NCBI GenBank assembly: GCA_016214895.1
Contig: JACRMR010000003.1
Span: 372,001 to 436,000, forward strand
Source of the DNA: a candidate division KSB1 bacterium
Lineage (GTDB): Bacteria; Electryoneota; RPQS01
DNA: 64,000 nt
Reading direction: 5' to 3'
Shown here: positions 1-64,000 of the stretch, in pieces
Position numbering within the stretch: the stretch's first letter is position 1
Layout of the letters: every line of letters begins with the position of its first letter
Translations under genes and position numbers: made by a program
Notes under the pieces: model-generated
The model's database searches: none
Seen by the model: only the letters and a program-made list of their open reading frames with translations
What the model was told of the DNA's origin: nothing

Positions 1-1259
1 TGACTGCCCGTCGGCTGCCAGTTCCGACCGGAATCCGTGCTCCGCCAAAGATCCGCATCCGCGCGAATGAACCCCGTGATCGGCGAATAGAAGATGTCAC
101 TGGGCAGAAACCGACTCCAGTCCGGTGGGGCAAGATCGATCAAGCGGAATGCCTCGCCAGGCCCGGGCCGGTAGTAGTAGTACGAGGTCATCGTCATCGC
201 CCGGCCTTCCGTTCCAGAAAACGCATAGAATTCAGGTCCGGCTCTTGAATTGCTGAAATTGGACGAAGACGTCCATGTCCGACCGCCATCAAATGACTCA
301 TGAAGCTTGCGCTCGCCTGCGGCGAATAATCCGTACCAGTGGTTGACGTTCACACGGTCCTGAACAATGTGGCCGATGAAGTAGATCGAATCCGGAGCAT
401 GGTACAGCGTATCAAACGTGGCACCGGCGTCTAGTGACTCCAGAATGTAGTAGTTATCTCCGCTGCCATGGTCGCCGACAACCAGCAACCGGTCGGAGTT
501 TGAGTGATCGACGTTCCAGTCGCGATACCACGTGCGCGTGCCGAATCGATAAACCTGCTCGTAGGAGTCGTCGGCAAGATTCAAGTGATACATGCGATGG
601 ACATTCGCCGACGTCCCGAGGAAATACACAAATCCGGCAGGGTTGACGATCTCTGATACTCCCAGAACCGACGGCACAAGGTCAAGCCGCGTCCACGTCA
701 CACCGTAATCGGTGGTCTTCCACGGATCCTCGGATTTGGGAAAGAAGTACCCTGTTGCCGGTTGATCGGGCAGCCAGACCATCTGCCCGGTGGATCGATA
801 ATCTGACTCAATCACAAACTGCCAGGTCGCCCCGCCATCAGTGGTTCGAAACAGAGAGTCCGGATAGGCCTCAATCGATTCTTCCATAAAGCCGAACCAG
901 ATGGAGTCCAGCGTCGGATGCTGGAACAACTGCACGGGTCGCGCCAGCCAGGTCGGCCGCGTAAACGGAATCAACTCACTGCTGAAGTCACGGGTGTTCA
1001 CCCGGTACATGGAACCCACATCGCGATCCAGGCAAAACCAAAGGCACACATCGCCGTTCCAGTGACCCTCGGTGTAGGGACCCAGGGCAGTGTGTGGTGC
1101 CTCCTGTGTCCATTCGTTCCAGCCAGCAAACGCAAGGTCTGGCAACAGGATAGTAGACAGGCCCCCCCAAAACAAAACACACCTCGCCGCAGAGCGCAGC
1201 AAGGTGTTCAATAGTCGAGAATTAGAGCGGCCGAGGAGCAGGTACGGGCGTCGCGGCAT
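1..1259 (-). CDS. Secreted beta-propeller (BNR/Ycf48-like) protein, C-terminus cut off by the window edge
   Basis: The reading frame is open from the left edge to an ATG at 1259. The N-terminus is a long signal peptide: an Arg-rich stretch, a hydrophobic segment around residues 27-44, and a probable cleavage after AFA before GWNEW. The mature part has repeated blocks with the DGGRTW signature of BNR/sialidase-type repeats (clear at 262-290). This is known from Ycf48-like propellers and from many FCB exported proteins. If like its neighbours, a type A sorting domain would lie beyond the edge, but it is not visible. No strong ribosome site precedes the ATG; the start rests on the signal peptide. 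The ligand and role are unknown. Confidence 0.8.
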   Translation of the reverse strand, partial: MPRRPYLLLGRSNSRLLNTLLRSAARCVLFWGGLSTILLPDLAFAGWNEWTQEAPHTALGPYTEGHWNGDVCLWFCLDRDVGSMYRVNTRDFSSELIPFTRPTWLARPVQLFQHPTLDSIWFGFMEESIEAYPDSLFRTTDGGATWQFVIESDYRSTGQMVWLPDQPATGYFFPKSEDPWKTTDYGVTWTRLDLVPSVLGVSEIVNPAGFVYFLGTSANVHRMYHLNLADDSYEQVYRFGTRTWYRDWNVDHSNSDRLLVVGDHGSGDNYYILESLDAGATFDTLYHAPDSIYFIGHIVQDRVNVNHWYGLFAAGERKLHESFDGGRTWTSSSNFSNSRAGPEFYAFSGTEGRAMTMTSYYYYRPGPGEAFRLIDLAPPDWSRFLPSDIFYSPITGFIRADADLWRSTDSGRNWQPTGS

Positions 1260-1600
1260 GGTCAGAATCAGCAAGGTTACCACAGCATCTTCGCGAACGA
1301 AGTTTGTATCAATTTACACCGGGAATCGCGGATTGTCAAGCGCATGACTGGCCGAGTCCTGTAGGGGCCGATTGCATCGCCCGCGCCCAGCCCGTTCCGC
1401 CGAGCCGGGAGTCCTTCCCCACATCCGGCCGAGCAGGGATTCCTTCCCTTCCCTCCGGGCCTTTCGTTCCGTCAAATATCCCGCATCTCCCCGTCACTCG
1501 GATAGATAACTCCGCCGCCCCGGATGCACTTCATCCCTCATCCCTCTTCAGCAACTTTCGCCGAATTGGCAAAGTCTAATAAGAGGAAGGGGGTGCTCCC
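1260..1600. other. Intergenic region, no convincing gene
   Basis: The stretch separates the divergent genes at 1-1259 (minus) and 1601/1890 (plus). An open frame at 1304-1579 has no ribosome site and a low-complexity Pro/Ser-rich translation, so I do not accept it. Promoters for both flanking units are expected here, but I see no clear -35/-10 pair. Confidence 0.5.
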
Positions 1601-1780
1601 ATGAGGAACCCCATGAAAGTGCGGACCATGTTCAAACGGTGGTGGCCGCGCGGTACGCGTCAGGATGAGTCTGAGTCCGCTCGCCCATTCGTGGCAATGG
1701 AGCGCTTGCGGCGGTTAACGTACGGTGTCCTTCGTCGGGTGCCGTTGCGCAACCAGTGGACAGGAAAGCGAAAAGTATAA
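1601..1780 (+). CDS. Possible small Arg-rich protein (59 aa)
   Basis: A short frame begins at ATG 1601, ten bases after the purine-rich stretch AAGAGGAAGGGGG, and ends at TAA 1778-1780. The product is strongly basic, rich in Arg and Trp, and has no recognisable domain or signal peptide. The good ribosome site and the hairpin downstream at 1807-1830 argue for expression. The composition could also be chance coding in GC-rich DNA. Function unknown. Confidence 0.25.
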   Translation: MRNPMKVRTMFKRWWPRGTRQDESESARPFVAMERLRRLTYGVLRRVPLRNQWTGKRKV

Positions 1781-1806
1781 CGTGTGCCGCGCGAGGCATG
1801 CGCAGG

Positions 1807-1833
1807 GGGCGGGTCCAAGTTGACCCGCCCTTT
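1807..1833. terminator. Hairpin, probable weak rho-independent terminator
   Basis: Perfect 9-bp arms GGGCGGGTC (1807-1815) and GACCCGCCC (1822-1830) flank a 6-base loop and are followed by TTT. The T tract is short, so termination may be partial. It lies between the small frame 1601-1780 and the gene at 1890. Confidence 0.5.
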
Positions 1834-1889
1834 GCCATCCAGATTTGTGATTCGTTAGCTCACTTCATTATACCGAAGGAGAACCGATC

Positions 1890-2699
1890 ATGAAAGCGCT
1901 GTCGATGCTCGTCGTGCTGTTATTTGCCGGCGCGACGATGGCTGCGGAGACCGGCATCGGGGAGAATTCGGAATTCGCAAATAGTTGGGTGAAACCGTGG
2001 TTGAGTCGATTGCATTTCGGCGTGAGTTCGGGAGTACAGTGGGGCCAGGCGGACAATCAGATCAGCAGTGCCTTCACCGACGCGGGCTTCGGTGGCGACG
2101 ACGGGGACGCGGACTTGCTGGGCGTTGGCGAGAGCTGGTCGAACTATCCGCAATCGCGTGCGTCTGGGGTGCCCCTCAATCTCTCGGTCGATTGCAACGT
2201 GGTGCCGCGCGTGCGATTGGGAGCGTATTATCGCGGCGCGCATCAAGTCTGGGTTGACGGCAGGAACCGGGAGAGCGAAGCGCTCGAAACGTCGGCGATC
2301 GGCGCGCGCATGACCGTGCTCGCGCTGCCGTTGAAATCGAACGCGGGACCGGAAATCAGCTTCGGCGTCGGTGCGGAGCGGATGACGGCGGAAGTCGGCA
2401 GCTATCTCGGGTGGATTGACTACGCGACCTATCAGCGGTTCGACAAGTGCCCGTTCTGCTACTCGAAGCGTGATCAGGTTTACGCCGCGAACCTGCTGGC
2501 GAGCGTGGACTACTACTTCCTGCGCTGGCTCAGCGTGCAGGCGGCCTTCACGGCGGTGATCGCGGAGTCACTGCAGATTCCGCAGCAGACGTTTGTTTCC
2601 GAGGAGCACGACGCGCCCACGGCGACCAAGACGCTGCGCGCGCATCGAGTGCCATTGACGGGGCAGGTGCTGAGCCTGGGGCTGCGGATTCACGGTTAG
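1890..2699 (+). CDS. Predicted exported outer-membrane beta-barrel-like protein (269 aa)
   Basis: The ATG at 1890 follows a good ribosome site (GAAGGAG) and a signal peptide of about 18 residues ending TMAAE. The mature protein alternates polar and hydrophobic residues in blocks that look like amphipathic strands (for example RVRLGAYYRG, LLASVDYYF, VLSLGLRIH at the end), with many Gly and Tyr/Trp residues. That pattern is typical of small outer-membrane barrels. A CPFC motif near residue 187 may form a disulfide in an external loop. No named family was recognised. It is a single gene ending at a terminator shared with the convergent sulfide cluster. Confidence 0.6.
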   Translation: MKALSMLVVLLFAGATMAAETGIGENSEFANSWVKPWLSRLHFGVSSGVQWGQADNQISSAFTDAGFGGDDGDADLLGVGESWSNYPQSRASGVPLNLSVDCNVVPRVRLGAYYRGAHQVWVDGRNRESEALETSAIGARMTVLALPLKSNAGPEISFGVGAERMTAEVGSYLGWIDYATYQRFDKCPFCYSKRDQVYAANLLASVDYYFLRWLSVQAAFTAVIAESLQIPQQTFVSEEHDAPTATKTLRAHRVPLTGQVLSLGLRIHG

Positions 2700-2732
2700 A
2701 ATGATTCGGCAACTGGCCCGACGGGAGCATGG

Positions 2733-2764
2733 GAAAGGCGAACTTCGCGGTCCGCCTTTCTTGC
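2733..2764. terminator. Bidirectional terminator between convergent genes
   Basis: Arms GAAAGGCG (2733-2740) and CGCCTTTC (2753-2760) form a stem lying between the stop of the barrel gene (2699) and the end of the minus-strand DsrE gene (2815). A short T-rich tail is present. Confidence 0.55.
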
Positions 2765-2814
2765 GTTCGAGGGTCCGCGGACACTTTCGCATTCCGCGTT
2801 TGTCCGATGCTGAA

Positions 2815-3165
2815 TCAGAACACGGTCACCTTGTCCGCCCAGACTGTCCAATCTGTCAGCTCGTCCATCGATCCCCGATGGACGCCGGTCAGCAGTTCAC
2901 TCACGGCGATCCCGCGCGCGTCAAGACAGCTGCCGCAAGCGCCGATGGGAACGCCTCTGGTCGCCAGGCTTTTCAGCATTCGCTCGAGATTGTAGTAACC
3001 GTCGGGTGTCCGCTGTCCGGCCTTTCCGCAGGCCGCGGCATCCGCCATTAGAAACAACTTGACCTCGGTGTCCGGCCGTTTTGCCAGACTCATGGTCAAG
3101 CGCAAACCGTTGTACGATCGTTCCGTGCCGTACGGCGGATCGTTGAGGATGACGAGATAGTTCAT
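2815..3165 (-). CDS. DsrE-family sulfur-relay-type protein (116 aa)
   Basis: The length and fold signature match small DsrE/YchN-type proteins: an N-terminal strand MNYLVILNDPPYGTE, a helix starting SYNGLRLTMSLA, the strand VKLFLMADAAACG, and a late ACGSC segment. Cys46, Cys77 and Cys80 are candidates for carrying persulfide sulfur, as in characterised DsrE proteins. The start has a clear AAGGAA site, and the gene lies 24 bp after the SQR-like gene, so it is the last gene of the same operon. It probably receives or buffers sulfane sulfur made by sulfide oxidation. That role is inferred from context and the cysteines. Confidence 0.8.
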   Translation of the reverse strand: MNYLVILNDPPYGTERSYNGLRLTMSLAKRPDTEVKLFLMADAAACGKAGQRTPDGYYNLERMLKSLATRGVPIGACGSCLDARGIAVSELLTGVHRGSMDELTDWTVWADKVTVF

Positions 3166-3189
3166 GTGCCGGTTTCCTTACCTTGCGTG

Positions 3190-4431
3190 TCAGAGAACGT
3201 CCGGGATCCCATAGCCTTTGGCACCCCATCGCAATATATTTCGCAGCAGAGCGCGCTTGAGGCCAAACGGTGCCAACCACCATTGCTCAAACAGCACCTT
3301 GCCGATGTGCCAGCTCTTGCCGACGCGCTTTAGCTGGACTTGTGGCGACGGTTCACCGAAGAAATTCCCGTGGGCAAAGCCGGCCAGGTCTTCCCCGACT
3401 TCGAGCATGCAGTAACCATCACCGCAGAACAGATCGGTCGGGTCACGCCCTTCGAGCCGGGCTGCGAGGTTCCGGGCCACGGTGTGAGCCTGCGCATGGG
3501 CGAAGACTCCGGCTTTCGGCAGCATCATCGGGACTTCGGGTTTCCACCGTCCCGGGATCGAAAGTGCGGCGGCATCACCCAGCGCGAACACGTTTTCGTG
3601 GTGCGTTGCCAGCGAGTTGCGATCCACCGGTACCCAGCCGCCTTCGTTTGTCAGATTTGAGATTCGCAAGGCCTCCGGTGCGCGATGCGGCGGGATCACA
3701 ACGAGCAGATCGTAGTCAACTGATCCCCGGGTATCAAAGATTAGTTGTTTGGCCCCGGTATCTACACGGTTCAATTTGTGGAGCGGGTGGAACTCTATTC
3801 CTTTGCTGAGCAGAAGACTTCGCACCAGTTCCCCCAGTTCGGGACCGGCCACCGGCAACGGCTGCGGCTCGGGAGTAAAGAGATGAACTTGGGTGGCTGT
3901 TGTCAGTCCGCGGCGCCGCATGCAGTCGGCGATCAGCATCGCCCCTTCGTGGGGCGCGCCGGGACACTTATACGGAGTTCCTGCTACGACCACGGCGATC
4001 TTGCCGCCAGTGCAAGCGCGCAACGCGTCATGCAGGCGGATCGAGCCGGGCAGCGTGTAGAAGGTGTGCGCGGTGTCGTCAAGTCCGGGAACGAGTTCCG
4101 GCGCCAGCTCCGCACCGAGCGCGATAATCAGGAAATCAAAGTCAAGCGACCGGGTGCTGGTTTCGACGCGACCGGCGGAAATATCGACGGACTTGACATC
4201 GGCCTGAACCAGCTCCACGTCGGGCCGCAACAACGTGCGCAAATCGCGGGTAATCTGGCGCGGCTGTCGATTGCCGGTCATGACCCACAGATAGGACGGG
4301 GCGAAAGCATGTTCGCGGTTGCGCTCGACGAGCACCACCCGATGTTTCTTCGAAAGGCGCGCTCTGAGTTCATTGGCGGCCGTGATGCCGCCGACACCGC
4401 CCCCCACGATGACCACTTGCTTTGAAGTCAT
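3190..4431 (-). CDS. sqr: Sulfide:quinone oxidoreductase-like FAD flavoprotein (413 aa)
   Basis: The protein opens with a Rossmann FAD motif, VVIVGGGVGGITAANEL (residues 6-22), and has a second nucleotide-binding region with ENVFALGDAAA near residue 284. Cysteines fit an SQR-type disulfide/persulfide site: Cys156 in KCPGAP, plus Cys336 and Cys341 in FCGDGYC. Length agrees with SQR and related type II NADH dehydrogenase-like enzymes. The expected reaction is oxidation of sulfide to sulfane sulfur with electrons passed to the membrane quinone pool. The C-terminal region (FEQWWLAPFGLKRALL) could be the membrane-binding helix. Neighbours (ArsR-rhodanese, cytochrome c, DsrE) support sulfide as substrate. 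A different disulfide-linked substrate cannot be excluded. Confidence 0.72.
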   Translation of the reverse strand: MTSKQVVIVGGGVGGITAANELRARLSKKHRVVLVERNREHAFAPSYLWVMTGNRQPRQITRDLRTLLRPDVELVQADVKSVDISAGRVETSTRSLDFDFLIIALGAELAPELVPGLDDTAHTFYTLPGSIRLHDALRACTGGKIAVVVAGTPYKCPGAPHEGAMLIADCMRRRGLTTATQVHLFTPEPQPLPVAGPELGELVRSLLLSKGIEFHPLHKLNRVDTGAKQLIFDTRGSVDYDLLVVIPPHRAPEALRISNLTNEGGWVPVDRNSLATHHENVFALGDAAALSIPGRWKPEVPMMLPKAGVFAHAQAHTVARNLAARLEGRDPTDLFCGDGYCMLEVGEDLAGFAHGNFFGEPSPQVQLKRVGKSWHIGKVLFEQWWLAPFGLKRALLRNILRWGAKGYGIPDVL

Positions 4432-4467
4432 TTCATCTCCCCGGTGATCCGGCCGGTCATGCGCACG

Positions 4468-5070
4468 TTAGTTGGAGACGCGCAGGTGAAGCGTACGTTC
4501 CATGTAGTTGCCGAGGAGTCCGGACTTCGCCTGGCCTTTCACGGCTTCGCCGCTCGTGAGCATCGCTTGAAAAGACACCTCAGCGTTCATCGCCGTTTCC
4601 GTGGGCCGGATGGTGATCGGAGCCGTGGTCAGCGCGGCATCCGGGTAGGCGGCGAGCTTGTCGCCGACAATGCGACATCCATAGGGCAAGTTGATCTCCC
4701 AGCCGGGAGCGAATTTGGACAGTGACGCGCCGCCGATCGCGGTGGTATCGAGCATGATCCAGCCGTTTCGACGGGGACTCTGCTCCGCTGCGGCGGCGCG
4801 ATAGCCGATGACGGCGAGCGCCGTCACTGCGGTACCGCGCCGGGCAGTGAGCAGAAAGCTGCCGTCAGGTTGGCGCAGACTCTGTTGAGTGTCTTTGTCG
4901 ATCAGATCCAAGATCAGATCGGGTCCGGCTGTCCATGGCCCGTTGTCGGCATGGCAGGCGAGGCAGGTGCGCGAGTTGCCGATGATTCCTACGGCCGGCG
5001 GAGACGCTGCGGCGCTCCCGGTGACCACGAGGATTATTGCGGCAAGCATGCTGAAAGCTAAATGAAGCAT
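4468..5070 (-). CDS. Exported monoheme cytochrome c-like protein (200 aa)
   Basis: The start at 5070 is set by an AAAGGAG site just upstream and by a signal peptide (a hydrophobic run in residues 3-22, ASPPA at the end). The frame stays open further upstream to 5430, but that part is a translated intergenic repeat. One heme-binding motif, CLACH (Cys36, Cys39, His40), lies immediately after the signal peptide, followed by a P-x-L segment. The remaining 150 residues match no family I recognise. It sits between the regulator and the SQR-like gene, so it may take electrons in the periplasm during sulfide oxidation. That is inference. Confidence 0.7.
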   Translation of the reverse strand: MLHLAFSMLAAIILVVTGSAAASPPAVGIIGNSRTCLACHADNGPWTAGPDLILDLIDKDTQQSLRQPDGSFLLTARRGTAVTALAVIGYRAAAAEQSPRRNGWIMLDTTAIGGASLSKFAPGWEINLPYGCRIVGDKLAAYPDAALTTAPITIRPTETAMNAEVSFQAMLTSGEAVKGQAKSGLLGNYMERTLHLRVSN

Positions 5071-5126
5071 GACACGGTCTCCTTTAGACGAACCGATTCC
5101 AATATGGCAGCAGGGGGGGGGCAGGC

Positions 5127-5168
5127 GCTTCAGCCCCTTGACCTTCGTCTCCGACAACGGGCTGAAGC
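5127..5168. repeat. GGGCTGAAGC-type palindromic intergenic repeat
   Basis: The arms GCTTCAGCCC (5127-5136) and GGGCTGAAGC (5159-5168) are perfect 10-bp complements around a 22-base loop, next to a run of G residues (5113-5121). Similar GGGCTGAAGCC intergenic elements occur in many environmental bacteria. It occupies the leader between the regulator and cytochrome genes. Confidence 0.6.
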
Positions 5169-5287
5169 CACGTTGCCTGGCCGAAGGTGATATTCGGATC
5201 CTATTACCAGATCGGTTCACGTTAGTGACGAAAACGGCGGCTTCGACAGGCCTGGGAGTCACCCGGTAACACGATGGGATCACGGTG

Positions 5288-5992
5288 TTATCGTGGGCGG
5301 GGCACGGACGACGGGCGCGGCGGATTGCTGTCGGCGACGATGGACATTCCCGCTTCCTGCCATTCGGCGACTCCGTCTCGGATGCGCGAAGCATGGAATC
5401 CTTTAGCCCGCAGCAGTCGTACGGCCTCACCGGCGAGCACGCAGTATGGCCCCCGGCAGTAGGCCACGATCGCTTGCGTCTTGGGCAAGTGGCTGAGATA
5501 GCTCCTCAGTTTCGGCAGCGGCACGGAGATCGCATGGGGCAGATGTGCTGCCCGGTACTCATCCTCCGGTCGGACATCGAGCACGGTTACTTGCCCGGTC
5601 TTTGCAAGCTTCAGCAACTCCTTGCGGTCCATCGGAGCCAGCGCACCGTCTTCTTGATTCAGCAGCTTCACAATTCGTTCAACCTCCCCTAACTGAGTCT
5701 CGGCCAGTTGCTGGAGGTTGCGAAACAACGGTGCGACCCGGTTTCCGGCGATGCGGTAAATCACCCGGACTCCGTCCTTCCGGGATTCCACCAGTGCGGC
5801 CCCGTGCAGGGCCTGTAGATGATGTGACGTGTTGGCCACACTCATCCCGGATCCGGCAGCGAGGGTCTCGACGTCTTTCTCGCACTGGACAAGTAAATCC
5901 AGCAGCTCCAGTCGTTTAGGGCTTGCGAGCGCGCTGCCGATACGGGCAAACTGAGTGAAGAGCCGGTCCTTAAGCTCGCGGGATGTCGTCAC
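5288..5992 (-). CDS. ArsR-family repressor fused to a rhodanese domain (234 aa)
   Basis: Residues 1-110 form an ArsR winged-helix domain (RLELLDLL, then the recognition-helix segment MSVANTSHHLQALHGAALV). Residues 125-220 form a rhodanese domain with the active-site loop AYCRGPYC (Cys179, Cys184) and a preceding LDVRPEDEYRAAHLPHA segment. Cys37 (VQCEKD) lies where related persulfide-sensing ArsR proteins such as BigR and SqrR have a sensing cysteine. The start codon is GTG. A perfect palindromic operator lies 13 bp upstream, which suggests autorepression. The rhodanese domain probably loads or reads sulfane sulfur to control the sulfide genes downstream. Confidence 0.88.
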   Translation of the reverse strand: MTTSRELKDRLFTQFARIGSALASPKRLELLDLLVQCEKDVETLAAGSGMSVANTSHHLQALHGAALVESRKDGVRVIYRIAGNRVAPLFRNLQQLAETQLGEVERIVKLLNQEDGALAPMDRKELLKLAKTGQVTVLDVRPEDEYRAAHLPHAISVPLPKLRSYLSHLPKTQAIVAYCRGPYCVLAGEAVRLLRAKGFHASRIRDGVAEWQEAGMSIVADSNPPRPSSVPRPR

Positions 5993-6005
5993 GGGTCAAA
6001 CTCAA

Positions 6006-6029
6006 ATATTCAAATGATTATTTGAATAT
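6006..6029. promoter_or_regulatory. Palindromic ArsR-type operator
   Basis: ATATTCAAAT (6006-6015) and ATTTGAATAT (6020-6029) are perfect 10-bp complements separated by GATT. Size, AT-richness and position just upstream of the regulator start match operators of ArsR/SmtB-family repressors, so autorepression of the ArsR-rhodanese cluster is likely. Confidence 0.75.
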
Positions 6030-6179
6030 ACGCACTTATCGCGAGAGAGTCAAGCCGATCACCCGGCACTCCCGACGTCTGGGTTTCGCTGCGCGGCCAC
6101 GGGCGGCTTTTCGTGAAGATCCGGGTCAGGAACTTCCGGATACTTGACTTCGTTTCAAAATTATCCGATATTGAAAAAG

Positions 6180-6473
6180 ATGATGCGTTCCACCACCTCC
6201 ATGTCACAAGGCATTCTGAGCCTGTTAGTATTCATCTTGTGGTTTGCAAGCAACGCCGCTTGCGAGCTGGATGATTGCTGCATGGATACTGATGGATGTT
6301 CAATATCTACAGAAATTTGCAGTTGTTCTTGTGCTTCACCGGCGCATGTGACAGACCCGGTAGTTTTCACGGTCGTTCAGACCCCTGAAGTCGCCGTGAA
6401 TCCGGAGCGTGCGGGTCTCCTGCCTGAAGGGATTATTGACCTACCCGATCGTCCTCCGATAGCCACCTGCTGA
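6180..6473 (+). CDS. Small Cys-rich exported protein (97 aa)
   Basis: Possible starts are 6144, 6180, 6183 and 6201. I choose 6180, but 6201 would give a tighter signal peptide. A hydrophobic segment (ILSLLVFILWFA) is followed by SNAAC, which could be a signal-peptidase site or a weak lipobox. The following 30 residues hold eight further cysteines (DDCCMDTDGCSISTEICSCSC). The C-terminal part is Pro-rich and ends in Cys. Its place directly before a metal-efflux adaptor with Cys/His repeats suggests periplasmic metal binding or sensing. No family was recognised. A hairpin follows the stop. Confidence 0.6.
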   Translation: MMRSTTSMSQGILSLLVFILWFASNAACELDDCCMDTDGCSISTEICSCSCASPAHVTDPVVFTVVQTPEVAVNPERAGLLPEGIIDLPDRPPIATC

Positions 6474-6480
6474 CTTTTCC

Positions 6481-6524
6481 GATGTAGGACTCCGTCCACT
6501 CGTGACGGAGATCACATCGTTTTG
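6481..6524 (+). terminator. Hairpin after the Cys-rich gene
   Basis: An interrupted stem pairs GATGT (6481-6485) with ACATC (6514-6518) and CTCCGTC (6490-6496) with GACGGAG (6504-6510). It is followed by GTTTT. It lies just after the stop at 6473. Confidence 0.5.
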
Positions 6525-6552
6525 ATCTTAGCAGGTGAGACAGTGTCTTTTG

Positions 6553-6580
6553 ACGCCGCTGGCTCACAGCGGCGTTTTTT
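6553..6580 (+). terminator. Strong rho-independent terminator or attenuator ahead of the efflux genes
   Basis: CGCCGCTG (6554-6561) and CAGCGGCG (6567-6574) form a perfect GC-rich stem with a 5-base loop, followed by six T residues. It is 49 bp upstream of the adaptor gene start, so it either ends the Cys-rich transcript or acts as a conditional attenuator of the efflux operon. Confidence 0.8.
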
Positions 6581-6628
6581 GTTGTCGGAATCAGTTCAAT
6601 CCATCTTTCCATAGACAGGAGTGCTCAG

Positions 6629-8509
6629 ATGAAGCTTCTTCGAATCAGCCTCATCGTGTTTTTCGCGGTGCTGCTTGCCGCGGCGACGGTCGTGTTGTCG
6701 CAGAGCGAGCAGAACGCAGGTCCCGCCTCCACCTATTCCGGTGCCCCCTGTGCGGAACACGGGATCGCCGACAGTCTTTGTACCCGTTGTCATCCGGAAC
6801 TCGCGGCGGCATTCAAGCAGAAGGGCGATTGGTGCCTTGAGCATCGCCTGCCGGAATCACAAGACGATCTTTGCCATCCGGAACTGGCGAAGAAGTTCGG
6901 GACGATTTCAGTGGGGACCGCTGAGAATTCCGCGGCAAGCGCAAGCCCGGCGGCAGCGGACTGGTGCTCCGCGCATCGGGTACCCGAATCCGAATGCACC
7001 AAGTGCAACCCTTCATTGGTCGAGGCCTTCAAAGCGAAGGGCGACTGGTGCAAGCCGCACGGCATTCCGGAATCGCATTGCTATCAGTGCAATCCGGATT
7101 TGTCGTTTGCCCAGGATCCCAAGCAGCGAACGGGCAAGGCGGAAGTTGCGACTCCGGCGGCGGCGGACTGGTGCGTCGAGCATCGCGTCCCGGAATCGCA
7201 GTGTACCAAGTGTCATCCTGAACTGGCGGCGAAATTCAAGGCGGACGGGGATTGGTGTGGTGCTCACGGCATTCCGGAATCGCATTGTTACCGGTGCAAC
7301 CTCGGCCTGAAATTCCCGCAGGAAGCGGACTACCTGAAGCAGAAGTCCAAGCTCAAAGAGGAAAGTGGCTTGACGCCAGCCGGTCAACCGGAAACAGCGC
7401 TCTATCGTACGAATGCCGCCGCCTGCGCCACCGACCAGGCCGTGGTTCAGCTCACCAGTATCGAAAGTGCCCGGCGGGCCGGACTGCTGGTGGAGGAAGT
7501 TCAGGCCGCATCGCTATCGGAGACCATCAACGCCCCGGCTGAAGTGGAGTTCGATGCGACAGCATCGTATGCGGTCACCAGTCTTGTGGGCGGCACCTTG
7601 ATCAACTGGCTGGTGCAACCGGGCGAGTCGGTTCGGCAGGGCCAGACTCTCGCGTATATGCAGTCCATCGATGGTGCAACCTTGAAGGCCGAGTTTGGCC
7701 AGGCGCAGGCCCTGCTGAACTTATCGAAGAATGCGCATGATCGTGCTCAGGCCCTGAGTAAGGCCGGGCTGAACAGCGCTCGCGAGGCTCAGGAAGCTGA
7801 GGCCGATTACTTGCGTGCCCAGGCGGAATTTCGGAAGTCGGAGGGCGCGCTAAGAGCGCTGGGCTTGACCGACGACGATCTGCGACAGCTGGCCGACGGT
7901 GATGGCTCAAGCGCTCTGCTTCCACTGAATGCCGGGCAATCCGGGACTCTCGTGGATCAGCGCGTCGCGTTGGGATCGGTGCTGTCCGCCGGTGAGTCGA
8001 TCGGCCTGATTGCATCGACCGAGAAGCTGTGGATTGAGGCGCAGGTTCGCGACCGGGATCTTGCGCGCGTGAAAGTCGGGCAACCGGTCGTCGTTTCGTC
8101 GGACGGGCAGGGCGTGAATCGATGTTCGGGCACTGTGACGTGGGTCTCCGATCAGGTGGATCCGCTGAGCCGCATGGGTAAAGTGCGAATCGAAACCCGT
8201 CCCAACGGCAACGCGCTCAAGGCACATCAGTTTGTTCACGTGCAAGTTTCGGTAGGAACTTCGTCAGCGGCGGTGATCGTTCCGCCGTCGGCGGTGCAGT
8301 GGGAAGGCTGCTGCAATGTCGTCTTCGTATCGGAGACGCGAGACCGCTTCCGTCCGCGCAAGATCACCGTGGCCTTTGTTGACGATCAGGGATATGTGGT
8401 AACGGGGCTGCAACCCGGCGAGAAGATCGTGACTCACGGCAGCTACCTGCTGAAGACGGAATTGATGAAGGGTAGCATCGGAGCGGGCTGCTGCGGCACC
8501 GGAGCCTAA
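6629..8509 (+). CDS. RND metal-efflux periplasmic adaptor (CusB/CzcB type) with six Cys/His repeats (626 aa)
   Basis: A signal peptide (residues 1-24) precedes six copies of a motif close to WC-x2-H-x2-PES-x-C-x2-C-[HN]-P at residues 41-58, 69-85, 113-130, 141-158, 182-199 and 210-227. Copies 1 and 5 read CxxCH and the others mostly CxxCN; copy 2 has lost its middle cysteine. From about residue 270 comes a standard adaptor: barrel-sandwich/lipoyl halves around an alpha-hairpin (residues 350-420) and a beta-barrel. Later features are a GCCN motif near residue 557 and a GAGCCG tail. Such N-terminal repeats are seen in some environmental RND adaptors and are thought to bind soft metals. The permease starts 6 bp downstream. 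The metal is not determined. Confidence 0.88.
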   Translation: MKLLRISLIVFFAVLLAAATVVLSQSEQNAGPASTYSGAPCAEHGIADSLCTRCHPELAAAFKQKGDWCLEHRLPESQDDLCHPELAKKFGTISVGTAENSAASASPAAADWCSAHRVPESECTKCNPSLVEAFKAKGDWCKPHGIPESHCYQCNPDLSFAQDPKQRTGKAEVATPAAADWCVEHRVPESQCTKCHPELAAKFKADGDWCGAHGIPESHCYRCNLGLKFPQEADYLKQKSKLKEESGLTPAGQPETALYRTNAAACATDQAVVQLTSIESARRAGLLVEEVQAASLSETINAPAEVEFDATASYAVTSLVGGTLINWLVQPGESVRQGQTLAYMQSIDGATLKAEFGQAQALLNLSKNAHDRAQALSKAGLNSAREAQEAEADYLRAQAEFRKSEGALRALGLTDDDLRQLADGDGSSALLPLNAGQSGTLVDQRVALGSVLSAGESIGLIASTEKLWIEAQVRDRDLARVKVGQPVVVSSDGQGVNRCSGTVTWVSDQVDPLSRMGKVRIETRPNGNALKAHQFVHVQVSVGTSSAAVIVPPSAVQWEGCCNVVFVSETRDRFRPRKITVAFVDDQGYVVTGLQPGEKIVTHGSYLLKTELMKGSIGAGCCGTGA

Positions 8510-8515
8510 GCGCGG

Positions 8516-11500
8516 ATGCTCAACTACATCATCGAGTGGGTGATTCGGTATCGCTGGCCGGTACTCGCCATGGGCGGGTTCCTGGCGATTGCCGGTCTGA
8601 TCTCCCTTTCTCAGCTTCCGTTCGATGCCATGCCGGATATTACGCCGGCGATGGTCCAGGTGAACACGTCGATTCCGGGATACGCGCCGGAGGATGTGGA
8701 ATCGCAGGTCACGATGAGCATCGAGCGGGAGCTTTCGGGTCTGGCGGGACTGACGGAGATCCGCTCCATTTCCAAGTTTGGACTCTCGCAGGTGACCTGC
8801 GTATTCGCGGAAGGCACGGACGTTTATCGCGCCCGGCAGCAGGTCAGTGAGCGGTTGTCCACGGTCGAACTTCCGGAGGGCATCGAACGTCCGCGACTCG
8901 GTCCGATCTCGACGGGTCTGGGCGAAATATTTCACTATATCGTGATCGGCAAATCCGGGGACGCTACCGCGGCACGCGAAGCGCAGGATTGGTTATTGAA
9001 GCCTCAATTGCAGGCGGTGCCCGGCGTCGTGGAGGTAAACAGTTGGGGAGGTTTCGAGAAGCAATATCAGGTGTTGCTGGATCCGGCGCGACTCGCGGCG
9101 TTCCGCTTGACAGTTGCCGACGTGGTGGAAGCGCTGCGGCGCGGCCACCAGAATGTCGGCGGCGGGGTCACGACGCGGGCCGGTGAGCAGTTTGTGGTGC
9201 AGGGCGTAGGCGCGTTGACCAAGCGCGAGGACATCGAACGGATCGTGGTGGACACCCGCGACGGCACGCCCATCCATGTGGATGATATCGGTGACGTCGT
9301 GATTGGACATGCGCTGCGCATGGCGGCCGTTACGTACAACGGTCAGGGCGAGGCCGTGCTGGGCCTCGGATTTATGCTGACCGGCGAAAACCCGCAGCGT
9401 GTAGCGCGGGATCTTGAACAGCAGCTGCGCGCGGCGATCGAGACCCTTCCGCCGGGCGTCGAAGCTCATGTGGTGTACGAGCGCTCGCAGCTTGTGGATC
9501 AAGTGTTGGACACCGTTCAGCACAACTTGTTCTATGGTGCGGCGCTGGTGATCGCGGTGCTGTTCCTGTTTCTGGGGAACATCCGGGCCAGTATCCTGGT
9601 AGCACTGTCGATTCCCCTTTCCATGCTGTTCGCATTCAGTTTGATGCTGCAAACGAGCATCGCCGGCAGCTTGATGAGCCTCGGTGCGATTGATTTTGGA
9701 TTGGCGGTGGACAATTCGGTGATCCAGGTTGAGAATGTCATGCGCCGTTTGGGTCACCATTCGGAGCAGCGCAGCCGGTTGCAGGTGATCAAAGACGCCA
9801 TTCTTGAAGTGCGTAAGCCGACGATGTTCGGCGAACTCATCATTATGCTGGTCTATCTGCCGGTGCTCACGCTGCAAGGCGTGGAAGGCCGGTTATTTCA
9901 GCCGATGGCGCTGACGGTCATCTTTGTCCTAGCGGGTTCGTTGTTACTCTCGTTCACGGTTGTCCCGGCGCTTTGCGCGCTGTTTCTTCCGGCTACGGCA
10001 AAGGAACGCGAACCGAAGATCGTAGATTTCCTGCGCGGGTTGTATCAACCGGTGTTGAACTGGGCACTTCGCCACGCCAAACCGGTTTTGACCGTTGCCG
10101 TGCTGTTGGTGGTGGTCGCGGCGGTCGTTTTCATGAGGCTGGGTTCAGAATTCGTGCCCCGGCTCTCCGAGGGCAGCGTCGTCGTCAACCTGATCCGTCT
10201 GGCGGGAGTCTCGCTCGACCAATCGCGGGAAAACGGCGAGCGTGTCGAGGCCATTTTGCAGGAGAAGTTTCCCGACGAGGTTGCCGAAGTATGGACGCGT
10301 ACCGGGACGCCGGAGCTGGCCACGGACCCGATGGGCGTGGAGCTCTCCGATGTGTTTGTTTCGCTGAAACCGCGCAAGGAATGGACGCGCGCGGACCATC
10401 AGCAGCAACTGGTCGCGCTGATGGACGAGGAGTTGTCTGATCTGCCCGGGATGAATCTGGTCTTCACGCAGCCGATCGAGATGCGCTTCAATGAACTGGT
10501 TGCGGGCATTCGCACGGATATCGGGATCAAGATTTTCGGCGACGATTTGGACGTGCTGAAGGAGAAGGCACTGCAGATTGAGCAGATCGTCAAGGAGACT
10601 GATGGCGCGGCGGATGTGACCACGGAGCAAATCTCGGGGCAACCCGTCCTGAGGATTGAGGTGGATGCGGAGGCGTTATCGCGCTACTCGCTATCATCCG
10701 CCGACGTTCTGGAGGCCGTGCAGACGCTCGGCGGCACGCCGGTGGGCGAGGTTCGCGAGGGCCAGCGGCGCTTTGAACTTGTGGCGCGGATGGACGAAGC
10801 CTTCACGCGAACGCCCGAAGCGATGGACGGCATCCTCCTGCCGGCTCCGGAGGGTGAACTCGTGCCGTTGCTTCAAGTAACCCGGTTGCGACAGACAGAA
10901 GGGCCGTCCACGATTTCGCGGGAGTGGGGCAAGCGCCGCGTGGTAGTGCAATGCAATGTTCGCGGGCGCGACGTGGGTACATTTATCGACGAACTTCGCG
11001 CCCGTATCGACAAAGAGGTGTCGTTTGAAGCGGGCTACTACGTCCGTTACGGCGGGCAGTTCGAGAATCTGGAACGAGCCAGAGCACGCCTGATGATTGT
11101 GGTGCCGCTTGCCTTGCTGCTGATCTTTGGACTGTTGTATTGGACGTACAAGTCCGTTCGCGACGCGCTGCTCATATTCAGCGGTGTGCCGTTGGCCGCG
11201 GTGGGCGGCGTACTGGCACTGGCGGTACGCCAGATGCCGTTCACGATCTCCGCGGGAGTCGGCTTCATCGCGCTCTCAGGAATCGCGGTCTTGAACGGAC
11301 TGGTGCTGGTCTCTTCCATTCGCCAACTGCAGCAGGAAGGCCGGTCGCTGGCCGACGCCATTCGCACGAGCGGGTCGCTGCGGATGCGCCCGGTGATCAT
11401 GACTGCCCTGGTGGCGGCTTTGGGTTTCGTACCGATGGCGTTTTCCAATAGTGTCGGATCGGAAGTCCAAAGACCGCTGGCAACCGTGGTGATCGGCGGG

Positions 11501-11605
11501 ATTCTAACGTCCACGTTACTCACTCTGATCGTATTGCCCGTGCTCTACAAGCTGGCAGGCCGGCCGTTACCGCAAGGCGAGAATCAAGCCAAGTCAACGA
11601 TGTAA
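8516..11605 (+). CDS. CusA/CzcA-family heavy-metal RND efflux permease (1029 aa)
   Basis: Length and layout are those of HME-type RND pumps: an N-terminal membrane helix (residues 12-30), a large periplasmic porter/docking loop, a block of membrane helices around residues 335-530, a second periplasmic loop and the final helices from about 860. The proton-relay helix reads DFGLAVDNSVIQVEN, keeping the acidic residues typical of CzcA/CusA. The protein works with the adaptor just upstream. No outer-membrane factor gene is adjacent, so TolC must come from elsewhere. The substrate (monovalent Cu/Ag or divalent metals) cannot be decided from what I can see. A terminator follows. Confidence 0.9.
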   Translation: MLNYIIEWVIRYRWPVLAMGGFLAIAGLISLSQLPFDAMPDITPAMVQVNTSIPGYAPEDVESQVTMSIERELSGLAGLTEIRSISKFGLSQVTCVFAEGTDVYRARQQVSERLSTVELPEGIERPRLGPISTGLGEIFHYIVIGKSGDATAAREAQDWLLKPQLQAVPGVVEVNSWGGFEKQYQVLLDPARLAAFRLTVADVVEALRRGHQNVGGGVTTRAGEQFVVQGVGALTKREDIERIVVDTRDGTPIHVDDIGDVVIGHALRMAAVTYNGQGEAVLGLGFMLTGENPQRVARDLEQQLRAAIETLPPGVEAHVVYERSQLVDQVLDTVQHNLFYGAALVIAVLFLFLGNIRASILVALSIPLSMLFAFSLMLQTSIAGSLMSLGAIDFGLAVDNSVIQVENVMRRLGHHSEQRSRLQVIKDAILEVRKPTMFGELIIMLVYLPVLTLQGVEGRLFQPMALTVIFVLAGSLLLSFTVVPALCALFLPATAKEREPKIVDFLRGLYQPVLNWALRHAKPVLTVAVLLVVVAAVVFMRLGSEFVPRLSEGSVVVNLIRLAGVSLDQSRENGERVEAILQEKFPDEVAEVWTRTGTPELATDPMGVELSDVFVSLKPRKEWTRADHQQQLVALMDEELSDLPGMNLVFTQPIEMRFNELVAGIRTDIGIKIFGDDLDVLKEKALQIEQIVKETDGAADVTTEQISGQPVLRIEVDAEALSRYSLSSADVLEAVQTLGGTPVGEVREGQRRFELVARMDEAFTRTPEAMDGILLPAPEGELVPLLQVTRLRQTEGPSTISREWGKRRVVVQCNVRGRDVGTFIDELRARIDKEVSFEAGYYVRYGGQFENLERARARLMIVVPLALLLIFGLLYWTYKSVRDALLIFSGVPLAAVGGVLALAVRQMPFTISAGVGFIALSGIAVLNGLVLVSSIRQLQQEGRSLADAIRTSGSLRMRPVIMTALVAALGFVPMAFSNSVGSEVQRPLATVVIGGILTSTLLTLIVLPVLYKLAGRPLPQGENQAKSTM

Positions 11606-11648
11606 CACCGCCCGGGCTGGTTTTGATAGCCAGTCGCTCGAACTATGG

Positions 11649-11682
11649 GAAACCCTGTCATCGCTGGCAGGGTTTCGTTTTT
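11649..11682 (+). terminator. Rho-independent terminator of the efflux operon
   Basis: GAAACCCTG (11649-11657) pairs with CAGGGTTTC (11668-11676) around a 10-base loop, followed by GTTTTT. It lies 44 bp after the permease stop. Confidence 0.8.
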
Positions 11683-11790
11683 GAACTGCAGCGCGCCCCC
11701 CGGCTCAGGAACTAATGTCGCGCCTCAATCGAAGGGTCTCATGAATCGGAGCGAAGTGGGCGGAATTGATGATAATACAGAGCATAGCGC

Positions 11791-11803
11791 GGGGGGGGGG
11801 GGG
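11791..11803. repeat. Homopolymeric G tract
   Basis: Thirteen consecutive G residues are followed after a few bases by a second G run (11810-11816) that abuts the -35 element of the next gene. Such tracts slip easily in replication and in sequencing. Confidence 0.7.
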
Positions 11804-11816
11804 CGATGAGGGGGGG

Positions 11817-11845
11817 TTGACAATGTTGATCGCGTAGAGTAGATT
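11817..11845 (+). promoter_or_regulatory. Sigma70-type promoter for the secreted-protein pair
   Basis: TTGACA (11817-11822), a 17-base spacer and TAGATT (11840-11845) form a near-consensus promoter. Transcription would start near 11852, about 25 bp ahead of the ATG at 11878, which has a GGAGGCCGGAG ribosome region. Confidence 0.75.
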
Positions 11846-11877
11846 ATTGTTATCGATCAAACCCGGAGGCCGGAGCG

Positions 11878-13101
11878 ATGCCAAAACTCTTTTCACGGTG
11901 GCCCCACCGCAAACCCGAATCAGGCGAACTTGCTGCACCACCCCCGTGGCGCTGGGTGCGCTTATCTGTCATTGCGGTGGCAGCCACGGTGTTTTGTGCC
12001 GCAAGGGGGGGTGGGCAATGGATGGATCCAGTGCTGGTCGACACGTTTCAAGATACTATAGGGATAAATACATGGGCTTGGGATTGGTGTCCGTTTATCA
12101 CTGCTGACGGGTCCACTCTCTACTTCTCGTCGAATCGCGCGGGGCATGGAGACTTCGACCTGTACGTATCGACGCGAAACGGAGACGGCTGGACACAGCC
12201 TGCACGTCTGCCATTCTGCCAGGAGGGTGTCGACGAGCGCAACCCGACCGTGGCCCTCGGCGACGACACCCTGTATTTTGTCAGCATGGGAAATGACTGG
12301 GACATCTTCTGGTCATTTCGGACTGGGTACTCGGATACCTCGTGGGGAGCGCCAGAATGTCTGCCGGAACCAATCAATAGCAGTGGAATCGAGTTCGCCG
12401 TGTGTGCAACACCGGATAATGCACGCCTGCTGTTTTCAAGTTGGCGCGGCGGAGGGATGGGCGGCGAGGACTTCTACGAATGTCGGCGAGACACGATGAG
12501 TGGGACGGGATGGTCCGCCCCGAGTTTGCTTCCGGGACGACTGAACACCTTTGACATCGAGTCTTACCCGTCAATGGGCCTGGATACCGCCGAACTTTTC
12601 TTCTGGGGACGAAGCGATCAACTTTGTGTTAGCCATTTGACAGACAGCGGCTGGACCATCGGTGAGGCTCTCCCTGAAAATATCAACCGCGTCTTGGCAC
12701 GCTTCCCGACCGAAACCACACCCTGCGTCACGGCGGACGGACGACGCCTGTACTTTGCCTCGCGGTTCGGCGATCCACCGACCGCCGGAGATATTTGGTA
12801 CTCCGACCGGATGGACTCGAGTCCTGCGGAACGCCGCGGGACGCAGGAATGTGGGGTGCTGCGAGTCTATCCGAATCCGACAAATGGCGGACTCGTCGCT
12901 TCGCTTCCGCAACATACGAGTAGACTGCTCATTTGCAACCTGCTCGGACGACGAGTTGCCGACGTCCCACTCGGCGACTATCGACCGTTTCAGCAAGTCG
13001 ATCTGACGTCGATCGTGGTCCGACTGCCATCCGGTGCATACTGGCTACATGCAAGTACTGAAGGTCGGCCGATGACATCTCGTTTTCTTGTCACTAAGTA
13101 G
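11878..13101 (+). CDS. Secreted PD40/TolB-like propeller protein with type A sorting domain (407 aa)
   Basis: The N-terminus is an extended signal anchor with a hydrophobic stretch around residues 28-43. Repeats such as TADGSTLYFSSNRAGHGDFDLY (split here as TADGSTLYFSSN and GHGDFDLY) and a later TADGRRLYFASRFG are typical of PD40/WD40-like propeller blades. The last 75 residues, from VYPNPTNGG through LLICNLLGRRV to the terminal TK, form a type A C-terminal sorting domain. This predicts type IX export to the surface or medium. It shares the promoter at 11817 with the M6-type protease gene that starts 10 bp after its stop. The binding partner is unknown. Confidence 0.82.
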   Translation: MPKLFSRWPHRKPESGELAAPPPWRWVRLSVIAVAATVFCAARGGGQWMDPVLVDTFQDTIGINTWAWDWCPFITADGSTLYFSSNRAGHGDFDLYVSTRNGDGWTQPARLPFCQEGVDERNPTVALGDDTLYFVSMGNDWDIFWSFRTGYSDTSWGAPECLPEPINSSGIEFAVCATPDNARLLFSSWRGGGMGGEDFYECRRDTMSGTGWSAPSLLPGRLNTFDIESYPSMGLDTAELFFWGRSDQLCVSHLTDSGWTIGEALPENINRVLARFPTETTPCVTADGRRLYFASRFGDPPTAGDIWYSDRMDSSPAERRGTQECGVLRVYPNPTNGGLVASLPQHTSRLLICNLLGRRVADVPLGDYRPFQQVDLTSIVVRLPSGAYWLHASTEGRPMTSRFLVTK

Positions 13102-13110
13102 GAGGCTGTC

Positions 13111-16100
13111 ATGATCGCTCGCTTGCTTGCCCTCATGTTTGTGGTCACGAGCGGTAGGCTCATCGCTCAGATACCAACTGACTATTTTGGCTCGTTTTAT
13201 TGCGGCGGTATGGACACATCGCAGAGCGGAACATCAACACTGGATGATGACTCCATAACTGCACTTGTTATCTTCTGTGCTGGCGGATCCGATTGTAGGA
13301 TGGTCGACGGGACGAACAAGCAACTTCCTTGGTACGCTGATAGTCTGTTGAGTCCTAGTTATCCACGAAGCCTTACGAACTACTGCCTTGACAACTCTCG
13401 CGGCGCCTTGTTGGTGCGCGGGGACATTGCCCGGCGTGACGACGATTCATGTTGGTATTCGCGGCACATTCCCTGCGCAAGGCAAGCGGGTGAAAACATG
13501 TGGTGTGACAGTTGTCCCGACAACTGTGGCTCGATGCCGACGCCATGCACTGCGGAATATGACTCGTTTTTTGCGGACATAATGGAACAGGTGGATGAGC
13601 GAATCAACATGGCCGATTATGACCGAAGAGGAGCACCCGGCGGCGGTCCAGACGGCATTGTCGATTTTGTGTTCTTCCTGATCTATGGTTATCAGGAGGC
13701 CAATAATCCCGCGCCAAGAGGCGGAGTAATGGGGTACGGCGGGATCCATCAATTCCACTCCCGCCGCGGTGTGACAGTTGCAAGAGGCTTCACGGGCTGG
13801 CTCACTTTTGACTACTTCGAGTCGCTAGGACTCATTGCACACGAATTCGGCCACACATGGGAGGGCGGATACCAGCCCGATTGGAACCATCAGGGCGGTA
13901 GGCGCTTTGAACACATGGCTCTCGGGAGCTTCGACATCATGTCCAGCGGAGGGTTCTCGAACGGGGACACAATCAAGTATCCCTCCATATTCAATCCCAT
14001 GTCGAGAGTCGATGAGCAGTGGAGCCCTCGAGTGGACGTTTCTACAACGCGTTTCGATCAGGCTATCCAGCCTTACGTGGACAACTCGCTTCCGTACTCG
14101 GAACAGGGCTCGTGCTACAAACTCAAGCTCGCATCCGATGCTTACCAGTATTTCTATGTTACCGCGCACAATCGGAGTTCGAATTGGGAAAGGTATTGGC
14201 CGAATTCTGGATTGCTGGCATGGAGGCGCATAGAGAACTGGTGGGCAGACATGCAGCGCCGATTTCCACGAAACCTGGAGGTGGAACCCGAGTCGGGTCA
14301 CTGGAACTACGAGATTGTGGGCGGACACCCCTACACCTACTACGCCGGTCAATCACTTATGCATGATACCTTGGACGTTGTTCGCTTTGACAGCGTCCCG
14401 AACTCAGAGACGGGCATGGATTCAATGGACTTCGTCTTCACGATGCGATCTGACACGCATTCATTCATGTTTGCCGCTGCCGCCGGTTACCGGGGAGAAG
14501 GTGGCTCAAGCTCCTTCTTTGGACCAGGGACTTTCATGGACGATCATACAAATCCGACATCGCGATTCGTGACACGAATCACACCACTCAATGTTCGTCG
14601 TAACAGGAACACGGGCATAGCACTGCGGAACATCCGCGTGGAGGCTAACGGGAATTACACTGCAGACCTCATCGCGAATTCCTGGCAAGGTACAATGACA
14701 CACCCGCATGCATGGTTTGACACGGTCAGAGTCGCGGGTACGCTAAACACGGCACCGGGCAGCGTTTTGACTGTCAACCCTGGCACTCTCGTCTCGTTCT
14801 CTCAGAATGGCTACCTCGACATCTCCGGCACTTTGCAGGCAAAGGGCACGGAAGCAGAACCCATCATCTTCGAGTTTCCCTCGAACACGGGCAACGGCGG
14901 GATCTACTTCGTGAACGCGGACTCCGTGGAACTCGTGCACTGCATTTTCAAGCGCGCACCGGTCGTGTTCATTCAGGGCGGCGATTACACATGGATCAAC
15001 AACTGTACGTTTGATAGCTGCTTCTACGGTCTCGAAGCCTATGACGTGACCACCGCGAATTCGCTGATCGAGCACAATCTGTTCACGCACTGTCGCTACG
15101 GGATCCTCGGTCTCGCCAGCGCAGGCACGTTTGAAAACAACGTGCTGGAATCCTGCGACAAGGTGGGCATCTACTGGTCCGGCGACCGCACGACCGGCGA
15201 GCGCGCGCGGTTCACGGGCAACGAAGTGCGCGCCAGCGGGTTCATGGTTCCGTGGTGGGGCGGCGGCTTCTTCAGCGGAACGACCGCGCTGTTGGAGTGC
15301 AATCTGTTCGAGCACAACTGGAAGAATCAAATCACCTGCACGAACAACGCCAACATCGTCATGAACGGGAACTACTCGGGCTTGGGCAAGAACAAGTTGA
15401 TCGATACGGTGACCGTCACGTGGTGCGGGAGTTGCAATCCCTATTGCGTCTGTGTGGGAGTTCCTTCCAATTTCCGGCCCTTGCTGAAGCTCAACAACTC
15501 CTTCCCCGCGCTGGGTCGCGGCAACAACGCCTTCCGCTTGAATCCGCTGGGGAACACGAACAACGGCGGCCTTGTCTTTGACGAAAGTCAGCGCTGTTCG
15601 ATTACGTTCGTCCACGATCTCAAAGAAAATTACTACGAGATCGGCGGCACGCTGGCCGATCCTCCGGGACCGGGCAACGACCACTTCTGTCCGGACACTG
15701 CGTTCGTCGATATCGCTCCGGCCACCGCGGAAATCAGCTGTGTCGAGTTTCCACTTGCGGGCTTGAATGTTCCGGAAGCAGCCTACCAAACCGCCGCCGC
15801 CAAAGAGCAGACCGGCGACTTCGCAGGCGCGAGCGACGACTATGCAGCGGTGATTGACCAATACCCCGGAACTTCACAGGCAATCTGGTCCGCACGCGGC
15901 TATCTCCGCACGGGGCTTGCCGATGCCGTTCCTGCGACGCAACGGCACGATGAACTGCTGGCAATCTGGGCCACCGATTCCTTAGCCGGGGAGCTGCGCC
16001 GCGCGGCTCGCTGTGAAGCAGTGTGGGCCCTATTGGCGGCGGCTCACTTTGATGAGGCGCGGAATGAGTTGGACGCGATACGCAATGATCCGACGTCCGG

Positions 16101-16548
16101 CGAAGACAGTAGTTGGGCCGTGGAGACCGCGCAGCTCGTGGACTTCATGGATGCCGGAGCGGGCGCGCTGAGCGTGGGCGCACAGGCGCAGAGCGTGCGC
16201 AACCGACTGCAAGTCTTCCACGAACGCCTGGAGCAATCAGCAGCCGAAGCGACGATTGAAGACGAGTTGTCGGTGCATGAGACCGTCGCAGCGCCGCTCG
16301 CCACCGCGCATCCCAACCCCTTCAACAACTCCGTCGCTATCGAGCTCACGCTGCCCGAAGCCGGACTCGCGACGGTCGAGATCTACAACCTGCTCGGGCA
16401 GAAGGTCACCACGCTGCTTGACAAGCGGTTAGACGCCGGCTTGACGCGCCTGAACTGGAACGCGTCCGCGGCCGCCGCCGGAGTGTATCTCTATCGCGTT
16501 GAATTCGCCGGCCGCGTGGAGACCCACAAAGTGATGTTACTGAAGTAG
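13111..16548 (+). CDS. Secreted M6-type metalloprotease with beta-helix and sorting domain (1145 aa)
   Basis: A signal peptide (about residues 1-19) is followed by an M6/immune-inhibitor-A-like catalytic region with the zinc motif HEFGH at residues 244-248 and a candidate Met-turn segment FDIMSSGGF about 30 residues later. Residues about 540-860 have the repeated short-strand pattern of a right-handed parallel beta-helix (for example NNCTFDSCFYGLEA). A helical, TPR-like region follows around 890-1040. The protein ends with a type A sorting domain (HPNPFNNSVAIELTLPEAG onward, terminal LLK). It is likely exported and cell-surface attached or released. The first half looks less GC-rich than the second, which suggests domain shuffling. 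Confidence 0.82.
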   Translation: MIARLLALMFVVTSGRLIAQIPTDYFGSFYCGGMDTSQSGTSTLDDDSITALVIFCAGGSDCRMVDGTNKQLPWYADSLLSPSYPRSLTNYCLDNSRGALLVRGDIARRDDDSCWYSRHIPCARQAGENMWCDSCPDNCGSMPTPCTAEYDSFFADIMEQVDERINMADYDRRGAPGGGPDGIVDFVFFLIYGYQEANNPAPRGGVMGYGGIHQFHSRRGVTVARGFTGWLTFDYFESLGLIAHEFGHTWEGGYQPDWNHQGGRRFEHMALGSFDIMSSGGFSNGDTIKYPSIFNPMSRVDEQWSPRVDVSTTRFDQAIQPYVDNSLPYSEQGSCYKLKLASDAYQYFYVTAHNRSSNWERYWPNSGLLAWRRIENWWADMQRRFPRNLEVEPESGHWNYEIVGGHPYTYYAGQSLMHDTLDVVRFDSVPNSETGMDSMDFVFTMRSDTHSFMFAAAAGYRGEGGSSSFFGPGTFMDDHTNPTSRFVTRITPLNVRRNRNTGIALRNIRVEANGNYTADLIANSWQGTMTHPHAWFDTVRVAGTLNTAPGSVLTVNPGTLVSFSQNGYLDISGTLQAKGTEAEPIIFEFPSNTGNGGIYFVNADSVELVHCIFKRAPVVFIQGGDYTWINNCTFDSCFYGLEAYDVTTANSLIEHNLFTHCRYGILGLASAGTFENNVLESCDKVGIYWSGDRTTGERARFTGNEVRASGFMVPWWGGGFFSGTTALLECNLFEHNWKNQITCTNNANIVMNGNYSGLGKNKLIDTVTVTWCGSCNPYCVCVGVPSNFRPLLKLNNSFPALGRGNNAFRLNPLGNTNNGGLVFDESQRCSITFVHDLKENYYEIGGTLADPPGPGNDHFCPDTAFVDIAPATAEISCVEFPLAGLNVPEAAYQTAAAKEQTGDFAGASDDYAAVIDQYPGTSQAIWSARGYLRTGLADAVPATQRHDELLAIWATDSLAGELRRAARCEAVWALLAAAHFDEARNELDAIRNDPTSGEDSSWAVETAQLVDFMDAGAGALSVGAQAQSVRNRLQVFHERLEQSAAEATIEDELSVHETVAAPLATAHPNPFNNSVAIELTLPEAGLATVEIYNLLGQKVTTLLDKRLDAGLTRLNWNASAAAAGVYLYRVEFAGRVETHKVMLLK

Positions 16549-16574
16549 GCCGAATCCGTCATCCAAAACACAGC

Positions 16575-16602
16575 AAAAGCCCGGACCAAAGCCCGGGCTT
16601 TT
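16575..16602. terminator. Bidirectional rho-independent terminator
   Basis: AAAAGCCCGG (16575-16584) and CCGGGCTTTT (16593-16602) form a perfect 10-bp stem with an A-tract and a T-tract on its sides. It lies between the convergent genes ending at 16548 (plus) and 16627 (minus). Confidence 0.88.
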
Positions 16603-16626
16603 CAACATCTGAATAGTGGTGACGGC

Positions 16627-17559
16627 TTAGTTCTTCGTTCCGCTGCCGGGGAGTTCGGCGACCTGATCGAAGAAGTAATCGGAGGGATCGACGGCGGTGC
16701 CGTTGACGCGCACTTCATAGTGCAGATGGCAGCCGGTGGCGCGCCCCGTCGAGCCGACCTGACCGACGGTCTGGCCTTTGGTCACATATTGCCCATGGCG
16801 GACGTTGTACGCGTGCAGATGACCGTAGGCGGTGGTGTAGCCGAAGCCGTGATCAATGACCACGAACTTGCCGTAACTCGAATAGTAGCCCGCGTACATG
16901 ACCTGACCGTCACCGGCGGCGAGCACCGGGGTGCCGCGCTGCTGGGTGATATCGAGACCGGAGTGGTTTTCGACGTCACTGGTAAACGGATCGCGCCGGA
17001 CACCGAAGCCGGACGAGACATAGCCGCCCGTGATCGGGCGCAACGTCGGCGTGTGTTTCAGCCGCTCCTTGTCCGCGGTCATCTTGGAGTGGATCTCGGC
17101 GAAGCTTGACTTTTGCAGCTCCAGTTCGCGCTGCACCCGGTCGAGCGTCCAGAGCACGTTGTTGACCTCAGGAAGCTGCTCGGCGACGGTGGGAACGGGT
17201 TCCACGGATCCGCCGACCCCGACGTCGCGGACATCCGGGTCAACGACGGGGAGATCGGCCATCATGCGCAGCACGCGGTCGGTCTCGCTCAGCTCTTTCA
17301 GATTGCCACCCAATCCGGCGATGCGGGTCTCGATTTGGCCGAGGTGATCCCGCAGGGATTGGTTTTCGGTTTGGAGGGCCTCATTCTCGCGGGAGTTCAG
17401 GACGAAGCTTGCGAGCAGGCCGGCTACGATATTGGTCGCCAGGAAGAACACTGCCAAGGCCAAGAGCAACCCGCGGACCTTACGATGGCTGAGGGTCAGC
17501 TCGACCTTCTTGGTCAGGTCGTGCGACAGGTAGATCAGTTTGAATTTTCGATTCGGCAT
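16627..17559 (-). CDS. M23 (LytM-type) peptidoglycan endopeptidase, membrane-anchored (310 aa)
   Basis: A cytoplasmic N-terminal tail is followed by one membrane helix (about residues 29-52) and a coiled-coil-like stretch (about 55-160). A C-terminal LytM/M23 domain starts near residue 175. Zinc-ligand motifs are visible: HSGLDI (H-x3-D), and the HLHYEV motif near residue 280. This architecture is common in cell-wall hydrolases of the MepM type that cut peptide cross-links in the periplasm. A catalytically active enzyme is expected because the ligands are intact. It is a single gene upstream of a shared terminator. Confidence 0.9.
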   Translation of the reverse strand: MPNRKFKLIYLSHDLTKKVELTLSHRKVRGLLLALAVFFLATNIVAGLLASFVLNSRENEALQTENQSLRDHLGQIETRIAGLGGNLKELSETDRVLRMMADLPVVDPDVRDVGVGGSVEPVPTVAEQLPEVNNVLWTLDRVQRELELQKSSFAEIHSKMTADKERLKHTPTLRPITGGYVSSGFGVRRDPFTSDVENHSGLDITQQRGTPVLAAGDGQVMYAGYYSSYGKFVVIDHGFGYTTAYGHLHAYNVRHGQYVTKGQTVGQVGSTGRATGCHLHYEVRVNGTAVDPSDYFFDQVAELPGSGTKN

Positions 17560-17664
17560 TCGCCTCGGTGGCTGGTTCGAGGTGGATGGATAGGGACGGG
17601 CAGGGGCGAACGAATGTGTCCGGGGCAGGAGTTATCAACAACAGTTTGTGGATAACGGTCGGGA

Positions 17665-18114
17665 TCACACAAGATATAGGGTTCGCACTGCTAAGTTAAG
17701 CAAATATTGCCGTCGTGTCAAGGAAAAAGCATAGAGAAAATGGCAAAGATCAGGCCATCCTGGCGGTGAAGAGAGGTGTCTTGTGAAACTTCTCACGAAA
17801 TTGGAGAGTGCGGCATCCGGTGGATAACTGGCGGATTCGATTCTCCCTGGGGTTTCGAGAATCGGCAGCCATGATTCGCCATGGCTGCAATGTCCTCCGC
17901 AGCAACCACCGCCTCCGCCCAGCTCGCTCTGACAGGCGCCGGACTCGCAGGGGCCGGACTCGGCCTGCGCGACCGCGAAAGCACTGAGCAGTTTGGTGAA
18001 TTCGGCTTGTTTGCCGCAAGCGCACACCGCGGGGGGAACATCCTCTCCTGCATTCCGGGCGAAGATCTCGGCGACGCGTCCGCAGGAATTGCAACGATAC
18101 TCATAGATTGGCAT
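17665..18114 (-). CDS. FmdB-family zinc-ribbon protein with an unusual C-terminal extension (149 aa)
   Basis: The start MPIYEYRCNSCG and the paired CACG segment define a FmdB/YfcF-type zinc ribbon (Cys8, Cys11 and a second pair near 31-33). The usual family ends after a Gly/Cys/Ser-rich tail, which here reads GGGGGCCGGHCSHGES at about residues 66-81. The remaining 68 residues resemble no family and could be translated downstream DNA, reached through a lost stop codon or a sequencing error. The function of the family is not settled; it has been proposed as regulatory or as a ribosome-associated factor. Confidence 0.75.
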   Translation of the reverse strand: MPIYEYRCNSCGRVAEIFARNAGEDVPPAVCACGKQAEFTKLLSAFAVAQAESGPCESGACQSELGGGGGCCGGHCSHGESWLPILETPGRIESASYPPDAALSNFVRSFTRHLSSPPGWPDLCHFLYAFSLTRRQYLLNLAVRTLYLV

Positions 18115-18200
18115 GGAAACTCCGGGAAAGCGATGAATCAGAGATGAAGTGGCTTGGCCGTTGCGGAACGCCTTGACGCAAAGCAGTGCAGCGGCCGGAC

Positions 18201-18653
18201 TCAGACGGAGACGTAAGTTGGTTCAACGACCACTTCGGATTTTACGGACAGAGCGATGTAACAGTTTCCGTGGGCCTTCTCGAACAGCGTGTCGAGCTTT
18301 GATTTGTCGATGGGTCCCTTGATCTTTACGGTTGGTCGCAGGACCATCTTGGTCACGCGATAGCGACGATCGACGAATTCCAATAAGGCCTCGGCCTCGT
18401 CCTCATAGCCGACAATTGGCACCCGCGATTTGGAGCAGACGGCGAGGTAGGTCAGCATGAGGCATGCGCTCTGCGATGCCAGAAAAAGCTCCTCGGGATT
18501 CGTTGCGCCGGTTACGCGACCTTCTTTGAACGACGATGTGCGCATTCCTTGCCCGCCCGGAAGGGACGACCTTAGTTCGCGGGAGAAGGTGTCATAGTCC
18601 TCGACATCGCCAGACCACACCGAGCGGACTCTGAAAAGTTCTGGTTCTTCCAT
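18201..18653 (-). CDS. OsmC/Ohr-family protein (150 aa)
   Basis: The protein has the OsmC fold signatures: an N-terminal strand region, the NPEELFLASQSACLMLTYLA helix that places the peroxidatic Cys in this family, and the later CYIALSVKSEVVVEP strand. The second redox Cys may be in the HGNCY segment. Related enzymes reduce organic hydroperoxides with lipoyl or thiol reductants, but many OsmC-like proteins have no proven substrate. The start has a GAGG site. A good promoter lies upstream at 18705-18733. The gene is transcribed divergently from HU. Confidence 0.85.
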   Translation of the reverse strand: MEEPELFRVRSVWSGDVEDYDTFSRELRSSLPGGQGMRTSSFKEGRVTGATNPEELFLASQSACLMLTYLAVCSKSRVPIVGYEDEAEALLEFVDRRYRVTKMVLRPTVKIKGPIDKSKLDTLFEKAHGNCYIALSVKSEVVVEPTYVSV

Positions 18654-18704
18654 GAAATCTACCTCGCAAATTCTTGTGGATAGTAGAAATAGCCTACGAG
18701 GTCC

Positions 18705-18733
18705 AATATACAGAATTTGCGGGCGAATCTCAA
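18705..18733 (-). promoter_or_regulatory. Promoter of the OsmC-family gene
   Basis: Reading the minus strand, TTGAGA (18733-18728), a 17-base spacer and TATATT (18710-18705) give a standard sigma70-type promoter about 50 bp upstream of the ATG at 18653. Confidence 0.65.
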
Positions 18734-18811
18734 ATCCGGCCGGGTTGACTGAAGTGTAAACTGGACTAATCCGGTCAACAAAGAATAGTTTTCAAATTAT
18801 GTGGTGAAAAC

Positions 18812-18840
18812 TTGACTCTTTGGTAATAATCTACTATCAT
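18812..18840 (+). promoter_or_regulatory. Promoter of the HU gene
   Basis: TTGACT (18812-18817), a 17-base spacer and TATCAT (18835-18840) precede the HU gene. The expected transcription start is about 18847, at the edge of the palindrome at 18848-18866. Confidence 0.68.
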
Positions 18841-18847
18841 GGCGATT

Positions 18848-18866
18848 GTGAAACGCTATGTTTCAC
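18848..18866. promoter_or_regulatory. Palindrome at the HU transcription start
   Basis: GTGAAAC (18848-18854) and GTTTCAC (18860-18866) are perfect 7-bp complements with a 5-base gap. The position at about +1 to +19 fits an operator or a 5-prime leader hairpin. Confidence 0.5.
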
Positions 18867-18899
18867 GAGGTTAAGCCGTATTCAGAGGAGATGGGCAGT

Positions 18900-19172
18900 A
18901 TGACGAAGGAGGAGTTGGTCGCGGCGATATCGGCGAGAACGGGCCTGAACCGACGCTCGTCGGAGGACGCACTGGAGGCCGCGCTGGAAACCATTTCTGA
19001 TGCGGTGCGGGACGGGGATAAGGTGACGCTATCAGGATTCGGGAACTTCCTGCTGGTCGATCGGGCTCCGCGCAAGGCGCGTAACCCGAAGACTGGGGAA
19101 GTCGTGGAGGTGCCGCAGCGGAAGTTGCCGCGCTTCGTGCCCAGCAAGAAGTTCATCGAGCTGGCCAAGTAA
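18900..19172 (+). CDS. hup: HU-family histone-like DNA-binding protein (90 aa)
   Basis: I start at ATG 18900 because GAGGAG lies nine bases upstream and because the resulting 90 residues equal the usual HU length; an ATG at 18858 would add 14 unrelated residues. The body matches HU: MTKEELVAAISARTGL, the LSGFGNFLLVDR beta-arm region, and the signature RKARNPKTGEVVEVP with PSKKFIELAK at the end. It binds and bends DNA as a dimer and helps compact the nucleoid. It is monocistronic, with its own promoter and palindrome upstream. Confidence 0.95.
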   Translation: MTKEELVAAISARTGLNRRSSEDALEAALETISDAVRDGDKVTLSGFGNFLLVDRAPRKARNPKTGEVVEVPQRKLPRFVPSKKFIELAK

Positions 19173-19318
19173 CGACTTCACGTCCGACATTTCGCGCTGG
19201 AAAGGCCTGGCAGCCGGATCCGACCGAGGAACCGGCTATCGGGCTTTTTGGTAGAAGGAGCAGGCGATGTCGCCGCCGTTGCGTTACGCTGTTGCGCAAC
19301 CACCAACCTGGAGGGATT

Positions 19319-19954
19319 ATGATTAGGGTTGCCGCTTTGATGTTCATCGCGTTTACGTTGGCGCTGCGAGGCCCGTTCGTCGCGCAGGCCGGGGAGTTTC
19401 ATACGCTGGATCAGGACCAGAAGAACGTTGTCGAGTTCACCTCGGAAGCGACGATGGAGAAGATTGTCGGGCGGACGTCGTCGGTGACCGGGAGCGTGAA
19501 TCTGAATCTGGCCGAACTTACGGCGACGAGCGGCGGAAGTTTCACCGTCGATCTGAACACACTCGATACCGGGCTGTCGTTGCGCAATCAGCACATGCGG
19601 GAGAATCACCTCGAAACCAAGTTGTATCCCCAGGCGACGTTCACGCTAAAGCGGCTGGAAAGTCCGTCCGCGGCGACACTGGGATTCGGGGGTGAAGTGA
19701 CGGTGACGGCGGTTGGTGATTTCGCGTTGCATGGGATCACGAAGGAGTACATGATTCCGGTGACGTTGCGTTATCTGGCGGCTGGTGGCGAAGCGGAGAA
19801 GCGGCTGTCCGGCGGCCAAGGGAATCTGCTCTACGTGACGGCAAACTGGACGGTCAAGCTTGAGGATCACCAGATCAAACGGCCGGAGTTTCTGTTCCTG
19901 CGACTTTCGCCGGAGCAGAAGATCGAGATCAGCGTGGCGTTAACGGATCAGTGA
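19319..19954 (+). CDS. YceI-family exported lipid-binding-type protein (211 aa)
   Basis: The ATG at 19319 follows GGAGGG and opens a signal peptide ending about AQAG (residue 24). The mature protein has YceI features: VVEFTSEATMEKIVGRT, VDLNTLDTGLSLRNQHMREN, YPQATFTLKRL and LHGITKEYMIPVTL. YceI proteins are periplasmic lipocalin-like barrels that bind isoprenoid-type ligands; the physiological ligand is unknown. A second copy lies at 59122-59703 on the other strand. The gene stands alone and is followed by a GC-rich repeat region. Confidence 0.88.
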   Translation: MIRVAALMFIAFTLALRGPFVAQAGEFHTLDQDQKNVVEFTSEATMEKIVGRTSSVTGSVNLNLAELTATSGGSFTVDLNTLDTGLSLRNQHMRENHLETKLYPQATFTLKRLESPSAATLGFGGEVTVTAVGDFALHGITKEYMIPVTLRYLAAGGEAEKRLSGGQGNLLYVTANWTVKLEDHQIKRPEFLFLRLSPEQKIEISVALTDQ

Positions 19955-20070
19955 TGGATTGAGCTGCGAGCGCGAGGGGATGCAATCGTGGAAGGGGCCG
20001 TGAGGCTCCTTTCTTCGTTCTGCGCGCGGGGCAAGATTCCGGCCGCGCGAGGACGCACGGCTCGGGGGGG

Positions 20071-20208
20071 GAAGAGCGGGGCACGTCCGGTCTCAAGAGA
20101 CGTACCGCCGCAGGGAAGATTCCGGGCATGTGGAGACACATGCCTCGGCGGTGGAGCTCGGCGAAGAAGAGCGGGGCACGTCAAGTCTCAAGAGACGTGC
20201 CGCCGCAG
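20071..20208. repeat. Two direct copies of a GC-rich hairpin repeat
   Basis: A roughly 42-base unit starting GAAGAGCGGGGCACGTC and ending CCGCCGCAG occurs at 20071-20113 and 20166-20208. The second copy contains a hairpin (GCACGTC to GACGTGC, with TCTCAAGAGA in the loop). No gene is credible in 19955-20287. Confidence 0.7.
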
Positions 20209-20235
20209 GCCGCCCGCGAGGTGCGACTCTCCGAA

Positions 20236-20266
20236 TCCGGCGGGGTGAGGGCACCCCGCTCGGCGG
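20236..20266. repeat. 31-base interspersed repeat, copy A
   Basis: This stretch is the exact reverse complement of 27427-27457. It contains its own hairpin, CGGGGTG-AGGG-CACCCCG. It abuts the 3-prime end of the antiporter gene. Confidence 0.75.
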
Positions 20267-20287
20267 GGACGCACGGCTCGGCGGGGG

Positions 20288-22267
20288 TTACGCTCGGACG
20301 ATGCCTTGGACGGCGCGATTCAGGGCCTCGTGGGAGCCGTATAGGACGACCAGGTCGCCGGCTCGGAGCACAGCCTGCCCGATCGGCTGGGGCAGAGGTT
20401 TGCCATCGCGAAGAATCGATAGCAGAATCAGATTCTCGTTTTGCATCAGCCCGATGTCGTCGGGCGTGCGCCCGACGTGTGGATTATCCAGCGACACATA
20501 GATGGCCTCGACCAACCGCTGCATCAGAATCGCCTGCAGGTTTTCGAGGCCGCTGGGGGTGGATCCGGTGCGTAACAGACGGTAGCTCTGTCCGCGGACC
20601 AGATCAATCTGGGCGGCGATGATGTGCGCGGGGATGCGGTAATGCGCGAGCACCGTGGAGAAGATGCGCAGCGAGGTTTCGAACTCTTCCGGGACGACCA
20701 CGCTGGCGCCCAGCCGTTGCAGCTCCTCGACCTCGGCGACATGGCGTGTGCGGACAATGATGTGAATGGACGCGGATTGTGTCCGCAGAATGGCGACGGC
20801 GCGCCGCGTGGCCGCGGGGTCGGAAATGGCTAAGACGACGAGGTCGAAATCCCGGATGCCGATGGCTTGCAGGACTTCGGGGCTGGCGACATCTCCGTAG
20901 TGGATAATTTCGCCGTCCGTGCGGGCGCGGCGGCAGATTTCGGGATTTGATTCGAGAATCTCATAGTACAGGCCGGTCTCGTGCAGCGCGCGGGCCACAT
21001 TGTGTCCATTGAGTCCGAAGCCGACAATCAGAATCGCGGGTTGCGGGCGCGGGTCACGCGTTGTCCGTTCTTGATCGGAGTCCACGCCGCGCAGGAAGCG
21101 CAGGCGTTCTTGCGCGCGCCAACTGAAGCGCGGCGCCCACTGCATGACGATCGGGGTAATCGCCAGCGTCAAGGCAGCGGTGGTGAGCAGGTATTGGAAC
21201 TCGCGGTCCGCCAGTAGATTCAACGCGGCGGCGGTGGTGAGAATCAGGAAGGCGAATTCGCCGATTTGGGCGAGATACAATCCGCCTTGCAGGCTGACGC
21301 GCGATGACAGTCTGAACGGCGCCGCCGCCAGGACCACGATCAGTGGCTTGACGACGATGACTCCGGCCACCATCAGCAGCACTCCGATGGGATGGTCGCG
21401 CACAAGTCCGACATCGAAAAGTAGTCCCACCGAGACGAAGAAGAGGCTGGAAAAGAGCGTGCGGAAGGGCGCGACTTCGGCGAGGATTTGCGGATAGTAA
21501 GGAGTCTCTGCCAGCATCAGCCCGGCGGCGAAGGCGCCGATGGCCAGCGACAAACCGGCCAGCGAGGTTAGCCAGGCCGTTCCCAGGAGTACTAGGATCG
21601 TGGCCAGCAATACGACCTCGGACGTACGAATAGTCATCAGGCGGGCGAAGCATCGAGGCAGCAGGTAGCGCGCGATCAGGTAGAGCGAGCCGACCAGCGC
21701 GACGGCCATCAGGGCCTGACGTCCGATGGACTGCCAGTCGGCGCGTGCATCGGTCATGATGTTCATGGCCATCAGCATGGGCACGACGGCGACGTCCTGA
21801 ATAACGGCGATGGCCACGACCATGCGCCCCAGCGGCGTTTCGACTTCGCCGAAGTCCGAGAGGCCCTTGAGCACAATGGCCGACGACGAAACCGCGAGGA
21901 CGAAGCCGATGGTCAGCGACGTGGGCGTAGAGAAGCCGAGCAAACTCGCCGCGAGAGCTCCGGCCGCGACGGTGACGATCACCTGGAGCGCGCCGATCAG
22001 GTAGAGCTTGGCGGGAGTCCGCAGCAGTTCGGAGAGCGAGAATTCGAGGCCGACCGAAAACAGCAGCAGCACGACGCCGATTTCGGCGGCCGTCTCGATA
22101 TTTTCGGCGGCATCGATGAGACCCAGCCCGGAGGGACCGATGAGGATTCCGGTCAGGACGAAGCCCGCGATCGAGGGCAGACCGAGCCGCCGGAACACGA
22201 ACAGGACCGGCAGAGAGGACCCGATGATCAACATCAGGTCGGTGAACATGGGCAAGCCGGATGACAT
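20288..22267 (-). CDS. CPA2-family monovalent cation:proton antiporter with RCK/TrkA domains (659 aa)
   Basis: Residues 1-385 form about a dozen membrane helices of the Na+/H+ exchanger fold (start LMLIIGSSLPVLFVFRRLG, and GIGAFAAGLMLAETPYY-like segments). Residues about 410-530 form a TrkA-N/RCK nucleotide-binding domain (ILIVGFGLNGHNVARAL). Residues about 570-650 form a TrkA-C domain (NENLILLSIL, AGDLVVLYGS). The layout matches KefB/KefC/RosB-type K+ or Na+ exporters gated by cytoplasmic ligands. An alternative start is Met7 at 22249. The ion and gating ligand are not determined. Confidence 0.9.
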   Translation of the reverse strand: MSSGLPMFTDLMLIIGSSLPVLFVFRRLGLPSIAGFVLTGILIGPSGLGLIDAAENIETAAEIGVVLLLFSVGLEFSLSELLRTPAKLYLIGALQVIVTVAAGALAASLLGFSTPTSLTIGFVLAVSSSAIVLKGLSDFGEVETPLGRMVVAIAVIQDVAVVPMLMAMNIMTDARADWQSIGRQALMAVALVGSLYLIARYLLPRCFARLMTIRTSEVVLLATILVLLGTAWLTSLAGLSLAIGAFAAGLMLAETPYYPQILAEVAPFRTLFSSLFFVSVGLLFDVGLVRDHPIGVLLMVAGVIVVKPLIVVLAAAPFRLSSRVSLQGGLYLAQIGEFAFLILTTAAALNLLADREFQYLLTTAALTLAITPIVMQWAPRFSWRAQERLRFLRGVDSDQERTTRDPRPQPAILIVGFGLNGHNVARALHETGLYYEILESNPEICRRARTDGEIIHYGDVASPEVLQAIGIRDFDLVVLAISDPAATRRAVAILRTQSASIHIIVRTRHVAEVEELQRLGASVVVPEEFETSLRIFSTVLAHYRIPAHIIAAQIDLVRGQSYRLLRTGSTPSGLENLQAILMQRLVEAIYVSLDNPHVGRTPDDIGLMQNENLILLSILRDGKPLPQPIGQAVLRAGDLVVLYGSHEALNRAVQGIVRA

Positions 22268-22608
22268 GCGAACGAGGCTATAAAGGATTAATTAACAGGA
22301 GGATTGAGGGTGCGTACGGGCGCGGTAAGGGAACGGATCGGACGGCGGGCGAAGATCGGTTCCGTCCGCCGACCAGCCCGATCACGATTGGCTTCGCCGC
22401 CGAGCCGAACCAGAGTCAGGGTACGACTCGCTGCGGGACCACTGCTTAGTATAGGGCATCTGGACGCCGAAGTCAAGTGAGCGGCGCACCAAATGGCTTG
22501 CGATTGCTCATAAGTTGATGTATTTTGTTGTCAGGACCGTGCTTCGCACGGGCGCATGATTCACAGTTGACGGTACCCGGTCGGCACGGCCAGGGGTGAG
22601 GGGCTACC
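22268..22608. other. Intergenic region between divergent genes
   Basis: The segment separates the antiporter gene (minus) from the YciO-like gene (plus). It holds a small hairpin, CCGTGC-TTC-GCACGG (22537-22551), with no T tract. Promoters for both sides should be here, but I see no clear consensus pair. Short frames inside have no ribosome sites. Confidence 0.5.
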
Positions 22609-23229
22609 ATGATTCTCGAAACGCATCCGGACAATCCCAATATTCGCTTCATTCGGCAGGCGATCAAGGCGCTTGAGGAGGGGCAGTTGATCGCGTACGC
22701 GACCGATACGACGTACGGACTGGGGTGTGATATTCACAGCAAGCAGGCGATGGCGCGGGCGCTGACGCTGAAGGGGTATTCCAAATATCACGCGCTATCG
22801 TTTCTGTGCGCCGATCTCTCGGACATCGCCACCTATGCGAATGTGGACACCCCGGCCTACAAGATCATGAAGCGATGCCTGCCCGGTCCATTCACGTTCG
22901 TGCTGCCGGCGACGCGGGAGGTGCCGCGGCTGCTGTTGACGAAGCAGAAGACCGTGGGCATCCGCGTGCCCGCTCACCCGGTGTGTCACTCGCTTCTGAA
23001 GGAGTTCGGACGGCCGATTTTGTCGACCAGCGTGACGGATCGGGACGGCGATGTGATCGGCGATCCGGAGCGGATTGAAGAGGTCTGGGGACACGAGATT
23101 GCGCTCGTGCTCGATTCCGGGGTGTTGCCGGCAGAGGTCTCGACCGTCGTGGACTTGACAGATTCGGAAGATCCGGTCATTGTTCGCGTGGGCAAGGGCG
23201 ACGTGAGTCTGATCGGCGGCCTTGTCTAA
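22609..23229 (+). CDS. YciO/Sua5/TsaC-family protein (206 aa)
   Basis: The length equals that of E. coli YciO, and the opening HPDNPNIRFIRQAIKALEEG and the segment LCADLSDIATYANVD resemble that protein. Family motifs include the TDTTYGLGCDI region, CLPGPFTFVLPAT, VGIRVPAHPVCHSLL and the PILSTS end of the nucleotide-binding site. TsaC/Sua5 make threonylcarbamoyl-AMP for the t6A37 modification of ANN-decoding tRNAs. Whether YciO-type members do this efficiently is uncertain, so I assign the family and not the enzyme. The next gene starts 16 bp downstream. Confidence 0.85.
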   Translation: MILETHPDNPNIRFIRQAIKALEEGQLIAYATDTTYGLGCDIHSKQAMARALTLKGYSKYHALSFLCADLSDIATYANVDTPAYKIMKRCLPGPFTFVLPATREVPRLLLTKQKTVGIRVPAHPVCHSLLKEFGRPILSTSVTDRDGDVIGDPERIEEVWGHEIALVLDSGVLPAEVSTVVDLTDSEDPVIVRVGKGDVSLIGGLV

Positions 23230-23244
23230 TTCGGGAGCAAGCGC

Positions 23245-24894
23245 TTGAAGTTCGAAGCCCTGACGAAGTTGATGAGCATGCACACTGACCCGGCGCGGCG
23301 CGAATGGCCGCGCCGGATTGGTTCGTGGTATCTGACCAGTTTGATACCACCGATCGTACTGCTGGCGACGGTGCTGTGGTTCGTCGGAACGCGGGGCAAT
23401 CCCTGGCCGCTCGGGTGGGTGCGGATGGACGAGGCGGCCGGAATCGCGGAGGACTTTCTGCTGGCGCAGGGGGCCGACTTGGCCAACTACACGATGATTC
23501 GCGCGACGGATCGGCGCGGCGGGGGCGAGTGGGGCACGGTGGAAGGCGACGAATGGCGCTTTGCGGTCAATCCCGCGGTCGGCTATTTGGTTCGCTATTT
23601 TCGGGAAGGGCAGATCGACGGCTGGACGGTGGGGGTCTCGCCGGCGGGCAACATCTATAAGGTTGACCGACAGATTCTCGATGACGAGCCGGGGGCGCGG
23701 CTAGATCAAAACGATGCACTGGATCTGGCGCTGACGAAGTTGAGTACGGAGTTGGCCGTACCGACGGCGGGTCTGGAGATTGTGGGTGATACGCTGGTGA
23801 TGCGGCCGCAGCGCACGGATTGGGCGTTTACGTTTGCCTGGCCGGATACCTTTGGGCGGGGCGGGAAGCTCTCGCTGATTCTGAGCGGCGATGCGCTGAC
23901 CGGCTACGCGGTCGAGCCGGACGTCAGCTCGACGATACCGCCGCCGGCGCGTCGGCCGAGCGATCACCGCGTACTTGGTTTCACACTGATTGTGCTGGGC
24001 GTGTTCGTGGCGGTGCAGCGGCATCGCACGAAACTCGCGTTATCCACGGCGGCGGCGTGGGGGGGGGCAGTGTTCGTGCTGGTGATCGCGGTGCGCGCGC
24101 TGACGTTTCCGCAGGCGATGCTGCTGATGCCGGCGGACAGTCCGTATGCCGGATTCGTCGCGCGGGTGGCTTTGAGCGCAATCGTGGAGGCGCTGCAGAG
24201 CGCGATCTTGATCGGGTTGATCGTGGCCACGGGTGAGGCGCTCTGGCGCGACATGTTGCCGCGGGTGCCGTCGCTGAGTTCGGTGGGGCGCGGGACCAAG
24301 ACCTACGGACTGCCGTTCAGTGCGATGGTGCACCGCGCGGCGCGCTTCGCACTCTGGGCGGCGGCGATAGTGATCGCCGTCGAGTCATGGATGATGCCGC
24401 ACTTCGGTGCGCTGGGACAGATGAGCAAGCTGCCGATGGTGGTTTCCGGAGCACTCGCTTCTCCGGTCCCGTCACTGGGATTGCCGACGCTGATTTGTTC
24501 TGACATTCTGTGGGACGAGCTGCTGTATCGGTTGTGGTTGATTCCGGTCTGCATGCAGCTTGTGCGCGCGCCGCTGGCGATCGTCTTGAGCGCGCTGGTG
24601 GCGGTGTTTTTCAGCGGCTACGATGTGGCGCAGTTCACCCAGTTGGCCGCGCTGTCCTATCTGGCATGGGGAATTGTGGCGGGAGTGCTGGCGGTCCGGG
24701 GCGGGATTATCGCCGCGCTGCTGTTTCACCTGTTCGTGCTTGGCGGACACTCCGCGTTGGCGATGGTGTGGACCGGATTCGCTGAGGTAATCGGTTTCAC
24801 GATGTTCGGGGTGATGGGGCTGGTGATCATTGCGATCCTGACGGTGCCGGGGCTGGGCGGAGACGATTCCGAAAACGTGAAACTTGAAACGTGA
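23245..24894 (+). CDS. Membrane protein with a degenerate CPBP (CAAX-protease-like) domain (549 aa)
   Basis: The frame opens at a TTG (23245) ten bases after GGGAG; ATG 23272 is an alternative. One membrane helix (about residues 30-50) precedes a soluble region of about 180 residues that resembles PepSY-like modules (AGNIYKVDRQILDDEPG). From about residue 235 to the end there are about eight helices. Near residue 418 the CPBP first motif appears as DELLYR, where the family usually has EExxxR, so one acidic residue is replaced by Asp. Histidines in FHLFVLGGH lie where motif 3 would be. It may be a protease or a non-catalytic membrane scaffold. It lies just downstream of the YciO-like gene. Confidence 0.6.
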   Translation: MKFEALTKLMSMHTDPARREWPRRIGSWYLTSLIPPIVLLATVLWFVGTRGNPWPLGWVRMDEAAGIAEDFLLAQGADLANYTMIRATDRRGGGEWGTVEGDEWRFAVNPAVGYLVRYFREGQIDGWTVGVSPAGNIYKVDRQILDDEPGARLDQNDALDLALTKLSTELAVPTAGLEIVGDTLVMRPQRTDWAFTFAWPDTFGRGGKLSLILSGDALTGYAVEPDVSSTIPPPARRPSDHRVLGFTLIVLGVFVAVQRHRTKLALSTAAAWGGAVFVLVIAVRALTFPQAMLLMPADSPYAGFVARVALSAIVEALQSAILIGLIVATGEALWRDMLPRVPSLSSVGRGTKTYGLPFSAMVHRAARFALWAAAIVIAVESWMMPHFGALGQMSKLPMVVSGALASPVPSLGLPTLICSDILWDELLYRLWLIPVCMQLVRAPLAIVLSALVAVFFSGYDVAQFTQLAALSYLAWGIVAGVLAVRGGIIAALLFHLFVLGGHSALAMVWTGFAEVIGFTMFGVMGLVIIAILTVPGLGGDDSENVKLET

Positions 24895-24923
24895 AGCGTG
24901 AGTGATCGAAAGTTCGATCGAAC

Positions 24924-27338
24924 ATGTGCAGATACACTTTCATCTTGATGTTGGCGAGCGTGGCGTGGGCGGGGCCGGCGCTTCCGCCGTCGATCTTCTT
25001 CGTGGCCAACGAGGGGCAGTGGGACGAGCCGTTTGCCTTCAAGCTGAGCGCGGGAGGCACGACCTACTATATTACGAATCAGGGCCTGACTATCGACATC
25101 CGGCAGTATGACCGAACGGCCAACGCCGCGTCGGGTCTCCCCCCATATCCTATGGGGGGATTAAGGGGGGAGGAGGAGCCCCAGCCAGCATCGGTTCGTG
25201 GTCACGTCCTGAAGATGAACTTCGTCAATCGGCTCTCCCCCCCCTCTGTGGGGGGACTAAGGGGGGTTGACAAGTTGCCCAGCTACTCGAACTACTTCTT
25301 GGGCCGCGACTCGTGCAAGTGGCGGAGCCGGGTCGGGCACTATCAGCGGGTGATGGCGAAGAATGTTTGGAATGGGATCGATGTGGAGTTCGTGGCCGAT
25401 CCGCAGGGCATCAAGACCAACTATCACGTTCAGCCTTTCGCCGATCCGTCGCAGATTCTGATTGAGTATGAAGGACTTGACGCACCGCTGCTGGTTGACG
25501 GCTCCGGGAATCTCGTGCTGGCGACTTCGTTGGGTGAACTGATAGAGCAGAAGCCGTTGGGATGGCAAAAGGACAATTCGGTTCAAACCGATGTACAGGT
25601 GTGCTTTCGGTCTATATCGAACGAAACTTACTCTTTAGTATTGGGTGCGTATAACCCTGACAAGAAGTTCACGATTGATCCACTACTTTACAGTACTTAC
25701 TTTGGATCGGGTACAGGAGCGACTGGTCTATGTCTCGACCTCGAAGGTCATATAGTGATTTCGGGGTCAACACTTGATGATAATTTCCCGATTACTCCCG
25801 GTTCGTATCGCGACACGCCGATTTGGATGCACGACTGCTTCATCAGCATGTTTTCGGCAAATGGGGACTTTCTCTTATTCTCAACCTATATCGGCGGCAG
25901 TGATGAGGACTGGGAAACCGAACTGGTGGCCGACAATCAAGGAAATATTGTAATCGCAGCAAATACCGAAAGCCATGATTGGCCGCGTACATCGGGCGCG
26001 TTTGATTCAATATTTGGCGGTGACTACGAAGTAGCATTATCCCATATTTCAATGGATGGAGCAAACCTCCTTTACTCTACGTACATTGGCGGCCCGATTA
26101 GCGAGTTCGTTGAATGCATGAGGTATGACTCCGTTAATGATGAAATGTATGTAATGGGCTATGCAAACACTGGAAATCTATTTCCGACGACCCCGGATGC
26201 GATGGCTCGTTCGTCACCCGGTAGCCCCGGTTTTGTTACGATTTACGATACACGTGACCAGCAAGTTACGTACTCGACGTTGTTTCCAACTCGGGTTGAA
26301 AATACCAGAGTCAATATTCGTTCCGGGTATCTTACTGGGTATCGTCAACTTTGGGTAGCCGGAGAATGTGACAGTGGATTAATCGTTACTGAGAGTGCTT
26401 TCCAACCGAATTTTGGAGGTCACTCCGATGCTTACGTATCTCATTTGAATTTGTCGGACGGAATAATTGGCTACAGCTCTTTTCTAGGCGGAATGGATTG
26501 GGACTTTGCTTCGACTGTCACGGTTAGCGACTCTGGTGTCTTTGTTGGCGGTAGCACTTTGTCGTTGAATTTTCCTACTACACAAGGAGTGATAGACACT
26601 GTAGGGGGGCCAGCTGGTTTTTGGGAATGGTTTATCTCGCGAATTGAACCCTCCTCGGGTCTCATTGCCTCAAGTTTATTAGGCGGAATGTACCATGACT
26701 ATGTTGATTTTATCAGTGCGGGTGACGCGAGCGGAATTCTCGTTGTCGGAAGCACCGGTAGTCCGGATTTTCCTTTATCGGCGGACACAACAGATCCGGC
26801 GCTTGGAAGTGGCAATGCTGTGATTGCCCGGCTGTCCTTTGATCTTACTTCTCCAATATATTCAACTCGATTTGGGGCATCAGCAGGTGTTGGAGTGCAA
26901 GCGATGGTGAATCCAGATCCTAATACACTGTGGCTTTCCGGAGTGGTCGGCGATTCGGGCGAACTTCCATTAACAGACAATGCATATCAGAGAACTTCGC
27001 AAGGCTGGTTATCGAATTTCGTCACCGGAATCACGATTCAAGGCACCTCGGTCAATCGGGATCGTTACGGCCCGGATCGCCACAATGTGATCACGACATA
27101 TCCAAATCCGACAAATGCGGGCGTTAACATGAGGTTCGATCTGACTCTGCCCGCTCCGGCAACGGTTCGCGCGTTCAATCTGCTCGGGCGCATGGTGGAA
27201 CATCAAGATCTCGGTTTTCTATCGGCTGGACCCCACTCAGTTGAATTGCACGCGATTGGCTGGCCCTCAGGAGTGTACTACATCGAGTTGGAACTCGGGA
27301 CCGAAGTGGTAACGGTGAAATCAGTCCTGTTAAGATAG
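24924..27338 (+). CDS. Secreted SBBP-type beta-propeller protein with sorting domain (804 aa)
   Basis: A short signal peptide (MCRYTFILMLASVAWAG) is followed by an N-terminal domain common to SBBP proteins (FFVANEGQW, then GIDVEFVADPQGIKTNYHV). Residues about 255-700 hold beta-propeller repeats of the LYSTYIGG or SSFLGG type with DNQGNIVIAANT blades. The C-terminus is a type A sorting domain (TYPNPTNAGVNMRFDLTLP to LLR). Two palindromic repeats are embedded in frame near codons 73-83 and 105-115. The central part (about 25600-27060) looks clearly less GC-rich than both ends. Confidence 0.85.
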   Translation: MCRYTFILMLASVAWAGPALPPSIFFVANEGQWDEPFAFKLSAGGTTYYITNQGLTIDIRQYDRTANAASGLPPYPMGGLRGEEEPQPASVRGHVLKMNFVNRLSPPSVGGLRGVDKLPSYSNYFLGRDSCKWRSRVGHYQRVMAKNVWNGIDVEFVADPQGIKTNYHVQPFADPSQILIEYEGLDAPLLVDGSGNLVLATSLGELIEQKPLGWQKDNSVQTDVQVCFRSISNETYSLVLGAYNPDKKFTIDPLLYSTYFGSGTGATGLCLDLEGHIVISGSTLDDNFPITPGSYRDTPIWMHDCFISMFSANGDFLLFSTYIGGSDEDWETELVADNQGNIVIAANTESHDWPRTSGAFDSIFGGDYEVALSHISMDGANLLYSTYIGGPISEFVECMRYDSVNDEMYVMGYANTGNLFPTTPDAMARSSPGSPGFVTIYDTRDQQVTYSTLFPTRVENTRVNIRSGYLTGYRQLWVAGECDSGLIVTESAFQPNFGGHSDAYVSHLNLSDGIIGYSSFLGGMDWDFASTVTVSDSGVFVGGSTLSLNFPTTQGVIDTVGGPAGFWEWFISRIEPSSGLIASSLLGGMYHDYVDFISAGDASGILVVGSTGSPDFPLSADTTDPALGSGNAVIARLSFDLTSPIYSTRFGASAGVGVQAMVNPDPNTLWLSGVVGDSGELPLTDNAYQRTSQGWLSNFVTGITIQGTSVNRDRYGPDRHNVITTYPNPTNAGVNMRFDLTLPAPATVRAFNLLGRMVEHQDLGFLSAGPHSVELHAIGWPSGVYYIELELGTEVVTVKSVLLR
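25139..25170. repeat. Palindromic C6/G6 repeat inside a coding gene, copy 1
   Basis: CCCCCC (25139-25144), a 9-base loop, GGGGGG (25154-25159), then ATTAAGGGGGG. It lies in frame within the 24924-27338 gene and encodes PPYPMGGLRG. Confidence 0.75.
25237..25266. repeat. Palindromic C6/G6 repeat inside a coding gene, copy 2
   Basis: A run of eight C, TCTGT, then GGGGGG (25250-25255) and ACTAAGGGGGG. It is in frame and encodes SPPSVGGLRG, matching copy 1 in the shared GGLRG. Confidence 0.75.
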
Positions 27339-27426
27339 CAGAGTCAACGAACAAGCGATTCTTCGCAACCCTATTGGTCAGAAGGAGTGGCTTACGGCTG
27401 TGCGGGCTTGTTGCCGAAATCGGAAT

Positions 27427-27480
27427 CCGCCGAGCGGGGTGCCCTCACCCCGCCGGAATCGGGGTGAACCACACCCCGAT
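27427..27480. repeat. 31-base interspersed repeat, copy B, plus adjacent hairpin
   Basis: 27427-27457 is the exact reverse complement of 20236-20266. It is followed by a second hairpin, ATCGGGGTG (27458-27466) to CACCCCGAT (27472-27480). The region 27339-28069 has no credible gene. Confidence 0.75.
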
Positions 27481-27581
27481 CTTCATCGAATTCACAAGTT
27501 TCTTCTCAGATTCCGGGCACCCGGGCACGGGGGCCTCGGCAAAATCATTTCGGCAACAAGCCCGTGCGGCGCTACGGTTGC

Positions 27582-27611
27582 GTAGAGGTCGGGTCGTGGA
27601 CCCGCCCCTAC
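27582..27611. repeat. GTAG..GGGTC/GACCC palindromic repeat
   Basis: The core CGGGTC-GTG-GACCCG (27590-27604) lies inside a longer imperfect palindrome that ends CCCCTAC. The core and the CCCTAC end resemble the repeat at 34722-34766. Confidence 0.6.
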
Positions 27612-27729
27612 GGGAGATACCGCCCGTGATGTGCAGGAATTGACGCACCTGCCGTGTGGCGGAATCTGGTCCGGTTGACGACCGGAGCGGGATTCCGGCA
27701 GGGACACATTCCCTGCTCGGCGAGGAGAT

Positions 27730-27884
27730 CCCGATGCGCGAAGACGCGCCCCCCCCCCGGCCCCCCACGGGATGTGGGGGGAGGCCGACTCGCCGATTCC
27801 GGCGAGAAGTTCCCGATGCGCGAAGACGCGCACCCCCCCGGCCCCCCACAGGATGTGGGGGGAGGGCCGACTCGCCGATTCCGG
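27730..27884. repeat. Tandem pair of 73-base GC-rich repeats
   Basis: Copy 1 (27730-27802) and copy 2 (27812-27884) both run from CCCGATGCGCGAAGACGCG to GATTCCGG, separated by 9 bases. Each contains a CCCCCCAC/GTGGGGGG hairpin, and each has a GATTCCGG end that resembles the other repeats nearby. Confidence 0.8.
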
Positions 27885-27922
27885 CTGGGCGAAATGCCGA
27901 CGGCTCAGGGAGGGGCATGTCG

Positions 27923-27951
27923 TTGAATCTTTGAGATAAATTGAGTAGATT
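27923..27951 (+). promoter_or_regulatory. Promoter upstream of etfB
   Basis: TTGAAT (27923-27928), 17 bases, TAGATT (27946-27951). It lies about 112 bp upstream of the GTG start at 28070, just beyond the repeat block. Confidence 0.6.
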
Positions 27952-28069
27952 TAACGGCTTCTGCTTCCCTTTTGACCCCTTCGCCCCGTCTCGCTTTGCC
28001 CACGCCTGATGGCCGAGCGGCGATCATCGATTACTTTTCAATTTTTTCATTGCATCTTCTGGAGTTTTC

Positions 28070-28825
28070 GTGAACATCCTCTTGTTGCTCAAAGCTGTGG
28101 CCGACTCTGAGGCCAATATCAAACCCGCCGCCGACGGGAAGTCGGTCGCCCTCGACGGGATTAGCTGGATTCTCAATCCGTACGACGAATATGCCGTCGA
28201 GGAGGCGCTGAAACTCCGCGATGCCGACGGTTCGGGCGAAGTCGTGGCCGTCAGCGTCGGGGGCGACGACGTGTCGAAGGTACTGCGCACCGCATTGGCG
28301 ATGGGTGTGGATCGCGGTGTGCACGTCAAAGGCGACGTCAGTTTCGATCCGCTGGCGACAGCGCAAGTCCTGGCGGCCGCCGTGAAGGGAATGAACTTCG
28401 CGTACGATCTGATTCTCTGTGGAAAGCAGGGCATCGATCACGATCATCACGGCGTAGGCGTCATGGTCGCCGAGCTGCTGGATATTCCGAGCGTAACCGT
28501 CGTGGTGAAGATTGAGAAGGCGGCGAGCGGATTTCGCTGCGAGCGGGAAGTGGAAAGCGGGGTTGAAGTGGTTGAGACGTCGCTGCCGTGCCTGATCGCG
28601 GCGAACAAGGGTTTGAACGAACCGCGCTATGCGTCGCTGAAGGGGATCATGGCGGCAAAGAAGAAACCGATTGACGAAGTCACGCCGGCCGCAATTGATC
28701 CGCAAATCGAAGTGATCTCCGTCACCTCGCGCCCGCCGCGGCAGCCGGGAGAGATCATCGGCCACGGCGTCGATGCGATTCCGCTGTTGATCAAGAAGCT
28801 CAAGGAAGAGGCGAAGGTGATCTGA
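28070..28825 (+). CDS. etfB: Electron transfer flavoprotein beta subunit (251 aa)
   Basis: The start is GTG, with GGAG six bases upstream, giving MNILLLLKAVADSE, the usual EtfB opening. Conserved segments include NPYDEYAVEEALKL, VVAVSVGGDDVSKVLRTALAMG, LCGKQGIDHD and a late SLPCLIAANKGLNEPRYASL-like block. EtfB forms a heterodimer with EtfA, which carries FAD and passes electrons between dehydrogenases and the quinone pool or, in some relatives, bifurcates them. The etfA gene lies 2.7 kb downstream, separated by two genes on the same strand. Confidence 0.95.
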   Translation: MNILLLLKAVADSEANIKPAADGKSVALDGISWILNPYDEYAVEEALKLRDADGSGEVVAVSVGGDDVSKVLRTALAMGVDRGVHVKGDVSFDPLATAQVLAAAVKGMNFAYDLILCGKQGIDHDHHGVGVMVAELLDIPSVTVVVKIEKAASGFRCEREVESGVEVVETSLPCLIAANKGLNEPRYASLKGIMAAKKKPIDEVTPAAIDPQIEVISVTSRPPRQPGEIIGHGVDAIPLLIKKLKEEAKVI

Positions 28826-28900
28826 CCGAAAGGGCGATCCAGCCGAGTCCACCGGGCCCAGCCGCTGAAGCGGAGGGAAGGAAGAAATGAGGAGTGCGTC

Positions 28901-29116
28901 ATGAATCGACCTACTCGCAAGTTCATCGTGCTTGGTGTGGTGATGCTCATGCTGGCGTCGCTGCAGATCCGTTATTTCGCGGGGGTTTCCATCGCGCACA
29001 TTCTGGCGTTCTTTTTCGCGACCCTGGCGGCCGGGCTGATGCTGGGCCGCGCGATTACGCTGGGACGGTTGCCCGCTTCGCCGCCGCCCGCACCCGACAG
29101 TTCGATACATCGCTGA
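28901..29116 (+). CDS. Small two-helix membrane protein (71 aa)
   Basis: The ATG at 28901 follows GAGGAG. The protein has two hydrophobic stretches (about residues 9-24 and 30-50) and a Pro-rich end. No family was recognised. It lies between etfB and the SpoIIE-type phosphatase in what looks like one transcription unit, so it could anchor or help one of them, but nothing in the sequence proves that. Confidence 0.6.
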   Translation: MNRPTRKFIVLGVVMLMLASLQIRYFAGVSIAHILAFFFATLAAGLMLGRAITLGRLPASPPPAPDSSIHR

Positions 29117-29164
29117 CGCTGCCGCTCGGCGCTGCCGCCCGAGTACTTAACCGATATTCCGGTC

Positions 29165-31486
29165 ATGCTACTATTCAAACGATTCGGCTTTTGCCTGACG
29201 CTCTTGCTGACGGCGCTGACGTTCGCGCAGACGCCCAGTCCCCCCACCCGGCACAGCTTCTTACAGCCGGGCGATTCGTTGTGGACCGAGATTTCGCTCG
29301 AGAAGGGCGACGTGCTGACGTGGACGCTTTACATGGGCAGCGGAACCGGGAGCACGCGAATCGCGCTTGAGAGCGATGCGGAGGGCAAGCAGTTCGAGCG
29401 TCGGTATAGCGGCGAACCGATTGAGATCAAAGAGGAATTCAAGCCGCAGCGCGGCGGGAAGTACCGGTTTCAGATCAAGGATGACGGCGCGCGCGGCAGG
29501 CTCGTTGACTTTACGTACTGGATTCAGCAGGGGCCTTCCGATCCGGTGGCATTTCCGCCGAACGCGGTTCAGCGACTGGCGACGAAATTCGCGAACGGCG
29601 ACCGGTTTGTGGTCGAATACGAGTTCGTCTTCAAGGACACGCTGAAGTTTGAGACCTTGCGCAAGCTCGAATTGCCGCCTGATCTGATTCGGATGTGGAC
29701 AACGACGCCGCTGGGGGATTCGGTTGTCGCCAGTTCCACGGTGCGCCGTTGGACCGGCGACGCGAGCAAGATTTCGCTGTTGGGCGGGGCGAGTCCGAAA
29801 GGCGGACGGTTGGCCTTCCGGCTGGAGCTGGCTCCGCCCGAAGCCGGTGATATGACGGTGCTGCTGGCGGCGGGAGCGTCCGCGCCGGCGTGGCTGCCCA
29901 AGGACGCGCTCATCACGGTAGTGCATACGCACGATCCGTGGGGCGCGGTGGTGGTGCCGCCGTTCGGTCGCGTGGTTCAAACGCGGCGCGCCGCGGCGCC
30001 GGATTTTGCGCGGGCGAAGTTCGCGCTGCAAAGTTTGCGGATCAACGGCGCGGATTCGCTGACCTTGGCGATGATGAGTTTGATCTATACCGAGCGCGAT
30101 AGTTTTGCGACGGTTCGCCGGGAGCGGCTGATGCAGAGCATGGCCTACGATTCCGTGTTTTTGACGGGCAAGTGCACATTTTCGGCGCCGGAGCTGCACG
30201 TGATTACGGCGGAGCCATTGGCGGGGCGGCAGGACAGCGTGCACGGCGACGTGGTTTCGCGGCTTTCCTACTACGTGCACAATCCGGTGGGGCCGGAGGT
30301 CAGCGGCCGGGTTTACGAATGGCGGTATGATGAAGCGCGGGTGGCGATGGCGGCGTTGCCGAACGAGGTCTGCTGGGACAGCACGGTTTATCCGCTGCAA
30401 CCGCAACTGAAGAGCTACGCTCCGGCGATCGCGGCCGATCCGGAGACGATTACGCTGACTCCGCCGACGAAGTTCAGCAAACCGCGGTTCGACAAGCAGG
30501 GTATTCCCTATGTGAATTCGAGTCAGCGCGTGCTCGGGCTGTTCTTCGAGAATACGACCAGCGACACGCTATATCTGGTCTATTCCCAACCGCGCACGGT
30601 GGATCAGACGATCGCCAAGCAGGTCTCGCGCTGGCCCAAGGGTGCGCGGTTGACGGCGCTGGTGTTGCTGTTTGCCGCGCTGATCGCCGGCGTGGTGGGC
30701 TCGATTGTCTATTTCCGCGCGAAGGGCGTGGAGCAGCGGCGGCAGAAGGCGTCGGAGGAGTTGGCGGCCGATCTGGAGAAGGCGCGTTCGGCGCAGTTGC
30801 AGCTGTTGCCCAAGGGTCCGCTCTTGATGGCCGGGCTGGAGGTGCTCGGTTTTCATCAGAGCATGCAGCAGGTGGGCGGCGACTACTATGATTTCTTTCC
30901 GCTTGACGACGGGCGCGTGATGCTGTGTGTGGCCGACGTGACCGGGCACGGTTACAAGGCGGCGCTGATCATGTCGAACTTGCAGGCGACGCTGCGGGCG
31001 CTGGCGGTGCCGGGGCGGCAGGTGACGGAAATCGTATCGGCATTGAATCTTGAGATGTACAAGCGGACGTCGCCGGAGGATTTCGTAACGATGGCGATCG
31101 GCGTGATTTCCGCGGATCGTTCGCGGATTACGATGGTCAACGCGGGCCACAATCCGGTTTACATTATCCGCGCCACCGGGCAGTTGCGCGAGGTGAGCGA
31201 CGGTGGGATTATGCTGGGGGTGCTCGAATCGTATCCGTTCCTGCAGGCCGATTATCCGCTGTATGCGGGCGACATGATCGCGTTTTACACCGATGGGATT
31301 CCCGAGGCGACGCTGTCGAGTCTCCATGAGATGTTCGGCTACGACCGCTTGAAGCGGTTCCTGATCGACAACCACTCCGCGCCGATTGCCGACATTGCGC
31401 GCGAGCTGCTGAATGAAGTCACGCCGCGCGGCGGTCAGCAGATCGAAGACGATATGGCGATTGTACTCGTGCGGGTGAAACCGTAA
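29165..31486 (+). CDS. Membrane-bound SpoIIE/PP2C-type serine/threonine phosphatase (773 aa)
   Basis: A signal peptide (residues 1-21, ending TFAQ) precedes a large extracytoplasmic region (to about residue 490) of beta-rich sequence without a named domain. One membrane helix follows at about 494-519. A linker with coiled-coil character leads to a SpoIIE/RsbU-type phosphatase domain at about 545-773. Metal-site motifs are present: GGDYYDFF, ADVTGHGYKAAL and YTDGIPEA, and the end reads EDDMAIVLVRV. These enzymes dephosphorylate anti-sigma-antagonist-type proteins in response to outside signals. No partner gene is adjacent; etf genes flank it. Confidence 0.88.
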   Translation: MLLFKRFGFCLTLLLTALTFAQTPSPPTRHSFLQPGDSLWTEISLEKGDVLTWTLYMGSGTGSTRIALESDAEGKQFERRYSGEPIEIKEEFKPQRGGKYRFQIKDDGARGRLVDFTYWIQQGPSDPVAFPPNAVQRLATKFANGDRFVVEYEFVFKDTLKFETLRKLELPPDLIRMWTTTPLGDSVVASSTVRRWTGDASKISLLGGASPKGGRLAFRLELAPPEAGDMTVLLAAGASAPAWLPKDALITVVHTHDPWGAVVVPPFGRVVQTRRAAAPDFARAKFALQSLRINGADSLTLAMMSLIYTERDSFATVRRERLMQSMAYDSVFLTGKCTFSAPELHVITAEPLAGRQDSVHGDVVSRLSYYVHNPVGPEVSGRVYEWRYDEARVAMAALPNEVCWDSTVYPLQPQLKSYAPAIAADPETITLTPPTKFSKPRFDKQGIPYVNSSQRVLGLFFENTTSDTLYLVYSQPRTVDQTIAKQVSRWPKGARLTALVLLFAALIAGVVGSIVYFRAKGVEQRRQKASEELAADLEKARSAQLQLLPKGPLLMAGLEVLGFHQSMQQVGGDYYDFFPLDDGRVMLCVADVTGHGYKAALIMSNLQATLRALAVPGRQVTEIVSALNLEMYKRTSPEDFVTMAIGVISADRSRITMVNAGHNPVYIIRATGQLREVSDGGIMLGVLESYPFLQADYPLYAGDMIAFYTDGIPEATLSSLHEMFGYDRLKRFLIDNHSAPIADIARELLNEVTPRGGQQIEDDMAIVLVRVKP

Positions 31487-31518
31487 CTAATTCTGAAATC
31501 CAATAGCTGAGTAACGAG

Positions 31519-32490
31519 ATGTCCACGATTCTGGTTTTTTGTCCGGCGCGGGACGGCCTGCTCCGTCCGGTTTGCAAGGAGATTGTATCGGCCGCGAAGC
31601 GAATTTCCGGCGATTTGAATGCGCGCGTCACCGCGGTCACCTTCGGAGAAGTTTCCGATGCCGCGACTCTGGGCGCGTTCGGCGCGAGCACGGTGGTGCA
31701 GCTCACGAGTCCCGCGCTGGGGAGCTACTCTACCGAGGGTTATGCGCAGGCGGCGAGTGAGTTTATTCAGAGCGAATCACCGCTGGCGGTGTTCTTTGCG
31801 GCCACGGCACGCGGGAAGGATCTCGCGCCGCGCGTTGCCGCGCGGGTGGGGCGCCCGCTGTTTTCCGATTGTACGGAGCTGAAAGTGGAAGGGGGGCAGC
31901 TTCACGCACAGCGGCCGATGTATGCGGGGAAGGTGATCCTGTGGGCGAAGATCAACGGGGGCTTCGGTGTGCTGACGCTGAGGCCGAAGGCATTTCTACC
32001 GGCTGAAGTCGGCGGCAGTGCGGCGGTCGAGTCGCGGGCGGTCAATGTTGATGCCGCCAAGGTACGCGCGCAGGTGGTTGAAGAAAAGGCGACGAGCGGC
32101 GGCGAACTCGACGTGTCGGAAGCGGACATCGTGGTTTCCGGTGGTCGTGGCTTGAAGGCTGCCGAGCATTTCAAGTTGATCGAGGATTTGGCGCACACGC
32201 TGGGCGGTGCGGTCGGCGCGTCACGCGCGGTGGTGGATGCGGGATGGCGATCGCATCACGAGCAGGTCGGACAGACGGGCAAAGTCGTGTCGCCCACGCT
32301 TTACATAGCGATCGCGATTTCCGGCGCCGTGCAGCATCTCGCGGGGATGACCACCAGCCGCGTGATCGTGGCGATCAACAAGGATGCCGATGCGCCGATC
32401 TTCAAAGTCGCGACCTACGGCATCGTGGGCGACGCGTTTGAGATTGTGCCGAAGTTGACGGAGGAGCTGAGGAAGGTGGTGGGACACTGA
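31519..32490 (+). CDS. etfA: Electron transfer flavoprotein alpha subunit (323 aa)
   Basis: The C-terminal FAD domain is intact: SGGRGLKAAEHFKLIEDLA, GASRAVVDAGW, the GQTGKVVSPTLYIAIAISG loop, AVQHLAGM and AINKDADAPIF. The N-terminal domain has the Rossmann-like LVFCPARDG opening. The protein pairs with EtfB. It is 32 bp downstream of the phosphatase gene, so etfB, a small membrane protein, the phosphatase and etfA probably form one operon. The dehydrogenase donor is not in the window. Confidence 0.95.
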   Translation: MSTILVFCPARDGLLRPVCKEIVSAAKRISGDLNARVTAVTFGEVSDAATLGAFGASTVVQLTSPALGSYSTEGYAQAASEFIQSESPLAVFFAATARGKDLAPRVAARVGRPLFSDCTELKVEGGQLHAQRPMYAGKVILWAKINGGFGVLTLRPKAFLPAEVGGSAAVESRAVNVDAAKVRAQVVEEKATSGGELDVSEADIVVSGGRGLKAAEHFKLIEDLAHTLGGAVGASRAVVDAGWRSHHEQVGQTGKVVSPTLYIAIAISGAVQHLAGMTTSRVIVAINKDADAPIFKVATYGIVGDAFEIVPKLTEELRKVVGH

Positions 32491-32536
32491 GACCCTTGGT
32501 ATAGGACTTGTAACCCAATCCTATCAGAGGCGGCTT

Positions 32537-34717
32537 ATGAAGACGTACCTGTTCGCGGCCCTGTTGGGCGGTCTGGTTTCGTTCGTTAATGATTCGTTAG
32601 CACAAGAAGTCGTCTGGCAGAACCCGCTGCCGAGCGGCAACCGGATTTTCCGGCCCCAGTTCCCGGTGCCGGATTGCGGTTTTGCCATGTCGATTGATCG
32701 ATTAGTACGATCCAGCGATCACGGCCGTACATGGGATGATCTTGGACCGTTGCCACGTTGGCAAACCGACGGCGACTTCACGACGTTGAGCTTTGTCGAT
32801 TGCGAGCACGGCTGGTGCGGGCGGAATAGTTGGTCAGAGGACAACGGGTGGGGCTGCGAAGTCTGGGGCACGGCGAACCACGGCGAGGCGTGGACCGAGG
32901 TCGATCATGCCGGGTTCATGCGGGTCACCAAGTTGAGCTTTTTGTCCGAAACTGAAGGGTGGATGGTCGGCAGCGACTCGATCGATTCCACTCCTGCCGT
33001 GCTTGCACACACGACGGACGGGGGACAGTCATGGTGGAGACAACTAAGCTTCGACGGCGCGTACTCCATCGATTTCGAGATGCACGATTCCGGCTGCGGG
33101 TGGTTGAGCGATCTTTTTGCACTCTACCGCACGACCGATCGGGGCGCGACGTGGCAGGTGGTGTATCCTGACGGAGTGTATTGCTTTTCGTTTGTCGATG
33201 ATTCGCTGGGCTGGGGCGTCGAGCCGCCGCGCGGCGAGGTCGTGCGCTCGACTAATGGCGGCTTGGACTGGACCCTCCGCGCCGAACTGAACCTGTCCAA
33301 CTGGGCGTACGACGTGCTATTCTTGAATCCGGCGGTTGGCTTGATCGCCGGCAACTCCGGGCCTCTGTCCGGCCAGATTCGACGAACGGGCGACGGCGGA
33401 CTCACGTGGAGAAATGCGCTTTCCGGACGGGACCGCTATCCCGCGATTTTCGATGTGCTGAAGGTTGACGGCTACCGCCTGTTTGCGACCGGGTACGGTG
33501 GAATCCGGTTAATTTCGGAGGACGCGGGGCAGACGTGGAGTGAAGCGGGTTCCAGCGCAACTTGGGCGGAGATAACGGCCGTGGAATTCGATGGTGTCCG
33601 CGGCTTCGCGGTCACAAGTACCAGTGAGCTGCTGCGCACACGCAACGGTGGGCAGACTTGGCACGTCAATCTCGAACTGGGGCGCGACCATCCGCTGTAT
33701 GATGTGCAGCTCATGGACCAAGTGGCTTACGCGTGCGGTGAGGGTCTATTCTTGCACACGGCGGACGGCGGAGATTCGTGGGACACGCTTTCCGCAGATG
33801 ACCGTACGTATGTAGAGCTCAGTTTCATCAATGCCCGTCAGGGCTGGCGAATTGTCGAGTTCCAGGACTCCACATCGTTGGCCTTGGCGATTGAGTCCAC
33901 CGCGGACTACGGACGCACGTGGGACACACAGTTCTCGGGGAACACCAACGGCGGGATCGGTGCGAAGTTGGAGATGATCAACGAGCTCACAGGCTGGGCG
34001 CTGCTGGGGCGGAGTTCCGGCGGTCTGATGCGAACAGTGGACGGTTGGGCGAATTGGACGTGGCAGGAAATCCCCGGGGCATCTTCGTTGGGAAGTTTTG
34101 ATGCTATCGATTCCGCGACGGTTTGGCTTGGTGCAGGGCGCGGCATTTGGGTTTCTCACGACGGCGGTCAAAATTGGGATTCGGTGTCCGCGGCGCCGCA
34201 GTACAGCAGTGTTACCGACGTGGATTTCTACGACTCAGAATTGGGAGCGATTGGCCTGACGGGCGGAGGTGTGATGGTTACGACGAATGGTGGATTGACA
34301 TGGAGTCATTACGACGCCAGAATTTTTGGCGGTCGGACCTATGTGAAGATGACGGAGTCGGGACTCGTACTTGTCGGGAGCGCATACGGCTCGCTGTTCA
34401 GTGTGCGATTCGGCGAGGGAACGTCGGAAGTCCACGCCGGGGGCGCGCCGCTGCCACAGTCGATCTCGCTTCTGTGCTTCCCCAATCCATTTAATCCCGC
34501 GACGCAGTTACGGCTTGAGTTGGCGGTTGCGGAACGGGTGACCGTCGCAATCTACGACCTGACCGGCCGGCTGGTCGAAACGCTGGCCGACGAAGTTATG
34601 CAGCCCGGTCCGCATTCGTTTACCTGGAGCGCCGACAAATTCACCAGCGGCATCTACTTCGCGCGGCTGGTGACGCCGACGCAGGCGGTCACCTCGAAAT
34701 TGGTGCTGTTGCGGTGA
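32537..34717 (+). CDS. Secreted Ycf48-like/BNR propeller protein with sorting domain (726 aa)
   Basis: After a signal peptide ending about DSLAQ, the protein contains many repeats of the TTDGGQSW, STNGGLDWTL, RTGDGGLTWRNA kind, as in Ycf48 and BNR propellers. At the end is a type A sorting domain (CFPNPFNPATQLRLELAV through IYDLTGRLVETLAD to LLR). It is predicted to leave the cell by type IX secretion. Its ligand is unknown. Two other proteins here share the propeller type: 1-1259 and 59774-61261. Confidence 0.85.
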   Translation: MKTYLFAALLGGLVSFVNDSLAQEVVWQNPLPSGNRIFRPQFPVPDCGFAMSIDRLVRSSDHGRTWDDLGPLPRWQTDGDFTTLSFVDCEHGWCGRNSWSEDNGWGCEVWGTANHGEAWTEVDHAGFMRVTKLSFLSETEGWMVGSDSIDSTPAVLAHTTDGGQSWWRQLSFDGAYSIDFEMHDSGCGWLSDLFALYRTTDRGATWQVVYPDGVYCFSFVDDSLGWGVEPPRGEVVRSTNGGLDWTLRAELNLSNWAYDVLFLNPAVGLIAGNSGPLSGQIRRTGDGGLTWRNALSGRDRYPAIFDVLKVDGYRLFATGYGGIRLISEDAGQTWSEAGSSATWAEITAVEFDGVRGFAVTSTSELLRTRNGGQTWHVNLELGRDHPLYDVQLMDQVAYACGEGLFLHTADGGDSWDTLSADDRTYVELSFINARQGWRIVEFQDSTSLALAIESTADYGRTWDTQFSGNTNGGIGAKLEMINELTGWALLGRSSGGLMRTVDGWANWTWQEIPGASSLGSFDAIDSATVWLGAGRGIWVSHDGGQNWDSVSAAPQYSSVTDVDFYDSELGAIGLTGGGVMVTTNGGLTWSHYDARIFGGRTYVKMTESGLVLVGSAYGSLFSVRFGEGTSEVHAGGAPLPQSISLLCFPNPFNPATQLRLELAVAERVTVAIYDLTGRLVETLADEVMQPGPHSFTWSADKFTSGIYFARLVTPTQAVTSKLVLLR

Positions 34718-34721
34718 AATA

Positions 34722-34766
34722 CGGGAGGGTCGCGGATCGTTTTCCGGGAGGGTCGCGGACCCTCCC
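34722..34766. repeat. GGGAGGGTC/GACCCTCCC palindromic repeat with partial duplication
   Basis: CGGGAGGGTCGCGGA occurs at 34722-34736 and 34745-34759. The second copy extends to the hairpin GGGAGGGTC-GCG-GACCCTCCC (34746-34766), followed by CCTAC. It lies between two coding genes. Confidence 0.75.
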
Positions 34767-34781
34767 CTACAAGAATGTTGA

Positions 34782-35501
34782 ATGATTAGATCACTGCTTA
34801 TCCTGATGCTGTTCGCTGCGTGCGCGTTGGCGCAGGGGCCGTCGGCTACCGACAGCCTGTTCACGGTTGCACAGCGGCACTACGACAACGGCGACTTTGA
34901 TCTCGCCGAGTTGACGGCGTTGCGGGGATTGCGGACCACGACCGGACTCGATGATTTTGAGCAGCTCAAGTTTCACGCGTTGCTTGGTTTCGTCTATGTG
35001 GCGAAGGATCAGCACGACGCGGCGATTCAGGAATTCGTGTCCGTGCTGTCGGTGAATCCGCGCTACGAGCCGGACCCGGTTACGACTTCGCCGAAGATTC
35101 TGGAAGCGTTCCGGCAGGCGAAGGCGGACTATATGCTGCGTGTGGCATCGGAGCCGGCCGTCTATCGGATGCCGCAGGCGGACGTAAGACTTGCGGCGTC
35201 GTGGCGCTCGTTGGTCGCGCCGGGCTGGGGTCAGATGTACAAGGATCAGCGGGTCAAGGGGGCCGTCGTGATCGCGGCGCAAGTGCTGTCGCTGGCGGCG
35301 CTGGTTTACATGCAGACGGAAGTCAACCGGCGGCACGACGACTATCTCGCACTGAAGCAGTACGGAGATCCGAACGTCGAGGACCGCTATCAGGAGTATC
35401 GTCGCTCCTATCAGACGCGCAACGTGGTCGGCTACATCACGCTCGGCATCTATTTCGCGAGTTATCTCGATGCGCTGTATGTACCGGTCGGGAAGAAATG
35501 A
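34782..35501 (+). CDS. TPR-like plus DUF5683-type membrane protein (239 aa)
   Basis: A signal peptide (residues 1-18) precedes a helical, TPR-like segment (about residues 22-120, DFDLAELTALRGL, HAAIQEFVSVLSVNP-like). The C-terminal part begins with SWRSLVAPGWGQMYKDQRVKG (here given as SLVAPGWGQMY), a signature of DUF5683-like proteins, and has two or three hydrophobic helices. Such proteins are common in the FCB group and have no settled function. It follows the propeller gene by 64 bp, with a palindromic repeat in the gap. Confidence 0.65.
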   Translation: MIRSLLILMLFAACALAQGPSATDSLFTVAQRHYDNGDFDLAELTALRGLRTTTGLDDFEQLKFHALLGFVYVAKDQHDAAIQEFVSVLSVNPRYEPDPVTTSPKILEAFRQAKADYMLRVASEPAVYRMPQADVRLAASWRSLVAPGWGQMYKDQRVKGAVVIAAQVLSLAALVYMQTEVNRRHDDYLALKQYGDPNVEDRYQEYRRSYQTRNVVGYITLGIYFASYLDALYVPVGKK

Positions 35502-35597
35502 GTGCGCCAGCGACGCCACGAGGATTGATGAAGAACTGCGGTCCGCGCATTTGGTGCAAGACGTCTGAGGTTTGCGAGTCAATCTGCAGGAGCATGA

Positions 35598-36662
35598 ATG
35601 AACGACCGATCAATTAGCCTGAAGATCACGGGCCCCGCAGTCGAGGACGGCCATGTGCCACTCCTCGTACTTGCTGACAAGCTCAGCGCCCTACAGAATA
35701 CCCTGTATTCGCTTGGCGCAAGTAAGCGACGTGGTGGAACTCGAGGCAAGTGGAGCCGGCTCGTCAGAGCATCTTGCGAGCTAAGACTCGTAGATGCCCG
35801 ATTTGGGAGCTTGGAGATCGAAGCGAGTCTTCCGGCGCCTGAGATGTTCGACGTCAAAGGAGTTGAGCTCGGACGCGACAGTATCGCCTTGCTTGCGACG
35901 GTACTTGGCTCGATTGCGTCGAGAGACAGCGCCACGGTATCTGACAGCCTTCCTGACTACCCATCTCGTGCACGGGCTATGAAATCGCTCGCGAAGGTGC
36001 TCCCAGGACCGGATGACGACTACGAGATTGAGGCAATTATTGGGGATCGAACCGTACCGTGGGTTTTAAGACCGATCGACCGCGAGTTCGTGCATTCGCT
36101 GTCCATCGAACCTCAAGAGGAGTTTGAGGAAGAGTCCGTGCGGACAATAATTGGCAAGTTGTTTCGCATCGAGATTGACACGTCCCGGCAGCATGTTGGT
36201 GTTGATGTTCAAGGGCGCTTGATAAACTGCAGATACCCCGACGCATTGGAGCAAACGGTTTCTCAACTCGTCGCGGGATCACTTGTTGAGCTAACAGGGA
36301 GAGTTCTGCTTGACTCTAATGGCAACATCTCGGAAGTCTCTGAAGTATTTGATGTTGAGGAGATTGACCTACTCCCCGTTTCCATGCGGCGAATCCGAGC
36401 CAGAGAGAGAACGATGAAGCTCCGGAACACAATATCTGTAGCACTCGACTATCAAGCAGGTGTCTGGACGTATGAATACGTTCCACTTGGAGTGCTTGCA
36501 TATTCCCGAACGCGTTCTGAAGCGCTTTCGAATTTCAGAGAGGAGCTATTCGCAATCTGGGATGACATCATCTGCGAACGGGATGACATGCTAAGTGAAG
36601 ACGCGATTGCCTTGAAGCGGCTGGCGCAGGAGGTAATTGAAAACGCCGACGGTGTTGCATGA
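35598..36662 (+). CDS. Uncharacterised protein paired with a HicA-like gene, possible HicB-like C-terminus (354 aa)
   Basis: The ATG at 35598 follows CAGGAGC. The N-terminus (SLKITGPAVEDGHVPLLVLA) matches the opening of a widespread family of unknown proteins that start with an ITGP-x-V-x-DG-x-[IV] strand and an LxxL-rich helix. The middle (residues 90-260) is an alpha/beta region without motifs that I recognise. Residues 275-345, from ISVALDYQAG to VIENADG, have a strand then SEALSNFREELFAIWDDI, reminiscent of the HicB antitoxin helix region. The stop overlaps the next gene by four bases (ATGA), so the two are coupled. Confidence 0.55.
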   Translation: MNDRSISLKITGPAVEDGHVPLLVLADKLSALQNTLYSLGASKRRGGTRGKWSRLVRASCELRLVDARFGSLEIEASLPAPEMFDVKGVELGRDSIALLATVLGSIASRDSATVSDSLPDYPSRARAMKSLAKVLPGPDDDYEIEAIIGDRTVPWVLRPIDREFVHSLSIEPQEEFEEESVRTIIGKLFRIEIDTSRQHVGVDVQGRLINCRYPDALEQTVSQLVAGSLVELTGRVLLDSNGNISEVSEVFDVEEIDLLPVSMRRIRARERTMKLRNTISVALDYQAGVWTYEYVPLGVLAYSRTRSEALSNFREELFAIWDDIICERDDMLSEDAIALKRLAQEVIENADGVA

Positions 36663-36940
36663 AGACGATTCCCTCACACAAGTTACAGTCGGTGCTCGAG
36701 TTGAAAGGATTCGAGGAATCCAGCACCCACCATCATATGTATTGGTTCTACAACTCCGGTAAGAAGACATCGATTCGTACGCGCGTCAGCCATTCGAGCG
36801 GAGACTACGACCAATATCTGTTAGGACAGGTTGCCAAGCAGTTGAAATTGAGCAAGACTGACTTGGTCGCGTTCATTGAGTGCCCACTTAGTCGCGAAGA
36901 CTACACAAAGAAGTTGATCGCAGAAGGGCATATTCGGTAG
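36659..36940 (+). CDS. HicA-like (YcfA-type) small protein, possible toxin (93 aa)
   Basis: The size and pattern resemble HicA/YcfA double-stranded RNA-binding-like toxins: an N-terminal helix ending LELKGFEE, then STHHHMYWFY with several His residues, then KKTSIRTRVSHSS, then a C-terminal helix (LLGQVAKQLKLSKTDLVAFI). HicA toxins cut mRNA and are usually about 60 residues; this one is longer, with an extra C-terminal segment. The gene starts inside the stop of its partner, which is the reverse size ratio of normal hicA-hicB pairs. An antitoxin role for the partner is inference. Confidence 0.55.
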   Translation: MKTIPSHKLQSVLELKGFEESSTHHHMYWFYNSGKKTSIRTRVSHSSGDYDQYLLGQVAKQLKLSKTDLVAFIECPLSREDYTKKLIAEGHIR

Positions 36941-36983
36941 CTAGGCGCGCTTCGGTTGCAGGCATCGTCCGAGGTTATTCCCT

Positions 36984-38129
36984 TTGAACATCGTCATTTT
37001 CGGTCCGGCTTATCCGTTTCGCGGGGGGATCGCGCAGTTTTCCGGCGTGCTGGCGACGTCGCTCAGGCGCGCGGGGCATACCGTTACGCTCGTCAATTTC
37101 AGAAAGCAGTTTCCCGGCTTTCTGTTCCCCGGCAAGACGCAGTTCGATGACTCGGCGCAGGCGTTGAAACTGGACTCGGCGCGGGTGTTTACGTTGTGGA
37201 ATCCGCTGAGCTGGTTCGCGACGGCGACGTCGATCAAGCGCGCGAATCCCGATCTGATCCTGTTTGCGTGGTGGATGCCGTTTTTCGGAGTGGGCTATTG
37301 GGCGGTGGCGAAACTGCTCGGGGAGAAGTACCGCACGAGCGTCTGCTATCTCTTGCACAACGTGATTCCGCACGAGCGGCGGATCGGCGATTTGCAGTTA
37401 TCGCGACTGGCGCTGGGATCGGCGACACATTTCCTGGCGCTCTCGCGGGCTGAGGAGCGCGAGTTGCACGCGCAGTTTCCCGCCGTGGCCGCCGAACGCA
37501 TCTACTACTCACCGCATCCGATCTACGATTGTTATGCGAAGTTCGAGGGGACGGTTGCTGACGCGCGGCGGCAGCTGGGAATTGACACGGAAAAGCTGCT
37601 GCTCTTTTTTGGCTTCGTGCGGGAGTACAAAGGGCTGGATATTCTGTTACGCGCACTGCCGGAGATCCGCCGACGGCAGCCGGGAGTCAGGCTGGCGATC
37701 GTCGGTGAATTCTATCAGGATCGCGCCGGTTACGACAAATTGATCGATGAGCTGGGTGTGCGGGAGGCGGTATTCATCAAGGACACGTTCGTCGGCGGCG
37801 ACGAAGTCGGAGTGTGGTTTGCGGCGGCGGATTGTGTGGTACTGCCCTACCGCAGCGCGACGCAATCCGGAATTATTCCGGTGGCCTTTGCACTGGATAC
37901 GCCGGTGATCACGACGGATGTCGGGGGGTTGGGCGAGGTCGTGCAGGACGGAGTCGCGGGATTTGTCGTGCCACCGGAGGATCCGGTTTCGCTGGCGGAG
38001 GCGGTAAGCAAATTCTACGCAGCGGGCGGACGCGCCGCATTCATAGAAAATGTCCGGCGCGAGGCGCACCGTTTGAGTTGGGACGGGATGGTCGAGACGA
38101 TTGAACGAATCGTAAAGGAATCGGTGTGA
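36984..38129 (+). CDS. Family 4-type (GT-B) glycosyltransferase (381 aa)
   Basis: The start is TTG (36984), with CGAGG about ten bases upstream, giving MNIVIFGPAYPFRGGIAQF, a typical GT-B opening with a Gly-rich loop. The C-terminal donor domain has LLFFGFVREYKGLDILLRAL and the sugar-nucleotide signature SATQSGIIPVAFALDTPVIT then GGLGEVV. It probably transfers a sugar to a lipid-linked or glycan acceptor at the inner membrane face. The acceptor is not known. Its stop overlaps the start of the methyltransferase, so both are likely to serve one envelope-glycan or lipid pathway. Confidence 0.85.
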   Translation: MNIVIFGPAYPFRGGIAQFSGVLATSLRRAGHTVTLVNFRKQFPGFLFPGKTQFDDSAQALKLDSARVFTLWNPLSWFATATSIKRANPDLILFAWWMPFFGVGYWAVAKLLGEKYRTSVCYLLHNVIPHERRIGDLQLSRLALGSATHFLALSRAEERELHAQFPAVAAERIYYSPHPIYDCYAKFEGTVADARRQLGIDTEKLLLFFGFVREYKGLDILLRALPEIRRRQPGVRLAIVGEFYQDRAGYDKLIDELGVREAVFIKDTFVGGDEVGVWFAAADCVVLPYRSATQSGIIPVAFALDTPVITTDVGGLGEVVQDGVAGFVVPPEDPVSLAEAVSKFYAAGGRAAFIENVRREAHRLSWDGMVETIERIVKESV

Positions 38130-38995
38130 GCGGTGTGGCAATAGATTATGATCCGCTGAAGGCAAAGATCGGCACAGCGGTGGCCCACCATACGCTACTG
38201 CGAAGGCTGTTTTACACGGCCCTGGGGATGCTTTTCTTGCGGCAGTGGCATGTGCGGGCGGTGCTGAAGCGGCTGGCGCGAGCTGCCGCCCCTGCCCCTC
38301 CGCTGAAGCAGGGGGGTTACGACCGTTGGCGAGTGACAGACATCTTCGATGCGGGGTCGGGATTCGGGCAGTACTCCTATTTGCTGGCCCGTTACTTTCC
38401 GCGGGCAATTGTCCATGCGGTCGATGTGAAGCAGGAGCAGATTGACGACTGCAACCGTTTCGCGCGGGGGATGCAGCTGGCCGATCGCATGAAGTTTGAG
38501 CTGGGGGATCTGACAACATTTCGCCGGGAGCTGGCGTTTGATCTGGCGTTGTCGGTCGATGTGATGGAACACATCGAGGATGATCTCGCGGTGTATCGTA
38601 ACTTGTATGCGTCCTTGCGGCCCGGCGGAGTGTTGATCGTGGCGACTCCGTCCGCCAGCGAAGATGCGGAGCCGGTCGCGGGCGAGATCAAGTCCGTGAT
38701 CGGCGAGCACGTGCGCGAGGGTTACACCAGGCAAGAGTTTGTCGACAAGATCACGGGCGCGGGATTCAAGGTCGAGCAGATGAAGCGCACGTACGGGCCG
38801 CTGTGGGGTAAAGTTGCGTGGTACATCTTGCAGCGGATCCCGATGCGCTTATTGACCACAACCAAGCTACTCGCGATCGTGGTCATCCCGTGGATGATCG
38901 CGCTCTATCCACTGGCGGCGCTATGCATGTGGCTCGACGTGATGTCTGACAATCAGCGTGGCGGCGGCTGGCTAATGGTGGCCCGCAAGCCATGA
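38126..38995 (+). CDS. Class I SAM-dependent methyltransferase (289 aa)
   Basis: The start is GTG within the stop of the glycosyltransferase gene, with an AAAGGAA site. Motif I is DAGSGFGQYSYLLA near residue 75, followed by VDVKQEQ and the post-II LSVDVMEHIEDD segment. The C-terminus has a hydrophobic stretch (residues about 250-270) that may tether the enzyme to the membrane. A palindromic repeat sequence encoding PAPAPPLKQGG is embedded before motif I. The substrate is probably a glycolipid or polysaccharide intermediate, as inferred from the coupled glycosyltransferase. Confidence 0.82.
   Translation: MSGVAIDYDPLKAKIGTAVAHHTLLRRLFYTALGMLFLRQWHVRAVLKRLARAAAPAPPLKQGGYDRWRVTDIFDAGSGFGQYSYLLARYFPRAIVHAVDVKQEQIDDCNRFARGMQLADRMKFELGDLTTFRRELAFDLALSVDVMEHIEDDLAVYRNLYASLRPGGVLIVATPSASEDAEPVAGEIKSVIGEHVREGYTRQEFVDKITGAGFKVEQMKRTYGPLWGKVAWYILQRIPMRLLTTTKLLAIVVIPWMIALYPLAALCMWLDVMSDNQRGGGWLMVARKP
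38289..38314. repeat. Palindrome embedded in the methyltransferase gene
   Basis: CCCCTGC (38289-38295) and GCAGGGG (38308-38314) frame a 12-base loop containing CGCTGAA. It is in frame and codes for a Pro-rich segment that is unusual for this enzyme family. Confidence 0.6.
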
Positions 38996-39039
38996 TTCTG
39001 TCCGGCTGAGTCCAGCCGGGCTGCCTGCCGATCTACAAT

Positions 39040-39070
39040 GAAGCCCTGCAGTGGCAACTGGCAGGGCTTC
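39040..39070. terminator. Terminator between convergent genes
   Basis: GAAGCCCTGC (39040-39049) and GCAGGGCTTC (39061-39070) form a perfect 10-bp stem, followed by TTCTGTTG. It separates the methyltransferase gene from the minus-strand gene ending at 39112. Confidence 0.78.
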
Positions 39071-39111
39071 TTCTGTTGTGAGCAATTTGACCACCATCCG
39101 CTCGGCAGCTG

Positions 39112-42100
39112 CTACGGGGCCGCCGATGCCCGGACGTGGTACGTCAGCAGCGCTGGTCCGGACGAAACGACGTCATCGAGTTGGTAGTGAGTAAGGGAAG
39201 TCGTTCCGATCAACACACTGGGAACCGGGTCTGCGGCACCGGCAACGCTCCGAAAAATCCGGTAGCTCAGCGCGTTGGGCACGGCGCCCCAATTGAGCAG
39301 GAGATCATCACTCGCGGGTATTCGCTGAATGACCAGATCGTCAACGCGGTCCTCGATGGGAACATATTCGTCGGCGCCGATGCAAGGCGGATCGCCGCGC
39401 GGGTCGCCTTCGATGTCTGTTGTGATTCCTGCGACGGCGATGCCGGCGGAATCTACGAGCGAATAGAAGGGATCGATGTGCAGATTGGTATCGCTGTAGA
39501 AGCCGGGATCGCCACTGACCGAATTGAGATCGAGTCCGGTTACAGCTGTCCAATCCGCGAGCGAAGCGCACAGTACATCTCCGTAGCGTCCGGTCCTGTA
39601 ATTGGAACCGCTGCCGGTGATGCAGTTGTGATCGCTGTTGAGTGTGGTGCCTTCGCGCTGTGAAATCCCGTAGCACAGGGAGTCATTTGCCTCGACTTGG
39701 ATGATGTTGTTCGTGAGGGTGAGCCAGTTTGAGGTCGTTGTAGTTAGCAGCACTCCGGCAATGGATCCTCCCGGCACGCTGTTCATCCGGATGCTGTTGT
39801 AAGTCACCTCAAAGCGCGCTCCGCTGTTGAGAAAGATTCCTCGTGTGTTTCCTGCTCCCGTGCTCCAGTCGTAGATGAAGTTATTGTAGATCTTGAACAG
39901 GCCCCAGACCGGCTGACTCCCGTTGAATCCACGGGCGCCCGCCATCCCCTGGAATCCGTGAATACGATTGGCGTACACTTCCGCGGTGTCCCCCGCGTAT
40001 TGGAATGACAGTGCGAAACCGACCGCGACCGTATTGGATCCGGGATATCCCGGCTGAATGTCATTTTGGTGGATACGACTGTTCTGGCGGGTGAGAATCA
40101 TACCGTAGTCGCACACCGACACCGAGCAGTCGCGCACTTCATTGAATGAGGACGCCACACTGATTCCGCCGAGCTGCATTCCGGCAGTGAAGCCGGAGAC
40201 TTTCACATTTTCAATGAGATTGGCGTCGCAGCCCTGGTCCATGAAGATGCCGCTCGATCCCGGTGTCAGCAGTTGCCGATAGATGGACGAGTTGCGGAAC
40301 ACATTGCTGTCGGCGTCGCTGATGAGCTGTACGCCATAGGTCCCGTTGCACGGGGCCTCGATCACGATGTTGATGCCGTCAAAGACATAGTGGCGCGCGT
40401 TTTCGAACGAGAGCGCATCGTACCACGTCCAAATGGTCGGTCGTTCAGCCGCCGCGCGGAAGGTAACGGTATTCTGGTCGGACATCCCGGAAATCCAGGA
40501 CAAGGGGATGGTCATTCCGTAGTATCCCGGGTACGTTCCCGGGTACAGGTTGAACACAATCGGCGACGTCACCTCGGATACGGACCAGAGAAACTCAAGA
40601 GCAGCGTCGAGATTGATGAAATCCCAGTTGCCGCCACGAATATCATACTCTTCAACATGCAGCGGCACGTTGAGCGTGACCGGCACGACCTTGACCGGTG
40701 TTTCGGGATCATTGCTATTGAAGACCAGTTGGCCGTGATAGTCACCGGGCACGAGGCCTGCTCCGTTGAAGCCGGCCAGCATCGCCTTCTGGCAGCCACG
40801 GATCAAATGTCCGGTGCCGCCCTCAGCGATTGCAAACCAGGGTGGAGCCGGCGGGCTGGGCGGAGTCAGCTGAACGAAAGCAGCGGACCATTCCAGTGGA
40901 CAATGGCCGTCATTGCGGATCAGGAGGCCGGTGGAATCATTTCCCGTGCCACTGAGCTCGTAGTCGATAGAGTCTTCGGAGAGTTCGATTTCAGCGTCGC
41001 CGTCGCATACGTACTGCATAATCCCATTTGGACCGAAGGCAATCTCGAGAAACCGGCCATTCGGGAGCGCCGTGCCGTTGACTTCGCGGAACTGTCCGTC
41101 GCTGGAGTCGAAACTCAGGAAGTGAATCGTATCGGTCATGGCGGGAATGTAGCCGCCCAGGCATTCGAGATCCAGAATGCTCTGGTAAAACCTGGCGAAG
41201 CCATTGACGCTGAGCATATCGCATTGTTCGATTGCGGGTCCGGCGAATTCGATGTGAATTCGCCCGCCGTACCCAGCGTAGTCCCCGACGATACTCAATG
41301 TGCCGGGCGAGGTCCCGGGGTTGATCGTACCTTCATTCTGAAAATTAATAGCGGCGCTCACATCGAGAACGCCGCCACCAGAGATTACTCCGGTGAGATG
41401 ATTGTACAGTATCCCGGTCACACGGAGCACCGTACCGGTGTGGATCGTGATCTGGCCATAGTTGTGGACGATGCCGGCCAGCGTGAGCGTGTCGGCGAAG
41501 ACCTCGATCAGTCCGCCGGCGGCAAGGTTGTTTAGCGCCGGGTGGATGATGACGTTTGTCACGTCATCGAATGTCGAGCCGTTACGATTGATGCTCCCGT
41601 CATTTGAGATCGACCCATCGCCGGTGATCGATGAACCCGCTTGGAGGTCAAGAAATCCGCCGTTGTTAATGAAGGCTCCTGCGATATTGAGAACGCCTCC
41701 GCTGTGGACGGAGACGATTCCGCCGGCGTTTTCGAGAGTTCCCGCGATGATGAGGTCTCCCGAGCCGAGGATATTCAGGTATTCTTCGTTGCGACACGCG
41801 CCGCCGAGGCTTACCGCCCGCGAGAGGACATCAATCGTTCCCGGTGTCCGTCCGGCAGTGGAGTTGATCAGCTGAACGTCGATCGCGATCGTGTCGCCCT
41901 GCGGATCGAACGCAGTCATCCCGCTGTTGTAGAGCGTGCCCACGCCCTGCATGGCGAACGCCGGTCCCACATCAAGCGTGCCACCCGCGGCGACCAGCAC
42001 GGTTGCCGAGTCCTGCAAGGTGACAACTCCGGAGTCCTGCATGATTGCGGCGCCTTCAATGTGCAGGTCCACACCCGCGAGGGTCTTCCCGCCGTTGGTA

Positions 42101-43530
42101 GCAACGAACAAGGTGACACCGGCAGGAATCGTGACGGCCTCGGCTTGGCCGGTCCCAAACGTCCCCTCGGTCCACTCGCAATATTCTCGCAACCGCACGG
42201 GTCCGGTCAGCGTGCCACCGGCTTGATCGAGCGTATCGGTAGGAATCGTGTCGCCGATGCAATTGAAGATGGACAGCTCAGGGCTGCTCGCGTTCAATCG
42301 CAGCGATCTCAGGCCGGGATTTGGTCCGGCGAACTGGCCATCAAACTCAACCTGGGAAGGGCTGAGACCATAGATGGAGGAGACGTAGATCCCGCCGGTG
42401 AAGCGCCACGTTCCTCCGGCTTCATGATAACCCGCGTCGAACTGTATGGTGCCCGATCCGGTCACGATGGCGTCCGCTGCGAAAATGGAACTCGTTACAA
42501 TCAAAGTGCAACCGGCGGCGACATACAGGGAATCCTCGGCGAACGCATCTCCGGATACCACCAGACCGTCCATGACCCAGGCGTTCCCACTGAGGATCTG
42601 AAGATGCGCGTCGTTTCTGGAATCGCCGGTTTCCAGCAACAGCCCGAACTCAACGAAATTCCGATCGCCGACACTGTCGGCGGAGACCTCGATTAAGCCC
42701 ATGTTAGCAAGACTCGCCGGTTCAGTTTCGTCTTCTCCGAATATCATTGTGCCCCCGAGCAACTGCAATGTGCCAAAGTTGACCATGAATCCGGGCTGCT
42801 CCATTGGGCCGTTGCGCGCGAGAGTCAATCTCGACATGCTATCGAGCACCATCGTGCCGTTATTTTCAATATTGAACACTGAGAAATCTTCGTAAACGTG
42901 GAAGTCCCCTGATCCGGAATTCAAGAGCATGCCTTCCATCGAAAAGGCTTCGTACGAGGACAACGGCAGCACATTGGCCTGGCCCTCGTTCCAGATGACA
43001 AGCGGTGCCCAGATAGTGGTTCCAGCGACCAGGTCCATGATTCCGGTTGCCTCATTATAGAGTGTGTCTCCGGCGTTCAGGTAAACGGATCTGCATTCAA
43101 GAGTGGTGTGCCCGTTATTTACGATGCGAAAGGCGGCACCGGCGTCAAGCGATATCCAGTTGCTGCCGGACTCCGGCTCGAAGTCACCGAAGATACCCAA
43201 CACACCGGACGAATTCACCTGAATCGAGGGATCGGCTACGCCGAACGTGAGTGAAGCGGCGCGGACTTCGAGAGAATGTGTGCCGGTGGCTCCGCCGAGG
43301 ACGAGCTGCCCCACTTCTACAACGCTGTCGGCCATGGTGATGACATACGTGCCGTCCAAGTCGATGACGGCGGTGTCGTTAAGTGTCGGAGCATCCAGAT
43401 CCCAATTCGCGGGCTCACTCCACAGTCCGCCGCTCGGATTCGTCCAGTGGATTACGGCGGCGTCGGACCTGCCCGCGCAGATCGCCAGCACGATGATGGT
43501 GTAAAGACACCTCGCCATAACGTTTTTCAA
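39112..43530 (-). CDS. Very large exported parallel beta-helix protein (1472 aa)
   Basis: The frame can start at TTG 43530 (with GAGGTGG upstream) or at ATG 43518. A signal peptide ends near SDAAV. Residues about 28-850 contain many short Gly/Asn-rich strands (GTLYNSGMTAFDPQG, NAGGIVSVHSGGVLNIAG) typical of right-handed beta-helix or filament-like secreted proteins. A WSEPANWD motif near the start is common in this class. Around 1050-1330 is a second, pectate-lyase-like helix (YVFDGINIVIEAP, NVFRNSSIYRQ). The end is an FN3-like domain (LVIQRIPASDDLLLNWG to HVRASAAP) with no type A sorting domain. The frames open on the opposite strand are shadows. Confidence 0.8.
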   Translation of the reverse strand: MKNVMARCLYTIIVLAICAGRSDAAVIHWTNPSGGLWSEPANWDLDAPTLNDTAVIDLDGTYVITMADSVVEVGQLVLGGATGTHSLEVRAASLTFGVADPSIQVNSSGVLGIFGDFEPESGSNWISLDAGAAFRIVNNGHTTLECRSVYLNAGDTLYNEATGIMDLVAGTTIWAPLVIWNEGQANVLPLSSYEAFSMEGMLLNSGSGDFHVYEDFSVFNIENNGTMVLDSMSRLTLARNGPMEQPGFMVNFGTLQLLGGTMIFGEDETEPASLANMGLIEVSADSVGDRNFVEFGLLLETGDSRNDAHLQILSGNAWVMDGLVVSGDAFAEDSLYVAAGCTLIVTSSIFAADAIVTGSGTIQFDAGYHEAGGTWRFTGGIYVSSIYGLSPSQVEFDGQFAGPNPGLRSLRLNASSPELSIFNCIGDTIPTDTLDQAGGTLTGPVRLREYCEWTEGTFGTGQAEAVTIPAGVTLFVATNGGKTLAGVDLHIEGAAIMQDSGVVTLQDSATVLVAAGGTLDVGPAFAMQGVGTLYNSGMTAFDPQGDTIAIDVQLINSTAGRTPGTIDVLSRAVSLGGACRNEEYLNILGSGDLIIAGTLENAGGIVSVHSGGVLNIAGAFINNGGFLDLQAGSSITGDGSISNDGSINRNGSTFDDVTNVIIHPALNNLAAGGLIEVFADTLTLAGIVHNYGQITIHTGTVLRVTGILYNHLTGVISGGGVLDVSAAINFQNEGTINPGTSPGTLSIVGDYAGYGGRIHIEFAGPAIEQCDMLSVNGFARFYQSILDLECLGGYIPAMTDTIHFLSFDSSDGQFREVNGTALPNGRFLEIAFGPNGIMQYVCDGDAEIELSEDSIDYELSGTGNDSTGLLIRNDGHCPLEWSAAFVQLTPPSPPAPPWFAIAEGGTGHLIRGCQKAMLAGFNGAGLVPGDYHGQLVFNSNDPETPVKVVPVTLNVPLHVEEYDIRGGNWDFINLDAALEFLWSVSEVTSPIVFNLYPGTYPGYYGMTIPLSWISGMSDQNTVTFRAAAERPTIWTWYDALSFENARHYVFDGINIVIEAPCNGTYGVQLISDADSNVFRNSSIYRQLLTPGSSGIFMDQGCDANLIENVKVSGFTAGMQLGGISVASSFNEVRDCSVSVCDYGMILTRQNSRIHQNDIQPGYPGSNTVAVGFALSFQYAGDTAEVYANRIHGFQGMAGARGFNGSQPVWGLFKIYNNFIYDWSTGAGNTRGIFLNSGARFEVTYNSIRMNSVPGGSIAGVLLTTTTSNWLTLTNNIIQVEANDSLCYGISQREGTTLNSDHNCITGSGSNYRTGRYGDVLCASLADWTAVTGLDLNSVSGDPGFYSDTNLHIDPFYSLVDSAGIAVAGITTDIEGDPRGDPPCIGADEYVPIEDRVDDLVIQRIPASDDLLLNWGAVPNALSYRIFRSVAGAADPVPSVLIGTTSLTHYQLDDVVSSGPALLTYHVRASAAP

Positions 43531-44627
43531 GGTCCACCTCGTATTTGGGTAGCAGAGACGATACGATCAGTTCCAAGAAGAGAATTGAGTGATGTACCCG
43601 CATGTTACCGGGTCCGTGCGAAATCGGCCGAACCGGCGCCAACAGCGATGACCATGCCGTTTGTTCATAGACAAGGTGACAAAACCGTCGCGTTGGACAT
43701 GTGCGCGGCTGGCCAACTGGTCAATGGAACAGAGGTATAGTCGTCTCGTCACCGGGTCATGTTTCAATGGCAGCGGAGGTGCCGTATCTCCGTGAGGGTG
43801 TCAGTCCTAGGCCGCGCCGTTTCCGCGTTCAGATCAACCGGATAGCGCGTTAACAGAAACGAGCGGACCCTGATACCGCATAAGCGGAGGATTCGCTCGT
43901 CGAATGGCGCAGCCCAGGACGAATCCTCGGCAGCAAGGGTGTAGATTATGTATAATCTAATGCTTTCCAACCGATTTGTCAAACGGTGTCGATGAATAGT
44001 TCCCGACGTGCGCCTGCGGTTCTCGTGTGCTAACATCTGCCATTGCACATTTTGGCGCGCAATCGAGTGTTATTCTCGCTCTCTCTGCAAGAGGTACAAT
44101 GGTCCGCCGGAGCCATCGGGCGGAAAAGCGACGCGGCGAGCCACGCTGATAGTGTCGCGGCGCAACGGTCCGGAGTCGGCAAGCGGCACGCGTTTTGTCT
44201 AGTGGCCTCGAGGTCCTGAATGCAACGCAAGTGTCTTGCTTCACTCGAGCGGCATTGCCTCGTGGTCGCAATTCTGGAGCGAACGACTCTGATTTTAATA
44301 TCCTGAAAATCTTTGAGGAAGCGCGCGGTGGCCATTGGCGCCGGCGGCAAAGAGCCTTTGCTTTTGTGAAATATTTCACTATCTTGAGGATCGCGGGCAT
44401 ATTCAGCTTTGGCGCGTGGATTGTGCAGGAAGGCGGCGCATGTATTGCGAAGAGAAATAATCTCGTGCAATCGTGGCGATTACGGAGGCGCGGCCCGGGG
44501 GAGGGTGCGAATCTGGTTGCACTCCGGGCCCTGCCTGGCATGGTTGTGAAAGCAGTCGGAATCAGTTGTGACCGGAGCCACACCGGGGGGATGGCCGCCG
44601 GGCGAACGGCACATTGAAGGAGAGCAT
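43531..44627. promoter_or_regulatory. 1.1-kb regulatory intergenic region ahead of the hydrogenase cluster
   Basis: No gene is supported here; open frames on either strand lack ribosome sites and family features. Palindromes are visible: TAGATTA-TGTA-TAATCTA (43942-43959) and the Rex-type site at 44364-44381. Promoters for both the 39112-43530 gene and hdrC must lie here. Confidence 0.55.
44364..44381. promoter_or_regulatory. Rex-type operator candidate upstream of hdrC
   Basis: TTGTGAA-ATAT-TTCACTA matches the known Rex consensus TTGTGAA-N4-TTCACAA at all but one position; the core GTGAAATATTTCAC is a perfect palindrome. TATCTT (44380-44385) just downstream could be the -10 element, so bound protein would block RNA polymerase. 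A CRP/FNR-family site is the main alternative. Confidence 0.55.
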
Positions 44628-45218
44628 ATGAAATTCGAGAGGGTTGGTTCACCGCGCGCGGAAGCTTTGCTGCGCTCGGCGTTCTGGCGGGAGGTGAAGT
44701 TCATACCGGACGGTCAGAAACTGAAGACCTGTTTGCAATGCGGCACTTGTTCGGGTTCGTGCCCGGTCTCCTATGCGATGGACATCACGCCGCGGGCACT
44801 GGTGGCGATGTTTCGGGCCGGGATGATCGAGGAGATCCTGCAGAGCCGGACGATCTGGGTGTGCGCCTCCTGCTACTCGTGTACGGTGCGCTGTCCGGCC
44901 GGAATCCGCGTGACCGACACGCTTTACGCACTGAAGCGGCTGGCGATGGAGAAGAAGATCTATCCGAACCGGTTCCCGGTGTACGCGCTGTCGAAGGCAT
45001 TTACGCGCAACATCTATAATTACGGGCGGAATTTCGAGTTTGGACTCGCGATGCGGTACTATCTGCGCACGGGTCCATTCAAGCTGCTGGCGAACACCCG
45101 GATGGGCCTGACCATGATGCGCGAGGGCCGCATGAGCCTGTCTCCGCACCGGATCAAGCGGGTCGGCGAGGTGCGGGCGATCATTGATAAGGCGAAGCAG
45201 ATTGGAGCACGCGTATGA
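44628..45218 (+). CDS. hdrC: HdrC-like [4Fe-4S] subunit of heterodisulfide reductase (196 aa)
   Basis: The start at 44628 has GAAGGAG upstream. Two [4Fe-4S] motifs are complete: Cys35, Cys38, Cys41, Cys45 (CLQCGTCSGSCP) and Cys79, Cys82, Cys85, Cys89 (CASCYSCTVRCP). The length equals that of HdrC. It transfers electrons from HdrA to the HdrB catalytic subunit. It is the first gene of the Hdr-Mvh-Hyp block; its stop overlaps the hdrB start by four bases, so translation is coupled. In bacteria the disulfide substrate of such complexes is generally unknown. Confidence 0.93.
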   Translation: MKFERVGSPRAEALLRSAFWREVKFIPDGQKLKTCLQCGTCSGSCPVSYAMDITPRALVAMFRAGMIEEILQSRTIWVCASCYSCTVRCPAGIRVTDTLYALKRLAMEKKIYPNRFPVYALSKAFTRNIYNYGRNFEFGLAMRYYLRTGPFKLLANTRMGLTMMREGRMSLSPHRIKRVGEVRAIIDKAKQIGARV

Positions 45219-46108
45219 AGTTCGCCTATTTCCCGGGCTGCAGCCTCGAATACACGGCGCGGCCCTACGATCAGTCGGTCCGCGAGGTATTCAAGGCGCT
45301 GCAGATTCCGCTCGAAGAGATCGACGATTGGAACTGCTGCGGCGCGACGATGTACATGTCACAGGACAACCTGGTGGCCTACTCGGTGAGCGCGCGCAAT
45401 TTGGCGATCGCGCAGAAGATGGGTTGCGACGCAGTGTGCGCACCGTGCAGCAGTTGTTACACGATCCTGCGCAAGACCAATCGTTATGTGCAGTGGGATC
45501 CGCAGGCACGCGCGATGATCAATGAAGCGTTGGGCTCGGCCGATCTTTCCTACACCGAGGTGTTGGACGTCAGACACCCGTTGGACATCCTGGTCAACGA
45601 TGTCGGATTGGACCGGATCGTGGACCGGGCGACGAAGTCCTTATCGGGCTTCCGGATTGCGCCTTACTATGGTTGCCAGATCGTGCGGCCCGTCTATCAT
45701 TTCGATGACATGGACAATCCCACGACCATGGACCGCCTGTTCACGGCGCTGGGCGCTGAAGTGATCGGCGATTATCCGGGCAAGGTGCGTTGCTGCGGCG
45801 GCATGCTGATGATGACGTTTGAGGACGTAGCGCTCGACTTGAATCACAGCCTGCTGCAGGGCGCGGAGGAGCGCGGGGCGAACGTCATGGCAACGGTCTG
45901 TCCGATGTGTCAGATGAATTTGGAATCGTACCAACCGCGGATCAACGAAACGCGGCAGGCCAATCATCACCTGCCAGTGGTTTACTTTACGCAGTTATTG
46001 GGGTTGGCGTTGGGGATCGAGCCGGCCAAACTGGGCCTGGACTCCCTCATCGTTCGGCTGCCGGAGCTCAAGGCAGGTCAACTCGTCAGCGAGGCGACTT
46101 ATGAGTGA
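45215..46108 (+). CDS. hdrB: HdrB-like catalytic subunit with two CCG domains (297 aa)
   Basis: Both cysteine-rich CCG domains that hold the non-cubane [4Fe-4S] clusters are present: Cys9, Cys41-Cys42, Cys78 and Cys81 in the first, and Cys154, Cys193-Cys194, Cys229 and Cys232 in the second. In methanogens this subunit reduces the CoM-CoB heterodisulfide at these clusters. Here the acceptor must be another disulfide, because nothing points to methanogen cofactors. The gene overlaps hdrC by four bases and hdrA by eight, which supports assembly as one complex. Confidence 0.93.
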   Translation: MKFAYFPGCSLEYTARPYDQSVREVFKALQIPLEEIDDWNCCGATMYMSQDNLVAYSVSARNLAIAQKMGCDAVCAPCSSCYTILRKTNRYVQWDPQARAMINEALGSADLSYTEVLDVRHPLDILVNDVGLDRIVDRATKSLSGFRIAPYYGCQIVRPVYHFDDMDNPTTMDRLFTALGAEVIGDYPGKVRCCGGMLMMTFEDVALDLNHSLLQGAEERGANVMATVCPMCQMNLESYQPRINETRQANHHLPVVYFTQLLGLALGIEPAKLGLDSLIVRLPELKAGQLVSEATYE

Positions 46109-47033
46109 TCATGTTTCGCGAAATGGAAAACCTCCCGCTTGCCGGATCGGCTTGTATGTGTGCCACTGTGGGACGAATATTTCGAAGATGGTGGATGTCG
46201 TGGGACTGGCCGACGAGTTCGGCACGCGGGGCCAGGTGGTCGTGGCCCGCCACTATCGCTTCATGTGTTCGGAACCGGGGCAGGAACTGATCATCAAGGA
46301 TATCAGAGAGCAGAAGCTGGATCGGGTGGTCGTCGCCGCCTGTAGTCCGCTGATGCATGAGCTGACGTTTCGCAAAGCGGTGGAGCGCGGCGGGATCAAT
46401 CGCTACCTGTTCGAGATGGTGAATATCCGTGAGCAGGTAAGTTGGGTAACGACGGATTACAGCGCGGCGACGGGTAAAGCCCGGCGGCTAATCAATGGCG
46501 GCCTGGCTCGTGTGGCGCGGCATGAACCGCTGGAGATGCGGCGGGTGCCGATTACCAAGCGGGTAATGATCATCGGGGGTGGAATCGCCGGGATTGAGAC
46601 AGCGCTGCAGTTGGCCGATGCGGGGATTGAGGTGGTCCTCGTGGAGAAGGAAGACAGCATCGGCGGTCACATGGCGATGTTCGACAAGACCTTCCCGACC
46701 TTGGACTGTGCCGCCTGCATTCTGACGCCGAAGATGGTGGCGGTGGGTCAGCATCCGAATATCACTCTGCGGACATGGACCGAAGTCCAGGAAGTCGGAG
46801 GGTATGTGGGCAGTTTCAAAGTGAAATTGCGGAAGAAGTCCCGGTACGTGGACACGAACATCTGCAACGGTTGCGGGGCCTGTTATGAGGCCTGTCCGAG
46901 TCGTCCGCTGCCGGGCGTGCGAAAGCTCGTTCTGGGTCACGAGCTGGGCAAACAGGGTCCCGCGCTACATCGGGACACTCCGAAGGCGGGCAAGCTTGTA
47001 CGAGCAGAGGTCGAACATCCGGACACGGTTTAA
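46101..47033 (+). CDS. hdrA: N-terminal half of HdrA, short form (310 aa)
   Basis: HdrA features run in order: an N-terminal Cys-rich domain (Cys21, Cys23, Cys56, Cys81), the FAD Rossmann motif IIGGGIAGIETALQLADAG near residues 157-175 followed by VEKEDSIGGHMAMFD, LDCAAC (Cys203, Cys206), and one [4Fe-4S] motif CNGCGACYEACP (Cys255-265). A complete HdrA is around 650 residues; this one stops at 310 with a 40-residue basic tail. The other half of the FAD domain is in the next gene, so the two chains must assemble. Reading the other two frames gives no family-like continuation, which argues against a simple frameshift. Confidence 0.88.
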   Translation: MSDHVSRNGKPPACRIGLYVCHCGTNISKMVDVVGLADEFGTRGQVVVARHYRFMCSEPGQELIIKDIREQKLDRVVVAACSPLMHELTFRKAVERGGINRYLFEMVNIREQVSWVTTDYSAATGKARRLINGGLARVARHEPLEMRRVPITKRVMIIGGGIAGIETALQLADAGIEVVLVEKEDSIGGHMAMFDKTFPTLDCAACILTPKMVAVGQHPNITLRTWTEVQEVGGYVGSFKVKLRKKSRYVDTNICNGCGACYEACPSRPLPGVRKLVLGHELGKQGPALHRDTPKAGKLVRAEVEHPDTV

Positions 47034-47042
47034 GGAATGACC

Positions 47043-48794
47043 ATGTCACAAGTAACACTTATCATTGACGAGAAGCCGATCACGGTAGACGAGGGGACGT
47101 TCCTCTACGAAGCAATACGCGAGCTGGGAATTGAGATACCCGCGCCGTGCCGGTATCCCTTTCTGGCGCCGCGGCCGGCTTGTCGGTTGTGCGTGTGTGA
47201 AGTCTATGAGGGCAAGGGTCCGTCGAAGATCGTTACCTCCTGCAATTACCCGGTAAAGGCGGGGATGGTCGTACACACGGACACGCAAATCGTTTCGGAG
47301 GCGCGGCGCACGGCGTTGATCAACCTGATTCAGCGGTGCGCGCCGAACCGGCTGTTGGCGGAGTTATCGGTGGATCTCGATATCGCGCAGCCGGATTGGG
47401 GTCACAAACACGTGACCTGCATCTTCTGCAAGCTCTGCATTCGCGCGTGCGACGAGCTCGTGGGTGCTCACGCTCTGTCGTTTAAGCGCATCGGCCCTGA
47501 GGACACCACGCCGATCAAGATTGATCCCGCGAAGTGCATTCTTTGCGGGGCGTGCGCGTTCGTATGTCCCACCGAGCACATTCACATGGAGGACATCGAG
47601 GGTCGGCCTCTGCAGCATCACGATCTGCGGTTAGGGCCGAATGCAGCAATTACCTTATCGTTCCGGCAAGCGGTACCGAATGTGCCCCGCATTCACCCGG
47701 AGGACTGCATCCACTTCGAGATTGGGGGCTGCAAGGTCTGTTCGGAGGTCTGCCCCAAGGATTGCATTCACTACGATCAGCAGGATGAATTCGAGGACGT
47801 CGAGGTCGGCGCGATAGTTGTGGCGACCGGGTTTCAGGACTTCGGCGCCGGCGCGATGAAGCAGTATGGGTATGGTCAGTTGTCCAACGTAATGAGCGCG
47901 CTGGAATTCGAAAAGATGAACAATGCGGCCGGTCCGACGGGTGGCAGGATTTTGATGGAAAACGGCCGGGAGCCGCGCTCGATTGCGATTCTGCACTGCA
48001 TTGGCAGCCGCGATCAGAACCATCACAAGTATTGCAGTCGGGTTTGCTGCATGTACGCGCTCAAGTTCGCGCATCTGGTTCGCGAGAAGACCGAAGCGGA
48101 CGTGTACGAATTCTACATTGATTTGCGCGCCTACGGGAAAGGCTATGAGGAATTCTACAGCCGGATTCTCGATGAGGGCGTAAATATTATCCGGGGCAAG
48201 GGCGCGGAGGTGGTTCCGGCCGACTCGGCGCGGAAATCCGAGGGTGATCTGCTCGTGCGCTGTGAGGACACGCTGGTTGGCAAGTATCGCGAAGTGCCGG
48301 TGGACATGGTGATTCTCTGCACGGCGCTGGAAGCGCGCTCTGATGCGAAAGAGCTGGCGCGGGTGCTGAACATCTCGACGGGCGCGGACGGCTGGTTCAT
48401 CGAAGCGCATCCCAAGCTGGCGCCGGTCTCGACCACGACCGATGGCGTGTTCCTCGCCGGGGCCTGCCAGAGCCCGAAGGATATACCGGACACGGTGGCC
48501 CAGGGCGGTGCCGCCGCGGCACAGGCGATGAAACTGATGAACAAGGGCGAAGTGCTGATGGACGCGGCGTACGCGGAAATCATGGAGCAGTTCTGCAGCG
48601 GCTGTCGGATCTGCAACGGCCTGTGCCCGTATTCAGCCATCTCGTATGACGATCAGAAGCGCGTGAGTTTCGTGAATCCGGCGATGTGCAAAGCCTGCGG
48701 TACGTGCGTCGCGGCCTGTCCCGCGGGCGCGATTGCAGCACGCCACTTCAGCGACGATCAGATTTACGCTCAGATTGAGGGGATATTCGCATGA
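47043..48794 (+). CDS. Fusion of a NuoG/HoxU-like Fe-S module to the C-terminal half of HdrA (583 aa)
   Basis: I start at ATG 47043, seven bases after AAGGA; an ATG at 47037 is also in frame. Residues 1-75 form a plant-type [2Fe-2S] domain with Cys36, Cys47, Cys50 and Cys67, as in NuoG and HoxU. Residues 120-180 hold two [4Fe-4S] motifs (Cys126-136, Cys165-175). From about residue 205 the sequence is HdrA-like: FRQAVPNVPRIHPEDC, a Cys230/233/237/241 motif, AIVVATGFQDFG, LHCIGSRDQN, the FAD-binding end TTDGVFLAGACQSPKDIP, and two final ferredoxin motifs. It completes the FAD domain begun in the upstream gene. The extra clusters suggest a link to NAD(P)H or another donor. Confidence 0.88.
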   Translation: MSQVTLIIDEKPITVDEGTFLYEAIRELGIEIPAPCRYPFLAPRPACRLCVCEVYEGKGPSKIVTSCNYPVKAGMVVHTDTQIVSEARRTALINLIQRCAPNRLLAELSVDLDIAQPDWGHKHVTCIFCKLCIRACDELVGAHALSFKRIGPEDTTPIKIDPAKCILCGACAFVCPTEHIHMEDIEGRPLQHHDLRLGPNAAITLSFRQAVPNVPRIHPEDCIHFEIGGCKVCSEVCPKDCIHYDQQDEFEDVEVGAIVVATGFQDFGAGAMKQYGYGQLSNVMSALEFEKMNNAAGPTGGRILMENGREPRSIAILHCIGSRDQNHHKYCSRVCCMYALKFAHLVREKTEADVYEFYIDLRAYGKGYEEFYSRILDEGVNIIRGKGAEVVPADSARKSEGDLLVRCEDTLVGKYREVPVDMVILCTALEARSDAKELARVLNISTGADGWFIEAHPKLAPVSTTTDGVFLAGACQSPKDIPDTVAQGGAAAAQAMKLMNKGEVLMDAAYAEIMEQFCSGCRICNGLCPYSAISYDDQKRVSFVNPAMCKACGTCVAACPAGAIAARHFSDDQIYAQIEGIFA

Positions 48795-49288
48795 GCTTCG
48801 AACCAAAGATTCTGGGCATTCTCTGCAACTGGTGCAGCTACACCGGAGCGGATCTGGCCGGGACGGCGCGCCTGAAGTATCCGCCGAACGTGATGAGTGT
48901 GCGGGTCATGTGCAGTGGACGCGTCGATCCGGGCTTCATTCTTTCCGCCTTGCGGGCGGGCGCGGACGGCGTGCTGGTGTGCGGCTGCCATCCCGGCGAC
49001 TGCCATTACGTGGAGGGCAACTACAAGTGTCTGCGGCGAATGCCGTTGACCAAGAAACTACTCGAAGGCCTGGGCGTTGATCCTCGGCGATTACGGTTGG
49101 AGTGGGTTTCGGCATCCGAGGGCGTTCGATTTCAGAAGGTCATCACCGAGTTTACGGAGCAGATTCGGTTGTTGGGTCCGCTATCATTGCAGGAAATCAA
49201 CTTCGATGGCGCGGACCTGAGTGACGGGGTGAAGCAATTCCAGCCCGGCGAACATGCGGTTCCGGTCGAGGAGGCAAGTCATGCCTAA
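48791..49288 (+). CDS. mvhD: MvhD, Fe-S subunit linking hydrogenase to Hdr (165 aa)
   Basis: The N-terminus ILGILCNWCSYTGADLAG (Cys12, Cys15), the block VMCSGRVDPGFILSAL and the motif VCGCHPGDCHYVEGN with a following YKC match the methyl-viologen-reducing hydrogenase delta subunit, which carries a [2Fe-2S] cluster and connects MvhAG to HdrA. The start overlaps the end of the fusion gene by four bases. The C-terminal 35 residues go beyond the short MvhD core and may make contact with the unusual HdrA half. Confidence 0.93.
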   Translation: MSFEPKILGILCNWCSYTGADLAGTARLKYPPNVMSVRVMCSGRVDPGFILSALRAGADGVLVCGCHPGDCHYVEGNYKCLRRMPLTKKLLEGLGVDPRRLRLEWVSASEGVRFQKVITEFTEQIRLLGPLSLQEINFDGADLSDGVKQFQPGEHAVPVEEASHA

Positions 49289-50252
49289 ACCCAAACTGGC
49301 GATCTACTGGGCGGCCTCGTGCGGCGGTTGCGACATTGCGATTCTTGACATCGAGGAGAAGATTCTCGATGTCGCGGAGTTCTTCGACGTGGTGTTCTGG
49401 CCGTGCGCGATGGACTTCAAGTATCAGGATATTGAGGCGATGCCGGACAAGTCCATCACGCTGACCCTGTTCAACGGCGCGATCCGCAGCGACGAGAACT
49501 TCCATCTCGCGGAAGTGCTGCGGAAGAAGTCGGTGGTGCTTTGCGCGTTCGGGAGTTGCGCCAGCGAAGGCTGCATTCCGGGTCTGGCCAACTTCTTCAA
49601 GCTCGATGACATCACGAAATACGCGTATCTGCAGTCGCCCTCGACGACAAATCCGGATCAGATCATCCCCGGGCCGTTGACGAAAGTGCCGGAGGGCGAA
49701 CTGCGGCTTCCACGGCTGTGGAATACCGTGCGGACCTTGCCGCAAGTTGTTGACGTTGACTACATCATTCCCGGTTGTCCGCCTCAGAGCAATCAGATCG
49801 CGGCGGTGGTCGGTGCGGTGATTGACATTCTGAAACACAACAAGCCATTACCGCCGAAGGGCACGGTGCTGGGCGCATCGGAGAAGTGTTGCTGCGACGA
49901 ATGCACGCGCGCCCGAAACGTGAAGAAGATTACGAAATTCGTACGGCCGTTCGAGATCATCCCGGATCCGGACCTGTGCTTGCTGGAACAGGGGATCGTA
50001 TGTTGCGGACCGTCCACGCGCTCCGGTTGCGGCGCGAAGTGCGTATCCGCGGGGGTTCCGTGCCGGGGGTGTTACGGCGTGCCCGAAAATGTGCGCGATC
50101 AGGGGGCGAAGATGGTCTCCGCCATTGCCTCGGTGATTGACTCGACGGATCCGGAGGAGATTGAGCAGATCATCGACACGATTCCCGATCCGCTGGGCAC
50201 GTTTTATCGCTTTACTCTGGCCGATTCCTTCCTCAGGAGAGCGCAGCGATGA
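49281..50252 (+). CDS. mvhG: MvhG, small subunit of group 3c [NiFe] hydrogenase (323 aa)
   Basis: The start is ATG 49281 with GAGGAGG upstream; it overlaps mvhD. The proximal-cluster motif is AASCGGCDIAILD (Cys14, Cys17), with CAFGSCASEGC and PGCPPQ for the same cluster. The C-terminal half has the further cysteines of the medial and distal clusters (CCCDEC, CLLEQGIVCCG, CGAKCVSAGVPCRGC). The subunit carries electrons from the [NiFe] site of MvhA to MvhD. Length is normal for the family, and the next gene overlaps by four bases. Confidence 0.94.
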   Translation: MPKPKLAIYWAASCGGCDIAILDIEEKILDVAEFFDVVFWPCAMDFKYQDIEAMPDKSITLTLFNGAIRSDENFHLAEVLRKKSVVLCAFGSCASEGCIPGLANFFKLDDITKYAYLQSPSTTNPDQIIPGPLTKVPEGELRLPRLWNTVRTLPQVVDVDYIIPGCPPQSNQIAAVVGAVIDILKHNKPLPPKGTVLGASEKCCCDECTRARNVKKITKFVRPFEIIPDPDLCLLEQGIVCCGPSTRSGCGAKCVSAGVPCRGCYGVPENVRDQGAKMVSAIASVIDSTDPEEIEQIIDTIPDPLGTFYRFTLADSFLRRAQR

Positions 50253-51733
50253 AGAGCATCACCATAGATCCCATTACCCGGCTGGAAGGCCACGGCAAGA
50301 TCCACCTGTTTGTCAAGGAAGACGGCGAGCTCGCGAACTGCTATTTTCAGGTGCCGGAACTGCGCGGGTTCGAGAAATTCTGTCAGGGGCGGCCGGTGGA
50401 GGAGATGGCGCGCATTACGACGCGCATTTGCGGAGTCTGCCCCGATGCTCACCACATGGCGGCGGCCAAGGCAGCGGATGCGGTGTACGGAGTCAAGATC
50501 CCCAGCGCGGCGTACAAGCTTCGCTCGCTGGTGTATAACGCGTTTTTCGCGGGCGATCACACGACGCATTTTTATGCACTGGGCGGTCCGGACTTTGTGT
50601 GCGGGCCGGATGCCCCTCCGGGCGAGCGGAACATACTCGGCGTCATTGCGAAAGTCGGTCTGGACGCGGGAAAGCAGGTGATCGCGCAGCGCGCGGCCGG
50701 TCAGCGGGTGATCGAGATCATCGGCGGGAAGAAAGTGCATCCCGTGACGGCCTTGCCGGGGGGCATGTCGAAACGCGTGAGCAAGGACGAGCAGGCGGAG
50801 ATCCAGAAGCTGGGCGACCAGATGGTTGAGTTTGCCAAGTTCACGGTGAAAGTGCTGAACGACGTTGTGCTGGCGAATCCGGCATACGTCGAGTTGATCT
50901 TATCCGATTCTTACGCTCACAAGACCTACAATATGGGTCTGGTCGATGAGCAGAACAAGGTGAACTTCTACGACGGTAAGGTGCGCGTTGTGGGTCCGGA
51001 CGGGAAGGAACACGCGAAATACGAGCCCAAGGACTACCTGCAGTTCGTGGCCGAGCATGTGGAGCCTTACAGCTACCTGAAGTACCCGTATTTGAAGCAG
51101 ATCGGATGGAAGGGCTTCGTGGACGGGGTGGACTCGGGCGTTTACAAGGCCTCGCCGCTTTCGCGTTTGAATGTTTCGGACGGCATGGCCACACCGCTCG
51201 CTCAGGCGGAGTACGAGCGATTCTACGCGACCCTGACCCATGACAAGAGCGGCAAGACCATGGTGCACGCCACGCTGGCAACGCATTGGGCGCGCGTGGT
51301 CGAGTTGATCTATGCAGCCGAGATGGTGCAGAAGCTCTCCCGCGACGACGAGATTACGTCCGACAAGATCATGGAGATTCCGACAGCGACGCCGAGCGAG
51401 GGCGTGGGCATTGTGGAGGCTCCGCGCGGAACGTTGACACATCATTACCGTACCGACAGCAAGGGCATCGTCGTCGAGGCGAATCTGATCGTTGGGACGA
51501 CGAATAATAATGCAGCGATCACGATGTCGATCAAGCGCGCGGCGGAAGGATTGATCAAGCGGGGCACCGAGATCACACAGGGCACGCTGAACCGGATTGA
51601 GATGGCATTTCGGGCCTACGATCCGTGTTTCGGCTGCGCCACGCACTCGTTGCCGGGCGAGATGCCGTTGGAGGTAATCGTGCATGACGCGGACACCGGC
51701 GAGGTCGTGCAGATCGCGCGACGGCAGTGCTGA
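50249..51733 (+). CDS. mvhA: MvhA, catalytic large subunit of [NiFe] hydrogenase (494 aa)
   Basis: All four Ni-ligand cysteines are present: Cys61 and Cys64 in RICGVCPDAHHM, and Cys460 and Cys463 in DPCFGCATH. A 28-residue C-terminal extension follows His466 and would be removed by the maturation protease encoded next. The sequence is full length and matches group 3c enzymes that work with Hdr. It oxidises H2 and sends electrons through MvhG and MvhD to HdrA. The UGA-free cysteine codons show it is not a selenocysteine form. Confidence 0.95.
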   Translation: MKSITIDPITRLEGHGKIHLFVKEDGELANCYFQVPELRGFEKFCQGRPVEEMARITTRICGVCPDAHHMAAAKAADAVYGVKIPSAAYKLRSLVYNAFFAGDHTTHFYALGGPDFVCGPDAPPGERNILGVIAKVGLDAGKQVIAQRAAGQRVIEIIGGKKVHPVTALPGGMSKRVSKDEQAEIQKLGDQMVEFAKFTVKVLNDVVLANPAYVELILSDSYAHKTYNMGLVDEQNKVNFYDGKVRVVGPDGKEHAKYEPKDYLQFVAEHVEPYSYLKYPYLKQIGWKGFVDGVDSGVYKASPLSRLNVSDGMATPLAQAEYERFYATLTHDKSGKTMVHATLATHWARVVELIYAAEMVQKLSRDDEITSDKIMEIPTATPSEGVGIVEAPRGTLTHHYRTDSKGIVVEANLIVGTTNNNAAITMSIKRAAEGLIKRGTEITQGTLNRIEMAFRAYDPCFGCATHSLPGEMPLEVIVHDADTGEVVQIARRQC

Positions 51734-52221
51734 AGTTGCCCATCATATTGTGCTTGGGCAATGAGATTATTTCTGACGACCGATTTGGTTATGAGGTCGC
51801 GGAGGCACTGAAGGATGACGCGGTCTTTTGCGGCACGGTGGAAGTGCATTTCGCGGCCCGGGCGGGATTTGAGCTGATTCCGCTGCTTGCGGAACGTCCG
51901 GCGGCGCTGGTGGTGGATACCATTCGGACCGGGCACGACCAACCCGGGACGGTGCGGATGCACGACATGGGCGCGTTTGCTCCGAGCAATCATCTGGTGA
52001 ACAGCCATCAGATTAGTCTGCCGACGGCGCTGGCCCTTGCGCGGCTGTACGGGATTCCGATGCCGGCGTCGATTGAAGTACTGACGGTAGAGGCCGCGGA
52101 CCTGGAGACTCTGAGCGAAGCGCTTACCGTGCGCGTGGCGGCGGCCGTGGCGCCTGCTCAGCAACTGATACGGAAATGGCTAAATTCAAAGGTTGAGAAT
52201 CATGTCTCCTTCAAAGACTGA
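51727..52221 (+). CDS. Hydrogenase maturation endopeptidase (164 aa)
   Basis: The start is GTG within the end of mvhA. The protein has the HybD/HycI fold pattern, with metal-binding residues expected at Glu13 (LGNEII), Asp64 (VVDTIRTG) and His94 (NSHQISLP), spaced as in E. coli HybD. It binds the nickel loaded in the large subunit and clips the MvhA tail after His466. It is the natural partner of mvhA, as the overlap of the two genes shows. Confidence 0.92.
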   Translation: MLKLPIILCLGNEIISDDRFGYEVAEALKDDAVFCGTVEVHFAARAGFELIPLLAERPAALVVDTIRTGHDQPGTVRMHDMGAFAPSNHLVNSHQISLPTALALARLYGIPMPASIEVLTVEAADLETLSEALTVRVAAAVAPAQQLIRKWLNSKVENHVSFKD

Positions 52222-52519
52222 AAAGACGCGAGAAGCGGCACCGAGCGATCAGCCGAAAACGTGCCCGGAATGCCACGGCCGCGGGTGGGTTGACAATCGC
52301 TGCCTGACGCCAGACCACGAGCATCGTTGCATGTACTGCAACGGTCGCGGGTGTGACGTATTGGGCCGACCGTGTTACGCCTGCAAGGGGACCGGATTGA
52401 TTGAGGTGCGACAGGAGGACAAGAACCCGTGTCCGTTGTGCGCTGGCGCCGGTGTTTATCCTGTGCCTCCGTCGATGGCCGCGCGGGAATTTGCTTACAA
52501 TCCTAGTCGCCGCCTGTAA
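52202..52519 (+). CDS. Small DnaJ-type zinc-finger protein (105 aa)
   Basis: I start at ATG 52202; a TTG at 52193 in the same frame is less likely. Four CxxCxGxG-type motifs are visible: CPECHGRG, CMYCNGRG, CYACKGTG and CPLCAGAG, so two zinc-binding pairs as in the DnaJ central domain. There is no J domain. Such zinc-finger-only proteins occur in other operons as folding or metallochaperone-like helpers. Here it sits between the protease and the metal-permease-like gene, so it may help assemble or load the hydrogenase. That is inference. Confidence 0.85.
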   Translation: MSPSKTEKTREAAPSDQPKTCPECHGRGWVDNRCLTPDHEHRCMYCNGRGCDVLGRPCYACKGTGLIEVRQEDKNPCPLCAGAGVYPVPPSMAAREFAYNPSRRL

Positions 52520-52536
52520 CTCAAAAGCCATTGAAC

Positions 52537-53187
52537 ATGACTGCCGACTTTCTATTGCTGGCGGCGACGGCCGCCACGCTCGGTATCACACACACGATCT
52601 TAGGCCCGGACCACTACATTCCCTTCATCGCGATCGGGAAGGCCCGCGCCTGGTCCTCGCGGCGGACGCTGCGGGTCACGCTTGTCTGCGGAGTCGGCCA
52701 CGTCCTGAGTTCCGCTGCCATTGGTCTGGGCGGACTGTATCTTGGCACGAGGCTACTGCGACTAACCGGTCTGGAAGCGGCGCGCGGTGCAATCGCGGGT
52801 TGGCTGCTACTGGGGTTTGGCCTCGCTTACGCGGTCTGGGGCTTACGCCACGCGTACAAGCTCCGCCACTCGGATGAGCGGCGAAATCCGGAGACAGCCG
52901 ATCGCTCGATCGTTCCGTGGGTGCTCTTCATCATTTTCGCATTCGGGCCATGCGAACCGCTGATCCCGCTGCTCATGTTTCCGGCGGCGCAGGCGAGTAC
53001 GGGTGCAGTCTGGTTGATTTCGGGGATCTTCGGAATCTGTACGGTCGGAACCATGGTGGGGATTGTGGCCGCCGCGCTCAAGGGCCTGAGTCTGTTTTCC
53101 CATCCGCGCGCGGCGCGTTACTCACACGCACTGGCTGGCGGCGCGGTGACGATTTGCGCGGCGGGAATAGTGTTCATCGGCATGTAG
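52537..53187 (+). CDS. NicO/UreH-like membrane protein, probable metal permease (216 aa)
   Basis: I start at ATG 52537. About six membrane helices are predicted. The first has the metal-site-like motif H-x5-DH (His19, Asp25, His26), related to the HX4DH/HAxxPDH motif of nickel/cobalt NicO and UreH permeases. A second conserved block, FGPCEPLIPLLMFPA, is found in proteins sometimes annotated as hydantoin utilization protein A. Nickel uptake for the hydrogenase is the likely role, given its place between the structural and the hyp genes. Transport of another ion or of sulfite (TauE/SafE relation) cannot be excluded. Confidence 0.75.
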   Translation: MTADFLLLAATAATLGITHTILGPDHYIPFIAIGKARAWSSRRTLRVTLVCGVGHVLSSAAIGLGGLYLGTRLLRLTGLEAARGAIAGWLLLGFGLAYAVWGLRHAYKLRHSDERRNPETADRSIVPWVLFIIFAFGPCEPLIPLLMFPAAQASTGAVWLISGIFGICTVGTMVGIVAAALKGLSLFSHPRAARYSHALAGGAVTICAAGIVFIGM

Positions 53188-53226
53188 GAAGCGGACCGCT
53201 GCAGGTCCCGCCCGAACCTGAATCCA

Positions 53227-55560
53227 ATGGAAACCGAGACGGCCCATAGTCCGGAGACCCATATTGAGATCACCGTGCGCGGCGTGGTGCAGGGGATCGG
53301 TTTTCGTCCGTTCGTGTTTCGGCTTGCGGAGCGCCACGGGCTGCGCGGCTACGTGGTGAATCACGGCCGCGGGGTGACGATCCGCGCGCAGGGACCGGCC
53401 GTCGCGATCGAGCGCTTTGTCGCGGGGCTGTCGGCCGATGCACCGGCACCGGTGTGGATTGAGGAACTGCAACGGTCGGCGCTGCCCAGCGCCGATTATG
53501 ATGGTTTCGCTATTCTCGAGAGTGCGCGCGGCGACGCGGCATTTACGCAGATCTCGCCCGATCTTGCGCTGTGCGCGGAGTGCCGTCGCGATCTTGCGAA
53601 CCGTGACAATCGGCGGTACCGCTATCCGTTTACCAACTGCACGCAGTGCGGTCCACGTTTTACAATCATTCAGGGGTTACCTTACGACCGGCCGCAGACC
53701 ACCATGCGGCCGTTTGTCATGTGTGAGGCGTGCGCGGCGGAGTATCGCGAGCCGCGGGATCGTCGGTTTCACGCGCAGCCGAACGCCTGTCCCCATTGCG
53801 GTCCGACGTTGCGGCTGCTGCTCCAGCATCGCTGCACGTGGCACTCCGCCGCCGTCGGACACGCGGCGCTCCACGAGGCGGCGCAGATGTTGTCCGCGGG
53901 CAGCATTCTCATGGTGCAGGGGTTGGGCGGTTTTCATCTGGCCTGTGACGCGACCAATGACGCCAGTGTGCGGCGCTTGCGCGAGCGAAAGCGCCGTGAG
54001 GAGAAGCCGCTGGCGGTGATGTTTCCGTCCCTGTCGGCGATGGAGCAGTGGTGCGATACCACGCGGGCTGAACTCCGCGAACTGCGTTCCGTGCGGTCGC
54101 CGATCGTGTTGGTCCGCAAGCGGCGGAATTGTCCCGTGGCGGAGTCAGTCTCACCCGGGAATCCGCTCTTGGGCGCGCTGTTGCCTTACACTCCACTGCA
54201 CGTCGAACTGACACGCTCATGCAATCGGCCGCTGGTGATGACCAGCGCGAACTACAGCGAAGAACCGATCCACTTCCGGGTCGAGCGCGCGCTCGAAGCG
54301 ATGGGATCAGTAGCCGATGCCGCGCTACTGCATGATCGGGCCATTCACCAGTTTGCGGACGATTCGGTGGTACGCGTGATTGACGGCTCGCCGCGGGTCT
54401 GGCGGCGGTCGCGGGGCTATGTGCCGCAAGCCGTTCCGCTGAAACAGAGCGTGCACACGCCGGTGCTGGCGCTGGGTGCGGACTTGAAGAACGCATTTTG
54501 CATCGCGAAAGAGCGCTCTGCAATCTTGTCACAGCACTTGGGTGACATGCAGGATGCGGCCACGATCGCGGCGCAACAGTACGCGTTGTCGCATTTTCTG
54601 CGGATCTACGATCTCCATCCGGGCCTGGTGGCTTGCGATCTGCATCCCGACTATACCACAACGGCGCTTGCGGAGGAGTATGCCCAGGTGCACGGCCTGC
54701 AACTCATTCGCGTGCAGCACCATCATGCGCATCTCGCGGCATGTCTTGCGGAGCACGGGGAATCGGGGCCGGTAGTGGGACTGACACTGGATGGGACGGG
54801 CTTTGGCACCGACGGGACGATCTGGGGCGGGGAACTGCTGTACGGCGGAATCGACGGATTTGAGCGACGGGGCACATTGGAATCGATCGAAATGCCCGGG
54901 AACGAGTTGGCGGCCCGCGAACCTTGGCGGATGGCGTTAGCGTGGCTCGTACGTACTCATCCCTCCGATTGGGATCGCCTCAAATTGCCGTTGTTGAGTG
55001 CTCTGCATCACCAGATCGGGGAGCGCCCACTCGGTGCACTGGCGGCGCTGCTTGCGCAGCCGAATCGGTTCGCGCGAACGTCCAGTGTGGGGCGATTGTT
55101 TGATGCCGTAGCGGCTCTGACACAATTCGGTGCGCGGCGGCAGTACGAAGGACAGGCCGCCACGGAATTGGAGGGGGCGCTCGGGCCGGGGTTACAGTCG
55201 CCGTATCCCGTCAAGATCGCTTGCGATGACGGGATCTACACGCTTTCCGTCGGGGTGCTGATCGAGGGCGTGGTTGAAGACTCGTTGCGCGGCAGGACCG
55301 CCGCACTGATCTCCGGCAGATTTCATGAGTCCATCGTGCAAGGCTACGTAGAAATGGTGCGGCGCGTCGCCGCGCATGAGGATTCTCACACCGTGGCGCT
55401 GAGTGGGGGCTGCTTTCAGAATGCCTATCTGCTCAGTCGCTTTGAACACGCGTTGGGCGCCGGCGGGTTCCGGGTCTTGTCGCACCGGGACGTTCCCCCC
55501 AACGACGGCGGGATTGCGCTCGGCCAGGTCTGCATTGCGAACGCGAAGGGAGACAATTGA
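53227..55560 (+). CDS. hypF: HypF carbamoyltransferase (777 aa)
   Basis: Domains in order: acylphosphatase (residues 13-100, VQGIGFRPFVFRLAERHGL), two zinc-finger motifs (CAECRRDL, CTQCGP, then CEACAAEY and CPHCGP, about residues 115-200), a YrdC-like domain (VQGLGGFHLACDA, KRREEKPLAVM), and a Kae1-like domain (VQHHHAHLAACLAEHG, GLTLDGTGFGTDG). The protein makes thiocarbamate on HypE from carbamoyl phosphate, for the CN ligands of the [NiFe] site. All domains look intact. The stop overlaps the hypC start by one base. Confidence 0.96.
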   Translation: METETAHSPETHIEITVRGVVQGIGFRPFVFRLAERHGLRGYVVNHGRGVTIRAQGPAVAIERFVAGLSADAPAPVWIEELQRSALPSADYDGFAILESARGDAAFTQISPDLALCAECRRDLANRDNRRYRYPFTNCTQCGPRFTIIQGLPYDRPQTTMRPFVMCEACAAEYREPRDRRFHAQPNACPHCGPTLRLLLQHRCTWHSAAVGHAALHEAAQMLSAGSILMVQGLGGFHLACDATNDASVRRLRERKRREEKPLAVMFPSLSAMEQWCDTTRAELRELRSVRSPIVLVRKRRNCPVAESVSPGNPLLGALLPYTPLHVELTRSCNRPLVMTSANYSEEPIHFRVERALEAMGSVADAALLHDRAIHQFADDSVVRVIDGSPRVWRRSRGYVPQAVPLKQSVHTPVLALGADLKNAFCIAKERSAILSQHLGDMQDAATIAAQQYALSHFLRIYDLHPGLVACDLHPDYTTTALAEEYAQVHGLQLIRVQHHHAHLAACLAEHGESGPVVGLTLDGTGFGTDGTIWGGELLYGGIDGFERRGTLESIEMPGNELAAREPWRMALAWLVRTHPSDWDRLKLPLLSALHHQIGERPLGALAALLAQPNRFARTSSVGRLFDAVAALTQFGARRQYEGQAATELEGALGPGLQSPYPVKIACDDGIYTLSVGVLIEGVVEDSLRGRTAALISGRFHESIVQGYVEMVRRVAAHEDSHTVALSGGCFQNAYLLSRFEHALGAGGFRVLSHRDVPPNDGGIALGQVCIANAKGDN

Positions 55561-55781
55561 TGTGCCTTGCCGTGCCGATGCAGCTGGTGAGTATCGAAGG
55601 CGAGCGCGGCCGCGTGGAGCTTCAGGGCGTGGGCGCGCTCGTGATGCTGACGCTGACGCCCGAGGCGAAGGTGGGAGAGTATGTGATCGTGCATGCGGGA
55701 TATGCGCTCTCGGTGCTGGACTCTGATGAGGCTGAATGCACGCTCAGGACGCTGCGGAGTGCATTGGAAAGTGAGCGATGA
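55560..55781 (+). CDS. hypC: HypC chaperone (73 aa)
   Basis: The start at ATG 55560 gives MCLAVPMQL, with the essential Cys2 of HypC. HypC binds HypD and the large-subunit precursor and carries the Fe(CN)2CO unit. An upstream in-frame TTG would move Cys from position 2, so the ATG is preferred. The gene overlaps hypF and hypD. Confidence 0.96.
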   Translation: MCLAVPMQLVSIEGERGRVELQGVGALVMLTLTPEAKVGEYVIVHAGYALSVLDSDEAECTLRTLRSALESER

Positions 55782-56872
55782 ACGCGACGCGGACGTTCCG
55801 TGATCCGGAGTTGATCCGCCGCGTGGCGGCAAGGATCGGTGCGCTGCAACTCCGTCGGACCGTTCGCTTGATGGAAGTGTGCGGCGGGCATACAGCAGCG
55901 ATCTATCGCTCCGCGTTGCAGACACTGTTGCCGGACGCGGTGGAATTGCTTTCCGGCCCGGGCTGTCCGGTGTGCGTGACACCCAACGATTTTGTTGACC
56001 GCGCCATACTCCTGGCGCAGCTTCCGGGAGTCACGATAGGTACGTTCGGGGATCTGATCCGCGTTCCCGGATCGCAAATGTCGTTGAGCGGAGCGCGGGC
56101 GCGCGGGGCGGACGTGCGAGTCTTCTATTCGCCGTCGGAAGCCGTGGACTTTGCGCGTTTGCACCCGGAGCGCACCCTGATTTTCCTCGGCATCGGCTTC
56201 GAAACGACGGCGTGCACCGTAGCGGCGGCTTTGGGTTCCGCGATCGATCTGGACCTGCGAAATTTCAAGGTACTGTCCGCGTTGAAAACGATGCCGGCGG
56301 CGCTGCAGGCGCTGTTGGCTTCCGACGACGTGCAGATTGATGGGTTGATTCTACCCGGACACGTGATGACGGTTACGGGCATCGAGCCGTTTCGCTTCAT
56401 TGCCGACGACCTCCGGACTCCGTGTGCAGTGTCCGGTTTCGAGCCGCTGGACTTGATGCTCGCGATCTGCCTGCTGTGTGAACAGCTCGTGACCGGACGC
56501 GCGGAAGTGCAAAACGGGTACGGGCGCAGTGTCCGCCGCGGCGGCAACCCGGCCGCTCAGGCGATGATTAGCCGCTACTTCGAGTCGAGCACGGCACGTT
56601 GGCGAGGGTTGGGCGACATTGCGGGGAGCGGTCTGGCGATTCGCGACGAGTATGCGGAGTGGGACGCCGGACGGATTGCAGTCGAAGTGCAAGCGGGTCG
56701 TGAACATCCGGGTTGCCGTTGTGGAAACGTGTTGCGGGGAATCACCCGGCCGCACGATTGTCCGCTGTTCGGCGTCGCATGTACACCGGCGCAGCCGCTC
56801 GGAGCGTGCATGGTGTCGTCGGAAGGGGCATGCGCGGCGGTTTATCACTATGCGGCGAGTGATGTCCGATAA
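55778..56872 (+). CDS. hypD: HypD iron-cyanide assembly scaffold (364 aa)
   Basis: The key residues are present: Cys35 (EVCGGHTAA), Cys63 and Cys66 (GPGCPVCVTPND), and the C-terminal [4Fe-4S] set in HPGCRCGNVLRG, HDCPLFG and CTPAQPLGACMVSSEG. HypD holds the Fe where CN and CO are added. The gene overlaps hypC by four bases and hypE by eleven. Confidence 0.96.
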   Translation: MNATRTFRDPELIRRVAARIGALQLRRTVRLMEVCGGHTAAIYRSALQTLLPDAVELLSGPGCPVCVTPNDFVDRAILLAQLPGVTIGTFGDLIRVPGSQMSLSGARARGADVRVFYSPSEAVDFARLHPERTLIFLGIGFETTACTVAAALGSAIDLDLRNFKVLSALKTMPAALQALLASDDVQIDGLILPGHVMTVTGIEPFRFIADDLRTPCAVSGFEPLDLMLAICLLCEQLVTGRAEVQNGYGRSVRRGGNPAAQAMISRYFESSTARWRGLGDIAGSGLAIRDEYAEWDAGRIAVEVQAGREHPGCRCGNVLRGITRPHDCPLFGVACTPAQPLGACMVSSEGACAAVYHYAASDVR

Positions 56873-57875
56873 CTCGCATATTGAGCTGGGCCACGGTGCG
56901 GGGGGGCGGGCGATGCGCTCGCTGATCCGCGACACGATCGCTCCGCTGCTTGACAATCCGCACCTCTCGCCGCTGCGCGACGGAGCAGTACTGGGCCTTG
57001 CGAGTTCCGATATTGTGTTTACGACCGATTCGTATGTGGTCCATCCGGTGGAGTTCCCCGGCGGGGATCTGGGCAAGCTCGCCATCTGCGGGACAGTTAA
57101 CGATTTGCTCGTCATGGGGGCAGAGCCACGCTACCTTTCACTTGCGTTCATCCTGGAAGAGGGCCTGCCACTGGAGTTGTTTGCTCGACTGTTGAACTCA
57201 GCGGCGCAGACGGCGCGCGAAGCCGGAGTGCAAATCGTCACCGGTGATACGAAGGTTGTCCCGCGAGGACAATGCGACTTGATGTTCGTGAACACTTCTG
57301 GAATCGGGCTGTATCCGCTCGGACACGGACTGTGTTCAGCACCCGTCGTTGCCGGAGACGCGATCATCGTGACCGGATCGCTGGGGGATCATGCCGTGGC
57401 GATTCTGAATGCGCGGGACGGGATTTCGCTGGACATCCCGACGCTGAGCGACTGCGCGGCGCTGACCGGACTGATCGGCAGCGTTCTGACAAAGCACGGT
57501 GGCGTGAAGTGGATGCGGGATCCCACGCGGGGGGGCGCCGCGGCGGTGTTGTCCGAGCTAACCGAAGAATTTCCGCTCGGCGTGATCATCGACGAGGCGG
57601 CTGTGCCGGTGGCATCGGCCACGATGGCGGTCTGTGAGCTGCTGGGTTATGAGCCGCTGCACCTCGCGAACGAGGGCAAGGTGATCATGGTTGTTGAGCG
57701 CGAGTCGGCGGATGTCGTGCTGGACACCTTACGGAGGCATCCGCAAGGTGTGCAGGCGGCGCGGATCGGCACGCTGACATCCGACATGCCGCGGATGGTG
57801 CGCGTGCGCACGGCGGCCGGCGGAATGCGGCGATTGCAGCGGCCGGCGGGAGAGCTCTTGCCGCGGATTTGCTGA
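56862..57875 (+). CDS. hypE: HypE thiocyanate-forming enzyme (337 aa)
   Basis: The start at ATG 56862 gives MSDNSHIELGHGAGGRAM, the usual HypE opening; an upstream ATG 56850 is less likely. The C-terminal PRIC motif ends in the Cys337 that is carbamoylated by HypF and dehydrated with ATP to the thiocyanate. Other segments (VGDTKVV-like VTGDTKVVPRG, MRDPTRGGAAAVLSELTEE) match the PurM-like fold. Length is normal. Confidence 0.96.
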   Translation: MSDNSHIELGHGAGGRAMRSLIRDTIAPLLDNPHLSPLRDGAVLGLASSDIVFTTDSYVVHPVEFPGGDLGKLAICGTVNDLLVMGAEPRYLSLAFILEEGLPLELFARLLNSAAQTAREAGVQIVTGDTKVVPRGQCDLMFVNTSGIGLYPLGHGLCSAPVVAGDAIIVTGSLGDHAVAILNARDGISLDIPTLSDCAALTGLIGSVLTKHGGVKWMRDPTRGGAAAVLSELTEEFPLGVIIDEAAVPVASATMAVCELLGYEPLHLANEGKVIMVVERESADVVLDTLRRHPQGVQAARIGTLTSDMPRMVRVRTAAGGMRRLQRPAGELLPRIC

Positions 57876-57883
57876 GGCGCCTC

Positions 57884-58243
57884 ATGCACGAACTGTATAT
57901 CGCACAGTGCATCATTGACGGCGTGAGGCGGTCGCTGCCCGCCGAGGTTCCGGCTGACGAAGTGCAAGCCGTAGCGGTGCGCGTGGGGCAGCTCGACGCC
58001 GTGGTGCCGGACACTCTCAGGTTTCTGTTTGATGCGATCAAAGTCGATGCCGGGCTGATTCGCGCGCAACTTGAAATCGAGGTGGAGCCGGTGCAGTTGA
58101 CGTGCAACCATTGCGGCGATCGATTTACAATCGACGAACCTGTCTTCCGTTGCCCGCGGTGTGCCGGCGCAAATGTTGCGACGCTCGCCGGACGCGGGAT
58201 CACGTTGCAGCGGATTGCCATAGCTGACCCCATCCAGAGGTGA
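57884..58243 (+). CDS. hypA: HypA nickel metallochaperone (119 aa)
   Basis: The start at ATG 57884 gives MHELYIAQ, with the nickel-binding His2. The zinc site is CNHCG (Cys74, Cys77) and CPRCAG (Cys90, Cys93). HypA delivers Ni to the large subunit with HypB. It lies directly downstream of hypE and just ahead of hypB. Confidence 0.96.
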   Translation: MHELYIAQCIIDGVRRSLPAEVPADEVQAVAVRVGQLDAVVPDTLRFLFDAIKVDAGLIRAQLEIEVEPVQLTCNHCGDRFTIDEPVFRCPRCAGANVATLAGRGITLQRIAIADPIQR

Positions 58244-58245
58244 CG

Positions 58246-58944
58246 ATGAATATTCCGATCGTACGAGATGTCCTCGCAGAGTCGAACGCCCTTGCCGCGG
58301 AGAATCGCCTGAGCTTTGACAAGTACGGGGTCTTCGTTTTGAACATGATGAGTTCGCCGGGCGCGGGGAAGACAACAGTTCTCCAGCAGACAATTCGCGC
58401 GCTGACGCAACTGGGCCGGCGCTGCGCCGTGATCGAGGGCGATATTACGACAACGCTGGATGCAGAGCGGCTCATTCCGCTGGGCATTCCGGTGGTGCAG
58501 GCGAATACGGAGCCGTTCGGCGGAGATTGTCACGTCGGTTCGCATTTGGTGCATGCAGCGCTCAAGCAGCTGCCACTGGATGCGCTGGACTACATGTTCA
58601 TTGAGAACATCGGCAACCTTGTCTGTCCGGCGGAGTTCGACTTGGGGGAGCATCGGAAAGTCGTTGTGCTGTCGTTGCCTGAAGGCGAGGACAAGCCCCT
58701 GAAATACCCGCTGATGTTTCGTGAGTGCCGGATGTGCCTGCTAAACAAGGTTGACCTGCAGCCGTATCTTGACGTCGATATTCCGACCGTGCTGCGAAAC
58801 ATCTCCATGGTGAACGGGATGCTTCCGGTGATTCCGATTTCCGCTCGCACCGGGTACGGACGGGAGGCGTGGGTGCAGTGGTTGGAGAGCGGACGCGAAG
58901 CGCAACAGCAGGATTATTCGCTCCGGCAGCAGGCGGCGGGATAG
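58246..58944 (+). CDS. hypB: HypB nickel-insertion GTPase (232 aa)
   Basis: I start at ATG 58246, six bases after CCAGAGG; a GTG at 58240 is possible. The P-loop is SSPGAGKT (residues 36-43), the metal site is GGDCHVGSHLVHAAL (Cys95, His96, His100), and the NKVD motif binds guanine. There is no N-terminal CxxCGC or His-rich nickel-store segment, so nickel delivery depends on HypA. It is the last gene of the block; a terminator follows. Confidence 0.96.
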   Translation: MNIPIVRDVLAESNALAAENRLSFDKYGVFVLNMMSSPGAGKTTVLQQTIRALTQLGRRCAVIEGDITTTLDAERLIPLGIPVVQANTEPFGGDCHVGSHLVHAALKQLPLDALDYMFIENIGNLVCPAEFDLGEHRKVVVLSLPEGEDKPLKYPLMFRECRMCLLNKVDLQPYLDVDIPTVLRNISMVNGMLPVIPISARTGYGREAWVQWLESGREAQQQDYSLRQQAAG

Positions 58945-59020
58945 GCCTCCCTTCGGCGCCGCAATTCGGCACTGACTTGAGCGCCGGGATGCGACACGTC
59001 AGGCCCCGTTAGGATTATGG

Positions 59021-59053
59021 ACAAACCCCGCCAGATGTGACGGGGTTTGTTCG
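59021..59053. terminator. Terminator after the hydrogenase cluster
   Basis: ACAAACCCCG (59021-59030) and CGGGGTTTGT (59041-59050) form a perfect 10-bp stem with a 10-base loop. The following base run is weak in T. It may also serve the convergent YceI gene. Confidence 0.75.
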
Positions 59054-59121
59054 TATTCAGGATCTGCGGGTCACTTCCTTGTGGGCAGCGACTTAGCCGT
59101 TCCCGGCAGCGCGCCTGCCGG

Positions 59122-59703
59122 TCAATTCCGCGCGGTCATGAGATCAACAGAGATCTTTTGTTCTTCGGACAGGCGCATGACGAGGAACTGCGGGAGCGGA
59201 ATTCCGAAGTCTTTCATTTTCATTGTGAATGATGCTTCGACGCGCATGCGTGCTCCACCGTCCAGCATGGTCAGGAACGACTCGGGTTCGATTTCCCTCG
59301 TCACACCGTGGAGTGTCAGGTTGCCCACAACGGAGACGGCGGTTCGGATTCCATCGGGCAGTGTTCCGCCCGGAATCTCCAAGCGCGTCAGCGTAAACGT
59401 GGCTTCAGGATACTGGTCCGTCTCCAGGTGGTTCTCACGCATGTGTCGATCCCGCAACTCGATTCCTGTCTTGAGTGACAGTAGATCGACATGAATTTCG
59501 GCACGCCCAGAACCGTCACCGGTTGCGACCACCGGTTCGATGATTCCGGTAACGGTCTGGGTCCGGCCGATAACATTTTCAAGCGGAGCCTCGCTTTCAA
59601 ACTGCACGAAAGTCAGCGGGCTGCCGGAGATAATAGTGTAGCTGCCTGTCTGAGCAATGCCGGTAGCGGCGAGCAGGAGCAGGATGAAAATGGTGTTGTG
59701 CAT
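59122..59703 (-). CDS. YceI-family exported protein, second copy (193 aa)
   Basis: The start at 59703 follows GAGGA; the open frame further upstream is not used. A signal peptide (HNTIFILLLLAATGIAQ) precedes VQFESEAPLENVIGRTQ, VDLLSLKTGIELRDRHMREN, YPEATFTLTRL and LTLHGVTREI, all aligned with the YceI family and with the copy at 19319. It lies next to the cupredoxin-propeller gene on the same strand, which precedes it by 70 bp. The ligand is unknown. Confidence 0.88.
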   Translation of the reverse strand: MHNTIFILLLLAATGIAQTGSYTIISGSPLTFVQFESEAPLENVIGRTQTVTGIIEPVVATGDGSGRAEIHVDLLSLKTGIELRDRHMRENHLETDQYPEATFTLTRLEIPGGTLPDGIRTAVSVVGNLTLHGVTREIEPESFLTMLDGGARMRVEASFTMKMKDFGIPLPQFLVMRLSEEQKISVDLMTARN

Positions 59704-59773
59704 TTGTCCTCGGGTAGTGCGCGGGTCTGTCAACGCCATGTGACACCTTCCAGGAGTCTCTCCTTCGTCCAAC

Positions 59774-61261
59774 CTACTTTAGCAGTGTCATCTTCCTTGT
59801 TTGCATCGATCCTGCGGCAGTGAGCTGATAGAAATAGACGCCACTGGGAAGGTCGCTGCCGGAAAACGGGATCTGGTGTGCACCGGCGGCCAAGAGGCCA
59901 TCGACCGGCGTAGCGACTTCGCGGCCGATGACGTCGAAGACACGGAGCGAAACATGGCCCGCCGCGGGTAGGGTGAAAGCAATGGTCGTGACAGGGTTGA
60001 ACGGATTCGGATAGTTCGCGGCCAGTGCGGGCGCGCCGGGATGCGCCGCGTGACGTTCGCCAGGGGCAGGATTCAGCGTGATCGACCGCTTGAAGATGCG
60101 GCCGTCTCCGGTGACAAGGTAGCCGGTTTGAGCATTGACGAAGAACACGCTGTTGAATGTAGCAACAGCCGGGGGCAATTGCGCGTGCCACATCTCGCCT
60201 CCATCATCGGTATTGGCGAGGAAGCCTCCAGCGCCGCACAGCCAAACCATGTTGGGATCCGCCGCCTGGATGTCCATTAGCGCGACGGTGGTGCCGCTGG
60301 TTTGCGGCGTCCAACTCAGCCCACCGTCCAGCGTGTGATAGACGCGACCCTGACCGCCCGTTACCCAGGCTCGCTCGGAGTCCAGCGCAAAGACTGCCTC
60401 AAACTCGTCCTCTTCGCCATCCGGCACACTGAGTTGCGTCTCCCAATTTGCGCCGCCGTCTGACGTGAAGAGAATCAGGCCGCGTGAGCCGACGATCCAG
60501 CCGCTCTGACTGTCCAGCATGTGAATTCCGCGCAGATCATCGGTTGCCGGGCTGCTCTGGGGTGACCATGTGGCGCCGCCATTGGTAGTGTGAATCAGGA
60601 TTCCGTCTCTGCCCGCCGCCCAGCCATTCTGATTGTCGGCGAACCAGACATCCCGCAGCTTATCGGGTGCTCCGCTCGTTTGCGAAGTCCAGGATACCCC
60701 GCCGTTCGTCGAGTGCAACATCATCCCGTCATTGCCGCACGCCCAGCCCTCCGTGGCGCTGACGAAGTACACCGCCTCGCAATCATCCGACGTTGGCACG
60801 AGTGTCCAATTCTGACCGCCATTGGTTGTGCGCAGCACTCCCGCATCGGCAGCGATCCACCCGATGCTTTCGTCCCAGAATCTTATGTCATTGAGCGGAA
60901 AAGTCGTCGGGCTTGTCTGTTCAGTCCATGTGGTGTCGCCGCCGCCGGCGGTGCCGACGTTGACGACGCCCGTCATATTCGAATGATAAGCACAGACATA
61001 CGCAAAGCTGCCCATCTGGTTGAAAGCATGGGCGAAGTTGTCGTTCGTGCCCATGAAGCCGCTGTCAAAGCTGTTGTCGGTGGCGGTCACGGTGTGCGGT
61101 GCCTGATCGCTGTTCGTCCATACGACCGTATCTCCGGGTTGCACGGTGATCTCGACGGGAGCGAACGCATAGTTCAAGATGTCAACTGCATGGGTATTCC
61201 CCTGCGCAGCCACCGCGTGCAGGACGAACACAGACAGAGTGATGTAGAGCTTGGCATTCAT
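59774..61261 (-). CDS. Secreted cupredoxin fused to a Ycf48-like propeller and a sorting domain (495 aa)
   Basis: A signal peptide (residues 1-19) is followed by a plastocyanin-like domain with a full type 1 copper site: His56 (APHTV), Cys90, His93 and Met96 (CAYHSNM). Residues about 110-405 are six or so Ycf48/BNR blades (TTNGGQNWTL, STNGGVSWTSQ, TTNGGATWSPQ, HTLDGGLSWTPQ). The last 80 residues are a type A sorting domain (NYPNPFNPVTTIAFTLPAAG to LLK). It is probably exported by type IX secretion. A copper protein on a propeller scaffold could carry electrons on the cell surface, but this is only an inference. Confidence 0.85.
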   Translation of the reverse strand: MNAKLYITLSVFVLHAVAAQGNTHAVDILNYAFAPVEITVQPGDTVVWTNSDQAPHTVTATDNSFDSGFMGTNDNFAHAFNQMGSFAYVCAYHSNMTGVVNVGTAGGGDTTWTEQTSPTTFPLNDIRFWDESIGWIAADAGVLRTTNGGQNWTLVPTSDDCEAVYFVSATEGWACGNDGMMLHSTNGGVSWTSQTSGAPDKLRDVWFADNQNGWAAGRDGILIHTTNGGATWSPQSSPATDDLRGIHMLDSQSGWIVGSRGLILFTSDGGANWETQLSVPDGEEDEFEAVFALDSERAWVTGGQGRVYHTLDGGLSWTPQTSGTTVALMDIQAADPNMVWLCGAGGFLANTDDGGEMWHAQLPPAVATFNSVFFVNAQTGYLVTGDGRIFKRSITLNPAPGERHAAHPGAPALAANYPNPFNPVTTIAFTLPAAGHVSLRVFDVIGREVATPVDGLLAAGAHQIPFSGSDLPSGVYFYQLTAAGSMQTRKMTLLK

Positions 61262-61719
61262 GAGCGGTCGTGGTTAGAATTCCGGAGTATGTGAAGTCGT
61301 CAGATTTTGGACGCGGCGGTGGGCGGGTCGCCATCCCTGAGCATTGCCCACCACCGCACTTGTTGAGGAGGCATCGCAACGAACTGGCTCATCCCGGCGT
61401 CTCGGAGATTCAATGTCGTTACGACTACGTTCACAGGAAAAGCAAGCGTCGTGCCAACGGGGTACCGAGAGTTCAAAATGGCGCTGTAACCATATAGTAA
61501 TAATAATCATACATGCTCAATTCGAATCGAACTTGTTATACGATATCATATAGGCCGTGGTCGGGCCGACTTGGGGCATGAACGCCACACTCCTCGATAA
61601 CTACCTGAGTATCAATGTCCTTGAACACTGTGGAACAAAGTCCACAGTTGCCGATAACCATTTACCATTGTATCTCAGCGAGCGGAGACTTATCTTACAC
61701 GGCAAATTGGAGCAGCCAA
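61262..61719. promoter_or_regulatory. Intergenic region between divergent genes with a palindrome and a promoter
   Basis: A perfect inverted repeat ACTGTGGA-ACAAAG-TCCACAGT lies at 61627-61648. A probable promoter for the kinase gene is TTGTAT (61668-61673), 17 bases, TATCTT (61691-61696). No gene is supported in this interval; frames on both strands lack ribosome sites. Confidence 0.55.
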
Positions 61720-63210
61720 ATGTTCATCCGGCCCGGACTCACACGATTCTTCACACTCAATTTCGTGCTGCTTGACATCCTGATCGTGGGAACGGGGGGT
61801 GTCATCGCCTACCGGCTCGGTCGCGCCAATCTCATTGCGGTGGCCGAACACTACGCCGTCGCCGCGGTCAATCATTTGGCCTGGGCGATCGACAAATTCT
61901 ATTTGACACCGTGGGAGCTAAGCTTCGACTCATTCCCGTACGATAATCCGATGGCTCACAAAGAGTTGACGGGCATCGTAGCTACCTTTGTGAGCGGCTT
62001 CAGCGTGGAACGGGTGACCTATTACGATCAGCAAGCGCGCGTGCTTTTCTCGACCGACTCGAGCGTGGAGCACCGCGCTCAAACCAGCAACCCGCTGCTT
62101 AGGTCAGCGCTGGCAGGAGACAACGCCTCAGAGCTGATTCTCGAGCCGACACCGGCCCACATGGATTCGGCGAGCGGGTCAACGGATCACCTGCTGGCCT
62201 ACGTGCCGGTCACGATCCGGGCCCATGACGGGACCTCCGCTCGCATCGTGTTCGAGGTCGTGATGAACGTTGCCGGAACCTACCGCAAAGTGGAACAACT
62301 TCGCTTTGTGATCGTGCTCAGTACGCTCGCCACAGGCATTGCTTTGTTCCTGGTGGTCTGGTTGATCGCCACCCGGGCGGACCGCATGATCATCGCCGAA
62401 AATCGTGAGCGTGTGCTGCTGGCGGATCAGATTCGCGAGCAAAACGAGCAACTCGAGAGCATCGTCAAGCAGCGCACTCAACAGTTGCTTGATGCTCAGG
62501 CGGGTCTCGTTCAGATGGAGAAGATGGTAGCGACCGGTCAACTCGCGGCCGGAGTCGCGCACGAGATCAACAACCCCGTCGGGATCATCCAGAACCGGCT
62601 TGAGATTCTGCTGGATGACTTGCGACGAGGACGACCGATCGCCGATCTGGAAACCCATTTGTCGATGATGCACCGGCAGTCCGAGCGCGTGTCGAAGATT
62701 GTCAGCCGGTTGCTTTCATTCGCCAGAAAATCAACGACTGGAAAGTCGCCGATTCAGCTCAGCTCCGTGTTTAGCGGTGTGCTGATGCTGGTACAGAAGG
62801 AAATTGAAAAACGCGGGATCCAGTTCAACCAGCGGATTACCGCCGACCTGCCCGCCTTGCGCGGAAACAGTGTTGAGCTGGAGCAGGTCTTCATCAACTT
62901 GCTGGTGAACGCGATGGACGCGACGCCGCGCGGCGGGACGATTGACCTCATCGCGCAACGGATGAATGACCGCCTGCAGATTCAGGTCATCGACTCGGGC
63001 GCCGGCATTGCCCCCGAACATCAGTCACGGATCTTCGACCCCTTCTTCACAACCAAGGATGTCGGCGTCGGGACCGGCTTGGGATTGGCCATTACTTATC
63101 GAATTGTCGAAGATCACGACGGGACGATCATGGTGGCCAGCATGCCCGGCCATGGGACCACTTTCACGCTCCATTTCCCGATTCTCCAACCGGAAAGCAC
63201 CCAGTCATGA
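61720..63210 (+). CDS. Sensor histidine kinase (496 aa)
   Basis: I start at ATG 61720, with GGAG about eight bases upstream; frames that begin at 61615 lack this. There are two membrane helices (about residues 14-32 and 193-217) around a periplasmic sensor region with no recognised domain. A coiled-coil-like linker leads to the H-box [12 protein letters not shown] (His281), an N-box NLLVNAMDA and Gly-rich ATP-lid motifs ([18 protein letters not shown]). Its stop overlaps the start of the NtrC-type regulator, with which it forms a two-component system. Confidence 0.92.
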
Positions 63211-64000
63211 GTCCACAGCCGAAGATTCTGGTGATCGACGACGAGCCCGATATGCTGGACAACTGCAACTTGATGCTCGGTCGGGAGGGTTATGACGTCC
63301 GCACGCTGCTCGACGGACGGGAATTGGGCGCATGTTTAAGCGCCTATGACCCGGATCTGGTGCTCACCGACCTGATGATTCCGCACAAGGATGGGATGGC
63401 CATTCTGGAGGAATTGCGGTATTCCCATCCCGACGTTCCCGTGCTGATGATGACGGCCTATGCCACGATCGAGACCGCCGTCGATGCGATGAAGCTTGGC
63501 GCGGCCGACTACATTGTCAAGCCGTTTTCTCAAGATCAACTAATTTTGCTGGTGCGGCGCGTGTTGAAGGAGCGCAATCTTGTGCTGGAAAACCGGCGCT
63601 TGCGACTCGAGCTTGAGCGGCAGTCGTTAACTGGGCGCCTGGTGGCGGCTGATCCGGCGATGCAGAATGTGCTGGGGATTGTCGCGCGCGTGGCGGATAC
63701 GGATGTCAGCGTAATGATCCAAGGGGAATCCGGCACGGGGAAGGAGGTAATTGCCCGTGCGATACACGAATCCTCGCGGCGCGGCGGACATCCGTTTGTT
63801 GCCGTGAACTGCAGTGCATTGCCGTCGCAGCTCATGGAGAGTGAGTTGTTCGGACATGAGAAGGGTGCGTTCACCGGTGCGGTGGCGGCGCGGAAGGGGC
63901 TGCTTGATGAGGCGCACGGCGGGACGTTCTTCTTCGATGAAGTAACGGAGATGGACTCGGGCATGCAAGCGAAGCTCCTGCGCGTCGTCCAGGAGCGGAC
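63207..64000 (+). CDS. NtrC-family sigma54-dependent response regulator, cut by the window edge
   Basis: The start at ATG 63207 overlaps the kinase stop. A receiver domain (residues 1-120) has the acidic pocket DDE (11-13), the phospho-acceptor Asp55 (LVLTDLMIP) and the conserved Lys near 105 (YIVKPF). After a linker comes an AAA+ domain with Walker A GESGTGKE, the GAFTGA loop that touches sigma54, and Walker [10 protein letters not shown]. The DNA-binding part lies outside the window. It would activate genes with -24/-12 promoters; no such target was found with certainty here. Confidence 0.95.

Follow-up and report, generated by a model that had tools for sequence, protein, structure and literature searches.

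An adaptor gene with six N-terminal Cys/His units

The window studied here, i.e. the whole stretch of 64,000 nucleotides analysed from a candidate division KSB1 bacterium, contains at positions 6629-8509 (+ strand) an ORF of 626 aa made of a membrane anchor, six Cys/His units and a CzcB/ZneB-type adaptor body. The N-terminal membrane anchor, or signal helix, occupies residues 1-28 (6629..6712, +), with a hydrophobic helix at residues 2-28 in the AlphaFold2 (AF2) model; the sequence has no lipobox. The periplasmic adaptor domains, HlyD_D23 and HlyD_3, are located at 7400..8473 (+). This adaptor body matches PF16576 with an E-value of 1e-31 and the ZneB structure 3lnn with an E-value of 7.5e-24, and it includes a QWEGCCNVVFV loop near 8297-8329. 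The protein ends with a Cys tail, SIGAGCCGTGA (8474..8506, +), predicted to be disordered (pLDDT below 50 at residues 616-626). Downstream, in the same operon, a CzcA-type RND permease is encoded at 8516..11605 (+), with 1168.7 bits against TIGR00914 (cut-off 701). The adaptor ORF scores above the TIGR01730 cut-off, the AF2 model shows elements of a HlyD adaptor body (barrel-sandwich, lipoyl and beta-barrel), and its gene adjoins that of a CusA/CzcA-type permease, as expected for such a protein. Against TIGR00999, the CzcB/NccB subfamily profile, it obtained 144 bits, below the cut-off of 319, so that it should be considered a CzcB relative rather than CzcB itself.

A sequence-only reading of this DNA had noticed six Cys/His repeats between the anchor and the adaptor domains. 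They are indeed present, at residues 40-234, but they form three A-B pairs (R1R2, R3R4 and R5R6) rather than six equal repeats. The A units are R1 (residues 40-67; 6746..6829, +; PCAEHGIADSLCTRCHPELAAAFKQKGD), R3 (residues 112-139; 6962..7045, +; WCSAHRVPESECTKCNPSLVEAFKAKGD) and R5 (residues 181-208; 7169..7252, +; WCVEHRVPESQCTKCHPELAAKFKADGD), of the form [WP]-C-x2-H-x6-C-T-x-C-[HN]-P-x-L, then a trailing FK..GD. The B units are R2 (residues 68-91; 6830..6901, +; WCLEHRLPESQDDLCHPELAKKFG), R4 (residues 140-164; 7046..7120, +; WCKPHGIPESHCYQCNPDLSFAQDP) and R6 (residues 209-234; 7253..7330, +; WCGAHGIPESHCYRCNLGLKFPQEAD), of the form W-C-x2-H-x2-PES-x-[CD]-x2-C-[HN]. The general unit is of the C3H type, Cys-x2-His-x6-Cys-x2-Cys. 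As initially described, two copies have a CxxCH motif (these are copies 1 and 5) and the other four do not. The WC..PES form given at the same time does not apply to copy 1, which starts with 'PC' and has 'IADS'.

Conservation of the ligands and selection on the units

Cys or His is found at 23 of the 24 ligand positions of the window units. The closest orthologue, a member of the same family that also has six units, is 71% identical in the unit region and 77% in the adaptor. All 23 Cys/His ligands are identical between the two proteins, many of them by way of synonymous codon changes, and the pattern recurs in other phyla, so it is not a product of chance. Relative to this orthologue, dN was 0.135 for the units, 0.145 for the adaptor and 0.51 for the linkers, dS being close to saturation or beyond it. 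This indicates that purifying selection acts equally on the units and on the pump part, and that the linkers are not so constrained.

The remaining ligand position is D79 (6863-6865), which replaces the first Cys of the CxxC of copy 2. Both Cys of this copy are retained in the relatives, hence the replacement arose in the window lineage. The loss of this Cys had been correctly spotted from the start; the relaxed selection then suggested as a possibility is unproven, as the units as a whole are as constrained as the adaptor and an Asp also occurs in three myxococcal proteins. These are related lipoproteins (L047 3700-4032, L048 5442-5882 and L052 5839-6171), whose second units have the ligands C-H-D-H, with the Cys to Asp change at the same place as in window copy 2.

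We then considered a set of 199 distinct units. Across the set, the counts at the successive ligand positions are 185 (Cys), 198 (His), 195 (Cys) and 194 (Cys), figures that are somewhat inflated, since the units were gathered with a profile that rewards ligands. At the first column, the other 14 are alignment gaps, corresponding to C-x-H rather than C-x2-H units in which the Cys is kept. The 10 ligand exceptions are found in seven units, three of which come from one small clade, and every replacement is Cys, His or Asp. The non-ligand W, PES and NP are strongly conserved in the profile as well. Four near-invariant Cys/His ligands, replaced by other ligands only, are what a C3H zinc-binding module would present, and as far as sequence can tell the pattern is consistent with metal ligation and inconsistent with heme.

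Heme had been envisaged for the two CxxCH copies, R1 and R5, which would give the adaptor a role in electron transfer or sensing. The motifs do lie in an exported protein, and the genome encodes two CytC_asm proteins (PF01578, CcmC/CcsA-type), a sign of cytochrome c maturation. Yet CxxCH is absent from four of the six copies and from 81% of all units: the residue following the last Cys is Asn in 137 of the 199 units, His in 37 and another residue in 25. Moreover, two of the three His found at this place in the window, H83 in the 'LCH' of R2 and H196 in R5, are Asn in the closest orthologue, meaning that the heme-like His is not kept, and no heme domain matched. With such a variable His after CxxC, we rejected covalent c-type heme attachment, which is extremely improbable.

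Predicted structure of the unit pairs

AF2 modelling of the R5-R6 pair, with 90 pairs, gave a mean pLDDT of 95.5. The full-length model has three well-folded pairs, with disorder in the linkers at 91-108 and 169-177 and in the Cys tail; the predicted pairs are thus strung like beads along flexible linkers. No match at E≤10 was found for the pair by Foldseek against the PDB, a program that is weak on 59 residues. The unit profile did not match PDB sequences (best E-value 0.18), and the units matched nothing in Pfam or NCBIfam. Known zinc-finger families and PDB folds were therefore discarded as identities for the units, none having matched.

Distribution and genomic company of the units

Scanning GTDB species genomes with a pair profile returned 55 loci, from Calditrichota, Zixibacteria/GN15, Myxococcota, Planctomycetota, Krumholzibacteria, Gemmatimonadota, Gammaproteobacteria and unclassified bacteria; two planctomycete plasmids also match the profile. 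Among the loci, the named sequences closest to the window come from Calditrichaeota MAGs. Units were present in 5 of 39 sampled genomes of the phylum of the window, in 27 of 189 sampled Myxococcota genomes (the phylum of Sorangium) and in 56 of 246 sampled Planctomycetota genomes. Within the phylum of the window, they are found in all five adaptors of the window clade (41-100% identical) and in none of five distant ones (26-32%). Aligning homologues and counting repeats, as the sequence-only reading had advised, shows that the pattern is kept across phyla and that the number of units varies from 1 to 7. Among the 68 adaptors whose ORF start is inside the locus, there are two units in 31, four in 11, three in 11, six in 9 and another number in 6.

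With few exceptions, the units occur with the adaptor of one type of RND pump, either fused to it or encoded by a neighbouring gene. An adaptor domain is present in 54 unit ORFs; the other 29 are mostly lipoproteins of Myxococcota whose genes directly precede that of such an adaptor. In Planctomycetota, a lone unit lipoprotein is encoded 3' of the permease gene, and on a planctomycete plasmid a lone unit protein lies between czcCBA and genes for HMA, CadA and CzcD. A pair-profile search of 16 whole genomes (2-13 Mb) placed the units in adaptors or in small lipoproteins. A Pfam scan of 50 neighbours revealed outer-membrane factors (6), P-type ATPases (2), CDF proteins (2) and ArsR regulators (2).

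The sole class of exceptions to the adaptor or small lipoprotein rule consists of lipoproteins from five myxococcal genomes in which a unit pair is joined to a thioredoxin domain (L043 5809-6507, L180 2893-3567, L181 2858-3619, L182 2587-3405 and L183 2843-3478). No pump was found near these genes, and the neighbours checked are unrelated.

Such fusions, and the presence of cysteines in the periplasm, might suggest a thiol redox or disulfide role for the units, in which they would sense oxidation or repair it instead of carrying metals. We consider this improbable: the invariant His, and the His or Asp seen at Cys positions, fit metal ligation and not disulfides, and the thioredoxin fusions are few, with neighbours that have no relation to pumps.

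A C-terminal Cys tail accompanies the units

Unit-bearing adaptors end with G-x-G-C(C), e.g. GAGCC. By a strict rule, this holds for 80 out of 82, two of the 82 being scored as unit-bearing because their units are upstream of, or cut from, the locus ORF; a DGC variant adds one. None of 17 related adaptors devoid of units has the Cys tail. Most of them end in stretches rich in His, for example GDGHGH, and in two a region of HGDDDH repeats takes the place of the units at the N-terminus. A blind DNA search for the tail pattern in the 246 Planctomycetota genomes yielded 17 sites, all of them 1.0-2.2 kb downstream of a unit that had been found independently of the tail search.

In a quick adaptor tree, 79 of the 82 unit-bearing adaptors fall in one supported clade and three outside, two of which also have a Cys-containing tail. 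Independent joint gains of units and tail are few (two pairs on starred branches, with the same direction in 1.5 on average). As most unit-bearing adaptors belong to one clade, the correlation may come down to one or two independent events: it is strong as a marker, and weak as a count of independent events.

These observations also bear on a purely structural role, in which the units would bind zinc for folding only, and act as beads, for spacing or for docking to an outer-membrane factor or a lipoprotein, with no hand-on of metal. A compact fold predicted with high confidence, the conservation of W, PES and NP, which are not ligands, and the variable copy number would all suit such beads. 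The almost exclusive link to metal efflux operons, the coupling of units with the Cys tail and the existence of stand-alone unit lipoproteins in the same operons would not, and we hold this role to be unlikely.

The permease, the host genome and the upstream leader

The window permease is 47.3% identical to CzcA of C. metallidurans pMOL30, and the permeases encoded downstream at unit loci are 50-87% identical to that of the window. For comparison, we used the residues of the ZneA site and the CusA Met triad (M573/M623/M672). Permeases of unit loci share the TM4 motif DFGxxVD(S/N)(S/A), have retained acidic residues around the ZneA site, and carry Met at none of the three CusA positions; in the window permease, N, L and E are at the places of the triad. 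Conserved Met residues are found near the site, beside the carboxylates.

The window genome (3.2 Mb, 97.9% complete) has 12 adaptor loci, only one of which has units. A separate CusB with two HMBD repeats, together with a CusA that has all three Met, is encoded on another contig (C25, L188 3-4770), which supports a division of labour between the two systems. An outer-membrane factor gene was sought beside the window operon and none was found; as there are 16 OEP matches elsewhere in the genome, the outer-membrane factor is probably used in trans.

Upstream of the adaptor gene, an exported Cys-rich leader of 97 aa, ending with DRPPIATC, is encoded at 6180..6473 (+), and a homologue is present at locus L060. 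The region that follows, up to 6628, contains a hairpin, a GCAGGTGAGACAG box complementary to the last codons of the leader, and then an intrinsic terminator (6552..6576, +) between leader and adaptor gene. L060 (5483-5919) conserves the leader end, the hairpins and the terminator, one pair of the terminator stem being compensated. The leader is probably part of the control of the operon. It resembles a metal sensor of the CutF type, with attenuation of transcription, a lead rather than a result: it matched no Pfam family, and its CutF-like membership is thus by architecture only. An Rfam search of the leader region returned only sub-threshold sRNA matches, probably reflecting just the terminator shape. 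The leader lies between the adaptor gene and a divergent operon of sulfide type (2815-5992, -). The latter encodes a regulator that fuses ArsR with rhodanese, an exported protein carrying the heme motif CLACH, a flavoprotein resembling sulfide:quinone reductase, and DsrE, and looks like a sulfide oxidation cluster under ArsR control.

The same relay might serve Cu(I)/Ag(I), as in Cus, instead of divalent ions, a possibility that overlaps with the explanation we prefer. The ligands are soft, the conserved Met beside the carboxylates of the permease are compatible with Cu(I), and the leader is CutF-like, most Cys-type relatives of CutF being linked to copper (PMC9973294); these last two points count against divalent ions. 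Nevertheless, the permease is closest to CzcA/ZneA and lacks all three Met of the CusA triad, a CusBA with HMBD is available in the same genome, and the plasmid neighbours are of the CadA/CzcD type. The candidate metals are Zn, Cd and Co and, less likely, Cu; a dedicated Cu(I)/Ag(I) function has a low probability.

A putative relay of thiophilic ions to the pump

The units and their conservation, their near restriction to one pump type, the correlation with the tail, the partner lipoproteins and the predicted fold are observed; from these we infer metal binding, the metal concerned and its transfer. Our preferred explanation, to which we give a probability of roughly 0.7, is that the six units are copies of an unnamed C3H metal-binding domain that would capture thiophilic divalent ions and relay them to the pump. 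It agrees with the sequence-only reading, for which soft-metal binding and hand-over were already put forward; near-invariance of the ligands, ligand-only substitutions, an almost exclusive association with one type of heavy-metal RND pump and the matching Cys tail make it the best reading. Three A-B modules, held by flexible linkers between membrane anchor (inner membrane) and CzcB-type adaptor body, would capture periplasmic Zn2+, Cd2+, and perhaps Pb2+ or Co2+. Capture by the swinging pairs would raise the local ion concentration at the pump, and the ions may then be passed to the CzcA-type permease, perhaps via the flexible Cys-rich tail of the adaptor. In many relatives, a free unit-bearing lipoprotein would help in the relay. 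Against such a relay, the cysteines of the units could become oxidised in the periplasm.

Periplasmic ion loading of RND metal pumps is understood mainly for Cus, where it is based on Met. A Cys/His module that exists in fused, tandem and free forms in several phyla, and is accompanied by a Cys tail, offers a tractable second case of loading, and allows many hypothetical proteins to be assigned a named domain. More tentatively, and at somewhat less than even odds, paired C3H domains of 25 residues may be a widespread new family, with a fold absent from the PDB. Lipoprotein, adaptor modules and Cys tail would then make up a complete periplasmic thiol relay in one RND clade, replacing the His-rich regions of Czc and shifting selectivity towards thiophilic metals. 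Units with GAGCC, as opposed to His-rich regions with GHGH, also provide a sequence marker that could predict pump selectivity. We found no description of the unit domain in the literature, in a search that covered few subscription journals, and its novelty is probable rather than certain.

Comparison with known systems

The CzcB/ZneB adaptors (TIGR00999, PF16576) resemble the window system in their adaptor body, in the adaptor-permease gene order and in the CzcA-type permease. ZneB binds Zn (PMC4446572). The window adaptor differs by its N-terminal C3H pairs and GAGCC tail, in place of His-rich regions, and no outer-membrane factor gene adjoins its operon.

Like the units, the HMBD of CusB (PF19335) are small domains arranged in tandem in the N-terminal part of an HME adaptor, with the ligand order C-x2-[HD]...C-x2-C. 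In contrast to HMBD (CPMH...CPxCGM), the units have no conserved Met in their profile (neither CPMH nor CGM), a shorter spacing, and a W/PES/NP signature. None of the three unit pairs matched PF19335 at E≤10; the CusB encoded in the window genome matches it at 1.1e-21. Aligning the units with HMBD by hhalign gave a global probability below 1%, and a local one of 66% over only 11 columns, i.e. one knuckle. Membership of HMBD was ruled out on these Pfam and hhalign results.

CutF-like nascent sensors (PMC9973294) share with the window leader a hydrophobic export signal, a Cys cluster, a C-terminal proline motif and hairpins before the next gene; the window leader differs by the intrinsic terminator that separates it from the adaptor gene.

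Finally, CusF and the CusF-like C-terminal domain of SilB offer a parallel to the units, as both stand-alone and adaptor-fused forms occur in one and the same operon type (PMC4446572). CusF folds as a beta-barrel that binds metal (PMC4446572), whereas the units are Cys/His modules of 25 aa that match nothing in the PDB. Hand-over of metal from CusF to the N-terminus of CusB, and then to the pump, has been demonstrated (PMC4446572). By analogy, the best reading is that the units would work like CusB, HMBD and CusF while belonging to none of these families. The extension domain matches no family in Pfam or NCBIfam, and the window system as a whole is an HME-RND adaptor with an N-terminal metal-binding extension, which is a known kind.
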